The notes under the pieces are model-generated. The model saw only the letters and a list, made by a program, of their open reading frames with translations, was not told where the DNA came from and searched no databases. Of a stretch of DNA of 64,000 bases, positions 1 through 64,000 are shown in pieces. Within the stretch, counting starts at the first letter, position 1. The number at the start of each line of letters is the position of its first letter. The translations under genes and the position numbers were made by a program. Source of the stretch: Undaria pinnatifida (taxonomy: Eukaryota; Sar; Phaeophyceae; Laminariales; Alariaceae); assembly GCA_012845835.1 (NCBI GenBank), contig JABAKD010000027.1, forward strand, positions 15,596,073 to 15,660,072, in the 5' to 3' direction.

Positions 1-59
1 TTCGAGTGAACCCTTTCCGAGAAATTCAACCCCACCCCAGAAAGATGCTCGCCCCATCT

Positions 60-440
60 CTCCTGCTCAGCGGCAGCATGGTCAGTGCTCACCTACACTG
101 TCTGGATGCTACCATCGAACATATGGATAAGACACCTCCGAGAGCCGCTTTCCTTCAGCGTCCCGCTCAGCAGCGGCTTTAGCACGTGCTGATCTTCACG
201 CCTGAACCCAAACAATACTGCTGATATTCCACGAAAAAAACAGAGGTGCTCACCACATCTTCCTACCTATTCAGCGATAATAGCCTCACACGTGCTTACC
301 TTCACTGTGTAGATGGCTATCACCGGACCTACTCAAACGCCCACGGGAACTGCTTTCCGCAGCTTCTCGTGCTCAACAGCGGTTAGCACGCGTGCACCTT
401 CACGGCCCAACAAAGTACTGCAAAGATGCACTCTATGGAC
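60..440. repeat. Degenerate tandem duplication of a roughly 213 bp unit
   Basis: Two diverged copies in direct orientation. The first starts near 66 (CTCAGCGGCAG) and the second near 280 (TTCAGCGATAA). Both carry the ordered landmarks CACCTACACTG/TACCTTCACTG, a GCTTTCC block and a CAGCGG.TTAGCACG block. No coding potential was recognised. From about 440 to 2534 I see only AT-rich stretches (1505-1650, with AATAATATATAATAACCCATAG-like repeats), one end of a MITE family at 1967-1985 and a dispersed repeat around 1780-1905. Confidence 0.5.
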
Positions 441-1779
441 GGGTTTATCTACATCCTCTATGCATCAGGTCAGGTTGCTTTTTACGACTCCCCTTTATAT
501 TTGCACGCCATCGACGACAGGTGTACTCGAGTCTAATTGCGTGCGAGCACCTCGGTAAAAAAATAGACGGAATGTTGTCGGAAACGAGGTAAGGCTAGAG
601 TTTGGTGTGATGCGTGGGATCCAGCATGCAGGGAGTACATATCGGTCCCATATTTAATGCCAAGGCTTCCAGAGTTCGAAAATACCACCTGGAGTCTCCC
701 CCACCCTTTCGACCGCTCCCTGGGCACGGGGGTGATTGGTGGGACCGTAGTCTATCGACACTCTCAGCCACTGGCACAATTTTTTTACCACCTGCGCTAT
801 GAATTCCCCCCAGCATCGCTCCGGATCGAAAGTGACACCCTGATGGTCAAGAGCAGTTCCGACCGCTTGCGACTCACCCCTTCGACATCCTTCGACGGCA
901 ATGGTTAGGCAAACAGAAACTCGCTGGCTCTATCCACCACAACCAACATAGTCTATACCTGTTTCCGTCTTGCGACTGTTGTTCGCCGTCTTTTGGATGT
1001 CCATCTCGAGGTTTTCATACGGCCGCATAAACTGGCGGGCATCATGGCTACCCGCTGAATATTGTTTTGCTCGTTTTCTTCTCCTGCAGCCCCACGAGGG
1101 GCCATACTCGCTTACATCCTTGACGAAAATCGGCCAGTTGTGCTTGCCCTCGGCGAGCAAAAGTGTGCGTGCCACACCTGGATGGCCAAACGTGCTGTGA
1201 ACCAGCGATCAGCGCAAAGACCTCAGCTAACATCACCCTCGGGATTGCTAACAACTTAGTCTAGTGTCCTCGCCTTCAGCGGCAGAACGCCTTGCTTTCG
1301 TCATCCAGCAGATAGATGCTCTCCTCCCCCATCCCTTAGCGTTGTCTACCACGCCCTCCGTGATGATCGCTTTACTGCCGCTACAGCTGCTATACTTTTG
1401 ACTGCAAGGAGACATTACAATAGGAGCAAGGGCGCAGAATAAGATCCTGAGCTCCTAAAATGAGGATCTCTACTTCGAAGACATTCGTTCGCCCAGCCCG
1501 ACCAACGTTTCTATGCGCTCGAAGATTTTTATTGTTTTTTTTTCTCAACACAAATATTATCTTAAAGTTATCACACTACAATAATATATAATAACCCATA
1601 GACAATAATATATTATAACCCATAGTATAGTTACACTCTTGAGGAGCTCAACCGCTCAACCAATCAGAACGTCAGAACGTCAGAACGCCAGAAACATTTG
1701 TTAACCAAGCAAGTAAGTGCAACCAATCCCTACGGCACTTCTTTTCTCTTCTTTCTTCGCACACTTCTACTTTCCAGCT

Positions 1780-1905
1780 TCTGGACAATCCGTGGTCACA
1801 GGTGTCGTTCCTTCTCCCCCCCGATTCTTGCCTTCAATTTTTATCGCGCATAGGGTTCAGCACTCCCACTGCTCGTCGATTTTTCATCGAGTGTTGCTAA
1901 CTCAC
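1780..1905 (+). repeat. Dispersed repeat, copy 1 (matches 22190-22330 on the other strand)
   Basis: The block containing CAGGTGTCGTTCC and then TTTTATCGCGCATAGGGTTC is found again, inverted, at 22190-22330. The family is unknown; the copies are clearly similar over about 120 bp with small gaps. Confidence 0.5.
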
Positions 1906-2534
1906 GCTCTCGCGCTTTCCGCAAGTCAATTTGTGCACATGAAAAGTCCCAACGAATTTACACGCACTGGCACTATAGAGGGATGGCTCTAAGCTCATCC
2001 ACTTGATCTTCGTACACCAAGCTCCGTGAGGGAACGCCGTCCAATCAATACTGGCCCCTCTGGCCCCCGATATGTCTGACGAGTCGGCGTATCGTTCGGG
2101 AAAACCTTGCTAATGTTCTCAATAAACCTAGGTGTCCTTCCTCCTTCCACTTGTTGGGTGTATAGACTATGCTTTTGTTATCTAACCAGTTTTGGACTCC
2201 CTTCGCTTCCAGCGAACCAAGGGCTCCACCAACAAAGAAAGGCTGCGAAGACTGCTGGCGAAGTTTTCAGTCAGAATATACATCGGTCAAGTCCCCCTAG
2301 TCTCCTCCTCTCGAGTGCCCTTGCGTGTGTGTGCGTGTGCGTGTGCGGGAGCTGCCCCCCCCACTTCATAAGAAGATGTCGTTGCCACACCGCGAGATAC
2401 ACAGGCTCTCTCTTTGCGAGAACCCCGCCTCCTTGCCTAAAGTATGGCAATAATAGTAGTATTAATAGTAGTAGTTGGACCGATTTTGGTTGCCCCTGCC
2501 AGGATATACATGTACGCCAACTTGCTTGGAATTC

Positions 2535-2651
2535 AGGAACAGCCATACCACGTCGATCGCACCACATCCCGCCGCTCTATGAAGTTGAGCGGCGTCGGGC
2601 CAGGCTAGTACCACGGTGGGGGACCACGTGGGAAGCCCTGGTGCTGTTCCT
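2535..2651 (+). rRNA. 5S rRNA-like gene
   Basis: A 117 nt unit begins AGGAACAGC and ends GCTGTTCCT, giving a perfect 9 bp terminal helix I. Inside are the expected 5S landmarks in order: CATACCACG after the first helix, a box-A-like GAAGTTGAGCGGCGTCGGGCC region at about 2581, GCTAGTAC, then a box-C-like GTGGGGGACCACGTGGGAA. A short T run (2651-2653) follows. The G in GAAGTTGAGC, where GAAGTTAAGC is more usual, and the weak terminator leave open a diverged gene or a 5S-derived retroposon, although the intact closing helix argues for a functional fold. No rDNA neighbours are visible. Confidence 0.8.
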
Positions 2652-4199
2652 TTCTGGCCTCAAAGACCTACATGTTGTTAACCTAGCAACGACCTTTTAT
2701 CTGTCATAGGATGCGCCCCGCACCTACTTATTGTCAACTGAATCTCCTCGCGAGGATATGCGAGAATCTCACCTTCTGCCCCGCCCTAGCATACGAACGA
2801 ACGCCAACAATCAACTACACACCGGCAGGGGACCACCTACCTGCCTACAGCAAACAAACACTCCATGTACTAGGTACATGCAACGTTCTCCATACAGCAT
2901 GCTGCAAAAGTAGTAGGGGGCCCATTCAGTGTCGGGGCCAGGACATGAAAAAAAAAACGTTTTCATGTTTAGTACTATTATTATTTTACATTATAGCTGA
3001 CCCAAAAGATCCAAAAACATAACAAAGGGTACATGTCATACGGTACGTATCGTGGGCATCCCGAAAAACGTTTCTGTTATCCTGTTCTACAACTTCTAAT
3101 TGTGTTTGGAGAATATCGCTGTTGTTTGGTCGTACACGGCGTGCAGACCTCTCTGGTCAGCGGCAATCGAAGCTTAATCCTGTGACACCTCAGCAGTTGA
3201 GTGGTCTCTCCATATTGATTGCCGGTATGTGTACTATAGAGGGAAATACCGGCACTATAGCGGGAAAAGCACTACTCTCCACATATTGCCACTACTGAGT
3301 GTTCCCGTCTGTGCCAGTGGTTTCATAAGCACAATAGCGGGCAACCGGCACTACTCAACCGGCGCTGTAAAGGACGTCTACTGTATGGACATCCATGTTG
3401 ATATTATGCCTTCTCGAAAATATGTACCAGGTACCTGGTAGGCGAACGGGCGGGGAAAATGTGGAGAGGGGTTGGTGGTGCTACGAAATCGTAGTGGTGT
3501 GATAGTGACTGTACTTTTTTTTAGTCCCCCCTCTCACCATACACTGCTGTCAATATAGCGGGGCAAGTGTCGGTCTATGGAAACGCAAGTTGAAACGGTG
3601 AAGGCATGGCATACATAATGAAGTTCATGAGGCCAAGGAAGCCTGGGAAACTCGTACCCACATATATGCCTCTTCTAGTTGAATTGTAGAGGGCAGAGAT
3701 CGCATAGATTCGAATTGTAGAGGGTAAACCGCAAAGCTACGCCGCGCGGTAGAGAAGTGAAGGCAAAGACTTGTCATGAACTTATAGGTGTGTGCTAGTA
3801 CGAATGTGTGCCTGTGTGGATGAATGCGGTTTGCACTGGATCGAGTAAATAACGGGCTATTGCGTAACACCTTCCGTTGATCCCGACCCCTCGGTTTGAT
3901 GAGGTTTCGAGACAGCTTTGTTTGGTAGATGTATGAATAAGCTACAGCAGCACACGTCGGGGGGCGGGGAAAACCGCGTGAACAATTTTGAATGGTTTTT
4001 ACAAAGGTCGCCGCGACGCAATGTCTGGAGCTTGGAGGGCTTAAACGAGTGCGGGTACGCGCAAACCTGCAGGAAAGCGCGCATATATAATCACGCCTAT
4101 GTACCTGGTATTATACTATGTGTTTTGATCGTAAGTCTGGGTGAAGTGGCACGAATGCTTGGCGAGGGTGGAGGGGTGTATGAAGGCGTTTCCTCTTGA
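2652..4199. other. No gene recognised; MITE fragment near 3204-3375
   Basis: Nothing coding was recognised. The stretch 3204-3375 contains GCACTATAGCGGGAAA and GCACAATAGCGGGCAACCGGCAC blocks that match the MITE family seen intact at 40945-41088. Two overlapping TACCWGGTA words lie at 3424-3439 and another at 4102. Confidence 0.4.
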
Positions 4200-4468
4200 T
4201 GTAAGGCTATAGGTGGGGACACAGAGTGCCCCCTGCAGGTCTGCCAATTGAGCAGGTCCTCGGAGAGTACTCACTTTCATTTCCTTCGTAGAGACGTTGC
4301 TTTATTCGATTCCATCAGAGTCCCGGATAGCTTCTGAGATCGGAGGCACGTGCCTCCGATCTATTTCCTAACTTTCCCGAATATAAAACGCCAATCTTAT
4401 CATACGAAACCCATCCAAATGATATCAAACTCGGACACTTACAGGCCTTTCGAGGCCGTATCTTAACA
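4200..4468 (-). repeat. TRIM LTR (3' LTR in element sense)
   Basis: This 269 bp terminal repeat contains a perfect 26 bp palindrome at 4337-4362, centred on GGCACGTGCC, and a GGCCTTTCGAGGCC hairpin near its outer end. It matches 4910-5179, 44515-44784, 53546-53799 and 53834-54093. Confidence 0.85.
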
Positions 4469-4909
4469 CTAGCCCACCCTGAGGAGCCGCATATGCAGAA
4501 ATATGGGAGATTCGGGGAAACTTTGATTCTACGAACTAAACCATGAGTCGAGGATGCGGCTCCTCGAAACCCACTCCCACACATCTAACGGTCTGGCTAT
4601 GGAGCCAGGAACACGCGAAGAAAAGCAGTTGAAAGAAACGCAGACCCTTCAACAAGGCAAAAGTCACCCATCAAAAACCTGCCGCGTGCCGCCGGTGTGG
4701 CGGGGGGGGGCAGAAAATGCTCTAGAACCTGTCGCATACCGCCGGTGTGGCGGGGGGGGCAGGAAAGGCTCTACGGCAAACCAATCACAGAAAAGGTACT
4801 ATGGCGAGGCGAGCTCTCGTCGATATGGAGGGGAACACAGGCGCTAACACAAGAGAGAAGTCATGCGAAAAAACTCCCGCGGGCCATCGGTTCTGCCGAC
4901 GACGCCATT

Positions 4910-5179
4910 TGTAAGGTTATAGGGTGGGGACACAGAGTGCCCCCTGCAGGTCTGTCAATTGAGCAGGTCCTCGGAGAGTACTCAATTTATTCGCCTTCGT
5001 AGAGACGTTGCTTTATTCGATTCCACCAGAGCCCAAGATAGCTTCTGAGATCGGAGGCACGTTCCTTCGATCTATTTCCTAACTTTCCCGAATATAAAAC
5101 GCCAATCTTATCATACGAAACCCATCCAAATGATCTCAAACTCGAATACTTACAGGCCTTTCGAGGCCGTATCTTAACC
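4910..5179 (-). repeat. TRIM LTR (5' LTR in element sense)
   Basis: This is the second copy of the terminal repeat. The primer-binding site follows immediately on the - strand (4893-4907). The 26 bp palindrome of the partner is damaged here (GGCACGTTCC). Confidence 0.85.
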
Positions 5180-6379
5180 CTTCTGTGACTCCAAGGGGGT
5201 TTTTGTGATCATAAAAAATGATCAATTCTCGTATTTTTCACCGGACAGACCGGTCTGTTCAGCCCGGGGATAAAAAAAGACATCCCCGAACTCGAACGCA
5301 GGGCGTTGTATATAGCAACGAACGCACACACGCACACCTGGCAAAACCCCTGGACTCGGCCTACAGGGGTACGCCGGTAGCCGCATGAAGCCTGCACGCC
5401 GCCTGGGGTCCTCAGCTGTGAGATCTTACGCCTTCCCAAGCCCGCGGCTGTCTGGGGCGTTTTCAGAGAAGTACAGAAGTACGCTATTCCCGCAGGGCGC
5501 TTCGACGCTGATTTAGGGATCGTTTTTTGTGATCATTTTGACATACTGAATTTTGACTGCTCTCAGGGCGTGGGACCACCCGACAAGGGTGAAAATTGCA
5601 TGGAGCGAATGATGTTCTGAGGGCCGAGGGACCTTTCTAGTGTAAGGACAGACGTCCCCAGCGTGTTACCGGGAGGCGACACGGCCGGGGTGCGAGTTTA
5701 GCTGAGGGCTGCACTTCTACTCAAGAAGTCTCTTCTTGGGCGAAGAAACGCGCCGCGTCTGCTGTGCGGACCCAACTTTTTTGTGGCAGTCTCGGCGCGC
5801 GCGCGGGCTGCGGGACTAGCGGGCTGCGAAGAGCCTAGTCCCAGAGGGGTTAACATTGAGCTATTAATATATTCCTGGGGTAACAAAAATACCTTATTAT
5901 CGACGCCTACGAAGAAGGGCTGCCTACGAGTGAAGTATCCGGGTAAAAGGGCCATTAATTACCCAGCCAGGGTTAAGCTTACTAACAGTGGAGCGCAGGA
6001 GGTAGTAGAATCCGCCACGCTCCACTGGAAAGATATAGAGGCTGGCATTGGTTATTGTATTGATAGCCAAAAAACGCACGGCAGTAGGATACCTCCTGCT
6101 ATGATGTGTTTTGGGGGCGAGTCGCGGTGAAATGGGCCGAGAACTTGGTGAGGGTGGAGGGTCGCAAGAGTATGTTAACTAAGCTATATCCAGGGGTCAA
6201 AATTAATCTCGCCGTCGACGCCCAATGTGAAGATGTTGCTACCCTACTGGGCGACCTGGGTAAAGATTTATCGCTTACCCAGTCTAGGATAAGGTTTACA
6301 ACACGTGTACACAGTAGTGAGTAGTAAAACAAAAATGTCACCACGTTCCACCAGAAAGACGGAGAGGCTGGTATCAATG
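5180..6379. other. No confident gene
   Basis: Open frames at 5783-6130 and 6106-6324 (+) read somewhat protein-like (for example NLAVDAQCEDVATLLGDLG) but have no recognised domain, start context or splice structure. Confidence 0.3.
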
Positions 6380-6569
6380 CAGTGGATACCCCAACTCAAG
6401 AGAGGGTGAGGTAAGAGAAGAGTACAGGTAAGAGAGGGAACATTGGCTTAAACCAAAACATGGAGTTACTTGGGATTAGTGTGGACAGTGGTACAGTTAA
6501 GAGCGGATGCTAGTCAAGAGAGGTAGTTTGGGCTCGAACCATACCTCTCTTAACTCGGGGTATCAACTG
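6380..6569. mobile_element. MITE, about 190 bp, with roughly 26 bp inverted ends
   Basis: The left end CAGTGGATACCCCAACTCAA and the reverse complement of the right end, CAGTTGATACCCCGAGTTAA, both followed by GAGAGG, are near-identical terminal inverted repeats. No ORF lies inside. The superfamily is not assignable from the ends. Confidence 0.6.
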
Positions 6570-7130
6570 TGTTAAGAAAAGGCACGGCATGCGGTCAACC
6601 GTATAGGTTGGTGACTGCCGTTTTTTCTGCCGCACATTTTTTCTCTCTTGGGCATGTTTTTGTGCTTCTCGACTCTCTGTGAAAGACAGACGCTCGTGTG
6701 CAAGCAGACAGAAAGTAGTGCGACCCCCTCCCGGTCTTACTCCAACCTTCCCGCTATTTCGTTCCGTGATCCTACGTGTTCCCCTACTCAAGAAGAGTGT
6801 CGATAGAAGCAGTCTGAGAGCTGGGAGATGGCTCAGGCATACGATCCTCAGGCTGCGTGGGACCACGGGAATGCAGGCAGCAGTCTTTGTATCGTGTTGA
6901 CGATCTTGGGCACGTTTAGGAGGAGGTTGAGTCATTTTGCGCGCAACAAGCCATGTCGCCCGCGTACTCGGGAACTACTAGATGGTGTTCATATGTCTTC
7001 GCAGGCCAATGAGGCGGGAGTTTCCATTTTGTTAGGAATGATAGAAACTCGAATGAAGTAGGAGTTGCTGCTCCACAATGAACAATGCACTTGCGACTCC
7101 ACTCTGTCACATGGTGTCTAGTCCGAGCGT

Positions 7131-7375
7131 CGAGCATAACATGGTGTCAAATCCGACAATAAAACATAACATGGTGTCCAATTTTGAGAATCGAACATAA
7201 CATAGTGTCAAATCCGACAATAAAACATAACATGGTGTCCAATTTGAGAATCGAACTTAACATGGTGTACTATACGAGAATCGAAGACAACATGATGTCC
7301 GATCCGAGATTTGAACAAAACAAGGTGTCCAATCCAAGAATCCAACATAACATGGTGTCCGATCTGAGTCTAGCA
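7131..7375. repeat. Minisatellite, about 27 bp unit
   Basis: About nine tandem units of the form ACATGGTGTCCAATYYGAGAATCGA.. occur with mixed variants. The flanks 6570-7130 and 7376-9151 contain nothing I recognise as a gene. Confidence 0.75.
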
Positions 7376-9151
7376 CTCCCGGCATGAAACATGCACGCAT
7401 AGCTCGACTCTGGAGTACTATGTTCTGAACTAGGTTCTGAAAAATCAATGTAATGGATAATTATGAATTACCAGGTACCTGGGACGCGGTAAATCGATTC
7501 GGCAGAAACAAGTCCTTGCAATAACGACAACTTATTCCGGTAGCGAACGAAAAATAAACGGCAACTGCAGCAAGGTCGGCAACGGGGGGAGTATCGTGAT
7601 CGATCTGGAACGACCCTAGCCTGACGGAGGAAGTTGCATGCTTGACTCCATTTTATTTTGGGGGCAAACGACATATTTAAATCAAATAAATAGACTATGC
7701 GCGGGGTGATGCGGTCTATCCGTTGGGCTTGACGCGATGTCCGGTGGAGGGGTTTTGCACGTAGGCCCGCCAAAATAACAGAGGCCAGCAAGCGCTGCGG
7801 GTGGGCCTTGGCTCGTGTCATCAGCAGGAGGATAGAGGACAGAAAAGGAAAGCCTCTGTCCGCGCCTGGAGGATGTGTTTTTGTTGCTGCCATCGCTGTT
7901 TGGCATGTCTATCAAGGCGAGGAAAGTACCCAGAGCCTTCATGCTCCTAACTCTCGACTATGCCGTTAGGCGATTGGCGTGCACACGAATCGATCGATAG
8001 GAATAAAAAACGGCCACAATCGACGAGGCGTTGATGGTATTATACACGACAACAAGAACACACCTACGTGAACAGACGGTATTTGGTGTGAAGGCCTTAA
8101 GAGCATGCAAATACTTCAGAGTACCGCCGATGCGATGCTATCGTGTGGGGGATGGTGTGCGTGTTACGTGGGTGTGGGCGAGCAAAGAAAGTACGGATTT
8201 CCACAAGGGCCTGTAGTGAAGCATGAATGCTGAATTTTTCTTCAAGATGTTACAATAGGTTTATTACGAAAAGGTTATTAAAAAAGCAACTAAAATAAAA
8301 TTGTCAGAAAAACTAATTTCCGAGAGTCGAAACTGAAGATCAAACTCCAAGGTGAACTATTTTCCGGACACAAAATAGGTTAATTGAACTATTTTTTTTG
8401 GACTGACGGCTAAGGAGCTAACCGTAGACCCTACCTCCCTCCTCGTATTATTGGGGACGTGTTATCATCCGGCTCGGATGTTGTCCCGAGACAATGCTAT
8501 GTTTTGCGTGCCAAGGTTAGTGAGGCGACCTCTACCCACAGAGGCCACAAGATACGCGTACGACATGCCAAAGAAAAACACAACGCCGTAGTTTTTTGTC
8601 TGTTTGTTTATTCAACATGTTGCCACCTTGGTAATTGCACAGTTCATCGTTTGCATTTCACGAGGCATATACAGCAGTGACAATGGGCTCTTCGCGCGCT
8701 ACTACTATTTAATAGTGCGCTTTCCACTTTCTAACGCGTGCATGCCTAAAACCTCTGCCTGCTGCTTATTTTTTAGCATTGCCTAGTGCCTACTTACTGC
8801 CTAAGACATGTTCTCATCGCCTACTATTAACCCTGTTGGGAGCAAGGTAGAGCGACCGAAAAATCGACACTGCGGTCTTGTCGACCTTGTGCGACGAGCC
8901 AGTAACAATAAAAATGTCATCTTGCTGCCCGCATGTTGCACTTCGGAAACATTCAACTATTTCAGTAGCCCGGGCTTTTACGTTTGGCAGATTTTGACAT
9001 CGTAATTGGTTTCGACGCTGTTCCCCTTTGAAGTCCCAAGAACGGTTGATAGGTGCCGCCTGTCTACATACTGCCAAAAATAGTATTGCATAAATAGCAT
9101 TAACTATATATCAAACATAGCATACGGTACCCGAAGCCAGGATGACACGAT

Positions 9152-9310
9152 TCACAAGGCGTCGGACTCCCGGACTGCAGCTGCAAAGGAGCCACCCCGT
9201 GCGAGCAAATCATCCCACGCCCCCGCCTCCGAAACGCTTCCACCCTCCAACAAAACCGACATATCAGCCCATCTCCCGATGGACAGGTCTTGACTAGCCA
9301 CCAGTACCAC
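9152..9310 (-). CDS. ABC transporter exon k (H-loop position, C terminus)
   Basis: Acceptor ATTCATAG|GTG; the exon is 159 nt and ends in TGA. It starts VVLVASQDLSIGRWADMSVL; the usual THRLS-type His is Gln. It continues with EGGSVSEAGAWDDLLARGG and a short hydrophobic tail. It closes the frame in phase with exon j. Confidence 0.85.
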   Translation of the reverse strand: MVLVASQDLSIGRWADMSVLLEGGSVSEAGAWDDLLARGGSFAAAVRESDAL

Positions 9311-12300
9311 CTATGAATGCAGGACATAAGAAAACAGTACCAGATGCACAATAATCAGCACATAACACGCAGTACACAATAAACAACACACCCGTAAACA
9401 TTACAAAAACGGGTACTATACACACACCATGCAGAACCCCGTGCATAAAGCGTCTCGACATTGCCTTTGGTTGGGCGTGCTACAATAACAACCGCGAAAT
9501 ATATTGCACGCCATTTCTAAGTACGTTATTCCCGAAACGTGGATGCCGTTCGAAATTCCAAACGGACAAAAACAGGCAGCAGTGATGTGATGATCCGTCG
9601 ACAACGATGCTAAGCGCAACGGGGGCTATCTCGTATGGCCAGAGAATAACGATCGGAGAAGAAAAGAGCCGAGGTGGAGGGTTTCAACACCACCGGGCAC
9701 CGGACACGGGAGGCGATGCCGGCACTACACGCGACTGATTCTACGATAGCCCCCCCCCAAACCAGCTATTTTCTTTAACGAACGTTTCATGGCTGCTTGA
9801 CACGAGGAATGATGCTATATGAATAAAATATCTTCATGCATTTCCTTGGTTGCAAAGGACTAGCAGTACTATCGAACGACGACACCGGGGTGGCAAGGGG
9901 CACTGTATTTCAGGAGATACGGCCGGGAGCTGGTTTTAAAACCGGTGATTTCGTTAAAAAAAGTTGGGAAGGCTACCGTATAACGACTCACGCCATAACA
10001 CCATCACATGTGACGCAATACAGTCTGTTATGGTAATGCCCTGAGAGCCTAGCAAGGCGTAGGATCTTGAATGTGGATATCGGATAAAACGGGGTTTTGC
10101 TGGCGAGGTTTTTGACTATCCCGCCCTCGACTCCAGCGTTTTCGCAACAAAAAACGTTATTTCTCCGTAATTCCCCGTTTTCATTTTTCTGTTTCCTTTG
10201 TATCCATTCCCCGCGTTAATCTGAGGAAAGTGATATCTCTCGCGTCTGTCGATTCCGCCATTACCGCCGGATTTTCTGCAGTCCGTTTCCCGTCTTCGGC
10301 TCTCCGGTTTCGGTTTTCTGCTTTAGCATTTTTGTGAGGCTTCGTAGCCTCGCAGGGTAGAGGTGTGGGCATGATTTTTGAAGAGCAGCATCTGCGGTCA
10401 TGTTCTAGACCGTGGAACCGGTGCTTTTCCGAATTTTCCATATTTCTGCATATACGGCTCATCAGGGTGGGTAAGAGTGTTATGGTATTGCCTTGTGAGT
10501 CTAGCAATGCGTATGATCTAGGATGTGGATATGGGATAAAAAGGGCTTCGCATGCCTTGGAACGCGTGTGCGTATAGGAAAAAGGGGATGGTTATCTTGC
10601 ACCATATGGGCATATTGACCCTTTCATCCGTGACTGACCGGAAATAGTACAAAGAGATTCTCTCAGACAGGTGAGCGAACATCGTGGAACCTGCTCAGTA
10701 TAAAGACCTGCAAGACGGTGGCCAGTGTCTGTTATCAGGCCACGTCTTCTTAAACCACCGCATCCACCGCCTTGTTATCCATCATGGGGGTGAGAGGTGA
10801 GGGCTACACATACCTGTCCGGTCGCACGGGCGTGAGCCCCCAGAGTGGCCAGCATTCGGTACGCGTCAGAGGGGCAGACGCCCTTAAAAGGCTCGTCCAG
10901 AACCAGAAGCTTGGCCACGTCCGCGCGCATGAGAAACCTTGCGAGCTGCAGCCTCTGCCATTCGCCCTCCGACAGCCCAGACCTTTTCCAGAAAACATAA
11001 ACATCGCGGTAAACTCTTTTAATTCCGAAAAAATTATCTCCCACTAATTCCAAGTGTTCGTGCCCAAAAACGTGGGTGCAATTCTTAAAAGATGAATAAG
11101 AAAAAATTGTTGAAACATTGAGAAGAGTCGAAACGGAATAAATCCCACATGGTCAAAGAAAAAACGGACAAAAAGCTAAACAAAAGAAAAATGAACAAAT
11201 CGGACAAAAATCGGAACACACACAAGCAAGGGAGTCAAAAGACGCAAGGTAAAAATAAATAACAACACCTAACAAAGCAACCCACCAAACACAACAAAGC
11301 GGCCAACCAAAGCACCTACAGCAATCAACCCAAACAAAGCAACCAAAGCAACCAAAAGCAATCAAAGCAACCAAACCAGCCCAACCCGAGCAAAACAAAG
11401 CAAAAGCGACATCCTCACCTCCCCATTGCCTTCTCCCCAACCCCACCAGCCGCCGCAGCCGCCGCAGGCCCCCCTGCATCCTCCAACAAGGTATCATACC
11501 CGAACGGTAATGTGTCAATAATCGCGTCGGCTCCGCTTAGCCCCGCCGCCCTCCCCCACAGCTGTCGGTTAGAAAACTCCGAGGCATCCCCCGCGCCGAT
11601 GTTTTCTCCCGCGGTGAGCGCGAAACGCCCGGAAACCTGCAAAAAAGGCAGCGCGTACAGGGTTTTCAACCACCGAGGTACGGGACGCGGGGGCGGAAAA
11701 CCACCAAAGTTAAAACTCACATAAACAATGGCATAAATGCGAGAGGCTATACGCAGAAGTTTGCAATATTTCATGGGGTTTGTTACAGGGAATGGCATGT
11801 ATAAATATCGCTAAAACGTGATCTAGCCCCTAGTGGACAGTGCCCAGAGCAATTATTGTGCATATAGGAGGATGAGCGCACGTTGGAGAAAATATTTGCA
11901 GACCGCACGAGCATGATGCCCTACTGCAGCTGTAAGGCTAGCAGCGATATAGCACTATTGTTGTTTCGAACACAGAAACAGACAAAAATAGAAAGAGGTG
12001 GAGGGGGGGGGGGGGGGGAGGGGGGGTGCACGAGCAACGGCGCTACCGTAGCTGCCAGGCTGTTCTTGCTTTCAGCCATCCAAAACAGTTATCATAAAAA
12101 AGGTAAAGGAAGGGGGTAGGGCAAATAAAAACTGACCTGGCTGAGCCACGCAACTCGCTCCCGATAAGCCCCCATCTCCCACTCCCCAATCGGCCTGCCC
12201 TGAAACATCGCTTCCCCCCGGTCGGCCTTGACCATCCCCAACACCACCTGTAGTAATGCCGTCTGACGTCATGGAAACCCAAGGGGCACAGCGCCAAAGC

Positions 12301-15300
12301 GAGCGACGAAGACCAGGTCCATGGATGGGCAAGAGAAAGTGGCATGGAATGGTGAATCCGCAAGGTTGTTCTGGTGCGCAACGTGCAATGGTCTTTAGCT
12401 CTCAACGCGCAAAGGTCTATAGCTCTAAGGATGTGCCAAAAGCGACTCCTCCCCCTCTTTTGTCGAAGTCCGCCCCACAAGCGGTTCTTAGTAGGATGCA
12501 GCCCACCCTTGATGCAACTCGCCACACACCCCACAGCGCTGCGCGCTTGGTGCACGCAATGTCTGCTTAGTCGGCGAAAACCGACGTGCACCGTCCCGGC
12601 ATTGCAGGAGTGCGAGGGTCTGTGGCCTGTCAGAATATAGCCATGCATAAAATGATGAAAGCCTCACCGCCTCATTCACGCACTTTCCCCTGACCCCTCC
12701 CGGCCGATGACAGCTACCAAAGAGCCCGCGGGGGCATGCAGCTCAACCTAGGTCAGCGCCGACCCCCTCCCCTCCCCCCCCCCCCCCCCCCCCCGCCCCC
12801 TTACTCCCATCCCGCCCGCCTCCCCATCCCCCCTCTCTCTTCCCCCCCCTACGGCCATGCAGAATATGAGTACCCCGCCCCCCCCCCATCCTTACCTTCC
12901 CTGACCCCTCCCGGCCGAGGACAGCGACCACCGAACCCGCGGGGGCGTGCAGATCAACCCCGTTGAGAGCCGGCACCCTGCGTCCAGTGGGGGTGAAGTC
13001 CACCCCCTCTAGGCGTATCCCATCCGAAATCTCGGGCCCATCGTTGGTCCAGCCCCCTGAGCTTCCCAGGCCGGCCTCCTTACCGCCCCTGCCCGGTCGT
13101 CGCGAGCAGCAAGTAGGTAGGGGGGGGTTAGGGGGCGGGGCGGAGGGGTGATGTGGATGTGGGGGGGGGGGGTCTTGGCAGATGTCCTCATGAACGTAAA
13201 ACAAACGACAACCGCTCAACAACGAAGAAGAGAGCTGAAGAACACCGCTACAACATCAGCACAGCTACTGGGAGCACACCAGCGTCAGTATTAGTATTAG
13301 TAGCAGTGGTGTAAGTGCAAGTATCGGTAGCAGTACAGTAGTAGTGTTGGTTTAGTTCTAAGGTTAAGCAGTAGGTACAGCAGTGGCAAGCTTTTCCGAA
13401 AAGCGACGTCACGGTCTCGAATGACAACAAACGTCGACCAACGGTTTTTCCCTAATCAAAATTTCTAACCAAAACATTGACCAATCAGAAAACTGCGGGT
13501 ACGAAGTCCCACTCCCTAAGCTACCCGTCGAGACCCCGTTCCATTTCACACGGCGCACTCACAGCAACCGTATTCGTAGGACAACAGCAGTAGTCTATAG
13601 CAGTGGCAGAAGAAACAGTAGCAAACACGCCACAAGCTACACTGTCCCTCTCTTGCTTTCGTTCTATGCAGTCACCCTGCAAGTGTGCTATAACATGCTA
13701 CACTGTCGTATCCATCTTTTCGTTTCGTCCCGCGCAATAACCTGGTTTCGCCGCAGCAGAAGGCCATCGCAAAAGAGTACTGCAACAGTAGCTCTAATCG
13801 CCACGTAGTAGGACAATAATACAGCACTATTAATAGCAGTATTACAGACGATAAAGTAGTAATCGTAGCAAAAATACCATAAACCACGCTGCCACCGCCC
13901 CCTGTTCTCGTTTCCTCTCGTTTCATCCTATGAAATTACCAGCTTTCGCCGGAGCGGAAGGCCATCGCCTGCATCCTAGCTGCCGCCCCGCGCAAGACAG
14001 TCATTTGACCCAGGCAATGAAGAGCCCTCTGGAGGCTACCATACGTTAGCCAAACCTGACAAGGTGGAGGGAGTTGGTATTGAGGCGTGAAGGGGGGTAG
14101 GGGAGGGGGGGTGGGTGGCGAGAAAGTGAAGCGTTCTCTGGAGGCTACCGTACGTTATCCAAACCTCACAAGCGGTGGAAGGAGCTGGTAGGGAGACGTG
14201 ATGAACGGAAGAGGGGGGGTGTTAGCGACCGCGGAGGGGAACCGCATTGACACAAGGTACAGAGGAAGCGCGGAAAAAGCATGCATTTTCACAAGAGTGT
14301 CGCGATTGCCTACTGATGTTCTAAATACATACCGCACACGGTTATCGCAACAAGATAGGCAGTACGTATGTTCTTCACGGCTATAAGAGCCAATGGTTGC
14401 TGTTACCCCTTTTGGGACCACCATTAACTCCCGAAAACACTCTAGAAATATTAAAAACAACAAGAGCCAAGAGCAGAAACAACGTCCACCACTACCACCA
14501 CCAACGTCCACCACTATCACCGGGAACAAGAACAGGAGGAGTAACAACAACAGCGACGACAACAACGAGAACGTCGTTTTCGCGCACACCTGAGCCGCCA
14601 CGAGCGCTACGCGATCGGTCCCAAGGTGGTAGGCCAGCTCCTCGTCCACCGCAGCACACAGAGCGTACAGCGCGCCTGCTGCCATCGCGAGGTAAGCCAC
14701 GAGCCCTTTCACTGCTTGCAAGGGGGTCACCACTCGCTCTCGCCCCGTCTCCTGGGCTGCTTCCAGCAACGCCGAGTGCTTCTCTAGCAAAACCTGCTCC
14801 AGTGGTGGTAATAGTAGCAATAGCGGGAACGGTAACAGTAAACAGCAGTAACAATTAGCAGTTAAGTTATTAGTGGCAGTAGCAGTAGCAGCAGTCGCGG
14901 CAGCAACATAAACAGTTGCACTAGAAAGAGTAGTAACAGCGGCAGTGACAGTAGCAGTAGTAGTGATAGTAGCTGAAACGGCAACAGCATAGCAGTGACA
15001 GTAAGAGTAAAATAAACAGTAGCAGTAAGAGCAACAGCAACAGCAACAGTAACAGTAACAGCAGTAACGATACGACATCAACGCCATGCCGACGTGAAGA
15101 AGTGACACGCAGTATAGCATTGGGCCTCAAGCACTCAAAATATACATAATTTGCGCTCGCGGACAATTGTGCGATCTACAAGGGCTCTGCTCCGCGGGAG
15201 GCTGACGCCGCCCGCTACGCTCGTGCAAGAAGTATTTCAACTATTAAAAATGTGAAGGGGGCCAAAAGAAGAGGCCCATGATATGGTGCAACTAGCGATT

Positions 15301-18300
15301 TGAGAATGCCAAGAGCTACTTGTGCAGAGCTGATTGCCCTGTGCTGTGCTGTGTGCTTGTTGGCGACATCGTGTTCTGGTCGGCAGTACGGGGGTAAGTT
15401 GCAAAGCAAAAAACCCGAAGAGGACCGAGAGGGAGGACAATCAATGAAGAAAGCAAAACGACGAATACACACGTACATACCGGTACCTGGTACCTGGTAC
15501 TTCGCATGATACTTGGTACTGTGTGTTCGAAAGAAAGCACAGAGCGCAGCACGGCACAGCACCGCACCACAGGGCAAGGCACGGCACCGCATGGCACTAC
15601 GCGGCGCTGCGCTGTGCGCTGCTGAGCTATACCTGAGATTCAACAATATAGTACGTACAAACCTGGTGTGATGTACCTCGGTACTGCTGGATGATACTTC
15701 GTCAAATGAGACCTCATACATGTACGAAATTGTAAGTACAGCACAGCACGCAGCACGGCACAGCACGGCACAGCACCGCACAGTACCGCACCGCACGGCA
15801 TGGCACCGCACGGCATGGCACCGCACGGCATCGCACGGCAACGGCGGCGGCGCTGCTGCTCTGCTGCACGGTGCTGCTGCTCTGTTGAGCTAGCGCTGCG
15901 GTGCGCTACTGAGTTGAGCAGAGCACAGCTGGGACCTGGTATTATGATACTTTGTACTTTGTAAACAAAAGCCAAAAATAGAAGCCAGGTTTCAACGTGA
16001 TAAAATACGGCGTTTTTCAGGTGGGAAAGCTCTGAGGAGCTCTGTTTCAAGGCATCAAGGCATCTGAGCCCGCTCAGCGGTCCAGAAAGGAGAACGTCTT
16101 CACAAGTTAAAGAGTGAACGGAAAAAAATGGAGGCCACTCAGGAAATCGATATTTGTAAGCACTTCTATAAAGGGAGCACATGTTATACAAAGGGGTTGA
16201 ATGATGAATTGAATTATCTGTATTTCGTTCAAGACGAAATAGCAGTGCACACCCAACAAGAAACTTTTACATATACCTACGTATTATACCTCCTTTAGAC
16301 CACGAGCTTCGGCTTCTGCGCTAGCGACTGCTCCACCCTGCATGCCGCCCGACAGTTCCCCTGAAACAAGCAAAATAAACAAAATCAACGAAGACACGAC
16401 GAAGCCGACTTAAGACAGTCAGTAATAGCCGTTGCTAGAAACTCGCGTAGTAGGATAGATTGTAACCATCGTCAAGTTGTGTTGCGCTGGTGACCGGCGG
16501 CTGTCGTTGTATAAGCCGGCTTCAGCGATCTCGAAAGGGCTCCCTGTTTCTTTGGCGCAGTGTAAATTAGAAGCTCGCTTTTGCTTGTAAAAACTAGCCT
16601 TGACGGCCAGCCACTTCACAGCAATACGAAGCAAACACGGATCTCTTTGCCCTAGCCCGGCAACAACCCTGCAACAACACCCAACTCTCGCTCACCGGCC
16701 GACATGCCCCCAACCCAACCCCAAAATTAACCTACTGGCGAACCGTAATGCGGTCAACAAAAGTATTTGGCAACCTATCACACCCCCTTGTTATGACACC
16801 CCTACGGTATCCCGCCCGGAAGATAATGTTTCGAAAGTCCAACACGATCACCCGCTTCATCACCCGGGGTACGTCGTATATCACACCCTCTACGGTAAAC
16901 TAAACCACCCCGGTGATAACTATAAACCCCCCAAAAAATATCACCGGGGGTGTAATGTGCACCGTCATGTACGGCAGCCCAACCCTCGCTCACCGATAGG
17001 CGCGGCGCCGGCTCGGGCGGGGCTGGAACCTTGGGTGAGCCACAGGGCCAGGCTCTCGCACAGTATCAGACCCGCCGCTCCTCCTAGCAAACGAGAGGAC
17101 ATGGTTTCGGCTTTCGAGTGTTAGCGTAGCGCCGGTAGAATGGCGCGGATGACGGAATGGTAGTGAGCTATTTAGCTATTGTGCAGAGTCAACTCTCAAA
17201 AATATAATCTGTATTAGCAACTGAGCAGAGTTTGGGTGCAACGGTAAGGTTAGCATTGAGCACGGGGTTGTCACGGGTCATGGCTCGGCCCGCGGATCGG
17301 GTCAGGATAGTTCCAAAAACTCGTGGATCCAATTGGGTCGGGTCAGAAGGTGTTCGAAATCTCACGGGTTGGGTCGGATCTGGTCAGGAAGTTTTCAAGT
17401 CTCACAGGTCGGGTCGGGTCGGGTCACTCTGACCCGATCCGACCCGCGAGAAGTGGTCCCGCCCGTAAAAAGCCCCGGTATTTAGTATGCAAACCATGGT
17501 ACGTAGCAAAACATAGCACCACAACCCCTTTTGGGGCTCGATTGGACCGAACCCCCCTCCCCGATAGGGTGTGGTCTGAAAGGCCGCCCCTAATGGTGTA
17601 AGCGCACCGTACGAGTACAACAACAGCAGTGGGGCCTATGTAAGGCGGTACAGCGCGTAAGAGTTTTGGCAACCCTATTATCGAGAGACCGCCCTATTCG
17701 CAAAGGCAGCTTGTATTGAGAGTTACGGTCTTGCCAATCCATTTCAACCGCCCTAAATATCGAGTGGCCGCCTCCTTCTAACCGCCTTATACAGGCCCCG
17801 TTACCGCAGTGTCATGCAGCGCGCGTGTCGCACACTTCTTTGCGTGGAAGTAAGTGTAATCGAATCTATGATCCTTTACCCCAGCGGCGGACAAGCACTA
17901 CGATAGAGTTGATAGAGTTACAGTGGGTACCCCCATTTAGGAGCGCCCCGTGACAAGCCAAAACAAGCGCTCTTAACTAATACGGACACCCACTGTTAGC
18001 AGGATGAAGTATCAAAACAAAACAGGGGGCAAAAAAGCACCCGCATTTGTTTAATCGCGTTTGACTCGAATTATTTTGTTGGCAGGTCTTACCGGGAATA
18101 CAGAGCCTTAATCGAACAATCGTAGCGTAGAAGAGCTCGCCATAGGTGTCGATGGCGTCCTTTTTTGTGTGTAATTTCATCCTGTTAACAGTGGATCTCC
18201 GTAATAGAAATTGCTCTTATTCCTCTGAAGTATGTAGCGGGGAATATATAGCTTTTAGTATAGGCGGGGCAACGTCGATTTGACCGCTCTCAAGTCCCGA

Positions 18301-21300
18301 ATGCTATTTTTATGGGTGCCCTTAACGCCTTTACAACTGGAAACCCTTTTTGGGACCAAATTTAATCGAAGTTAGTACAGGGAGGGACTTTGGGGCTCTG
18401 AAGGGGGTAAATCGGGGTATCCATGACTGTAGCACTCTTCGGCCGTCATATTGTCTGAATGACGGGACTCCTTAACCCATCTTGACCCAAAATGGTCGAA
18501 ATCTGACATTTCTTGTTTTGGCAAAAAAAAATGTTTTTTTACCTACAGTAGGCCATGGGTTTGTTCATCACAAAAGCACTTTCAGTTTTGCTCAAAATAA
18601 ACGCATTTTGGGTGAGGTATCTTATTAATAGCGTAGTCCTCCTCAAGCGGTTAGGAGCCTCTGAAAAAAAGGTATACCTTAATATGGTGATGTCACCTCT
18701 ACCGTAGTGTGTGTCGGCTCGGGTTTCTTGGTACGAGCGACTCTGTAATGGTAACTTTTTCGACATGTTATCCCTCTGAAGTTCATATGTACAGTGGCGG
18801 TAGCTACTTTGAGATCCCGTCGGGGCAAACCAATTTAGGTGTCTTATCTCTAACAATGGTATTATTTTTTACTACTACAAACTTATTCTATACAAATTCC
18901 GTGTAGTTTCTTCTTCGTGGCATGCCGATTTATCCGGTCTTACCTCCCGAAACGTCTTAAACCGGATGGCCTTAAAAACGCGACAAAACAATTTAGGTGG
19001 TCTTATCTCAACTATAGTCTTATTTTTTACCGGTACTACTGCAAAGATAATCCTATACTAATCCCAATTAGTTTCTTCTTCGTGGCATGCCGATCTACCC
19101 GGTCTTAGCCCCCGAAACGCCTCGAACAGAATGGTCTTAAAAACGCCACAAACCACTTTAGGTGGTCTTATCTCCAACTATGGTCTCATTATTTACTACT
19201 GCAAAGATATTCCTATACTAATCCCAACTAGTTTCTTCTTCGTGACATGCCTATTTCCCCAGTCTGACCTCCCGAAACGTCTAAAACCGGATGGGCTTAA
19301 AATGTATTAAAAAGCGTATTATTGATAATGCCGTCGTTAACGCCGATGATCTTCATCCAATCAATCAATAGCGGAGGACGTGTGCTCTTTCCGCACAATC
19401 ACTAGTGATTACTCTCACACTGACGTGGATCACGTCTCACAAGAAGATGTTTGGTCGTCTTGTATTATTGCTCTGCTATTACTGCTTGCTTCCTGTTGAT
19501 TGGCTTGATTGTCTGGATTGTCTTCGTGGACCCGGTAGATGAGGGGTAACAGGGGTAGGACTCGTCGTGTACTCTGCGAGCCCTTTCCTCATGCTCCTCT
19601 TCTAGACTCGTTCGAACGTCTCTTTTCCAGACTCGTAGCTCTAACATACGTACGAGTACATGTAGATGCTAAGCCATTCTTGTATTTTCCCGCATTAATT
19701 TCCCGCGTGGAATACCATTCTACAAATCTTCCAGAACATACACACCACCAGTTCTTACAAAATCCTCGTCGTATGTGCCGCTTCGCATGAAATGGCTCAC
19801 CGACAATCTAATACTTCTGATCTTTGATTTGTACTGCTGTGAGCAGCACTAGCAACCAGAACACTTGCAACGCACATACTTTAACAGGTACATCACTCTA
19901 GCAGCATTATTGTAGCCCAGCATGGGTAAAACGGTACCGATAGTACCCCTAGCAGTAGCATGGGTAAACCTTAGGGTTAGGCCATGATGCAATACAGAGC
20001 AAAGCATGGTAGCATGGGTAAAGCGATGTGGGTATTGTACGATAGCAAAGCCCACAGCAAAAGCTTAAAGTAGAGCATAGCATTGCATGGGTCAACGTTT
20101 TTTTTAAGCTGTGCATAGCAAGCATTGTGGCATAGCAGTCTAGCACAGCATTGGTACAACGGCACCACCACCACTAACACACCCGGCACCCCCAAAAACG
20201 GCCGCCTCCTCCCAATCACTTGCACGGGCTCAACCCTCAACCCGAATCTCACGCGCAACGGCCTAACCACCCCCTCCCCGCCCCTCTCCCTCACCACCCC
20301 TCCCGCCTCCTCCACCCCCCTCCAACCCCCCAACCCCCCCATCACTCCCCCCCCGCGCGCCGCCCAACGTGAAAAGTATTTCTCTTAGAAGGAGAAAAGG
20401 TGATCCGCCTCGAAAGGAATACGTGGTCATTGGTCACATGACTAAGTCAAGCAACAAATGAGTGCGCCCCCCTTCCCCCCCCCCCCTCTTCCCCCATCTC
20501 GCCGCCGCTTCCCACCCGAGTCCCCCCCCCCTCACCTCCCAATGCCACTGGGCCACGAAGCGGCCATACCAAGTGCAGAACTAGCGCCGCCGCTGCCACC
20601 CCCGCTACTGCCCGCGTGATCCCCATAACTTGGCACATGTACGCCCAGGGTGCGAGGCTAAGCTTTTCGAAATCGATGGCAGCAGGTCTATCGCTTCCCC
20701 CCGCCACGCACACGCCAGCCTTGACCACGTAGAACACCCCCCGCGGGGAGGGGGAGGAGGCAGATAAGGCGTTCATACAGCGAAGGGGGGCGAGGCGGGG
20801 GGGCGTACTCATTGGTTGCTTGCCTGCGTCATTTGATCATTGACAACGCATCTTTTTTAAGACGGAGCATCGTTTTTTCTCCTAGTATAGACATTGAGGA
20901 GTAAATCATAGAGCGGGGGGGTAGATAAGGTGTTCATATAGCGAGAGGAAAAGGGGGGGGGGGGTAGAAATGGCGGTCATAGAGAGGTGGAGGGCGAAGA
21001 AGGCAGGGGGAGGGGTTGGGGCGGTGGTGGTGGCGGTGGCGAAGTATTCAGATTTATTCAAGCAAACTTTTTCAAGTACGCACACAAGAATTGTGAAATA
21101 TTCTAAAATACGAACCGTGTACACTAGCCGAGACGGGGTAGAGAAGGCGCTCATACAGAGGAGGAGGGCGAGGGAGGTGGGGGGGAGGGCTGCGGCGTTG
21201 GCGGTGGCGGTAACGATGTATTCCGATCATTTCAAGCAAAAGAAGGCCATTTCACAATTGTGAAACTTCTATAAATACGCCAAACGGCACCTGAAACGGC

Positions 21301-23066
21301 AAAGTGCAGTTTTTATAACATGTTGAAAAACGTCATCTGTGAGTACGACCGATTGAATGGTTGTTTTAAAAGGGTGCGTTCGACGCCAAACGGCACTTGC
21401 CAAACGTCGCTTGGAAGGGAAAAATACACCTCTCTCTCTCACCAGCACACGCCGGCCCAACGCCGCCGATTGCTCCCTTGCCCTCGGCCGGAGCCAACCC
21501 CGCACACCTCCCGCGGCAAGCGCAAGCGAGAGCCCCACCCCCGCCTGCTGCGCGGCCAGGCGGAGGCAAGCCAACCGACTGTCTGCAAACTGGGAGAGGG
21601 AGAAGACGTAGTGCCCCCCCGTGGCTTCCGAAAGCTGCGCCAGCAGCCTGGAAACCAAGCGGGGGGGTGAGGAGAAAACAAAAATATTAAAAGTTATTTC
21701 GGGAGTATAGTGTAGGGGTGGATGCGCGTAGGCGGCGGGGAAGGGAGGGGATTTGTTTTGCCGGAAGAAAGACAAACCACTTCAGGATTATTCAAGAAAA
21801 GGAAGTGGGAGACGGAGAAAGGGGGACTCGTTTTTTACAAGGCCACGCGCGCATGTGGGTAAGTCTTGCATGGGTTCCGTTTGCCTTAGGCTGGACTGGT
21901 CTTCAAACCCTTGCGGTACTTATCCTCTTCCCAGTCCTTCCCTCCCCCCCTCCCTCCCTCCCGCCCTCCCTCTGTCCTTCCCCCTATGCCCCCCCCAATC
22001 CCTTCCTCCCTCCCCCTCTACCCTCACCCTCCTTCCCGCCCGACGTTTTTGTGAAGCAGGATTACGCGACGTTAGTCTATAACTAGTATTTTGTGGTTTC
22101 GTGTGAACGACGGCAGAGCGTAGGGAAGGAAGCAGCACGTACGAACAGCGTGGTGGTCAGAAAAAAGTGGCAACCACACAGATATGTGAATTCGACGCAA
22201 GTCGACGAGCATAAAAAGCTGAAAAGAGGGAATGCTGAACCCTATGCGCGATAAAAAGGAACGAAAGTACCGGGGGAGGGGGGGCAGGGACGACACCTGC
22301 GACCATGACCTTGTCCAGAAGGTCGTTGAGTGAGGGTAAAAAACCTCTTACGGGTTGAGCTGGAGAGTAAAAGCGATGAGAACAAAACAAAAAAGTACTC
22401 AACATAAATTATACTTCAACATAAATTATACTTCGTATGACTACATACCTCCAAGTATGCGTTTTAAAACCAAGGCAATAAAAACTGGCCATTTTCATTT
22501 GAGTTCGAACCTCTGCATGGGTCAGAGTTGAGGTAAAAGTTGGGGTAAGGGTTACGACTAGCATTGGAAGATTAAAAAAAATAGCATGTTTATTTACTTA
22601 GTGATCACACCGCATGCGTATGCATCTAAAATACACACGTGTGTAATTATCACCGCCGGTGGCGGTCAACGGGATATGTGGAGAAACGTAACGAGCGCCA
22701 AAATGTTGGGAGTGTCTCCGGTAGGAGCAGGAACGGTGCTCGTTCTTGAAAGGGGTGCATGGTGAATGGTCAAATCACTACCTCGTAAGGCAAGCAACAC
22801 ATGAATACCCCCCCCCTCCTCCGTTGTAGTCAGGCTTTGATCGTTTCGGCTTACCTAGACGCTACCCACGCCATGACGACTGGAAGCACACCCCTCGCCA
22901 CCGAAAACGCCCACCACAGCAACAATGGGAAAGCCCCACCGCTCATGACCAGCAGCCGAGCCGAGGCCACCGGGGTCAAGGAGGTCGCGGCCTTTCCGGG
23001 AAACGCCACGCAAGAAATTGAACTCCCGGCGATGCTCTTCAGAGTGGCCAAAACGCCTTCTCCTTC
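9152..23066 (-). CDS. ABC half transporter (type-1 exporter TMD plus one NBD), 11 exons, 5' end open
   Basis: Membrane ATP-binding cassette transporter rebuilt from exons 23066-22855, 21647-21443, about 20818-20536, 17110-16994, 14783-14590, 14055-13940, 13088-12896, 12262-12137, 11636-11419, 10982-10814 and 9310-9152. All reading phases agree, and the joined frame runs 663 codons to TGA at 9152-9154. The order is hydrophobic transmembrane exons, then a full nucleotide-binding domain: Walker A GREGSGKT (split across an intron after GK), Q-loop WLSQ|VSGRF, signature LSEGEWQRLQLARF, Walker B KLLVLDEP, and a C-terminal VLLEGGSVSEAGAWDDLL stretch. The usual LSGGQ is LSEGE, and the switch histidine position reads Gln (VASQDLS), so ATPase chemistry may be altered. 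The architecture resembles bacterial/organellar half exporters; the substrate is unknown. The first methionine exon lies above 23066 and was not identified. Confidence 0.85.
10023..10553 (+). repeat. Two direct copies of a roughly 80 bp sequence
   Basis: Copies at 10023-10105 and 10471-10553 share TGTTATGGTAWTGCC, GAGYCTAGCAA.GCGTA and GATGTGGATA. They lie in the last ABC intron, and the family is unknown. Confidence 0.55.
10814..10982 (-). CDS. ABC transporter exon j (signature and Walker B)
   Basis: Acceptor GGAAAAG|G and donor GGACAG|GTATGT; the exon is 169 nt. It encodes SGLSEGEWQRLQLARFLMRA.. and KLLVLDEPFKGV. The D-loop SALD is absent (KGVCPSD). Phases match both sides. Confidence 0.9.
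11419..11636 (-). CDS. ABC transporter exon i (helical subdomain)
   Basis: Acceptor TTTTTGCAG|GTT and donor GGGAG|GTGAGG; the exon is 218 nt. It encodes VSGRFALTAGENIGAGDASE.. and TLPFGYDTLLEDAGG, the conserved region between the Q-loop and the signature. An Ala/Gly-rich insertion follows. Confidence 0.85.
12137..12262 (-). CDS. ABC transporter exon h (Walker A Thr to Q-loop)
   Basis: Acceptor GACGTCAG|ACG and donor AGCCAG|GTCAGT; the exon is 126 nt in phase 0/0. It begins TALLQVVLGMVKADRGEAMF and ends YRERVAWLSQ, placing the Q-loop Gln as its last residue. The first Thr completes GREGSGKT. Confidence 0.8.
12687..12757 (-). pseudogene. Duplicated, broken copy of the Walker A exon
   Basis: About 71 bp are closely similar to 12898-12975. 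The copy keeps VELHAPAGSLVAVIGREGSG, but one extra G after GGG shifts the frame (or reads GES in place of GKT), and a TAG stop precedes it. Its donor-like AAA|GTGCGT is weak. It looks like a tandem exon duplicate that was never completed or has decayed. Confidence 0.7.
12896..13088 (-). CDS. ABC transporter exon g (NBD start, Walker A)
   Basis: Acceptor CCGGGCAG|G and donor GGGAAG|GTAAGG; the exon is 193 nt. It encodes IRLEGVDFTPTGRRVPALNG.. and then VVAVLGREGSGK. The intron interrupts the Walker A loop directly after Lys, and the next exon supplies Thr. A decayed copy of this exon lies 210 bp downstream (12687-12757). Confidence 0.85.
13940..14055 (-). CDS. ABC transporter exon f (end of TMD)
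   Basis: Acceptor TTGTCAG|GTTTGG and donor AGCTG|GTAATT; the exon is 116 nt. It encodes VWLTYGSLQRALHCLGQMTV.., the amphipathic linker that precedes the NBD. Its split Trp codon is completed by the next exon. A partial copy of its 5' portion lies 108 bp upstream (about 14131-14190). Confidence 0.7.
14590..14783 (-). CDS. ABC transporter exon e (cytosolic helix plus TM)
   Basis: Donor GCTCAG|GTGTGC. The acceptor TGCTAG|AG at 14783 gives the correct phase; a stronger-looking GAGCAG|GTT at 14793 does not. It encodes EAAQETGRERVVTPLQAVKG and then a hydrophobic YLAMAAGALYALCAAV segment, the layout of the long cytosolic helix leading into the fourth or fifth TM of exporters. Confidence 0.65.
14800..15070. 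repeat. AGTAGC/CAGTAA-type low-complexity tract
   Basis: Impure (AGTAGCAGT)n and (AACAGT)n repeats occur within an ABC intron. Related impure tracts lie at 13260-13340. They yield long but meaningless ORFs. Confidence 0.7.
15540..15860. repeat. GCACGGCAYV decamer-like satellite
   Basis: Two dense tracts of GCACGGCACAGCACCGCA and GCACGGCATG variants (15540-15615 and 15740-15860) lie in an ABC intron. Two tandem TACCTGGTA words sit just before at 15484-15499. Confidence 0.75.
16994..17110 (-). CDS. ABC transporter exon d (TM region)
   Basis: Acceptor CGAAAG|CC and donor ATCG|GTGAGC; the exon is 117 nt. It encodes RLLGGAAGLILCESLALWLT, a single hydrophobic helix. Its two-base start completes a codon with exon c, and its one-base end is completed by exon e if that exon starts at 14783. 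Confidence 0.65.
17262..17478. mobile_element. Short MITE with GGGTC minisatellite (family of 62285-63959)
   Basis: The left end CACGGGGTTGTCACGGGTCA and the right end GCCCGTAAAAAGCCCCG are diverged versions of the ends of the element at 62285-63959. The interior is made of GGGTCGGGTC repeats. It sits in the intron upstream of ABC exon d. Confidence 0.6.
18831..19310. repeat. Three tandem copies of a roughly 160 bp unit
   Basis: Units start near 18831, 18989 and 19154 with YTTTAGGTGGTCTTATCTC and share AGTTTCTTCTTCGTGGCATG and CCCGAAACGYCT.. blocks. The repeat is non-coding and intronic. The stretches 17479-18830 and 19311-20394 hold no gene I recognise, apart from short TAGCATGGGTAAA repeats near 19915-20035. 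Confidence 0.7.
20395..20875. repeat. Inverted pair of a roughly 65 bp repeat around ABC exon c
   Basis: The reverse complement of 20395-20458 and the + strand of 20811-20875 share ACTCATTKGTTGCTTG, a TGAC/TGAT block and a CGGATCA/CGGAGCATCG end. Further copies lie at 22755-22810 and 26371-26435, always beside C/G homopolymer runs in introns. Confidence 0.5.
20536..20818 (-). CDS. ABC transporter exon c (TM region; 5' boundary uncertain)
   Basis: The donor GGGAG|GTGAGG is clear. The hydrophobic core (GITRAVAGVAAAALVLHLVW) is preceded by VFYVVKAGVCVAGG. The acceptor is uncertain: the only phase-compatible AG is GGCAAG|CAACC at 20818, inside a repeat. The exon lies between two inverted copies of a roughly 65 bp repeat (20395-20458 and 20811-20875). 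Confidence 0.6.
21443..21647 (-). CDS. ABC transporter exon b (TM2 region)
   Basis: Acceptor GGTTTCCAG|G and donor GTGCTG|GTGAGAG; the exon is 205 nt. It reads LLAQLSEATGGHYVFSLSQF and then a hydrophobic segment ending in an Arg-rich turn (RGWLRPRAREQ), typical of the exporter TM1-TM2 region. Its phase joins both neighbours exactly. Confidence 0.75.
22190..22330 (-). repeat. Dispersed repeat, copy 2
   Basis: This is the inverted counterpart of 1780-1905, sharing CAGGTGTCGTCCC and TTTTATCGCGCATAGGGTTC. Confidence 0.5.
22855..23066 (-). CDS. ABC transporter exon a (first TM region)
   Basis: Acceptor ..TGCCAG|GAAGGA and donor TCTAG|GTAAGC. The exon starts in phase 0 and leaves two bases that complete Arg with the next exon. 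It encodes a hydrophobic run (GGAFPLLLWWAFSVARGVLP) preceded by about 45 polar residues, as in TM1 of exporters. At least one exon with the start codon should lie upstream. Confidence 0.75.
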
Positions 23067-24296
23067 CTGGCATGGAAAACGGTTGCGCGCGCGTGGGGGG
23101 TGGGGGTAGCGTTCCAATTTGTGCACTCTCCCAAAATATACATTGTGCGCCTAAAATTGTGGTATAGGATGGTTGTAAAGTAGATCGGAAGGCCAGAAAA
23201 AAGGGAAGCGGTGCCTTTCTCCTCTAGTCTCGGTACCATATGTGCACAGGCACTTTTTTGTGAAAAAATACGTCAACAAAGCTGAATCCGCTGAATGCTG
23301 CAGAAAACTCATTTGAATCATTTCCTGCGAACGGGCGACCGTTTCATCACTCGAACGAACAGGCGGCCGCTTGAAAACGGAAACGTGCTTCCTGGTAGGT
23401 TAAACCTACTTCTGAGTACCCACCAAGCAGAAAGAAAGGAAGTGAAGAGCCCAAAACGTCGCGCACCCCATGGCGCGTGGCGTATTCAAGTTGTCATATT
23501 CAAGTTGTATCGCATATACAGCGGTTACACGGTAGCAGCTATGATACGGTCGATGGTCGATGTTCGTCCTCCAATCATGTCGTCCCGCAACGGAGGGGGC
23601 TGCTTGCTTCACGTGCTAATACTATGTTGACTACCTAAACGCTATAGCGCAACAAGCACAAAAAACGCAATTTGCTAAAATCGCACCAGCGAAAAACGTA
23701 AACATCTGTAATCGCGGACGCAGTTTGCCATAATCACAGCTAATCACAGCGGAACAAATAGTACAAACACCAGCAACGCAATATCATATGTCAATATTTA
23801 AATCTGTAATCAAGAAAGCTCTTTGCGACACGAAACTACGCATTGCACCTACCGTACAAAACAATACACGACAGCTGTAATAAAAAAAAACGCAATACGC
23901 TACACATATAGCTACAGAAGAGCAAACAATTAAACACCTTCAAGCAAACACGCAGTTTGCTCGTAAATAAAAAAAAAAGTATAACAGCATGATGCCAGGA
24001 CAAAAACGCTCGCTGGGCTTGCCTAGTGCGACAGAATGCGCAGCAAAACAAAACGACAACAACACCAACACTAACACCAACATCAACACTTACAGCACTA
24101 ATATAAAATACACCAACAGCATCAACAGCAACAGCACTAACAACAACACTATCATCATCACCAATACTGACAGCACCACCAACAACACCAATAACACCAA
24201 CATCAACACCAACTCCAACAACCAACAACGCCACCTCCAACAACAGCAAAAGCAACATCACCACTGCCACCCCCAACACCAACACCACCATCACCA
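23067..24296. other. Boundary region between the ABC and GYF genes
   Basis: No exon was identified. The ABC start exon should lie here or slightly above. A (AACACC)n-like tract fills 24060-24310 and produces long shadow ORFs in both strands. Confidence 0.4.
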
Positions 24297-24559
24297 TCAC
24301 CACCACCCCTCCCACTCCCCCCACGAACCACCACCAAAACTCACCGCCTCGCTCCCCCAGCCTTCCTCATATTTCAGCCTCATAGAATCTACCGAAATTC
24401 TGTCCCCAGACGCAATACGGCTCCCTTTTGCGGAACTCCCGCCAGCAGCGGCGGACGCCTGTTTGTCGGGTTCACCGTAGTTGAGCCCCATGGCACTAAG
24501 GTCTTCCTGTGATACATCCTTAGACCCGCGTCCCCAGCCCTTTTTCTTTTTGGTTGTGG
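24297..24559 (-). CDS. GYF gene last recognised exon
   Basis: Acceptor CCGTCCAG|CC. The two-base start completes an Ala codon with the previous exon. It encodes TTKKKKGWGRGSKDVSQEDL.. and ISVDSMRLKYEEGWG. Either it ends at the stop at 24297-24299 or it splices at GAGGCG|GTGAGT (24345). Confidence 0.65.
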
Positions 24560-27500
24560 CTGGACGGGGTTAGGAGGGAGGGAGGGAGGGAGGGAGGGAG
24601 GGGGTCGAGTTTGAGGCAGACAGGCAGTGTACTGCAGGCTATTCCCACATGGGACAGATCAGACCCCTTTGGGTGATATGCACATGATCTGTGTCTTACA
24701 GGACAGATATACCCCTGGTGTACATGATCTGCATGGCCTTAGACCATGTAGCCGGGTGAGAGTCGGATGATCTGAATGATATGGTACATGTTTCCTGGTT
24801 GTATCTGTGCTACACAGATCCTTTAACATGTCATAACGACATAGCATCTAGAGGATCTAGGGGATCTAGGTCGTGATCTGTCCGATGGCACTACTAATAG
24901 ATTAATAGAGCAACAAGGTAAAAACCTCTTCTTGCTATTGTAAATATTAAATATGATCCCACGCAAATGCCAACGACATTGCCCCACAAAAAACATTGGT
25001 CAAGGTTCAACATATAACGGGTACGGGCTAAGGCTTGGCTTCACGTCACAGTTCCAACCCCACAAGGCGCACAACCAATACTACTGGAATACGTGATGGA
25101 TAGAGTGCAGTGTAGTGTAGTGTAGTGTGGTGTAGTGAAATATATTATGAACGTATCGGCAGCAGCAATAAAAACAAAAGCGCCATTTCACACAAGCGAA
25201 CCCACCACAAGCAAGGCCGTACGAACTTACCAACAACAAGAACCAACCAAGAACAACACTAACCAGCAAATAACAATGAATAACCTACCAAAGACAACGA
25301 GAACCCACCAACAGCAATAACAACCTACCAAAACAACCTACCAAAACCAACGTCTGTTCTATCTGATTCACATATCCAAACCCCAAGAAACTTGTTCTGC
25401 TCACCATCAACAATCGGCGCTCCGCTATCACCGTAATCCGTTTGAGCTGCATAAAACGCCTCCACCTCTTTAGGGTCCAACCCGCTACCCGTCTCCACCC
25501 CTACCCCCGCCGCTGAAACCCTCCCTGCCGCAAGGTCTGGTGGGGGCGGTGGATAAGTAACACCGGAGGGAGGCCTCGGCGGCGCAAGTTGCCCATACAA
25601 GTTTTGCTGCTGGTCAGACCCAGGGGATTGTAATGTCCCCGTCCCCCCTTCAACCGTCGCAGGGGGTTGACCGTCGGTCCCGGGGCCACCGCCGTCGCCA
25701 CCACTACCCGCAGCCCCCTCGAAAGGCGCCGGTTCCGCCGGAAAGGAAGGGGGGAAACTAGAAGGAGGGGGGGGGGGGGGGGGAGGAGGGGGGAGGTATG
25801 CAGCAGAGGCTTCGGTCGGGCCTCTCCCACCCCCGTCTGCTCCACTGAGACCACCTGGTCGCTGCAGCTGTTGCTGCTGCGGTCCTTGCCGGCTCGACCA
25901 CGGCTCTCCCTGACCACCAGCACTCCTTCCGCCGTCGCCATTCGCCGAGCCCGCACCCCCCCATCGGTCCCCGCTACCGTCGCCTTGACCCGAACCCCTT
26001 CCCGCCCCACCGTACACGTTTGATCCTCCGTATGCATTCCGCTGCAAGTTCCCGTTGTGAGGGTGCCATTCTTGGGAGTAACCTCTGCCACTGCGGCCGC
26101 CTTGCGGGGATCGTCCGCGCCCCCGCCCGCCCCCATCCCCACCCTGAACCTGACCCCGCCCGCCTCTACCGCCTCTGGATCTGCCACCGTTTCTACCACC
26201 GCCCCTGCTCTGTCGGCTGCTTCCTCGGCTACCAAGCGCGAATATTTTCTTGAAACTCCCTTTGGCAGCGGCTACGCTCTCGGACCACCGCCCGCCCTCC
26301 ACCGCCGTGACCCCGTCGTTCATCGGGTTTCCCTGTAGGAGAGGGAGGGGGGGGGGAAGGGGGAGGGGGGTACTCACTTGTTGCTTGCCTTTATTTTCTG
26401 ACCAATGACCACGCACCCCTTTCAAAACGGAGCATCGCTCCCACTTCTAAAAGAGGCACCTCCCACGTTTGGGCGCTCTTGGCCTCTTTCCGCAATTCAG
26501 AACCTGGGCCACACTGTTTGCCTTTGCAAGCGCGCGTGCTAAGTCCAACAAGCACAGCTACTGCATAAGCAGGGCATGCCAGTTTGGGGCCAAACTAAGT
26601 GCATTTTTAGGGCCGAACAGGGAAAACAAATCGGAGCAGAAAAACACAGTTTTGTACGCACAGCGCACAGTTAATTAAGGCCAAGCAGAAAAACAGCTCA
26701 CGGCCAAACAGGGACGGTTTGGGGAGAAGCAGATAATTTTCTGTTCAAAGCAGCAGATTAAAAAATTACGAGAAACCTGTGGCGAAGTTTTCAGATGCAG
26801 GGCACCGACAAACCTTTTTGGGACTAAGCAAACAGTGCAAGGTTTGGGAGGAGTACGCATGATACAGTATAATTTAACTTTTTGTTCGGGAGCATCAGGG
26901 CAAAGTCTGGAAGTACTTTAATGTTCTACCAGGTACTGCTGCGCTCACCCACTCGTCTCTTCTGACCCCACGGAATCCCGCGCCTCGTCCTCCTCCCGGC
27001 GGTCGGTAAGGCTGCCCACGAAAACCGACGAAGGTACAACCGAACAAAAATACGAAAAAAGGAAGCGGTGATGGTAGTGTCAGGGTCATCATGGCGCCGC
27101 AGCATCAAAAACAAACGCACCAGGTAACACCCCGTACTGACTGTGCGAGTACTCTAGGTATGATTAATAATCAACAGCAGCCCCTTTAGCTCTGCAATTG
27201 CGTGTTTGAGGCCAAACTATGTGGTCTTATTGTCGCCGATTTCTTGCAGTAGTTATGGTAAAGGGCTAAAAAAGCAGCAGCAGTATCAATAGTAGTAGTA
27301 GCAGTAGCAATAGCAGCAGACTAGATTAGACCTACGTATTGATAGCAGCGTACCTCGTCTTCCGAGTTATCGTCCTGTCCCGACCACAGTTGCCGAGCCG
27401 CCGCCTTATAGTCATACCCCCCTTCTTCTTCGGAGGTCTCGTCGTCCCCGAACCGCCCTCCCTCCTGGGAAAAGTCTCCTGCATGCCCGCCGACTCCACC

Positions 27501-28877
27501 TCCTCCGCCGGACGCTCGTCCTGTTTGACCCCCCCACCCCCCGCCGCCAAGCACCGTCGATAGCGGTTGCGGAGCTCCTCCCGGGCCCCACTGCACCTGA
27601 GAGTCTGTTAGAATCAAGATGTGCATATACCAGGTACAAGAACATCCACAACTTGGTTAGCTTCCTTGATTGATATCTCTACTCGTACAGTAGTATTCTT
27701 GGGGTTTTCTTTTGGTTCGTATTTCGTATTATAATGCATGAGATATCGCTGGACACTGCCTCAGAGAGCCAATACAATAACACACGTAATAAGTCAGCTT
27801 TGCAGTCAAACATGCTACTACGAGCTGGTGTTATAGGAGACCCGTCTTTGTTGGGCGCGACAAGCCGCTGTTGGCCAAGGCACACTGCTGTATTATGTGC
27901 CAGGTAGTGTCAGCGTGTTCGGGGGCGGTCAGTGAAGGGGTCAAACTGCGGTCTCGCATGTAAGCATTTTTGGAGTTGGCGAGGACCGCACGACGCCCGT
28001 GGCGTTTCGACAACGGTACACTCATGTGCATGCATCCTCTGCATGTAATAGATAGGTCGCAGGGACAGACATCTCAACTTGGATGACCCAGCGGATATAG
28101 GAGTACTCGTAGCCAACACGACCAACGCAGCATGGCGGCATATCGGTATGATATATCTACAGATGTGTCATACCAGGTACTGGAACGCAGACACCTGCCC
28201 AGCACCCAGTAATGCTGGGGGTCCCAGCAGTGCTGGCACTACTGGGTAATCCCGGTTCTACTGGGTATCCCACACCACTTACACTACCCGCGATCCCGGT
28301 ACATCCGAACTCCTGGTCGTTAGACCATACCCAAGGGTGGGTACCTCTTATCTCGTAAATGACAACCTAGACAACCAGAAGAAATGCAGAGACAAAACAG
28401 TTCGGAACTTGTCCCGCATCACAGTAGCTCTATCATAGCTCTTAGAACCCCGTCCTCCCCAACAAAGCAAGAATCAAGAAGCAAGCAGGCATCAAGCAAA
28501 CACCAGGCAAGCACATGAAGTTGCGAGCTGATGATCGTCTCGTCATGTGCTGGCAATGCTATAGGAGCGACCGGCATTTCAAATAAACATCGAACGAATC
28601 ACCGCTACACAGCAGTACGGATTATCCAAAAACATACATGTATCATACCTGGTAGTATCAATATCGTAGCACACATATCACCTGGCGAAACGTAACCCGC
28701 ACTCGACCACTCCCCCAGCTGGGGTAGAGCGTACGGTCCCTGGGACGAACCATCAGATGCTCGCAAGTACCAGTTCTGTCCTCCTCCTGCTCCTCCTCCT
28801 CTGTCTCCTGGATTGGAAGCTGTTGCTGTCTCGAGGGCAACAACAGCAACTGCCAGGAAAGATAAGTGGTGTTTCAT
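24297..28877 (-). CDS. GYF-domain protein with RGG and proline-rich body, five exons
   Basis: Exons 28877(or 28807)-28682, 27604-27354, 27011-26949, 26332-25405 and 24559-24297 join with matching phases into 567 codons ending in a stop at 24297. The GYF fold is shared by exons 1-2: NWYLRASDGSSQGPY, LGEWSSAGYV and then VQW..QPL match the W-Y / QGPY / W / GY / VxR / QPL pattern. GYF domains bind proline-rich PPG-type peptides in translational repression and splicing complexes. An acidic stretch (DETSEEEGG) follows, then a large exon rich in RGG/GRG, a run of 11 prolines and PPRPP motifs, and a basic KKKKGWGRG segment. The ATG at 28877 would give a signal-like MKHHLSFLAVAVVAL start; an acceptor CCAATCCAG at 28808 suggests instead an unseen 5' exon. 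A GTGAGT donor at 24344 leaves the 3' end open. Confidence 0.8.
24652..24883. mobile_element. MITE-like element with GGACAGATCA ends
   Basis: Perfect 10 bp inverted ends GGACAGATCA and TGATCTGTCC lie 232 bp apart; the interior is unusually rich in GATCTG. A related GATCTG-rich stretch lies at 33130-33345. A (GGGAGGGA)n run precedes it at 24572-24602. Confidence 0.5.
25405..26332 (-). CDS. GYF gene RGG/proline-rich large exon
   Basis: Acceptor CTCCTACAG|GG and donor GATG|GTGAGC; the exon is 928 nt. It starts GNPMNDGVTAVEGGRWSESV, then has dense RGG, GRG and GQ repeats, a glutamine run, an 11-Pro run and a less biased C-terminal part (DPKEVEAFYAAQTDYGDSGA). It is probably disordered and RNA- or SH3/WW-binding. 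Confidence 0.8.
26949..27011 (-). CDS. GYF gene micro-exon (63 bp)
   Basis: Acceptor CGTGGGCAG|CC and donor GAGTGG|GTGAGC, phase 0/0. It encodes PYRPPGGGRGAGFRGVRRDEW in total (21 residues; the first 20 are PYRPPGGGRGAGFRGVRRDE). Confidence 0.75.
27354..27604 (-). CDS. GYF exon: second half of the domain, acidic linker
   Basis: Acceptor TCTAACAG|AC and donor GACGAG|GTACGC; the exon is 251 nt. It begins SQVQWGPGGAPQPLS, supplying the last strand and the QPL of the GYF fold, then Gly-rich and acidic (DDETSEEEGG, DNSEDE) sequence. A nearer AG at 27597 breaks the phase with the previous exon. Confidence 0.75.
28682..28807 (-). CDS. GYF exon 1 (or 2): first half of the GYF domain
   Basis: Possible acceptor CAATCCAG|GA and donor GCCAG|GTGATA. 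It encodes a Gly-rich start and the QNWYLRASDGSSQGPY..EW..GY core. It ends with one base, completed by the next exon to an Asp codon. Confidence 0.8.
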
Positions 28878-29265
28878 TTGCGTTGCACTGCGGGTCGTAG
28901 CACACTTTGGACAAATTCAGTAGCAGTAAACCCTGACCGTCTAGACCCTTCGCTTGCACGTGTTATCCGTGCTTGAGTGCTTGCTTGCTTGCCAAGTTGC
29001 CCAAGGTGTTCCCAGCTCCCTCTTTCGACGTTTTCCTTATATTGGAGTTCATGCATACGTTTCAGGCGTTTTGATATCGGGTGTTCTCAGCACCGGAAAA
29101 AACGAAAAAAATGCAGTGTGCGCAGGCGTCCTCACTCAGAGCTCAGAGGCGCTACATAGGTCTTGGGGTTCGACGAGACTAGCGTTCAGGGGTAGTTTCC
29201 CGCACGAACAGGCTTAAAGGCGAGGAGATTCGCGCGGCAGCTTGTGTGGAAACAAATAATTCGCG
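28878..29265. promoter_or_regulatory. Divergent intergenic region, GYF (-) and derlin (+)
   Basis: The two start regions lie head to head within about 390 bp, so this interval must hold both promoters or part of both 5' UTRs. I see no clear TATA box. An upstream GYF exon could also lie here. Confidence 0.5.
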
Positions 29266-29355
29266 ATGAACATTGCTCCGACGGATCCCCTGTCCTGGTA
29301 CTACGATATTCCCGTGGTGACAAGGGTGTACCTGACAGGAGCTTTCGTGACTACG
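29266..29355 (+). CDS. Derlin exon 1
   Basis: ATG at 29266; 30 codons; donor ACTACG|GTGAGG. It encodes MNIAPTDPLSWYYDIPVVTR.., the conserved derlin N terminus. No in-frame ATG with better family fit lies upstream. Confidence 0.9.
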
Positions 29356-32300
29356 GTGAGGGCAAGAGCAGCAGCGTGCAGCATCTAGTATTGAGAGAGC
29401 CCCTGTGACAATGTTTTGGAGACCTCACATCTGTGCAAGCTGTAGCATTGGAGAGGTCATCATGGTGTCCAGCAGGGTAGAGCACACAGAGTGTATTGCT
29501 CTGCAAGGTATCGAGACTTGCATTATGTCTGGTAAAAACTCGCAGGTCGTATCATAGTACTCCGAGTATTACACGGACAGGACAGCCGCAGGGTGAAACG
29601 GTTTGAAAGCGAGCAAAGCTTTGGCTGACAGGGGACACGTGTCACTTGTTTCTCTTTAGTCTGGACCGAGCCCTTCCTCTTCATACTACCCTCTGGACTA
29701 TACTTGTATATCAGTACAGTCAGCGGCAGTGCTTTTGTAAAGTTGCTCGGGTGTTCCGTGCTCCGAAGCCTGGGCTCACATGGTATAATATCTGCATCAA
29801 ATGGGGGTCAACTTTATGTGCTCCAGCACGTGTGTGTGTGTGTGTGTGTGTTCTTCACATTAAACCGTTTTTCTACTCGTCGACATCCAGCACACCCATT
29901 GTCCGTACTGATTCTTCACCCTAGAAAGATCAGCTCTGTGGTCACAAGCCACGACACAGAGATAATGCATCGTAATGCATTCGACAACGCAATGTCATGC
30001 CCTAGTACTGGGTACGACAGGCACAACATACATACGTCAGCAACAGAAATACATTGGAAGAGAGAAATACGAAATAAACAAAAACAAAAACAAAAACAAA
30101 AAACAAAAACAAAATAAGAAAACAAATAAAAACAAAGATAAAAATAAAACAAAAATGAAACAAACAAAACGAAGGGGAAATCGAAGAAACAACCCAACCG
30201 GAGAGGAGAGCCAAAGCTCGGAAAAGAAACACAATAAAATGAAATAAAATAAATTAAAGTACGTACGTACCCCCAGTACGTACTATTAATGCGAGTACCT
30301 GTATCCGCAAGATGGCGAGATCTCCCAAATTCCGTCAAATAGCGGGGACGCGGAGACTTTGCAGTGTGTAGCACGGTGCAGCAGCAGCAGTACCCAGGTT
30401 TCCACCCGACACCCTAGGTATTTCAGCAACTACGTTAGCAACATGAAAAAGTGCCAGGGTATCAGTATTACAACGATCGTAATGGCCTACTGGTACTAAC
30501 CAGACTAGTCTCAACGGCGAGTAAGTGTAGCACAACAGCAGACCTGCCGTGCCGTACTCGATAGTACTACTACTTCTAGCTAAGAGGCGCGCATAACTGG
30601 GATGGAAGAACCCAGGTACGATCTACGATGTACGGAACCTCATGCATGGCAGTCTGAGGTCTGGAGAACAACAGACCAAGGATCTGCCTTGCATTCGTCC
30701 GCACAGCAGTTCCCCAACTACCTGGTATCAATAGTTTATTTTTCATCATGCATGCTTTTCATGTAGCGCGCACCGAGGCGGTGAAAGCGGGAACGCAGCG
30801 GGATGTGATATGATATGTCAGGATGCAAAGCCATTCCGTTTAGCTGCCGCCTTACGTTTTTTTTTCTTGTCGCATGCGTGACTTGAACTAGTGTTTGTTT
30901 TATGAGTGCGAGCTTGTAATTTACATACTCGTAGCACCAAAAAAATAGGGATCGCTGTCGAGATCGCTGAAGCCGGCTTATTAGCGTTGTGAATCGGCTG
31001 TGTTTGCCGATATTTTAAAGGGTCGGTTTCTGCGCAGCCGATATCCAATACCAGGTATATCTTCCCCGATATATCAGCAATATATCGGGCGAGAGAGCGA
31101 TTTCTAGTCTATTTCGCTTATTTTCTCTTCACAATCCGTGCGACAACTGAGTACTTTGTTGTTTATTTTTCGAATTGGTTCATCATTAGTATCTGTGACG
31201 TTTGGGAGGGAAACTTAGAAGAACCACTGGCTAGCCAGTCACTATTCTTGCGTAGCTGCCGCCGTCCGCTTCCTCCACTGCACGCTGTCTTTGAGTCGTG
31301 CGATCAGGCGGCCCTACGTGTACCCCTTCTGCTGTACGTATTGTATACTCCCACCACAGCAGCAAGGAGAAGACTGCTCAAAGGTTGACTGTGTCCTCGG
31401 TACAATACGTCACGATAACCAATCATGGAAGAACACCTCAATTCTCACTTTCCAGCAAAATCCAGATTGCGTCTGCGACCCAATCTTCCACTTTTGAGAG
31501 CGGTACCAACCGATGTGACACCGGCAAAACATCAATGAAACATCGTCCCGATTTGCCGATTCCGATTCCGATGGAAATCGCTCCGATTAATTGGGGGGAT
31601 CGGCTCCGATTCACAACCCTGCATACCAGGTAAGGATTATCGGATTATACGTCCGCCACCACCGGCCGGAAATAACGATGTTTTCATGTTTCACCAACGC
31701 CCAAAGCACTCAAGTTTCGACAGTTACAAATGTCCTTCTGCGCGAGTTCCTAGCGACAGCTTATACTACTAATATGGTAAAATGTTTACCAATAAAGCAA
31801 CCCTCGCCACTTTCGTCTTTTCCACAAACATGTCCCGTCTTAATATAAATGTTGTTGTTGTTTATCCTCCAGTGGATGGGGAAAATAAAGCTTGAACTCA
31901 CGACCCTTCCGCGTATTTACATTCATATCATGTGTCAATTTAACTCAAATTGTATTCACAACCCAGCGGTACCTGGCGTACCCTTCAGTTCCGGTGGTAA
32001 TGACAGCGCGAGCTGTCCCTACCGGCAGTTACCGTTGCTACTTTAGCAGCGCAAGCTGCCGTTTTATGCGGATGCGTGAGTATGTCGGCGCAAATTGATC
32101 CCTGGAGATGCGGTGGAGATAGCCACCCAGAAACTCATGCGTCCGGGTAGTGTAGGATTTGCGAAAGCTCACTCACTAACAAAACTCCCGGCCATGAGAA
32201 AACATCCTCCCGCCGGACGAAGTCCAAAAACGGTCCACCTTACCCATTATGGCGGTGGTTCTCGTTGGAACTACTACTGTATATTCTGCTGCATGTGTTA

Positions 32301-35300
32301 TGGGCAACTTTATCAGCTGGATGCTAACCTTTTCCGTTTTATTAATGAGGCAAGCCTCGCCCCTTTTCTCACATGTACGAATACGCCCCGTCTTTTTATC
32401 TGGCATGCTTGCGCTCCCGCTTTGTAACCGGCATGTTTGTACTGCTGCTGCATGTGTTAATCTATACCTGGTAGGCTCTGTGCCAGCTGGACGCTACTTC
32501 ATGGACGAAGCTTTATTTCAGCTGGCCGCTCATCTGCAAGGGGCAGTTCTGGCGGCTGATCACAAACTTCTTCTACTTCGGCACGCTTGATGTGCACTTC
32601 CTCTTCCACATGTACTTTCTGGTAAGTTCTCGGAAGATTCCGATGGACTCGCTTGCGCGTCACAGCCCCGAGTGGTTGAGCACCTGTCGACCCTTTTCTT
32701 CCTTCTGGTGAAGGCTCGACCCTCGCACGCACTACTTTGTTCCACTGACAGCAGCTTATGCTTCAAAACGATAACACCAGACGGCGTTGTGCACACAGTA
32801 TGAAAATTGGAAACTATTATCCGTTTTAGACCTGCGGGGCGAAAGCGGACGGGAAAACTGAATTGATGATTACAGCATCGGACACACGTCCTCGTAGCAA
32901 CTTGCTGTAGCATGGCTAGGGGATGACACGTTGGGTGTGACCGTGTGGCTGTTTTCCGCGTGATGTTGATGTTGTTGGCCGTTTCTTTGTTGAGTAGGGG
33001 GATGTTGATTTGGCCATTTCTAGGACGAGTATAATCGAGTACCCTAGGTATATGTATGAGTCCTAGAATATGTCCTGTGACCCGCGATTGTCATTCATGT
33101 TGGAATGGACGACAAATCACGAGCTGGATAATCTAGATCATCTGCAGTACTAGCACCTGTGTCTGCCGTTATGAGATGTTGTGCAGGATCTGTGTTGGAG
33201 AGTACGGATCCAACAGCAGTGGAAACGTTTGCTAGATCATGCAGATCGATCGTACGGCTCCTATCGGGTATCATGAGCTAGATCATACAGATCTTCCCTG
33301 AAAATATCTGGATCATCAAGTGGGGATCTGTCTGACGTGTGCAATCCTACCGTGCTCGTAGATTATGGTAGATCAAATGCTCTGACACCGGAACAATATA
33401 CATGCACAAAAGATTCTTACTTCGTACATCATGATCTGCTATATATGTTATAGCAAAGTGTACCGTCGTTCACTGCCACGAGATGTACAGCATTCTCTCA
33501 AAGATGTTGCACGACACTGTCGCAGCATGATATATACTGCTCGTACTAGTACTGCAGATCTCTCACAATAGGCTGCTGGTGAGAACGTGCCTCCAAACGT
33601 TTTGGCCGTTGAACCTGGGTCCTGATAAGGGTACCTGGGTCCCAATAAGGATACGGTTGAATGTGCGGTTGCTGAAAAGGCGAGGTGATCGAGACACTAC
33701 TCTACGGTTGCATGACGTGGAGCCCGAACAAGACTGACTATGACAGGCTACGACAGGTTCACCACCCCATGCTCCTTTGATGCCTCGGCTGGCGGAAACG
33801 GAAGCGCGACGACTACACCCTCTCGTACGCCGACGCACTTGCCAACATAGCTTCCGAGAACATAGAAGCGACAGTGTGGAAACTGAGGATGTTGTTCGCG
33901 GGATTCGTGACACGTATGGGGGAGGAGTGTCTGCCACAGAGGGTCATGTTTGGGGAGCTGGTTGGGGGTAAGGGCTTCTCAGGAGGGCAAGAGAAGGACT
34001 GGATGGTATGCCTGGAGGAGGATATGTCGGCGTTCGGAATTATGTTCGAAGGGTGGCGAAAAGCTTCACAGAAGGCCGGCAGATGGTTTCGACGGGTAGA
34101 GGAGGGAGCAGAGTCATTCATGCGGAAATTGCATGACGCGGAGATCTGTAGAGCTGCAGAGCGACACCCAAAGGCCGCGGCAGCGCCATCCACCGTCGGC
34201 ATCTTTGAGCGGCCGGGGGGAGGGGGGAAGGGGGGGCGTCCTGCTCAAGAGACTTAAGTCTGGGTCTGGCCATCATCGCCTTGACGTTTGTGGGCCTTCC
34301 AATGGCTGTCACAAGCTAGCGTATGGCCGCCCGGACTTCTTCGTCTTGTTGTGTTCTCCCCCCAGTGCCACTGATGCACTTGATACCCTCTAAATGCCCA
34401 ATGTCGCATAATAGTAATTTCCTAGGGTCTGCTAGTATGGTGTTATTTCCTTTCCTTTCCCTGCTTCCTCTTGTCTTATTATTTTCTTTTCTTTCATGTT
34501 ATTTCTTTTCTTTTCCTTTCCTTCCCTTTTTCTCTTATTTACTTGCTTCTTTTCTTTTATGTTATTTGTCTTATTTTTTTTTGTTTTTCCAGTTGACTTG
34601 AGCCTGCCGTGCGTATACGTAGTGATAGGTACTCTTAACGTGTAATATGTACGTGGTTGTCTTCTCTGGGTGGCATGCGGTGTAGTCGGCTTTTCAGACG
34701 CGAGTATTGAGACGTATCTACCAGAGCGAACCTCGCACGTCGTAGGCTGACTCCCGATTTCACTTTTTTATGTTTTTCTGGCGGAGGCATGGGTTGCTTC
34801 AGATATGCTATATATGCGTGTACCACTTTTGTTTTGTTCATGTTTTTTCCCTGGGGTATTATTTCACTTTAGAGTAACTGGAGCCTGTCCTGTGACCACG
34901 GACTTGGTTATGTGAGTTAATGTGAAAACAACAACAACGAGGATAATATGAGTGGAAGATTTAACGTAGTAAGTCTGATGTTTTGTCTGTGGAGCGGTAT
35001 TAAACCTAAATACAGACCAGGAGGCGTTTTTGGTGTCGGAACGCCTCCATATTTCTCGACGTTTTGCGTCGTGTGATGCTGACATCGGATTCTAATAACC
35101 TGCGTTCTCGCTTCCCGATGCCGCGCCCCGAAAAGGTGAGATATAGCCGCTTGCTGGAGGAGGGAGACTTCAGGGGTAGAACCGGAGATTTTGTGTGGTT
35201 CTTGCTCTTCTGCGCCACGCTCATGACGGGGGCGGCTCCATTCTTGGCCATTTTTTTTCTCGGCCGCCCTTTGGCCTTCATGATGGTGTACGTTTGGGGA

Positions 35301-38300
35301 AGGTGAGCAGCCCCAACAAGTCAATTGGCCCAATTACTAACCCCTTGGAGCTAAAACAATAAAAGAAAGCGACGGATCAGCCCGGGCTGCTGAGGTAGGA
35401 GGTGCACCTGAGCATCAGTGCAAGGATGCCTCCGCCATATTAGTCTCTGCCCTATGAAGTGATCGCACAGCCGTGCGTTCCGACTAGGCAGTGGGTTGTA
35501 TCGTTCGTGACGGTGACTTGGTTGCCCTGCCTGTACCCCACTACAGAGAAATAGTTGCCATTGCTGTGCTTCTTCTTTTTAGGCGTGCCATCCGCCTCGG
35601 TAACTCTGCGTTCTTTGTTTAAGCCAGTAGTGTTCCATGGTGCATGCTCTTTTTGGGGCGTGCCTTCCGCCTTGGTAGCTCTGCGTTCTTTGTTGAAGCC
35701 GGTAGTGTTCCAATGGTGTATGCGACACGGTCCAGCTTCGACCAAATGGTTGATATTGCACACAAACTCCTTGTTACGAAAGCATCCCCACTGTCCCACC
35801 CGCAGTCAGGGTTATTTAGAGTTATATATTAGGGTTGGTGTTTGGAGTCAATCAAGTATACCTGTTACCTGGTATTTCGTTTTTCTTGTCGAATCTGGGC
35901 CAAATCGCAATTCCGACTCCCTCGGGCGGCAGCGGTGAAATGGGTTTCTTTCGTGCAGAGCGCGCCCGCCCGCTGCAGGATGTCGGTGTTGTCATCAGCA
36001 TGCCATGCCAAACCTCTTGAACGAAACGCCGCTCGTGTTATTGCTGTATTATCGGCTTGATCTCCGTGTAGGAGTACATCTCTTGCCGTCATAGCCCATA
36101 TACGTGCGATGCACAGCGTTGGAGATATTGTTGTCCTCGTAAAAAACCTACTATGCACATACCAGGTAACTTTTAGAGGTGTACCGGTTTGATATCTGTC
36201 AGTGCGTTCGTGTTCAATCGTCAGAAAGTCAAAGCGAATCGAACGAAGACTCCTCTCCCGCGGTTGTCTCATGTCTCGCGTGTTTTGTCGATCGAGCTGT
36301 TATCCGTCGAGCAATCTTGCGCATTCACCATCTCGCCGTATCCTCATATTATTACCCCCAACAGCAGAGCTCATCACCCTTTTCACAAACTCCGCTCATT
36401 GGTCAACTACTGATGCTTCTGGATATTTATTTTGTCAACACACGCACACCAAAAAAAAATGCACCCGGCTCCCTGCTCCGGCTTGGCATCTGGATCCCAC
36501 CCAGGCCCGATCCCGCCCGGACCTGAGCCCTCCAAACTGACCCGGAGTATTTAAGTAGCCGTCGGCAGGGCCCTCCACCACCCTGACCCAACGTCGCCCA
36601 AAATCGAGGGTCGGCCGCAGCATATCGAGGGCCGGCCACAGCCAGCAAAATCAACATGTCGAATAACTGGTAAGCTAACCTCCCATTCTGACGCCGACCC
36701 GCATCATGACGCCGTCATCCTAACCCTGACATCCTGACTTGTCGTCCTCACAGGAGAAACGAGCACGTGCGTATGAATTTGCTGGGGGTGCTCCCCTTCA
36801 CCGCCCCGTACTTGGCGTGGGTGCTTCTCACCCTCTCGGCCCTGCTGGGCTCGTCGCTCGAAAATGACCTGGTGAGCTTCCAAAAATTTGTATATATTGT
36901 TGTAGATTTGTGTACGTCTTTGCAAGCACCAACCATTTGACTTCGATAGGAAATATTGGATTCCAGCATTATGCGAAGGCTTTATTTAGTAAGGTACATA
37001 TTATACCTGGTACCGGTATATGCTAAGGGTACACGGGTACCAAACCTGATTGTTTCTTGTCATACTCGGGTGTGTGTGTTCTCCACATTAAACTGTTAGT
37101 TACACCGATCGACATCCAGCACGCCCAGTGTCCGTGCCGATTTGTCATGCCATTAAGAGAGACAAGCTCTGTGGTCACACTTTACGGGACAGAGATGTAC
37201 GTCGCAAACACGGTAAGGGGATTCGGCCACGCAATGCCGAACGCACCGACTGCGAAAGGCGGAACATACACAAGCCAGCGAACCAGGCATCCTGCAGCAG
37301 AAAACGATGCTCGGGTAGGTACCCGGTACCCTGATATGTCCAGAGTGATACCCTACTAACCTTGCAGCTTACGTAGCTAACGGCGAGGCGCACCCTCAAA
37401 CCGAATTCCGCTACTACTGCACATACTAAAGGGTACCCGGGTACAACCCTGGTTGTTTCGGTCGTACTCAGGTAGGTACCCGGGTTTTCCCAGGGTAATG
37501 CCCTGCTAAGCATTGTACCAGTACGTACACGCTTGCAGTAAACCTGGTACTTTGCTCAAGGCGAGGCACACCCCCAAACCGATTGCCGCTACTACTGTAT
37601 GTACTAAGGGGTGCATGCGTGCCAAACCTGGCTGTTTCGATCATACTCGGGCAGGTACCCTACCCGCAGAGTGTATTGCAAGTACCCTACGAACTGAATT
37701 TACCCTTGCGTTACAACGGTGACGCGCATCCACAAGCTAACTGTGCACATACTTTTGAGGTGCCCGGTTACGAAACCTGGTTGGTTCGGTCATGCTCGGG
37801 TAGGCACCCGGGTGTCACGAGAGCAATACCTGACTAAATGCACCTTTGCAGTATACACAGCTCACGGCGAGGCGCGCCCCCTAGTTGAAAGTCGGTACTG
37901 CTGCATATACGAAGCGGTACCCGGGTATCAAACTGGTTGGTTAGTTAGGTATACCCCTCCAAATACCTGGTACACCCGTGTAGCCCCCAAACCGAATGCC
38001 TTTGCTGCTGCAAAGTTGTGCCTTGTAGTGTTGTACATCAGTTGCGTCGTAGAACAAAGGTGTTTTCCTATATTTTGCGCGCGCCATGTAATATATATAT
38101 TGTTTTTCTGTATGTATGACTTCCAGGAGTATTGGTGCGTTCTTACATATCGAATGCAAGGTAGCGCAGACGAGCACGGAGCAGGACGCCTGTTGTGTCC
38201 TGCCCCTTGGTGGAGTGAAGATTGAACTCATTGTGCCAGCCTTCCCGCGTGGCTGTGATGATGGGTAGATCGCGCTTCTTGCGTAAAAAATACGGATAGT

Positions 38301-40494
38301 GTTGCGTGTGGAATGCAACAGTAGGCCAGACAAGAGCGGAGCAGGGCGCCTGTTGCTTTTTGTCCCCTCATCGAGTGAGTCTTGAAGAAGTTGTACCAAC
38401 CCTCCCGCAAAGTCTTGACTGTGGGTTGATCCCTCTTCGGGCATTTTCCTCGTTTTGTGTGCGTCGTGTGTTAAGACACAACAACAGTAGAACAGCAAAG
38501 CTCGCCCTAAACACGACTGACAAATGGTCGATGACGTCGCACCGTTCCCGATGCTGCTTTTCCCGGTCACATTTTCTCTCTTCGACGTCGTTCAGCTGGG
38601 CATCGCCGTCGGTCACCTGTTTTACTTCCTTGAGTTCGTTTACCCAGAGGTAGCTTCGATGCGCGGCTGGAAATACAAGCAGGTGAGAGATGGATCACTG
38701 GATCACGTGCGCATTAACGTGTTTTTCGTCTTTCTCCCCTGTTTTTGTCTTGCGTGCTGGCTTGTGTACATTATTGCTTCGTATTCAGTACGTCTAGCGT
38801 TGAAAGGCCAAATCCCCTTGCTGTATTTGCGATGTATATCTCGGTTTCGTATTTTGAGGCCTCAGAGCTTGTCCCTCTTATGAGTTATGAAGCATCGGCC
38901 CGGACACTGGGTGTGTTAGATGTCGATTGGTTGATAATAGCAGTTTTGTTGACCCACCAGCCAATCGGCATCGCGTTCGGCGTCTATCCGTCCCGATCGC
39001 TGCCGTGCGCTTGCTTCAGATACAGCCTACGCAACTCCGGCACACACTGGAAGAATATAGGTTGGATGCCGCCCTTGCAAGATGCTCGTACCCCGTTTGC
39101 CGCTGTTGCCTCGCCAGTACCGAAACCACCGCAGAAACCACAGCAGGAAGCACAGCAGGAACCACAGCAATAGACTAGCCTCTACTGTAGGCCTATCAAT
39201 CGGCAAGGAAAGTGTCGTTCCGCTCCTGTGCTCCCGTTATAGTCGCAGAGCTATGCACGTGAGACGCTTGCTGCGTCGAGAGTGATCGTCACTGCTTCCC
39301 CTTACACCCGATCCTAAACATCCATCCGTCGGTGAGACCCCCCGTCAGAATCGTGCACGTATTGAATCCGCCGGTTTTGAACAAAAACTGGCATTTCGAA
39401 GATTTGTTCGTACCGTGGTATTGCTTGGAATGAAGAACACCAAACACTGTTTATGCTCTTTTTTTATTTCGTACTGTTTGGTCTTGCCCTCTTGTTGTCG
39501 GTGCAAGAAGTTGGAAGCAGGAGTGCGTATTTCGCCACCGCCGAGTGTCGTTAACCCTTGTTTTTTTTACTGCTGTAGGGGTGCTCCGATAAGGCGGTCT
39601 GAGTAAGGCGGTATCCCGGAATGAACGAGGAGGCTTGCCCCAATAAGGCGGTCATGGTGCTCTCGCACACCACCGCCTTTCTGGGGGGGGGCTGCAATTG
39701 TAGTGCCGTACCGCGAAACGTTTTCCACACTAACTCGAAGTAGTATGACCTCAAGAGGTGGTGGCATTTCTCAAGGGGATAATTCACTCGGAACCAATTT
39801 CTTTGGTGGAATGCTTTGCGCTTCCGCAGTTCGACATGGTTGATGTTTTCGCAACGCAGCGCGATGCCTCCCCACTGGTTTGGCCACTCGCCCAAGATTA
39901 GCCAACCCCGTGCGGGCGGAAAGTGCCACGCTCGCCTAGGATATTCCGGGGCAATCCAGCTCGAAAAATGACCACGAAGCGAAGTGCACAACAATGCACG
40001 ATGCTCGATGCACCATGATTGCGTGAACGATGCACTATGGATGATCTCGCGGTGCCCTATTGATAGCAGTCGTCCAGCATATGGGTGAAGAATACTTGGA
40101 ACATCCTTCTGCAGATAACTTGTTTTACCCATTATATTGTTGTTGCCAGTACTGGCGCTTGTATAACGGCATGCGAGATCTGGGAACGTCACCACCCAAA
40201 TTTGCCTTTGTATCGTTGTGTATATATTTCGATCTGTGTCCAGCTATCAAGCCGGGTGTAGAGCGATGCCGGCCTCGGGCTCCTGAGAAGTTCGGAGTTA
40301 TAGGTGTAAAACTTACGCCAATCCCTCAATCGTTTCCCTGTGTTCTGTCCTTGGTCCTCTTTCTCGCGCAGCTCATGCGCGCACCCAGGGTAATTCAACA
40401 GGCGTGCGGTCAGATCCCCGCCGAGCGTCACGCCGTTCCAGGGGATGTGCTGCCCGTGCCCGGCAACGCGCAAGGACACCAGCACAACGACTAA
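29266..40494 (+). CDS. Derlin (ER-associated degradation rhomboid-like protein), six exons, complete
   Basis: Exons 29266-29355, 32475-32621, 35136-35302, 36754-36871, 38596-38682 and 40372-40494 total 732 nt = 243 aa plus stop, the normal derlin size, with every phase matching. Derlins are four- to six-TM ER membrane pseudoproteases of the rhomboid superfamily that move misfolded proteins to p97/Cdc48. The sequence shows DPLSWYYDIPVVTRVYLTGA, the WR motif in GQFWRLITNFFYFG, LLEEGDFRGRTGDF, YVWGRRNEHVRMN and the GxxxG motif in LGIAVGHLFYFLE. The rhomboid Ser/His dyad is not evident, as expected for a derlin. The tail (VPGDVLPVPGNAQGHQHND) lacks an obvious FxGxGQR-type SHP box. It is transcribed divergently from the GYF gene, and introns of 1.5-3.1 kb carry a LINE and many TACCWGGTA words. 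Confidence 0.95.
29840..30060 (+). repeat. Dispersed repeat copy (pair with 37070-37290)
   Basis: Shares GTGTGTGTGTTCTYCACATT, CGACATCCAGCACRCCCA and AGCTCTGTGGTCACA in order with 37070-37290. Both lie in derlin introns. The stretch 30075-30260 is A-rich (AAACAAAA)n. Confidence 0.6.
30984..31622. mobile_element. Putative MITE with GTTGTGAATCGG ends
   Basis: The left end GTTGTGAATCGGC (30986) and the right end, whose reverse complement is GCAGGGTTGTGAATCGGAGC, are inverted. The interior has many CCGAT/ATCGG words. TACCAGGTA lies inside (31049) and just outside (31624). Only about 13 bp of the left end match, so this is tentative. Confidence 0.4.
32475..32621 (+). CDS. Derlin exon 2 (WR motif)
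   Basis: Acceptor TACCTGGTAG|GCT and donor TTTCTG|GTAAGT; 49 codons. It encodes ALCQLDATSWTKLYFSWPLI and then KGQFWRLITNFFYFGTLDVH. The acceptor AG directly overlaps a TACCTGGTA word. An alternative acceptor at 32487 would drop four residues. Confidence 0.9.
33590..34945 (+). pseudogene. LINE (non-LTR retrotransposon) 3' remnant in derlin intron 2
   Basis: The frame with ETLLYGCMTWSPNKTDYDRL.., CLGWRKRKRDDYTLSYADAL, LFAGFVTRMGEECLPQRVMF and VEEGAESFMRKLHD is the C-terminal part of an endonuclease/reverse transcriptase polyprotein. It is 5' truncated near 33600 and carries an in-frame TGA before CLGW. The 3' UTR contains a T/C-rich tract (34440-34590) and ends in AACAACAACAAC, a microsatellite tail. 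It is on the same strand as derlin. Confidence 0.85.
35136..35302 (+). CDS. Derlin exon 3
   Basis: Acceptor CGAAAAG|GTG and donor GGAAG|GTGAGC. It encodes VRYSRLLEEGDFRGRTGDFV.., a TM helix and VYVWG; the last two bases join exon 4 to give Arg. Confidence 0.9.
35452..35799 (-). CDS. Hypothetical 115-codon frame with a 25-residue tandem repeat
   Basis: Open frame antisense in derlin intron 3. It contains two copies of WNTTG(F/L)NKERR(A/V)T(K/E)A(E/D)GTP(Q/K)K, and the differences are mostly conservative. A Cys-containing end (TNDTTHCLVGTHGC) follows. It has no recognised domain and could be a decayed gene fragment carried by a repeat. Confidence 0.35.
   Translation of the reverse strand: MGQWGCFRNKEFVCNINHLVEAGPCRIHHWNTTGFNKERRATKAEGTPQKEHAPWNTTGLNKERRVTEADGTPKKKKHSNGNYFSVVGYRQGNQVTVTNDTTHCLVGTHGCAITS
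36754..36871 (+). CDS. Derlin exon 4
   Basis: Acceptor CCTCACAG|G and donor GACCTG|GTGAGC. It encodes RNEHVRMNLLGVLPFTAPYL and a TM helix. Confidence 0.9.
37020..37990 (+). repeat. Degenerate tandem repeat, unit about 110-180 bp
   Basis: About five units in derlin intron 4 share GGCGAGGCGCACCC, AAACCGAATKCCGCTACTACTG, TACCCGGGTA and TGGTTGTTTCGGTC.TACTC in that order. Unit landmarks lie near 37383, 37561, 37722, 37867 and 37976. The first part overlaps the repeat 37070-37290. Confidence 0.65.
38596..38682 (+). CDS. Derlin exon 5 (GxxxG motif)
   Basis: Acceptor CGTTCAG|CTG and donor AAGCAG|GTGAGA; 29 codons, LGIAVGHLFYFLEFVYPEVA.. The exon is a single helix plus loop. Confidence 0.9.
39551..40195 (-). 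CDS. Hypothetical 214-codon open frame
   Basis: Longest unexplained frame in derlin intron 5, antisense. It is Trp- and His-rich (for example ARGWLILGEWPNQWGGIALR) with no recognised domain. An AAGGCGGT-rich stretch overlaps its 3' end. It may be a fragment of an unknown mobile element. Confidence 0.3.
   Translation of the reverse strand: MVTFPDLACRYTSASTGNNNIMGKTSYLQKDVPSILHPYAGRLLSIGHREIIHSASFTQSWCIEHRALLCTSLRGHFSSWIAPEYPRRAWHFPPARGWLILGEWPNQWGGIALRCENINHVELRKRKAFHQRNWFRVNYPLEKCHHLLRSYYFELVWKTFRGTALQLQPPPRKAVVCESTMTALLGQASSFIPGYRLTQTALSEHPYSSKKNKG
40372..40494 (+). CDS. Derlin exon 6 and stop
   Basis: Acceptor CTCGCGCAG|CTC; 40 residues starting LMRAPRVIQQACGQIPAERH and TAA at 40492-40494. 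An alternative acceptor at 39020-39022 (GCTTCAG|ATA) also opens a frame, but its product is not derlin-like. Confidence 0.85.
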   Translation, partial: LMRAPRVIQQACGQIPAERHAVPGDVLPVPGNAQGHQHND

Positions 40495-40525
40495 CCCCCT
40501 ATCCTTATCGGGGCCTTCCAGTACA

Positions 40526-40712
40526 GTAATGGTCGCTCTAGAGTGCCGGTTGAGTAGTGCCGGTTGCCCGCTATAGCGCCTGTGAAATCGCTTGGCACAG
40601 ATGGGAACAACCAGTATTAATGGGCACAGTATGCGGAGCAGCGCCGGTTGCAGGAACGGCGTCGGTATTTCCGGCTGTTAATAGCACGTACGGGCACTAT
40701 GGAGGGACCGCT
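40526..40712. mobile_element. MITE copy of the GCACTATAGAGGGACC family
   Basis: The right end GCACTATGGAGGGACCGCT and a diverged left end AGTAATGGTCGCTCTAGAGT are inverted. The interior shares GTGCCGGTTG and GGTATTTCC with the next copy. It begins just after the derlin stop. Confidence 0.6.
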
Positions 40713-40944
40713 GTTGTACAGGAGTACAGCATTGTGCAGTTTTGCACAGTACTCTACAGGAGTACAGTGCTGTGCAGGAGTATGCTTTGGTGCCCGCAGC
40801 AAGCAAGCCTCACGGGTTAGTGCCAGCTCGCCCGCTTCTGTAGTCGCGAGATTTGTTGAAATCGGAAATCTGCGGTTGTCAAAATGCTCTTCTACAGTTT
40901 CCTTAGTAGCGAAAGGGGCGAAAAACGAATCATCGTGAAACAGT

Positions 40945-41088
40945 AGTGGTCCCTCTATAGTGCTTGTGAAATTGATGGGCACATAAAGGAAAAAACAGCA
41001 GTGGCAGTATGCGGAACAGTGCCGGTTGCCGATATTGTGCCGGTATTTCCCGCTATTGTGCGCATACCGGCACTATAGAGGGACCACT
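40945..41088. mobile_element. MITE with 19 bp perfect inverted ends
   Basis: AGTGGTCCCTCTATAGTGC at 40945-40963 and its exact complement GCACTATAGAGGGACCACT at 41070-41088 enclose 144 bp. Other members are at 40526-40712, about 3204-3375 and a lone end at 1967-1985. Confidence 0.8.
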
Positions 41089-42841
41089 GATGTACTGCAG
41101 AGTACTGGTGCTCGTAGTAGGGAGAACGCGAGAAGCGTGCCCCCTGTACTCTTGGACCACCTCTCGCGCGGCGTGTTACTTGTCCGGAAGTAGAGCATGG
41201 GCGTCTCATCCCCTACTGCTTTGGGTCCTGCTGAATACCCCTGAGCCCGGGGCCAGCATGCCGCTGAAGAAATGCGCTCCATTATGTCGTGTGTACAGTA
41301 TATTATACAGCGGTGCTGCTCGTACAGCAGTGTGCAAGGGTGGCGGTTGGGTGTCGAGTTGCTTGGGGGAGAGGTTAAATATGTTGAACCCCCCGCTTAT
41401 GGGGACGGATTATTTGGAATTTGTGTGGGATGTTGTTGTCAGTGCTAAAAGGTCGGTGAGATTGAGACGCCTTGCGTCTGCACGTGCTGCTGTCTGGGTT
41501 GGTGCTGCGCCGGCCAGTCAACGTAGAAGCTTGTTTGCTGCGATTCCGCTCGTGTAATATATAGTCTATACTATTAATATGGTGGTCGTGGTCCCGTGGT
41601 GATGCAGTACTCTTTTAGTGCGGTGCCCCAGTTTAATGCGGTAAAAATCGCTTGTCACGACCTCGCTCGTCCTATTCAGAATATACTACTGTGCTGGACC
41701 ATCTCGGGATAGTGCGGGATCCCACCTTAGTGCGGTTATCGTCGTCTGGCAAGCCTAGGCACCGCCCTAAAGACGGACTAGAAACGGTACCGCTGCTGTA
41801 CGACCGACTGGTTACGTACTCCCACCGCGTACGTGTTTTTACCTGCGTAGGTGCTTGTTGTACGTACGTAATATTATTAGCGGTTTTCTTTATTTTCGTG
41901 TTCGAACCGCGTGCGTACCATTCAGTGGTAGTACATGTGATGCAAAAATATTGTTTTACGAGTTGGGCCTATTAATAGTTTATTTGGGCAATATATTTAG
42001 ACTATCTACGAGTATGTCGATGTTAACTCATTTATGACATAATAACATGGCTGACTGCACTACTGTAAGTTGCCTCGGGTCCATGGCGGCACCACTTTTT
42101 TGTACACGATCGATTTTTTGCTTTTTGATCACATATTATCACACATACATATATACATGTAGTACGTCCTGATTCCCAGTGGCGCTCACCCTATACACCT
42201 ACGCCGACCGCGGTTATTGACGTTCACAGGACCGCTGAATTTATCCCACTTTACTTCCAAGTTACCCGTCTCCAAACACAGTTGTGCTGTTTTCCGTGAG
42301 GGTCGCCGAGGCCGTCATAGACGCTGAACTACTACTTCGAAGTACTACTGTTTACGGGGGACCCTAGTAAATAGGACCTACGGTGGACACAAAAAACTAT
42401 ATATTAATCTATTTTCACCAACAATATTTGGTCCTATTTACTATCTTCCTCCGTAATACTGTAACAAAACTGCTGTCTTTTTGTTTTTGGTCGGTAGAAT
42501 TGTTCTCACTGCGCAGCTTCCATCTACGATCTACTATTGTAACAGTTTTTTACGTATCTATAGCATGCTTATGGCGTTTCGTCTGCGATCTGCATGGTGC
42601 ATGTGCAACAAGTGCACGTTTTGTCTAGTAAATAGAACAGCACGGCGCAACTGCACGGCCATGGATGAGTGGCCTCGCGCAAAACGAATCTGAACCCACA
42701 GACAGCAGTGATGCCATTGGATATTCCCGGGGCATGTTCGCTGAAACATGAACGAACATACATGGCGGCCGCCCCTGGAAGCCAGAGAGGTGGGTATAGA
42801 TAAATCAAAATTACATTGGGTACTAGGTATACTGTAAAAAT

Positions 42842-43710
42842 AAAAATACACTCCAGCTGTGAGATCGAAGATTTTGTCGAAACCATCTTTGCAAGCTGTG
42901 TGGTACTCCAATCGCGCGTGGTCCTGGGTGTGTGTCCTCATTTAAAGATATACTTCGAATTATATTATAAAACTAAAAATACACTCCAGCTGTGAGATCG
43001 AAGATTTATCGAATCTCATCTTTGCAAGCTGTGTGTGATACTCCAATCGCGCGTATTACGGGTTGTGTGCCCTCGTTAAGGAAATAGGTCGGAGACTCCT
43101 CTTGGAACTACTGGGTACTAGAGGTATATGCAACAATCAATTAGTTTTAGGTGCATATTCAGGAGATGACACTGATGGATACAGTAGTGGCAAAAGGGTT
43201 CGTTAATACTAGTACTAGTATACTGCTGCGCTGTGCTGTCGGCGCACGACGCGCGTATCATAATAATCGTAGTGTTGAGTAGTCTCGCACTCATGTATGT
43301 GTGGTGTGCGAACCAAATATATAAAGTCTCTAGAGTCTATGATGGGCGCGATTTGGTAAGGTTGTGGCGGGAAAGGTTCATTGGTCTGATAATATGCGTA
43401 ACGCTTAACCATATTATATACCAGGTATATATATATTATGAAAATAGAAATACACTCCAGCTGTGAGATCGAAGATTTTGTCGAAACCCATCTTTGCAAG
43501 CTGTGTGTGATACTCCGATCGCGCGTATTACTGGGTGTGTGTCCTCATTAAGGATATACTTCGAAGTATATTATAAAAATAAAAATACACTCCAGCTGTG
43601 AGATCGAAGATTTTGTCGAAACTCATTTATCTTTGCAAGCTGTGCGTGATACTCCGGTCGCGTGTACTACGGGTTGTGTGTCCTCATTAAGGATACAGGT
43701 CGGCGACTCC
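42842..43710 (+). repeat. Four copies of a roughly 130 bp repeat in two tandem pairs
   Basis: Units begin near 42842, 42973, 43440 and 43583 with AAATACACTCCAGCTGTGAG, then GTCGAAACYCATCTTTGCAA and CGCGCGTATTACKGG. A fifth copy is at 55045-55180. Confidence 0.8.
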
Positions 43711-44060
43711 CCTTGGAACTACAGTGTAGCCGTCAGGGTCAACAGGGTGATGTTAGTCAGTCTGTGCGCGGAAAATGTAAAACCCACTTTTGAGGGGGAC
43801 AAAATTTGACAGTTGTGGAAGGAAACGCATCAGTTTATCAAGTGTATCCTGTAAGTCGTATAACCGGTGAGGGGAGGGCGAAGTTTTTAAGGGCGTGGGG
43901 GCCTGGCTTTCTTTGAACAAGAGGGAGCGGGGTGTGGGGGGGGGGGACGGGTGGGGCAACTCAATCTGTGCGTGGAAACTATAAATCCTTTAAGGGGATC
44001 AATCGGACGGTTTTGGAAGGAATGCACCAGTTTATCACGTATATCCTGTAAGTCGCACAA
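43437..44060 (+). repeat. Segmental repeat, copy 1 (matches 55040-55560)
   Basis: The 130 bp repeat plus the following GTCAGGGTCAACAGG.TGA, CAGTCTGTGCGCGGAAA and GTATAACCGGTGAGGGGAGG blocks recur in the same order at 55040-55560. The region has no gene. G runs are frequent from 43938 to 44250, and the stretch 41092-42840 holds nothing recognised. Confidence 0.75.
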
Positions 44061-44407
44061 ACAGTGAGGAGAGGGCGGAGTGTTCGAGGGGGTGGGCGGG
44101 TGGGGGGGGGGGTTGGGGCAGAAGGGTTTTTTACAGCTTTAGGTCGCATTGATGTAGGGGTTTTGCTAGACGCGTGGTGCTAGTCTAGGCGATGGTGCGG
44201 GTGGTGGGGAAGGAGGGGCGTTCGGGGGGGAGGGGGGCGAGGGGAAATAATTGGAGCAGCGGCATGGATGGCTCTAGAAAGATAATATATGACGGCACGG
44301 CACAGGCATAGAACTTCTGAAGAGGAACAGCCTAAAAGAGGTTGTTATGTCTGCACTCTGATGCGGGGGGCGGTGGTGGAGTTTGCGTCTATACTCTGCC
44401 TCTCTCT

Positions 44408-44514
44408 ACGTTGTTCTTGCTCTACTTCTACTACTACTACTACTACTACTACTAGTCTACTACTACTACTACTACTACTAGTCTACTACTACTAGTCTAC
44501 TACTACTACTACTA
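44408..44514 (+). repeat. (CTA)n microsatellite abutting a TRIM LTR
   Basis: Impure (CTA)n with GTCTAC interruptions ends exactly at the TGTTAAG of the LTR. Confidence 0.85.
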
Positions 44515-44784
44515 TGTTAAGATACGGCCTCGAAAGGCCTGTAATTATCCGAATTTGAGATCATTTGGATGGGTTTCATATGATAAGGTTGGCGTTTTAT
44601 ATTCGGGAAAGTTAGGAAATAAATTGGAGGCACGTGCCTCCGATCTCGGAAGCCATCCGGGGCTCTGGTGGAATCGAATAAAGCAACGTCTCTACGAAGA
44701 AAAAGAAAGTGAGTGTTCTCCGAGGACCTGCTCAATTGGCAGACCTGCAGGGAGCAATCTGTGTCCCCACCCCATAGCCTTTCA
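44515..44784 (+). repeat. TRIM LTR, + orientation
   Basis: TGTTAAGATACGG..CCTTTCA, followed after two bases by the primer-binding site TGGCGTCGTCGGCAGGACC (44787). AATAAA and a TATA-like TTTATATTC are present. A tRNA-3'-half-like stem-loop (GTGGGTTCAAATCCCAC, then ATCCACCA, about 44821-44845) follows, but no matching 5' half exists. Confidence 0.85.
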
Positions 44785-44967
44785 AATGGCGTCGTCGGCA
44801 GGACCATGGGTTTTTGGGTCGTGGGTTCAAATCCCACATCCACCATAAAAAACTTTTTCAGATTTTCCCCATGTCGAACTTGATTAATACTCTCCCCGGT
44901 ATCCCCAGGAAATGAAACGGCTTGGATACATTGACAGGTCCGCCCGTATATCCGACCGACCTGCTAT

Positions 44968-45030
44968 CCCGTCGTTTCAGGGGGGGAGAGACCGACCTGC
45001 TATCCCGTCGTTTCAGGGGGGGAGAGTGTT
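44968..45030. repeat. Short tandem duplication near the element 3' end
   Basis: Two near-perfect copies of GACCGACCTGCTATCCCGTC followed by GTTTCAGGGGGGGAGAG. They lie beyond the last coding region of the antisense gypsy-like element. Confidence 0.7.
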
Positions 45031-45274
45031 ATAAGGCTTATTTTGGATAAGATATTGGTTAACCTTTTGCAAGTGGTCAAACGGACAAATACCGCACTAA
45101 TACCTTAAAAAAAGCAGGGGGATCGGCAGGACAAAAAGAGAAGAAAAATGGAAAGAACCGCCCCAAAACCCGACGAAGACTCTCAGGACACTACGAACAA
45201 CCCTAAGACAAAGACTTAAAACTTATAACCCCAAAAATTGAAGAACTATCGAGGAGCGGGCGGCGGCTTGAAAG

Positions 45275-46261
45275 TCAACTGGCCACGGCCGCGCCTCGAG
45301 ATTCGTCTACGATGCGTTGGATTCCCCGAGGAAACGCACTGGCGATGTGAACTTGCAAGCACCAAGAACCTCGTACGGCTCCCGTTGAAGTCGTGTAGCG
45401 CGCCGGGGGAAGAGGAAGTTTAATCGGTCCCGGGTCGTCCAGACAGCGGACCAGGTATACCTTGTCCTCGGTAGTGCTCGCGCTGATTTTTCCAAGCAAC
45501 CATAACCCATCGTCTCCCTTGTACCAAAAGTGGGCTCTCTTAGGAAGTACTGTGTCGTGGTAGCGACGAAGCCAATCGGCGCGGGGAACACAGGCGTAGC
45601 CCGGCGCTAGGAAACGTTCCCCGTTGTTGCGGGAGAGCTCGCGCTGTGCCACCCCGATCCGCATTCGGCGGTACAGGCGGTTGGTATGGCCGTCCTGGCC
45701 CGGGGTTCCGGCCCAATACCGCAAGATGCGGGAGCGGGAGAGGTGGAGGTCCATTTCCCGCTCCCAGAAAGGTTCGGAGAGTCCCGCTCAATGCGTCCTG
45801 TATAGCACCGCGATGACGCCCCCTCGCCCCCGTACCGACTGATGACCAGTGATCTGCTCCACCTCCAGCCGTTGGAGGGGAGTCGAAATGTCGTCTTGAG
45901 TGACGTGGTACGGCGGGGACTTCTTGGAAAAATTGTTGAGCACGTACTGCGTCAGCCCCGCCGGTAGGTATTTGGGCATGTCCCCGCTGTCGTGGGGGTT
46001 GGCGCAGGGTTTGCAGCGCTCGATGGCCACACGCCGACAAGCGTCCGAACCGGGCAGGTCGGAAGGGAGATCCAAATAGAGGAGGTTGCTCCCGAGCGGC
46101 AAACCGTCCGGGGTCTCGGCGGCGGAGCAGGGACCGACGGCCAGGTACAGGCCCGTCCAATTAAGCGCGAGTTTGGCCTTGAGTACCTTGGCGTCGGTGT
46201 TCGCCTTCACACCCTGGCGAATGGTAGAGGCAGAATTGTACACCCATGCCCAACCACCCAC
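45275..46261 (-). pseudogene. Polyprotein C-terminal domains
   Basis: Frame 46261-45788 (VYNSASTIRQGVKANTDAKV.., LALNWTGLYLAVG) resembles the post-integrase KxxxxWxGPY region. Frame 45754-45275 contains HFWYKGDDGLWLLGKISAST and VYLVRCLDDPGPIKLPLPPA, which read like a small beta-rich (chromo/tudor-like) module. The two parts are in different frames. An 83 bp tandem duplication (46256-46421) lies at the upstream edge. Confidence 0.6.
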
Positions 46262-46268
46262 AGCGAAG

Positions 46269-48113
46269 TTAGGTGCTGGACGCAGCGCGTCGGCAAGGGC
46301 GGAGTTCTGCGGTTAACACGGGAAACGGTGAGGGTGTGACCCACAGCGAAGTTAGGTGCTGAACGCAGCGCGTTGGCAAGGGCGGAGTTTCTGCGGTTAA
46401 CCAGGAAACGGTGAGGGCGTGGTGTGCGTGGACAATGCCGTTCGCGCGCTTTTGCCGGTCGGTGGCCGAGTCGCAATAGGCCAGGTGGTCACGGGCCAGA
46501 CTCTGGTGTCCCACGACACCAGTGCGATCGCAAACCGTCAGGGGGAGCCGTGGGAGTCTGCCCATGTGGACCTCGTTGGGCGCCAGACCCATCGCCGCGC
46601 TGACGATATTGTTGTGAGCGAATTCTACGTGAGGCAGATGCAAGTCCCAATCGTCTTGTCGCTCGTTGACGACCATAGCCAGCATTTAGGCCATAGTGTG
46701 GTTTACCCGCTCAATGCCCCCGTTACAGCCGGGATGATAGGAGCTTGTAGCAAGCTTGTGCACACCCAACAGCTGATATACAGCTTGTGAAAGCTTGGAG
46801 CAGAACTGCAGTCGGTTGCCCGAGAGTATGGTGCGCGGGCACCCCTACAACGGGATGTATTGGTTCACCAGGATATTGGCTGTACCCTCCGCGGTGAACT
46901 CAGCGGCAGTGACGGGGAACATGTCGGCCCGACGACTGAAGCGATCGTTGAAGAGCAGGATGTAGGTGTTGCCTCGTGGTGTGACCGGAAGGGGGCCGAA
47001 GTAGTCAACACTGACGGCGACACCTGGACCTTCTAGCAGAGGCATTGTGATGATGGGCCAGCGGACAGTCAACCGTGGGGTTTTCCGCACTTGGCACTTC
47101 AAGCAGTGGCGAAGCCACCACCGGGTGCACACATTCATGCCAATCCACCAATGAAAACGCTCCAGCATGCGCAACGTGTGCGTGGTGCCAAGGTGGCAAG
47201 AGGCCGTCGAGTAACAAGCTTGCATGATCCAAGGGCGCATGAGCAGGGGAACGTAGATGCAAACTGGCTCGTCGTTTAGCAGGCAAGCAACTAGCCCCAC
47301 AGAGTTGGGTTTGTCAGACCTTGTTGGCGGCAGCGTCGGGTTACGGACGAGTAGGACGATGTCGTCGTCGGTTGTATGTAGTCGACCCTTACCCGCTAGC
47401 TCCTTGATGTCTGAGAGGGATGGAATATTGTGTGAGGGGTAGCACGCCAAAAAGTCGAGCGGCAGGACCGATGGCCGGCCACCGGTCCTGCCGATAGAGA
47501 CGTAACGCATCATGGCGTGGCACGTCGACTCAGCGTGCTGCTCTCGCTTCCAATCGGCATGTGAATAATGCGCGACGGAATCAGCGAACCGCAATTCAGC
47601 AGCGACGCCGAGGGCGTCCGACCTTGGATGTGCAGTCGGAGTGTCACCAGGAGAAGGCGTGAGCCGTAAAAGAGGAGTTCCCATATAGGCTCTGCGTGGT
47701 CGCGGTCGGACGGTAGTGGCACCATGTGGACCGGCGAGTCGGCAAGAGCAGGGGTCGCGGCGGCGGGCGGAGCCGGCCGCGGCCGTGGGACTCGCGGCGG
47801 GGTTGTACCTTGTCTGGAAGATGGCCGAGGAGCCCCGCCGGGCCCGAATCCATGATCTACAGCGGGGGTGCATTACCCGTTGTTGTCGCTGGTCGTCGGC
47901 GCGTCGTCGACGACGGAGGGGCTGGAGTGCCAAGCAAGGCGGAGACGGACACAGTCGAACCGGTGGTCGCGGCAGGGGCCAACTCCTGTGTAGAACTCCG
48001 GGATAGATAAGTCGGTTGCGCGATGGGCATCGCTGCAGCCAGGGCTTCTGCGAAGCCCGTGCCGCCCTCGATGGGTATGGCAAAAACCGAAGCGACAACG
48101 GTGTCAGCGGCAA
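46269..48113 (-). pseudogene. Integrase, broken
   Basis: The frame 48113-46845 holds an H2C2-type zinc-binding N terminus (CHLGTTHTLRML..C.KC) and the core start VDYFGPLPVTPRGNTYILLF. After a TAG at 46845-46847 it resumes with CPRTILSGNRLQFCSKLSQA, HPGCNGGIERVNHT, a TAA at 46686-46688, and then NERQDDWDLHLPHVEFAHNN. The first Asp (DYF) and the Glu (IER) survive. The second acidic residue reads Gly (SGNR in place of SDN-type), so catalysis is lost. Confidence 0.85.
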
Positions 48114-48430
48114 GCGAAATCAACACGCGGCCGATACCACCTTCGGTAGTGGCGATGGAGGCAGAAACACGAGCGACGAATCTCCCCGGGGAAGCAGAAA
48201 GGCCGTCAATCCTTATACGTGGCTCGTGTGTGCGAAAATCGTGAAATGCGGTAGAGGTGACAGGGAGCCCACCCAAGGTAGCATGTTCAGTGCGGGGCGC
48301 GAGCCCACCCAAGACAGTGCTTTCGGCGAGGGGTTCGAGTCCAACCAAAGCAGTGCTTCCGGTGTGGGGCACGAGCGCACCCAAGACAGTGCTTTCGGCG
48401 AGGGGCGCGGGTCCACTCAAACCGGCCCCT
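48110..48430 (-). repeat. Linker with 18-codon repeats
   Basis: Four to five 54 bp units (48258-48425) encode LAPRTES..LGG-like peptides between RNase H and integrase. Downstream, GRFVARVSASIATTEGGIGR is non-repetitive. Confidence 0.65.
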
Positions 48431-48559
48431 GGGATCGGCGAGGAGGGAGCGCGCAGCCCGCGGGTCCGTAGGAGGTAGCTATCGTCATTTCCAACGGGGT
48501 TGGGGCTTGTCAACCCCACGAGGTTGAAGTTTGTCAAGCCACTGTTGTCGTACTTCGTA

Positions 48560-48990
48560 GCAGGCTCTGGAAAACGGGCCGGAATAATCGGCGATGTCGT
48601 TGGCGCTGCCTTTGGGGTGGTCGAGTGTGAAATCGAACGCGGTGACGAACTCAAGCTACCGCTGGACTCGTGCATCGAGGGTCCCCATTTCGCCAATGCT
48701 CTCCTGTGTCTTGCGGCCGGAGGATATGCGGAACTTTGTTCCCCACAGTACCGTCGGAGGCGTTTGGGAGCCCAAACAATGCTGCCGGTCCCCAAATCTA
48801 GAGGAGTCCAGTGCCTCTCCGAGTCGAGCGTTGCTCAACTGATGTACGCGATTTTCATAGTGAGCGAAACGTCGTCCAGCGTCACAGTACCCTCGTTGAA
48901 ACAGGGGCCGTGTTCTGACAGCGCAAGGTCAGGGCCGACGCCAGAAGCTATCTCCAAAACTCCATGGCTTTTAATTGGCCAACGCGTCCG
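48560..48990 (-). pseudogene. RNase H remnant of pol
   Basis: ATLDSERHWTPLDLGTGSIV and WAPKRLR, then in another frame GTKFRISSGRKTQES and LEFVTAFDFTLDHPKGSAND, match the C-terminal part of a Ty3/gypsy RNase H. SGRK stands where a catalytic SDHK-type Asp is usual. It is interrupted by stops (for example TGA before ATLDSE, TAG before LEFVTA) and by two frameshifts. Confidence 0.7.
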
Positions 48991-49129
48991 AGAAATAGGT
49001 CGGAAACGCCGAAGGGGAAGCTTTGCGAGCGCTGGCCGCTGTTAACGGTCCGGCCGCGGCGCGGACGAGATTTCTTGGTTCTTGCATTCGAAGTGCAGGT
49101 GCGGAACCGACTAGGGGAGGCCGGGTGCG

Positions 49130-49632
49130 CCGGTCCGGTCTCATTGTCGCCAATAGCTTCGCAAACGGTAGAAAGTGCCTCACCGAGCAAGCTTTTCCTC
49201 TCCCCTGGCATGGGTTGTTGGCCCTGGGACCATCCGCCCGGAGACCAATGCCCCACACTGGGTTCAGATGGCTGGATTCAGCCAGAAGCTTGTTGTCAGA
49301 GCTCAAAAGATGATTTTTTTATGGCTGGATTCTGCGTGAATTTGGCGTAGGTGCCAGATAACACGGCGTTTTGCTTCTCCCTGTCCCCAACACCGGAGTC
49401 AAAGTTGCGCACGCCTCGACCGATGCGTTTGCGTGTGCTTGGACTAGCGATGACATGATGAGCCCCACTGCTCGATGGTCTGGGAAAAACCTGGTCTTTT
49501 CGGCCATCATGTACTGCTCCGCGCAAGAACATGGCACGTCGTTCACGGCAAATGACGAAGGAGACCACGGTGGAAAATAGGATGGGGGCTGCCAGAATAA
49601 CGCCACTTTGTCTGTGGAGTATTCGAGAGAAG
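49130..49632 (-). pseudogene. NADAR-like domain, three frameshifts
   Basis: The domain is readable in four successive - strand frames: LFWQPPSYFPPWSPSSFAVN and CAEQYMMAEKTRFF (49620-49460); IASPSTRKRIGRGVRNFDSG and AVLSGTYAKFTQNPAIKK (49455-49310); DNKLLAESSHLNPVWGIGLR and PRANNPC (49303-49205); SLLGEALSTVCEAI (49200-49150). These are the ordered hallmarks of the NADAR family: SNF/aEQYMM..K, GR.V.NFD, KF.QN, Ea.p.d.vWGIG and W.G.N.LG. NADAR proteins are linked to NAD/ADP-ribose chemistry, including removal of ADP-ribose from guanine. The breaks near 49455, 49310 and 49200 mean this copy is dead; the middle one is at an A7 run. Confidence 0.85.
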
Positions 49633-49655
49633 GGTCAAAAACCGTGTTGGAATTT

Positions 49656-50270
49656 GGGCCTGCAATGTCCCCGTCCGGGAACACCAGGCCTCGGGAGCAC
49701 GACGCGAATCCGAACCCGTGGTTTCTCGCCTCGGGTCTTTCTTCGCTCGTTGGCGGAAAGGCGCGAGAATCCGCTTTAACTGCGCCCGAAAAATGGCAAA
49801 AAACGATGGTGCCAACCGGTCGGTAGCCTCGTTGGACATTCGTGGGTCTGCAATGTCCCCTTCTGGGAACACCAGCCCTCGGCTCTTTGGACTTGTAGTG
49901 TCCCGTTGCAAGAGCACCAGGCTTCGGGATCAAGATGCGAGTCCGAACCCGGGGATTCTCGCCTCGGGTCCTCCTCACTCGCTGGCGGAAACTCGTAAAA
50001 AGCCGCCCTCGCTGCACCCGAAAAAGAGTCCAACACCGACGGTGCCAACCCGTCGGTAGCCTCGTTGGACATTTGGGTCTGCAATGCCCCCCTATGGGAA
50101 CACCAGTCCTCGGCTCTTTGGGCCTGTAGTGTCCCCCTTAGGAACACCAGGCCTCTGGAACACGACGCGAGTCCGAACTCACGGTTTCTCGCCTCGTGTC
50201 CTCTTCGCTCTTTGGCATATAATCGCAAGAAAACTGCGTTAACTGCGCCCGAAGGGGCAGGGGTTCTGAG
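49656..50270 (-). repeat. In-frame 77-codon tandem repeat
   Basis: Landmarks at 49656, 49844 and 50075 (GGGYCTGCAATG) give periods of 188 and 231 bp; 231 is 77 codons and the short unit lacks about 43 bp. The - strand reading repeats EARN..FG.ASCSRGLVF and TDGLAP blocks. A coding-length period suggests a former repetitive protein segment between Gag and the NADAR domain. Confidence 0.65.
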
Positions 50271-51564
50271 CTGTTTCTGCTTGACGAGAGGCGCGATTCT
50301 TCCGTAAATTTACGGGAATAATATCCAGCTGATCAGGCTGGAGGCCGTGGCGTCACCACTGGCCCGTCGCGCAGTGTCGGATCTTCTTCCTGTGCCACTG
50401 GGGCAGACGTAGCCTGAAACACGTGGGTTAGCGTGTTAAATGATGAAGCAGGTTCCGTAGACCCTGTGGGCGCCTTCTGGAGCGGGGCTCGGGCAGGTGG
50501 CAATAATGTTTTTACCCGAGGAGGCTCTTTTCCGTTATGCCTCTTGGAAAAGGGAGACGAGGTAGCTAATCTTGTCGACTCCTCCTTGATGGAAAAAAGG
50601 ACAGAGCACCCGCTGTTATCGCGAGCAAACACGGGATCGAACCTCGCAAAAGATCTCGGTGTTTGAGTGTTGGCCTTCCCACACCTCAAAATCGACCGCC
50701 ACCTCGTGGTCAGAAGAAGTGTTTGAGGGTCAACCGTCCTACACCTCAAACCGACCGCCACCGCCTGGTCAGGGAGAGGGGGAGATGAACACGTTCGCGT
50801 AAAAAGGCGACGCGCCGTCACCGCAGCTGTATTGTTGCGCGTACGTGCATGGGGGGGAGCGCGCAAAGCGCAGGCTCCCGTGCCATGGTTGATGGGGGTG
50901 GCGCTTGGAGCGCGTACCCCCATTGCCGAGTTTATGACGCGGTTGAGGGAAACGGGACTGGAAGCGCGGTTCCCGTCGCCGAACTCAGACCATGACCGAG
51001 GGGAACGTCACTGAAAGCGCGCGTTCTCGCCGTCGAAAAAAATAAAAATACTAAAAATTACCTGGCTGGAGGAGACCACGCTCGAAGCGCTAGTTCCCGC
51101 CGCCGGCACCACGCCGTGAGAATCGTCCGCAGACGGCGTAGGAGCCCGTGGGCTCTTGACAAAGGCAATCTGTGCTGCGTTACTGGACAGGCTAGCAACA
51201 GAAAACGAGCATGTTCTGAAACCAAAATAGGTACCCCCCGACAGTGTTGTCGACGGTGCCGTACCGCTGTCGAGCTGCCGATTGCCGGTACGGAATGTGC
51301 CAAGCTGGCGCGCGTGAGTATTTCCGCCTGGGTTATGGGCGGCTCCAAAACGCATTCGAGGAGCAGGAGCGGAGGCAGAAGAGGCGGGCGAGCGCGGGAT
51401 ACTACCATGGTGATCCGACGTGTACGTGGTATGGTTGTGGCAATTTACCTGGCCCTGATCCTGACGGTACCCTCGCGATTAACCTGAAAGATGGCGACGA
51501 TTTTTCTTGTGGTTGTTCGGCGAGAAGATTTGTCGTCTCGGCGGTAGCAGATCATGCGTGTTTG

Positions 51565-52811
51565 TCAGCGTCGGTGTGCGTCATCGTCGCCAAGTTGGCC
51601 GAGTTCAGGGTTCAAGCAGCCACTGGCAGTAATGAAAGGATGCCTACAATGCTTGGAGGAAAGGTTGTCTTCGTTGCAGTTGAGGTAAAGCCCCCGGTTT
51701 TGTCGGAGGGCATCAGCGCGAGGTGAAAGGAGGCCGCCCCGAAGGGGAGGGTCGTCTGTCTTAAACGACGCGTTAACGGCAAAAACTTCTGCATAATGAT
51801 ACTCTTCTAGTGGCCAGCAGTTTGATGTGTGGTCAAGCCAAGGGTCAGATGAAACATCGATGGGCATGACAGGTGAATGATGGCTCAATCCCATCTGCCA
51901 CGAAAGCGACTGGGACAGTACTGGCCCTGGCCGCACCCATGATCGGCGGGCCGGGGCCCCGACGGGGCGGATGACCGCGCTCCCGTCGAAGAAACAGGGA
52001 GATAAAAAAATGTTTCACCGTTGACGGCAGGTGTTTTACTATGCGCTTAGTCACTAAAAGCCCGCCACATAGCATCCAACGAGGCGCATGGCCGCGGGTC
52101 CGTTGCCTTCGAAACAGGGCACAACGCAGACAGGAGAGTCGGAAATTGCTCATTCGCCGCCACCCGAACCACTGCCAACACCACATCCGTCCCTAGAGAC
52201 AAAACACGCCCACTCCCCGTAGCGGTCGACGCACGTACGCGAAATTCCCGACCGAAATCAGAAAAAGGCATGCCGTTATACGTTCCAAAAGTATGCAACT
52301 TAGTGTAGACCTCCTTCGTGTCAACGCCGTCGAAGTGCGTCATCAGCAGACGCAACAGGAGGGTGGAAGACTCAGGCCCAGATGCTCCTCCTGCCATGGC
52401 TCTTGACACCTCTTGCCTGCTACCACGGCCACCTCGCTGTGGTCGGTGCTTGAGGACGAAGACGAGCGGGAGGAGGTTGACGAGCCGTCCCACGCTGAAA
52501 GCACTCTCGCGCCATTGCTCCGCCCTCCGTTGCCTCCGCCAGAGCTGCGGCCAACTGCCCCGGTTGTTGGACCAAAATTGCCCCCTCGGCGGCGCCGTCA
52601 GCCACACCAGCACCCGATGCGCCTCCCCCGCCTCCACCACCGCTGTCACCCCCGCGGCGGTGGTGGTGGTCGCCACCCCCACCATTTTTGCCGCCATCCC
52701 CACAATTTTTTCCGCCACCCCCACGATTGCGGTCCCCGCGGTCGTGACTGTCGCTGCGTCGCCATTTCCCCCAGTTTCATTCTGCCAAATCTTCCTCCGG
52801 AGTTCGGCCAA
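51565..52811 (-). pseudogene. Gag-like region with degraded zinc knuckle
   Basis: The 254-codon frame 52811-52047 contains THFDGVDTKEVYTKLHTFGT and then SDFGREFRVRASTA, reading like a capsid-type region. It stops at 52047, and the sequence continues in other frames to 51565. There YLNCNEDNLSSKHC has the spacing of a CX2CX4HX4C knuckle with the first Cys and the His changed. The first part (52811 to about 52560) is low-complexity Val/Ala/Thr and may be untranslated leader. Confidence 0.6.
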
Positions 52812-53119
52812 AAGACAGGTCGGGGTTCGGGTAAAACGCCGCTATCTGAGGCTCAGGGCTGTCGCTTTTTCATCATTGTTCAAATTTGCCCTGCCGACGC
52901 CCTCCTCAGCCCAGAGCCGGGGGGCGATCAGGGTACCCTGTTCGCGCGTAACGTGGTACAGGGCTATGTACGGGTCTGTGTGTAATCTTTTATCTTTTGT
53001 GTGTTGTATTTTTTCTACTTTGTTTTTTCGACCAAACATTTTCCCCCCTCGCGGGGCTGTAGGTGTTGCCACCTTCCATCCCGGCTATTTGTAGTTTACT
53101 CGTCTTACCCCCCGGCATG

Positions 53120-53545
53120 CCGATGGCCCGCGGGAGGTTTTTCGCATTACTTCTCCCTTGTGTTAGCGCCTGTGTTCCCCTCCATATCGACGAGGGCTCG
53201 CCTCGCCATAGCACCATTTCTGTGGTTGATTTGCCGTAGAGCCTTCCCTGCCCCCCCCCGCTACACCGGCGGTATGCGGCAGGTTCTAGAGCCTTTTCTG
53301 CCCCCCCCGCCACACCGGCGGCACGCGGCAGGTTTTTGATGGGTGACTTTTGCCTTGTTGTAGGGTCTGCGTTTCTTTCAACTGCTTTTCTTCGCGTGTT
53401 TCTGGCTCCATAGCCAGACCGTTAGAGGTGTGGGAGTGGGTTTCGAGGAGCCGCATCCTCGACTCATGGTCTTGTTCGTAGAACCGGAGTTTCCCCGAAT
53501 TTCCCATATTTCTGCATATATATGCGGCTCATCAGGGTAGGCTAG
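53120..53545 (+). mobile_element. TRIM interior, right part
   Basis: Reverse complement of 4469-4889 with small changes, including the paired roughly 48 bp GC-rich units and the polypurine AGGGTAGGCTAG before the LTR. Confidence 0.85.
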
Positions 53546-53799
53546 TGTTAAGATACGGCCTCGAAAGGCCTGTACTTACACGAACTTGATATCATTTGGA
53601 TGGGTTTCGTATGATAAGGTATAAAGTTAGGAAATAGATCGGAGGCACGAGCCTTCGATCTCGGAAGCCATCCGGGGCTCTGTTGGAATCGAATAAAGCA
53701 ACGTCTCTACGAAGGGAAAGAAACTGAGTCCTCTCCGGGGATCTGCTCAATTGGCAGACCTGCAGGGGGCACTCTGTGTCCCCACCCTTTAACCTTACA
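53546..53799 (+). repeat. TRIM LTR
   Basis: TGTTAAGATACGG..CCTTACA; lacks about 15 bp (TTGGCG..ATTCGGG) present in the other copies. Confidence 0.85.
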
Positions 53800-53833
53800 A
53801 CAACAACACGTTTTTACTACTACTACTACTACT

Positions 53834-54093
53834 TGTTAAGATACGGCCTCGAAAGGCCTGTAGGTATCCGAATTTGAGATCATTTGGATGGGTTTCGTAT
53901 GATAAGGTTGGCGGTTTATATTCGGGGAAGTTAGGAATTAGATCGGAGGCACGCGCCTCCGATCTCAGAAGCTATCCCGGGCTCTGGTGGAACAACGGGT
54001 GGAAACGAAGGAACGAAAGTGAGTACTCTCCGAGGACCTGCTCAATTGGCAGACCTGCAGGGGGCACTCTGTGTTCCCACCTTTAATTTAACA
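53834..54093 (+). repeat. TRIM LTR followed by a long PBS-like stretch
   Basis: Begins immediately after (ACT)n (53815-53833) and ends TTTAACA. TGGCGTCGACGGCAGGACAC then GAACCTGCG (54096-54124) is complementary to a plausible tRNA 3' half, including T-arm and CCA. The giant TAC array starts directly after it. Confidence 0.8.
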
Positions 54094-54124
54094 TGTGGCG
54101 TCGACGGCAGGACACGAACCTGCG

Positions 54125-54707
<583 letters not shown>

Positions 54708-55039
54708 CTTGCTCTCGGGGTGGACTTTTGGTCCTCTTCAGTCCGTAAACACGCCCGCCCGTCCGAATGTTGGATGTCTTTTGTTCGAGCACAACAACAG
54801 CATATTGGTGCAGCATCTATAATTAGACTAATCATCAGCGTTTATTAAATACAAATAATACTAATACAGTTAGTTGCTCTGCTCTACAACAGCAGCAATA
54901 GCAGCACCAGGGGGAGCAGGGGGAGCAGCTTTGTTTGTTCGTGTAGTGCATTGGTTCATACATATGCGCGCTACGAGGCGATGTTCCATGATTAGTCTAG
55001 TCTGACCACGCGATCGTATTTATCTTTTTTAGTCTTTTA

Positions 55040-55560
55040 TAAAAAAAAAAAAAACACTCCATCTTTGAGATCGAATATTTTGTCGAAACTCATCTTTGCA
55101 AGCTGTGTGTGATACTCCGATCGCGCGCATTACGGGTTGTGTGCCCTCATTACGGATATAGGTCGGCGACTCCTCTTGCAACTACAGTGTAGCTATCAGG
55201 GTCAACAGGATGATTTTAGTCAGTCTGTGCGCGGAAACTATATAACACAAACACGTTTTTGAGGGGGACAAAATTTGACAGCTGTGGAACGAAATGCATC
55301 AGTTTATCAAGTAAATCCTGTAAGTCGTATAACCGGTGAGGGGAGGGCGGAGTTTCTATGGATGTGGGGGCCTGGTTTTGATCGAAAGGGAGCGGGGGTG
55401 GGGGGGGGGGGGGCAGCTCAATTTGTGCGTGGAAACTATAAATCCTTCAAGGGAATAAATCTGACGGTGTTGTTGGAAATAATTCACCAGTTAGTTGTTT
55501 ATCATTGGGGGGGGGGGGGGCGGGACGGGCGAGGCAGCTCAATCTGTGCGTGGAAACTGC
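55040..55560 (+). repeat. Segmental repeat, copy 2
   Basis: Matches 43437-44060 in order and orientation. The repeat ends inside a G-run region. The stretch 55561-56280 has no recognised gene. Confidence 0.7.
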
Positions 55561-56284
55561 ACGTCCTGCATTATGTATTGTCTTGTGTCACGCAGACGAC
55601 GCGCATACAACAGCAGCCGCAAAATAGTCGAGGAAAGAGGGCAATTATTATTAGTATACTTCGTTCTACGAGTATGTATGTGCAGTCGTGCGTGTGAGTT
55701 TATAACTAACTGTCTCCCCCTGTACTCTGAAAGGAATCTTTGGCACATGATGCAGCACACGCGGATTGGGGAAGGTCCACTCTGTTGCCCAGAGTGCGAT
55801 TCGTTTGCACTGCCTTCCCAGACGGTCTGGTCCATACAACGTTGTGTCTGCCCTCCTCGTCCATGCTGTCTGTTGCTAATCGAATATGATGGCCAACCGC
55901 CGTTACCTGCATATAAACCTGGTAGACTATTAATAGACTAGACTATATCTATTATTAATAGTTGTGCACAAAACGCTCATAATACCACATTGCTTGCTGC
56001 TTGCTTGCTGGTCTCCTCGTACGAGCATGGGTAAGAAGAGGTGTCTGGCTGGTTCAGCAACTGCCTGGTGTGCAATGTCACAGCAGGTATCATATCTGCA
56101 TGACAAGCTACCTGGTACTGCTGCTGGCTGTTGTATCTATCTTGGCGTATGGATGGTGCGTGCTTTGTACAAGTGGACTTTTTTTCTGCACCCCCTCCCC
56201 CACCCCTATCGAAAAAATACGAAATTTAACGGTAAACAATATATAGCCGGTGTAACTGTCTCCAGCCCACTTTCGACCTTTGCC

Positions 56285-57133
56285 TCACAGCAACAGCAGA
56301 GGCAACTGGGCCAAACTGAACCAACCCCTGGGCTGCTTTGCCTTCTCCCTCAAGCACACCACAGCTTCTAAACGACGCAGCCCGACGTGTCGAAGGCAGC
56401 GCCTGCCAGCCTTGGCCAGTGTTCCCCAAGACGGGCAAGATTTTTCTTCGCTATTCACAGGTAGGCCTGCTGCTTCTGTCCCGGCTACTCTGGATGCCCG
56501 TCGTGCCTCTTGCTTTTTTCTGTCTAAATATTTTTGTGCAAGCTCCAAACGGCGCCGCAAAAAATAGAGCTGGCTTGAGAGCCCACCCGGAAACGATCCA
56601 TCATCGCGTTGGTGGAACAAACGCTTGGATGCCTCGGAGCTGGGATAGCCGTGGAGTGAATTTTTTGCAGCTGCCCCGCCAGTGATCGCTGAGCTGGGGC
56701 GGATTCCAAAGCCAGTTTGTGGATGGACGTTTGTTCCACATCTATGAGAGAGGGCTCGTCGCTGCTGTGTCGCAGAAAGACCGACCTAACGCCTCGCCCT
56801 GCCTGCCTGTGCGGGTCCCGCGCTGCGCTTCCGCGCTGCGCTCCCGCGAGGCCAGGGCGAGGCCTGGGCGCGGTCGGTGGCATGGGGCGCTGGTTGCATG
56901 CGGATCCGATTGTTTTTCGCGCTAGCTTGTCGCCCGACATGTGTTGTTGTATCTTGGTCATCCCGGTGCCTCTGGTCCAGGTCTTGCGGACTGAATGCTC
57001 TGCGTTGCCTTTCCAAAGTACACAAGCAAGTAAAGTACTCTGGGGCGCAGCCAAGGCATACCGCAAAGCTTTCTCTCTTTTGCTGTACGGAACCCCGAGC
57101 CACAGCTGCCGCAACGCGATGCAAGCGACGCAA
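56285..57133 (-). other. Unassigned coding-like frames
   Basis: Overlapping - strand frames 57133-56786 (VCLGCAPEYFTCLCTLERQR..), 57114-56524 and 56620-56285 (SSQLYFLRRRLELAQKYLDR..) look protein-like and shift frame around 56600-56650. I do not recognise the family. It could be a decayed mobile-element gene. The stretch 57134-59700 shows no clear gene; leucine/alanine-rich frames at 57970-58105 come from GCT/TGC repeats. Confidence 0.3.
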
Positions 57134-59715
57134 GACCCTCGCTAACTAAGGGGTGCTTGCCGAGGGCCTCGGCGATCTGCCCCTGGATCGGAGCTCTCAA
57201 AGTTCTGTCAGCAAGCGTGGGGTGTAATTGTAGCGGTACAAAAGATGCTTCGAAAAAACTTTGAAAAACAACAAACAGCAAACAGCAGACAGCCTCGGTG
57301 CCCCCACCTCTTTGCATCGTACACGAGGTGCAAGAACAACCACATGATGGCCGGAGCAATTACAAAGATCGAGTGCGTTTCGAAGCCCGCCGCTGGCTGC
57401 AATCTTCTCTACGATCCTAACAGCTCTACTTGTTGTGCGCTGGGTGCGGTCCCTCAGCCCGGCGCCATTGCGTGTTGGCAGTTGCTCTCTAGCCAGGTTG
57501 CTTGCAACATGGTGCCGTCAATTTTTGAAAAGTACCAGATACAGTAGTATCTCATCGTCCACGATCCATTTGTTTCCTCTCACAAGCTCAGATATACTGC
57601 CGCTGTTACTCCAGTAAATATAAGCATAATCTCTTCACTAATATGCATATATCAAGGTTTTTGTAATTATGGACGCATATGCACGGAAATATAATTATTG
57701 TTTTGTTATTCATATGTATACAATATGGTCCTTATATTTACGAATACGTCTGGTGTGCATACGTGGTACGTACGTGCATGGTACCAGGTACTGTACCTGG
57801 TATAATTTATTGGAGGATTGTATTTTGTGAGGTTTGTGTGTGTGGGGGGAGGTCTCGGGCGGTGTATTCTGACAAGGCTGCCGGACCAGATCGTGTGCCC
57901 AAGTGGCCGGGGGTTGGCACCTGTCCTTTTATCTAGAAGTGCACACTCCAAACTCGATACCAGCTGTATAATGTTTCTGCTACTGCAGTGCAGTCTGGTT
58001 GCTCTTGCTGCTGTTGCTGCTGCTGGTGCTGTTGTTGTTGCTGCTGCTGCGGACGTTCTGTGTTCTGTCCCTTGTGCTGTTGTTGTACCTTTTTCTTTCG
58101 AATAAAGTTTCAATTTTTTTCTTCTTTTTCCGAAATGTCGTTGCCGTCGCGTTTTTATGTGTTGATTCGCACTGCTGGTTTCCGAATCGACCTTCGTAGT
58201 GCCTTTCTGCTGGTGTGACATCATGCATCATGTGGCGTACGTGTGCGGCCTGCAGCACCGCCTTACATCTTCGTTATGCATAGCTCATAGTATTCGTTCG
58301 CCCTTGATTGATTAGATACTTCGTAGTATATTTTTAATATTTTCCTGTTTTCGCGCGCCCCGTCCCGCGACACAGCAGGAGCACAGACTGCTGCGCTGCT
58401 GTAGCAAACCTGTCGTTTTTTTATCACTGATTTTTATGTTTGGCCATCGGCCGTTGCCCGTCCGCCGTTGTTTTTTTTTTGTGGTTTGTGTATTTTGTTT
58501 TCCCGTTTTATTTTGGGACAACGGAAAAAAACAACAAACACGTCTACCGTTTTATGGCACCCATTGACCATGCTCGCAAGCTCTATTTTCATCCGAACTG
58601 CGTACGATGACGGTGCTGCAGCAGTTGCTGCAGTCTGCGGCATGTCGTATGCATACCATATGGTGATACCTGCTGCTGCTGTGTGTTGCTCGCGTGTTAT
58701 CTCCGACCTGGTAAGTTTTCACGTTTTCACCCAGCAATACAGGCGCAACGATACTTACGACACAGCGAGCACAGCAGCAGCAGCAGCAGCAGTACGGTGA
58801 TCTCTCATATATCACAAGATGTATACTGCTGCTGTACTGCTGTACGTGCGAGCTTCACAGCTGTGCACATGTACGATTCTCTGTACTGTACTTCGATCTG
58901 CGGCAACAGCCAATGTGGTACATTTTGATGTTGCTGTGTCAACTACCGTACCAGGTACATGCGTACCGGCATCGTCCATGTTTATGTTTTCGCGACCACG
59001 TACGTATACATGCTATCAAAACTTGCTAGTTGAACCTGATAATAGTACATGCACAGCAGCACTTGGTAGATAGCTGAAGGGCGGGCGTGGCGGGCGGCGA
59101 ACATGGTGAGCATGAGCATGCCAGACCAATCTATCTGCTGCTGTTGATGATCTGTGATCTATGGTCGGTCCGTGGATACGGGTGTAAGATCCGGCCGGGC
59201 GGTATGGACCTAGGGCCCGGTTAGATGGGTGACAAGATCCAAAACACCTTCGTATGGGCAGTAGGGCATCTGTTTTGTTGAAGGAGGAACGAGAAACGTA
59301 ACATCAGACGCCGTCCTGCATCGAAGGCGATGGTTAATAATAATATCATGTGTTATGATACCGCAACTGACAACGTGACAACAACAGCGTTTATTTTTTG
59401 GTTTTGTATGCATGGCAACCACAACTGAGTGAAGATTCTTCAACCGTTCACGTTTGTACGAGCAATACCTGGTAGGAAAATGTGTGATGAGCAACAGAAC
59501 ATCCTATGGTGTGGTACGTAGTACACAAAGGTAGTATTAGTAGTATATTAATATTAATAGTGGGCTGCTGTATCGCCGCATTCAGAGGGAGATGTACAGA
59601 GTAGCAGCATTTCATACGTACATCGGTATGTCATTTATAATACCAGGTACGTCGCAAGTTGCGTAAGGCTGGATCCTGTGCAGTAAAATTTGGATTGGTG
59701 AAAAATTTATCTTTA

Positions 59716-62135
59716 GGCCATTTCTTATACAGTCGGATTCCACCAGTTGAAAACGGCCCTTTTCGACTGGGCTTTTTTTCGACTGGATTCTTCCGGTCCT
59801 TCTTATCGTCAGTCGAGTCGATTTTGTAGTTTTTGTGCTCTTCCTAGAGGCGGTTGGTGTGAGGGAGTTTGTTGTTGTTGTTGTTCTCAAACTCGCATAA
59901 TCAAGTCCGTGGTCACAGGACAGGCTCCAGTCACTCTGGAGCTGAGGAATACCCCAGGGAAAACACACACACAACCCAAGGTGGTACACGCATATATCAC
60001 AGCTGACGCAATTCATGCCTCCACCAGAAACATATAAAAGTGAAATCGGGAGTAAGTCTACGATGTGCCAGGTCCAGGCCGGTGCATACGTCTCACTACT
60101 CACGCCTGGAGAAACCAAATATTCCGATTGCCACCCAAGTAAGACTACCACGTATATATTACACGTAGTATCTATCACTACGCATACGCACGACAGGCAT
60201 AAGTCAATTGGAGAAAAAGAAACAAAGAAGAGAAAAGAAGATAAAGGAAAGGAAAGACAAGAGAAGAAAAACGAAACAAGACGAAAAAGGCAAGCAAAAA
60301 GAAGAAGACAAAAAAAAGGAAGAAGAGACAATACAAGAAAGCAAGGAAAGAAGGACAGAAAAAAAGAAAAAGAAATAGAAAAAGAAAGAAAGGAAAATGT
60401 CATACTAGCAGACCCTAGGAACTGGCTAAGGATGGCATTGGGCTAACAAAGGGTATCACGTCCATCATCAATGGCACCTGGGAGAGAACGCAACATGGCG
60501 AAGTCAGGGCGGTCTTATGCTATCTTGTGACGGCCATTAGAAGGCCCACAACTTTCAATACGATGATGGCCAAACCCAGACTTCAGTCTCTTGGGCATGA
60601 CGCTCCCCCTTCCGCCCCTCCCCTCTTCCTCCCTTTCCCCCTCCCCCCCTCCCCCAGTCCCCTCCCCGCCCCCCCCCCCTTCCCCCTCCCCCCGGCCGCT
60701 TAGAGATGCCAACGGTGGATGACGCTGCCGCAGCCTTTGCGCGTCGCTCTGCAGCTTTGCGTCTCTCCGTTTCATGCCAATTCCGAATGAACAACTCGGC
60801 TCCTTCCTCTACTCTTCGAAACCATCTGCCAGCCTTCTGAGCTGCCTTTCGCCATCCTTTTTTTTTTTTTTCATTCAAAAGACCGACATAGCCTCCTTCA
60901 GATGATCCATCCAGTCTTTCTCTTGCCCCCCTGAGTAGCCCTTACCCCCAACAAACTCCCCAAACATCACCCTCTGTGGCAGACGCTCCTCCCCCATGCG
61001 TGCCACGAATCCCGCAAACAAAATCCTCCGTTTGCGCACTATCACCTCAACGCTCTCGGAATCTGTCTGGGCAAGCGCGTCGGCGTACGATAGGGTGTGG
61101 TCGTCGCGCTTCCGTTTCCGCCATCCAAGGCATCGGAGGAGCATGGAGCGGTGAACCCGTCGTAGCCTGTCATAGTCAGGCTTGTTCGGGCTCCACGTCA
61201 TGCAACCGTACAGCAGTGTCTCGACCACCTCAGCTTTCAGCAACCGCACCTTCAAACGTAAACGAACACCCGGGCGTTCATAGATTTCCATCTTGTACCG
61301 CTGGAAGCACGCCCAGGCCCTCTGAAGACGCCGCGTTATTTCAGTGCTAAGGTTTCTGTCTGCGGTGATGGCCCCGCCCAAGTATACAAACTGGATTGTT
61401 TGTTTGTAAACCTGGCCGGCTGCATTGATCGTGAAGGACACCTTCCCCCCGCTTTTGGTTTCCAGGCTCATTGTCTCTGTTTTTGCCTCGGATACTGTAA
61501 GTACTGCTGTATGGCACTCGAAAATCGGGTGGCAGCTCTGTGCTTCGCGCGTTCTTCGCGAGCAACGCGTACTTCACGCGCGACGAACCTTCGTCCAATC
61601 GGGTTGGTGGCGTTGGGCTTAGCCAAAAGCCGCCAAAGCTACGTTCGTGGCGTTGCACTTAGCCGAGAGCCGCCAGCTACAGCAGGCGTAGCCGTTGTTG
61701 GCAAAATGGCATCGATAACGCGCGCTACTGCTGTCGTGTGATACACGCTGCTGGCGAGCGGAGCTAGGAGTGCGCCACGCCGACTTGCGGCGAGAAGCAA
61801 CAGCAGTGATAGCCAAGGCAGCGTCGGCGCTGTTGTATGATACTGCTGTGTGGTACCTGGTATGGGTGTGTGGGCATGTGGGTGTGTGTTTTGTGGTGGG
61901 ATGAGCGATGCCATGGGTTCAAAAAATAGGTGTAAAACTTGAACTTTTCCGACTGAGTTTTTCGACTGACGGATCCAGTCGAAAAAGTCGAGATTTTTGA
62001 CTGGATCCCCCAGTCGGAAAACTCAGTCGAAAAAAGTTGAGTAGCCCTTTTTCGACTGTGTAAGAAAGCTCGATTTGGGCTTCAGTCGAAAACAGCCGTT
62101 TTCGACTGACGCATCCGACTGTAGAAAAAGTGGCC
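59716..62135. mobile_element. PIF/Harbinger-like element with TTA target duplication
   Basis: The left end GGCCATTTCTTATACAGTCG and the reverse complement of the right end GGCCACTTTTTCTACAGTCG continue as imperfect inverted repeats for about 60 bp (GAAAACGGC, TTTTCGACTG blocks). TTA flanks both ends (59713-59715 and 62136-62138), fitting the 3 bp TWA target duplication of PIF/Harbinger. No transposase is visible; the interior is mostly a LINE fragment. Extra TTTTCGACTG motifs cluster at both ends (59755-59822 and 61950-62110). Confidence 0.6.
59870..61496 (-). pseudogene. LINE 3' fragment, second copy
   Basis: Frame 61471-60875 reads SLETKSGGKVSFTINAAGQV.., YLGGAITADRNLSTEITRRL, EVVETLLYGCMTWSPNKPDY, CLGWRKRKRDDHTLSYADAL and LFAGFVARMGEERLPQRVMF, the C-terminal region of a LINE polyprotein. 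A frameshift at the T/A run near 60860-60875 separates a final RWFRRVEEGAELFIRNWHET part. The 3' UTR has an A/G-rich tract (60205-60400) and the tail is (AAC)n at 59870-59887. It is 5' truncated at about 61496. It is the same family as 33590-34945. Confidence 0.85.
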
Positions 62136-62302
62136 TTAGAGAGGTTTCAAGGTATTTGAGGTCAGTTCCATTCCTGATCAGAACGGCGTCTTATGGGGAT
62201 TTTGTTTTGGCAAAAAGTTTCGCCGAGATTTTGCCACCGATCAAATCTGCTGGTAAAATTTGGAGCCCATTTTGGTAAAATTTGCAGGGCTTTTCACGGG
62301 TC

Positions 62303-62600
62303 ATGACCCGACCCGCGGGTCGGGTCAAGGGGGTTTCCAAATCTCGCAGGTCGGGTCGGGTCGGGTCATAACATTTTTATATCTCACGGGTCGGGTCGAG
62401 TCGGGTCCAGAGGTTTCGAAATCTCGCGGTTCGGGTCGGGCCGGGTCAATAGGCTTCAAAACCTCGCGGGTCGGGTCGGGTCGGGTCAAGAGGTTTTCAA
62501 AATCTCGCGGGTCGGGTCGGGTCATGACCCGCGAGATACGGGTCACTCGCGGGTCAAGCCATCATGACCCGCGGGTTTTTTTCGGCTGACCCGGGGTCAA
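62303..62600. repeat. GGGTCGGGTC minisatellite, left
   Basis: Units of about 37-40 bp: CTCGCGGGTCGGGTCGGGTC followed by AAGAGGTTTTCAAAA variants. Matching array at 63640-63935. Confidence 0.85.
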
Positions 62601-62865
62601 ACCCGCGGATCTGGCCCGCGGATCCGCCTTATTCAAACTTACAGCTGAGGGCCATTGCCGTGCAGGCGCCCCGCGGGTCCGACCCGCGGATCCGTAAATC
62701 ATACAAAACTTACCGCTTCCTGCCTCTCTCGTGCCGATGCTCCAATCATCTGTCATCACAGCGTGTAGAACAATCACCAGGCAGTAGGCCTCGCTACTCG
62801 TACAAAGGCATACAGTGTGACGCGAATCCCGTGCCGGCTGAAGCCGTAACAGTAGTAACAAAACG

Positions 62866-63106
62866 GTCGTATCAGTACGAAATGTGACCAAACGTAAAAA
62901 GGCAAGGGCAGTCGTAATCGAAGCAGCAGCAGCAGCAGCGCTGGCAGCAGCAAGTACCAGCAGCAGACCCCAGATTCTCGCGGACCGCAGCCCCTGCTGA
63001 CATATCCACCGCCCCAGTTGTGGGCTTGCTGCCGGAGGCGGCTCAGCTAGGCTGCTTGCCGGGCTGGAGACTGCATAGAAAGAAGATAGTAGTAGTAGTC
63101 GTAGTC

Positions 63107-63143
<37 letters not shown>

Positions 63144-63380
63144 CTCGCTCGAGAATTATCATACCAGTACGAAATGTGACCAAACGTAAAAAAAGCAAGT
63201 TACGAGCAGTCGTCGTCGAAGCAGCAGCAGCACTCTGGCAGCAGCAATGACCAGCAGCAGACAGCGCATCCTCGCGGATCGCAGCCCGTCCCTGCTGACG
63301 TATCCACCGCCCCAGTTGTGGGCTTGCTGCCGGAGGCGGCTCAGCTAGGCTGCTTGCCGGGGGGCCGGAGACTGCATTAA
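62866..63380 (+). repeat. Tandem duplicated core, about 290 bp period
   Basis: Copies at about 62866-63080 and 63155-63380 share TCAGTACGAAATGTGACCAA, CAGCAGCAGCAG.. and GTTGTGGGCTTGCTGCCGGA. A (TAG)n run (63088-63141) separates them. Confidence 0.8.
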
Positions 63381-64000
63381 TAACTCGTAGCTCGCTCGTC
63401 GGGTCGTTCATCGGGTCGACCCGGTGGTTTAGCGCTACGGGCGTGGCTAATTGCCCATGCGTGTGGGTTGCGTTTTTTTCTGATTTTTCGCGCGCACATC
63501 ACAAAATGCTGCCGCAAACAATACCGGTAGAAAGAACCATAGAACACGACATCCTGGGACAAGTACGAGGGACCAAGGACCAACCAACCGACTGACGTGT
63601 ACATGCTTTGACCCGTGACTTTTCGACTTCGACCCGTGAGAAATGTCACGGGTCAAGTCGACCTGACCCGCATGAAACCCGCACCTCGCGGGTCAATCGG
63701 ATTGTGGCGGGTCGGTTCAGGAGGATTTCAAAATCTTGCTGGTCAGGTCGGGTCAGGAAGTTTTCACAATCTCGTGGGTCGGGTCGGGTCGGGTCAGGCG
63801 GTTTTCACAATTTCGCGGGTTGGGTCAAGACGTCTCGAAATTCTAGCGGGTCGGGTCGGGTCGGGTCAAGACGTTTCGAAATTCTCACGGGTCGGGTCGG
63901 GTCTACTGACCCGACCCGACCCGACCCGCGAGATTTAACCCGACCCGTGAAAAGCCCTGGTAAATTCGTCTCCTCAAGGGGACGATTTTGAATCGGACGA

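Follow-up and report, generated by a model that had tools for sequence, protein, structure and literature searches.

Architecture, copy number and ligand-site conservation show that the genome of Undaria pinnatifida contains a recently active lineage of Ty3/gypsy retroelements whose Pol regularly includes NADAR as an enzyme domain, placed towards the N-terminus. The DNA analysed here, a contig stretch of 64,000 nucleotides (the window), holds a dead, non-autonomous relic of this NADAR group.

The relic in the window

The initial annotation described a NADAR-like domain with remnants of Gag on one side and of RNase H/integrase on the other, all on one strand. This arrangement was recovered; its order is that of the unbroken element. 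All five quoted motifs can be read on the minus strand, where they switch between two frames: AEQYMMAEK (frame 49798-49322), GRGVRNFD together with YAKFTQNPA (49634-49299), PVWGIG (49318-48974) and LLGEAL (49277-48951). The parts of the relic are as follows (L009 and L010 refer to one of the copies dissected below).

51281-52722, minus strand: Gag remnant, later part of gag; 71.5, 70.8 and 62.5% amino acid identity to pieces of the L009 gag
50028-51277, minus strand: Pol N-terminal remnant, upstream of NADAR; 52% amino acid identity over 381 columns (51277-50150), weaker match at 50261-50028
49648-50022, minus strand: extra Pol N-terminal copies directly before NADAR, at 50022-49797 (226 bp) and 49790-49653 (138 bp)
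49150-49640, minus strand: NADAR domain remnant, alternating between two frames; from Pfam, translated match and landmark frames
48852-48858, minus strand: deletion junction; protease motif and whole RVT_1 region gone (L010 1131-3219)
47349-48852, minus strand: RT tail, RNase H and connection remnant; from comparison with the unbroken element
45278-47348, minus strand: integrase and C-terminal remnant; 90.5, 92.6 and 93.2% amino acid identity (three long pieces)
44513-44797, plus strand: LTR copy, opposite to the coding remnant; 88-90% identity to the 267-bp L009 LTR
52818-53792, plus strand: 3' region of the element with LTR (53546-53792), opposite to the coding remnant; 84.7% identity to L010 6764-7717
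53834-54093, plus strand: second adjacent LTR copy, opposite to the coding remnant; 91% identity to the L009 LTR

Comparison of the window frames with the NADAR profile (PF08719, curated cut-off 35.1 bits) gave a divided result: three of the four pieces matched with 30.8, 27.6 and 17.5 bits (E 4e-7, 4e-6 and 5e-3), but each remained under the cut-off, and the fourth had no Pfam match. The NADAR domain of an unbroken copy from the same genome, used as query, matched the window at 49597-49193 (E 4e-36) and 49448-49152 (E 4e-23). Both extra Pol N-terminal copies correspond to L009 8637-8860, a stretch already covered by window positions 50715-50024. The junction 48858/48852 skips 2.1 kb of the unbroken element, including the protease motif (L010 1188) and RVT_1 (about L010 2367-2843), so that the RVT_1 region of reverse transcriptase is absent from the window copy; the H2C2 zinc finger of its integrase is still recognised with 36.1 bits. 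The copy is not itself a functional carrier of NADAR, being instead an RT-less, NADAR-dead derivative.

The LTRs and the 3' region at 44513-44797 and 52818-54093 lie opposite to the relic, either by inversion or as nested copies. At about 52820 the coding remnant joins the opposite LTR-bearing 3' region, and none of the 39 other scored copies of the subfamily described below spans this join; a subfamily-wide rearrangement at this point was therefore rejected. Two other places in the genome span the join at 45113 (85 and 83% identity), hence the two ends of the relic may differ in history, and a private rearrangement is claimed for the join at about 52820 only. Two more LTR copies of the same element occur in the window at 4209-4468 and 4897-5178, on the minus strand.

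Intact relatives in the same genome

A Pfam search for NADAR in the whole genome (511 Mb, 68 contigs) yielded 1454 first-look candidates, 150 of which were scored; all 150 passed the cut-off, giving at least 150 copies, the best with 176.7 bits compared to the required 35.1. Unbroken frames of more than 2000 amino acids were found in 22 of the 150, nine being of 2473 and five of 2371 amino acids, with eight others. The 2473-residue type is called family A and the 2371-residue type family B; L015/L016 is counted with family A as a near variant. Three copies from families A and B (L009/L010, L013/L014 and L015/L016) were dissected piecewise and showed the order gag, Pol N-terminus, NADAR, protease, RVT_1, two RNase H models, H2C2 and rve; in L015/L016 the integrase is in a separate frame. 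The protease was recognised by a DTGS motif and sub-threshold Pfam hits, and on this basis the intact relatives have the Ty3/gypsy order protease - RT - RNase H - integrase. Gag carries a CCHC motif, with no Pfam match in the dissected copies, and for a C-terminal chromodomain there were only sub-threshold matches (E 0.04-0.19). The unbroken NADAR-RT-integrase frames confirm that the domain suspected from the window is real and belongs to a gypsy lineage. The expectation of intact copies with gag, NADAR, RT and integrase in one ORF was borne out for the NADAR-RT-integrase part, but in the dissected copies no single unbroken frame covers both gag and pol.

Five copies were checked for LTRs. The L009/L010 copy has LTRs of 267 bp with TG...CA ends which are 100% identical, and must therefore have been inserted recently; the pair of L015/L016 is 97.5% identical. 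One further copy has an identical repeat of 92 bp, one a repeat of 487 bp (95.7%) which starts only about 2.2 kb before NADAR, and in one no LTR pair was found. In L011/L012 no TG...CA pair like that of L009/L010 was detected. A possible target-site duplication consists of the 4 bp TATA, lying in an AT-rich repeat flank.

The gag and pol of family A share a frame, with one in-frame stop codon between them (L009:7675-7677). A stop at the same place was found in six of the eight copies L001-L008 (L002-L006 and L008) and also in L011; the pattern had no match in L001 and L007, and the more distant copies, L015 and the window, have no stop at this site. Readthrough of the stop codon is a possible way of making Gag-Pol in family A. 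From the 5' LTR to gag there is an unusually long leader of about 4 kb (L009:1032-5077), which contains no frame of more than 250 codons except one of 300 (873-1772), beginning inside the LTR.

Derivatives without RT or NADAR

The stretch flanking the deletion was used to score 40 copies, including that in the window, out of 949 candidates. All 39 others have the same RT deletion, with 93-95% identity across the junction; the deletion was thus already present in the source copy. The fourth NADAR landmark is in a different frame from the third in all 21 copies compared (the window and L040-L059), meaning that NADAR was already broken when the subfamily multiplied, and a frame change between the second and third landmarks occurs in 16 of 20 scorable copies. 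A subfamily without protease and RT, and with NADAR out of frame, presumably multiplied in trans, via the proteins of full elements.

A search for RT gave 1921 candidates, of which 150 were scored; 12 of these without an adjacent listed NADAR were picked, and 2 kb upstream were inspected; having been selected for this property, the sample carries no frequency information. In five of the 12 the LTR is fused directly to Pol; three or more separate joins are involved, and the pol frames are open over 1753-1908 amino acids. L070 and L071 (family B) apparently share one join, located about 210 bp beyond NADAR; in L072 (family B) it follows directly after NADAR; L073 and L078 (family A) apparently have one in common, about 520 bp past NADAR and beyond the protease motif. 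The three family B fusions are 99-100% identical to that family and have no gag within the stretch inspected. L080 has an internal deletion across NADAR, L081 proved to contain NADAR after all, and L074-L077 and L079 gave no match to gag, NADAR or protease in the 2 kb upstream. Derivatives without a working NADAR have multiplied, and those seen are also without RT, or without gag in the stretch inspected.

Ligand site and selection

The best match of the retroelement NADAR among solved structures is the NADAR of Phytophthora (PDB 8bau, E 1e-14), whose ADP-ribose-binding and catalytic residues are E43, K50, K75, R79, E125, D130 and W133 (PMC11543638). The element has E, K, K, R, E, D and W at these places, the numbering offset of two to the 8bau chain being read from the alignment. 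The catalytic glutamate (E125) together with E43 and K50, a trait of the YbiA subfamily, is present in families A and B and in one copy of a third type. All seven residues occur in each of L001-L008 and in nine of ten examined copies with frames of more than 2000 amino acids; the exception is L025 (2365 amino acids), which has lost K50. E43 is lost in L018 (1429 amino acids), and the site also differs in L031, L036 and L038, which have short frames. L035, representing the third type, which is known from its NADAR alone, has kept all seven. Among the full-length NADARs of database relatives, 38 of 49 keep the complete set, ten differ at one site and one is gapped at two. The predicted model of one such relative, P0043 from the family A clade, is confident (pLDDT 92.3).

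Between families A and B the identity is 48.7% for NADAR, 48.5% for the protease region, 79% for RT, 73% for RNase H and 71% for integrase. Synonymous sites of NADAR are saturated (pS 0.77) at a pN of 0.37, compared to a pN of 0.15 for RT. Long-term constraint on NADAR is clear. The close pair L010-L016 differs in NADAR by five synonymous and seven non-synonymous changes (dN/dS 0.39; RT 0.125), which are by themselves too few to demonstrate recent constraint.

Database relatives and evolution

A database search with the NADAR-to-RT part as query gave 149 passing proteins, 120 of which were listed. Among the listed ones 94 match NADAR and 26 match NADAR and RT, and 49 contain a full-length NADAR. 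The domain is present in 53 of the 55 listed proteins with 210 residues or more ahead of the protease region; the two exceptions, P0273 (Ectocarpus) and P0357, had no NADAR by Pfam. The query words were taken from the part with NADAR and protease, and this sample accordingly leans towards NADAR carriers. In P0242 and P0244 the domain is in the same place as in the dissected copies. The nearest named eukaryotic relatives of both NADAR and Pol are from Ectocarpus and Pylaiella, and a phage collection gave no match; the NADAR-Gypsy lineage probably belongs to brown algae. The NADAR of family A is also 59-61% identical to stand-alone proteins of Nannocystis.

The relationship between families A and B changes along Pol, numbered here from the beginning of NADAR. 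As far as about residue 580, family A is closer to P0242 than to family B in seven of nine windows of comparison (A-B 33-55%, A-P0242 39-62%); from residue 541 on it is closer to family B in all six (A-B 71-83%, A-P0242 62-72%), and in the RT tree A and B are sisters (support 92/96, not starred). The simplest reading, based on few lineages, suggests recombination between element lineages near the protease/RT border, at about 540-580.

For the NADAR trees, 78 of 240 proteins, those without a full-length domain, were dropped, then near-identical ones, and 85 of 121 rows were then kept; for a later quick tree half of the unlabelled bacterial-side rows were dropped and the retroelement rows were thinned to seven. 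The careful tree of 54 rows was picked by hand and adds 21 retroelement rows relative to the quick tree of 91 rows. A grouping of families A and B alone was rejected by the AU test (54 rows, p 0.005), and one clade of family A with stand-alone proteins and family B was not (91 rows, p 0.50). Grouping of all retroelement and stand-alone brown-algal NADARs together was likewise not rejected, with p 0.65 (91 rows) and 0.19 (54 rows), or 0.12 (54 rows) when the single row of the third type was left out. These comparisons do not reject one common origin for the NADARs of all retroelements. Independent acquisition of the domain by the two families was considered, but is not demonstrated by the trees. 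One further AU value, 1e-35, was set aside, as the rows named in that test omitted the relatives of family A itself.

The careful tree contains a clade of 29 rows (support 97/89) with family A, other retroelement NADARs and P0047, P0057, P0065 and P0096. The latter four are apparently stand-alone NADAR proteins of brown-algal type, Pylaiella and Ectocarpus being among the sources. Their nesting inside the retroelement NADARs is suggested by the later quick tree (supports 85-89) and is not resolved by the careful tree, and a retroelement clade excluding them is not rejected either (AU p 0.47). They may thus have come from retroelements, or the reverse; both directions are compatible with the trees. 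P0047 and P0065 have an N-terminus rich in Cys and His with a zinc-finger-like pattern, which is absent from the translations searched of L009, L010, L013 and L014. As to a stand-alone NADAR gene in the host, no match to P0065 of more than 57% identity was found among the 150 scored, although introns, or the limit on the number scored, could hide one.

Proposed function

Experiments bear out the view of the initial annotation that NADARs act on ADP-ribosylated guanine, on both types of nucleic acid: they hydrolyse guanine-linked ADP-ribose in single-stranded DNA (PMC11543638) and are the only hydrolase family found active on ADP-ribosylated guanosine bases of RNA (PMC11833690). For NADARs in polyproteins of RNA viruses, removal of host-made marks has been proposed (PMC9503650). 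In the retroelement, the domain would most likely be made as part of Gag-Pol and hence be expected in the particle, where, by the known chemistry of NADARs, it could free guanine bases in the RNA and single-stranded cDNA of the element from ADP-ribose; an adduct there would be expected to block reverse transcription. The window copy would represent a dead derivative of the RT-less, NADAR-broken subfamily, moved by full elements in trans. We favour this reading, that of a regular Pol enzyme removing guanine ADP-ribose from element RNA and cDNA, with a probability of about 0.6. Counted against this reading are the lower conservation of NADAR compared to RT (48.7 versus 79% between families A and B), the few changes in the pair L010-L016, the catalytic losses in L025 and L018, and the two of 55 database relatives without NADAR. 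The lack of a DarT match, or of any recognised guanine-modifying transferase, in the genome also speaks against it, as does the multiplication of derivatives with no working NADAR, although those seen are also without RT or, in the stretch inspected, gag.

A doubtful extension would be a counter-defence against host ADP-ribosylation of guanine in retroelement RNA or cDNA, exchanged between lineages with the protease part, the stand-alone brown-algal NADAR genes having been captured by the host or having been the source. DarT had no match in the genome; a profile search gave one PARP exon over the cut-off and four macrodomain matches over theirs, so that a host writer of such marks is possible.

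Not to be dismissed, if clearly behind the nucleic acid reading, is an action of NADAR on small derivatives of NAD or ADP-ribose, such as host signals or toxic metabolites, and the complete ligand site would fit either substrate. The domain sits in Pol, however, and Pol products act on the nucleic acid of the element itself. Riboflavin intermediates are the substrates of E. coli YbiA, and soluble ADP-ribose derivatives were proposed for phage NADARs (PMC11543638, PMC9503650), whereas a survey of 2022 holds that NADARs in polyproteins of eukaryotic RNA viruses mainly target macromolecules (PMC9503650).

It is rather unlikely that NADAR serves Gag-Pol as a structural or binding module, for packaging, assembly or tethering, with catalysis no longer relevant. 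The domain has diverged to much the same degree as the protease region, and further than RT, and L025 and L018 lost a catalytic residue within long frames, as such a role would allow; yet families A and B have kept all seven site residues despite only 48.7% identity, as have 38 of 49 database relatives. A chance event in which a host NADAR fragment entered one decaying element, as the frame-broken and isolated domain in the window alone would suggest, is excluded by at least 150 genome copies, by long unbroken frames in 22 of the 150 scored, and by the constant position in three dissected copies of families A and B and in P0242 and P0244.

Retention of such a ligand site in a high-copy retroelement lineage predicts host-made ADP-ribose marks on nucleic acids, and these could be searched for directly in brown algae.

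Comparison with known systems

Whether the arrangement had been reported was left open at the outset; it is not new, since a 2025 paper on Ectocarpus describes a NADAR of the YbiA family at the N-terminus of Pol in one of its four Gypsy lineages, suggests horizontal acquisition from bacteria and guesses at a role in RNA processing (PMC12477816). This was the only report found on NADAR in such retroelements, most subscription papers and preprints being outside the scope of the search; the other matches appeared unrelated by title, a Rhizoctonia paper among them containing NADAR only within the name of an author. The Ectocarpus lineage (e.g., Gypsy-12_Ec32) resembles the present one in the position of NADAR; it has a putative C-terminal chromodomain, for which only sub-threshold matches were obtained here, and it is from another genome, the likeness being one of description and not of sequence comparison between elements (PMC12477816). 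Another retrotransposon with a NADAR-like domain is the Tx1 group of Crassostrea gigas, but these are LINEs in which the domain, termed divergent, is in ORF1 and not in a gypsy Pol (PMC12477816).

The NADAR of Phytophthora nicotianae (PDB 8bau) has the same ligand-site residues as the retroelement domain, and its description does not present it as belonging to a mobile element, the word stem transpos being absent from the main text (PMC11543638). Positive-strand RNA viruses have NADAR likewise embedded, within the replication polyprotein, but use an RNA-dependent RNA polymerase and do not integrate, unlike a gypsy element (PMC9503650). The bacterial YbiA-like NADARs of Nannocystis are close in sequence to that of family A but stand alone, and in the DarT1-NADAR and YarT-YbiA pairs NADAR is a stand-alone antitoxin, unlike the retroelement domain (PMC11543638, PMC11125620). 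Beyond the available text of the Ectocarpus report (PMC12477816), the present analysis adds intact copies in a second genome, conservation of the active site, a subfamily which is RT-less and NADAR-dead, derivatives without gag and NADAR, signs that the NADAR-protease part recombined apart from RT, and stand-alone brown-algal NADAR proteins which group with those of the retroelements.
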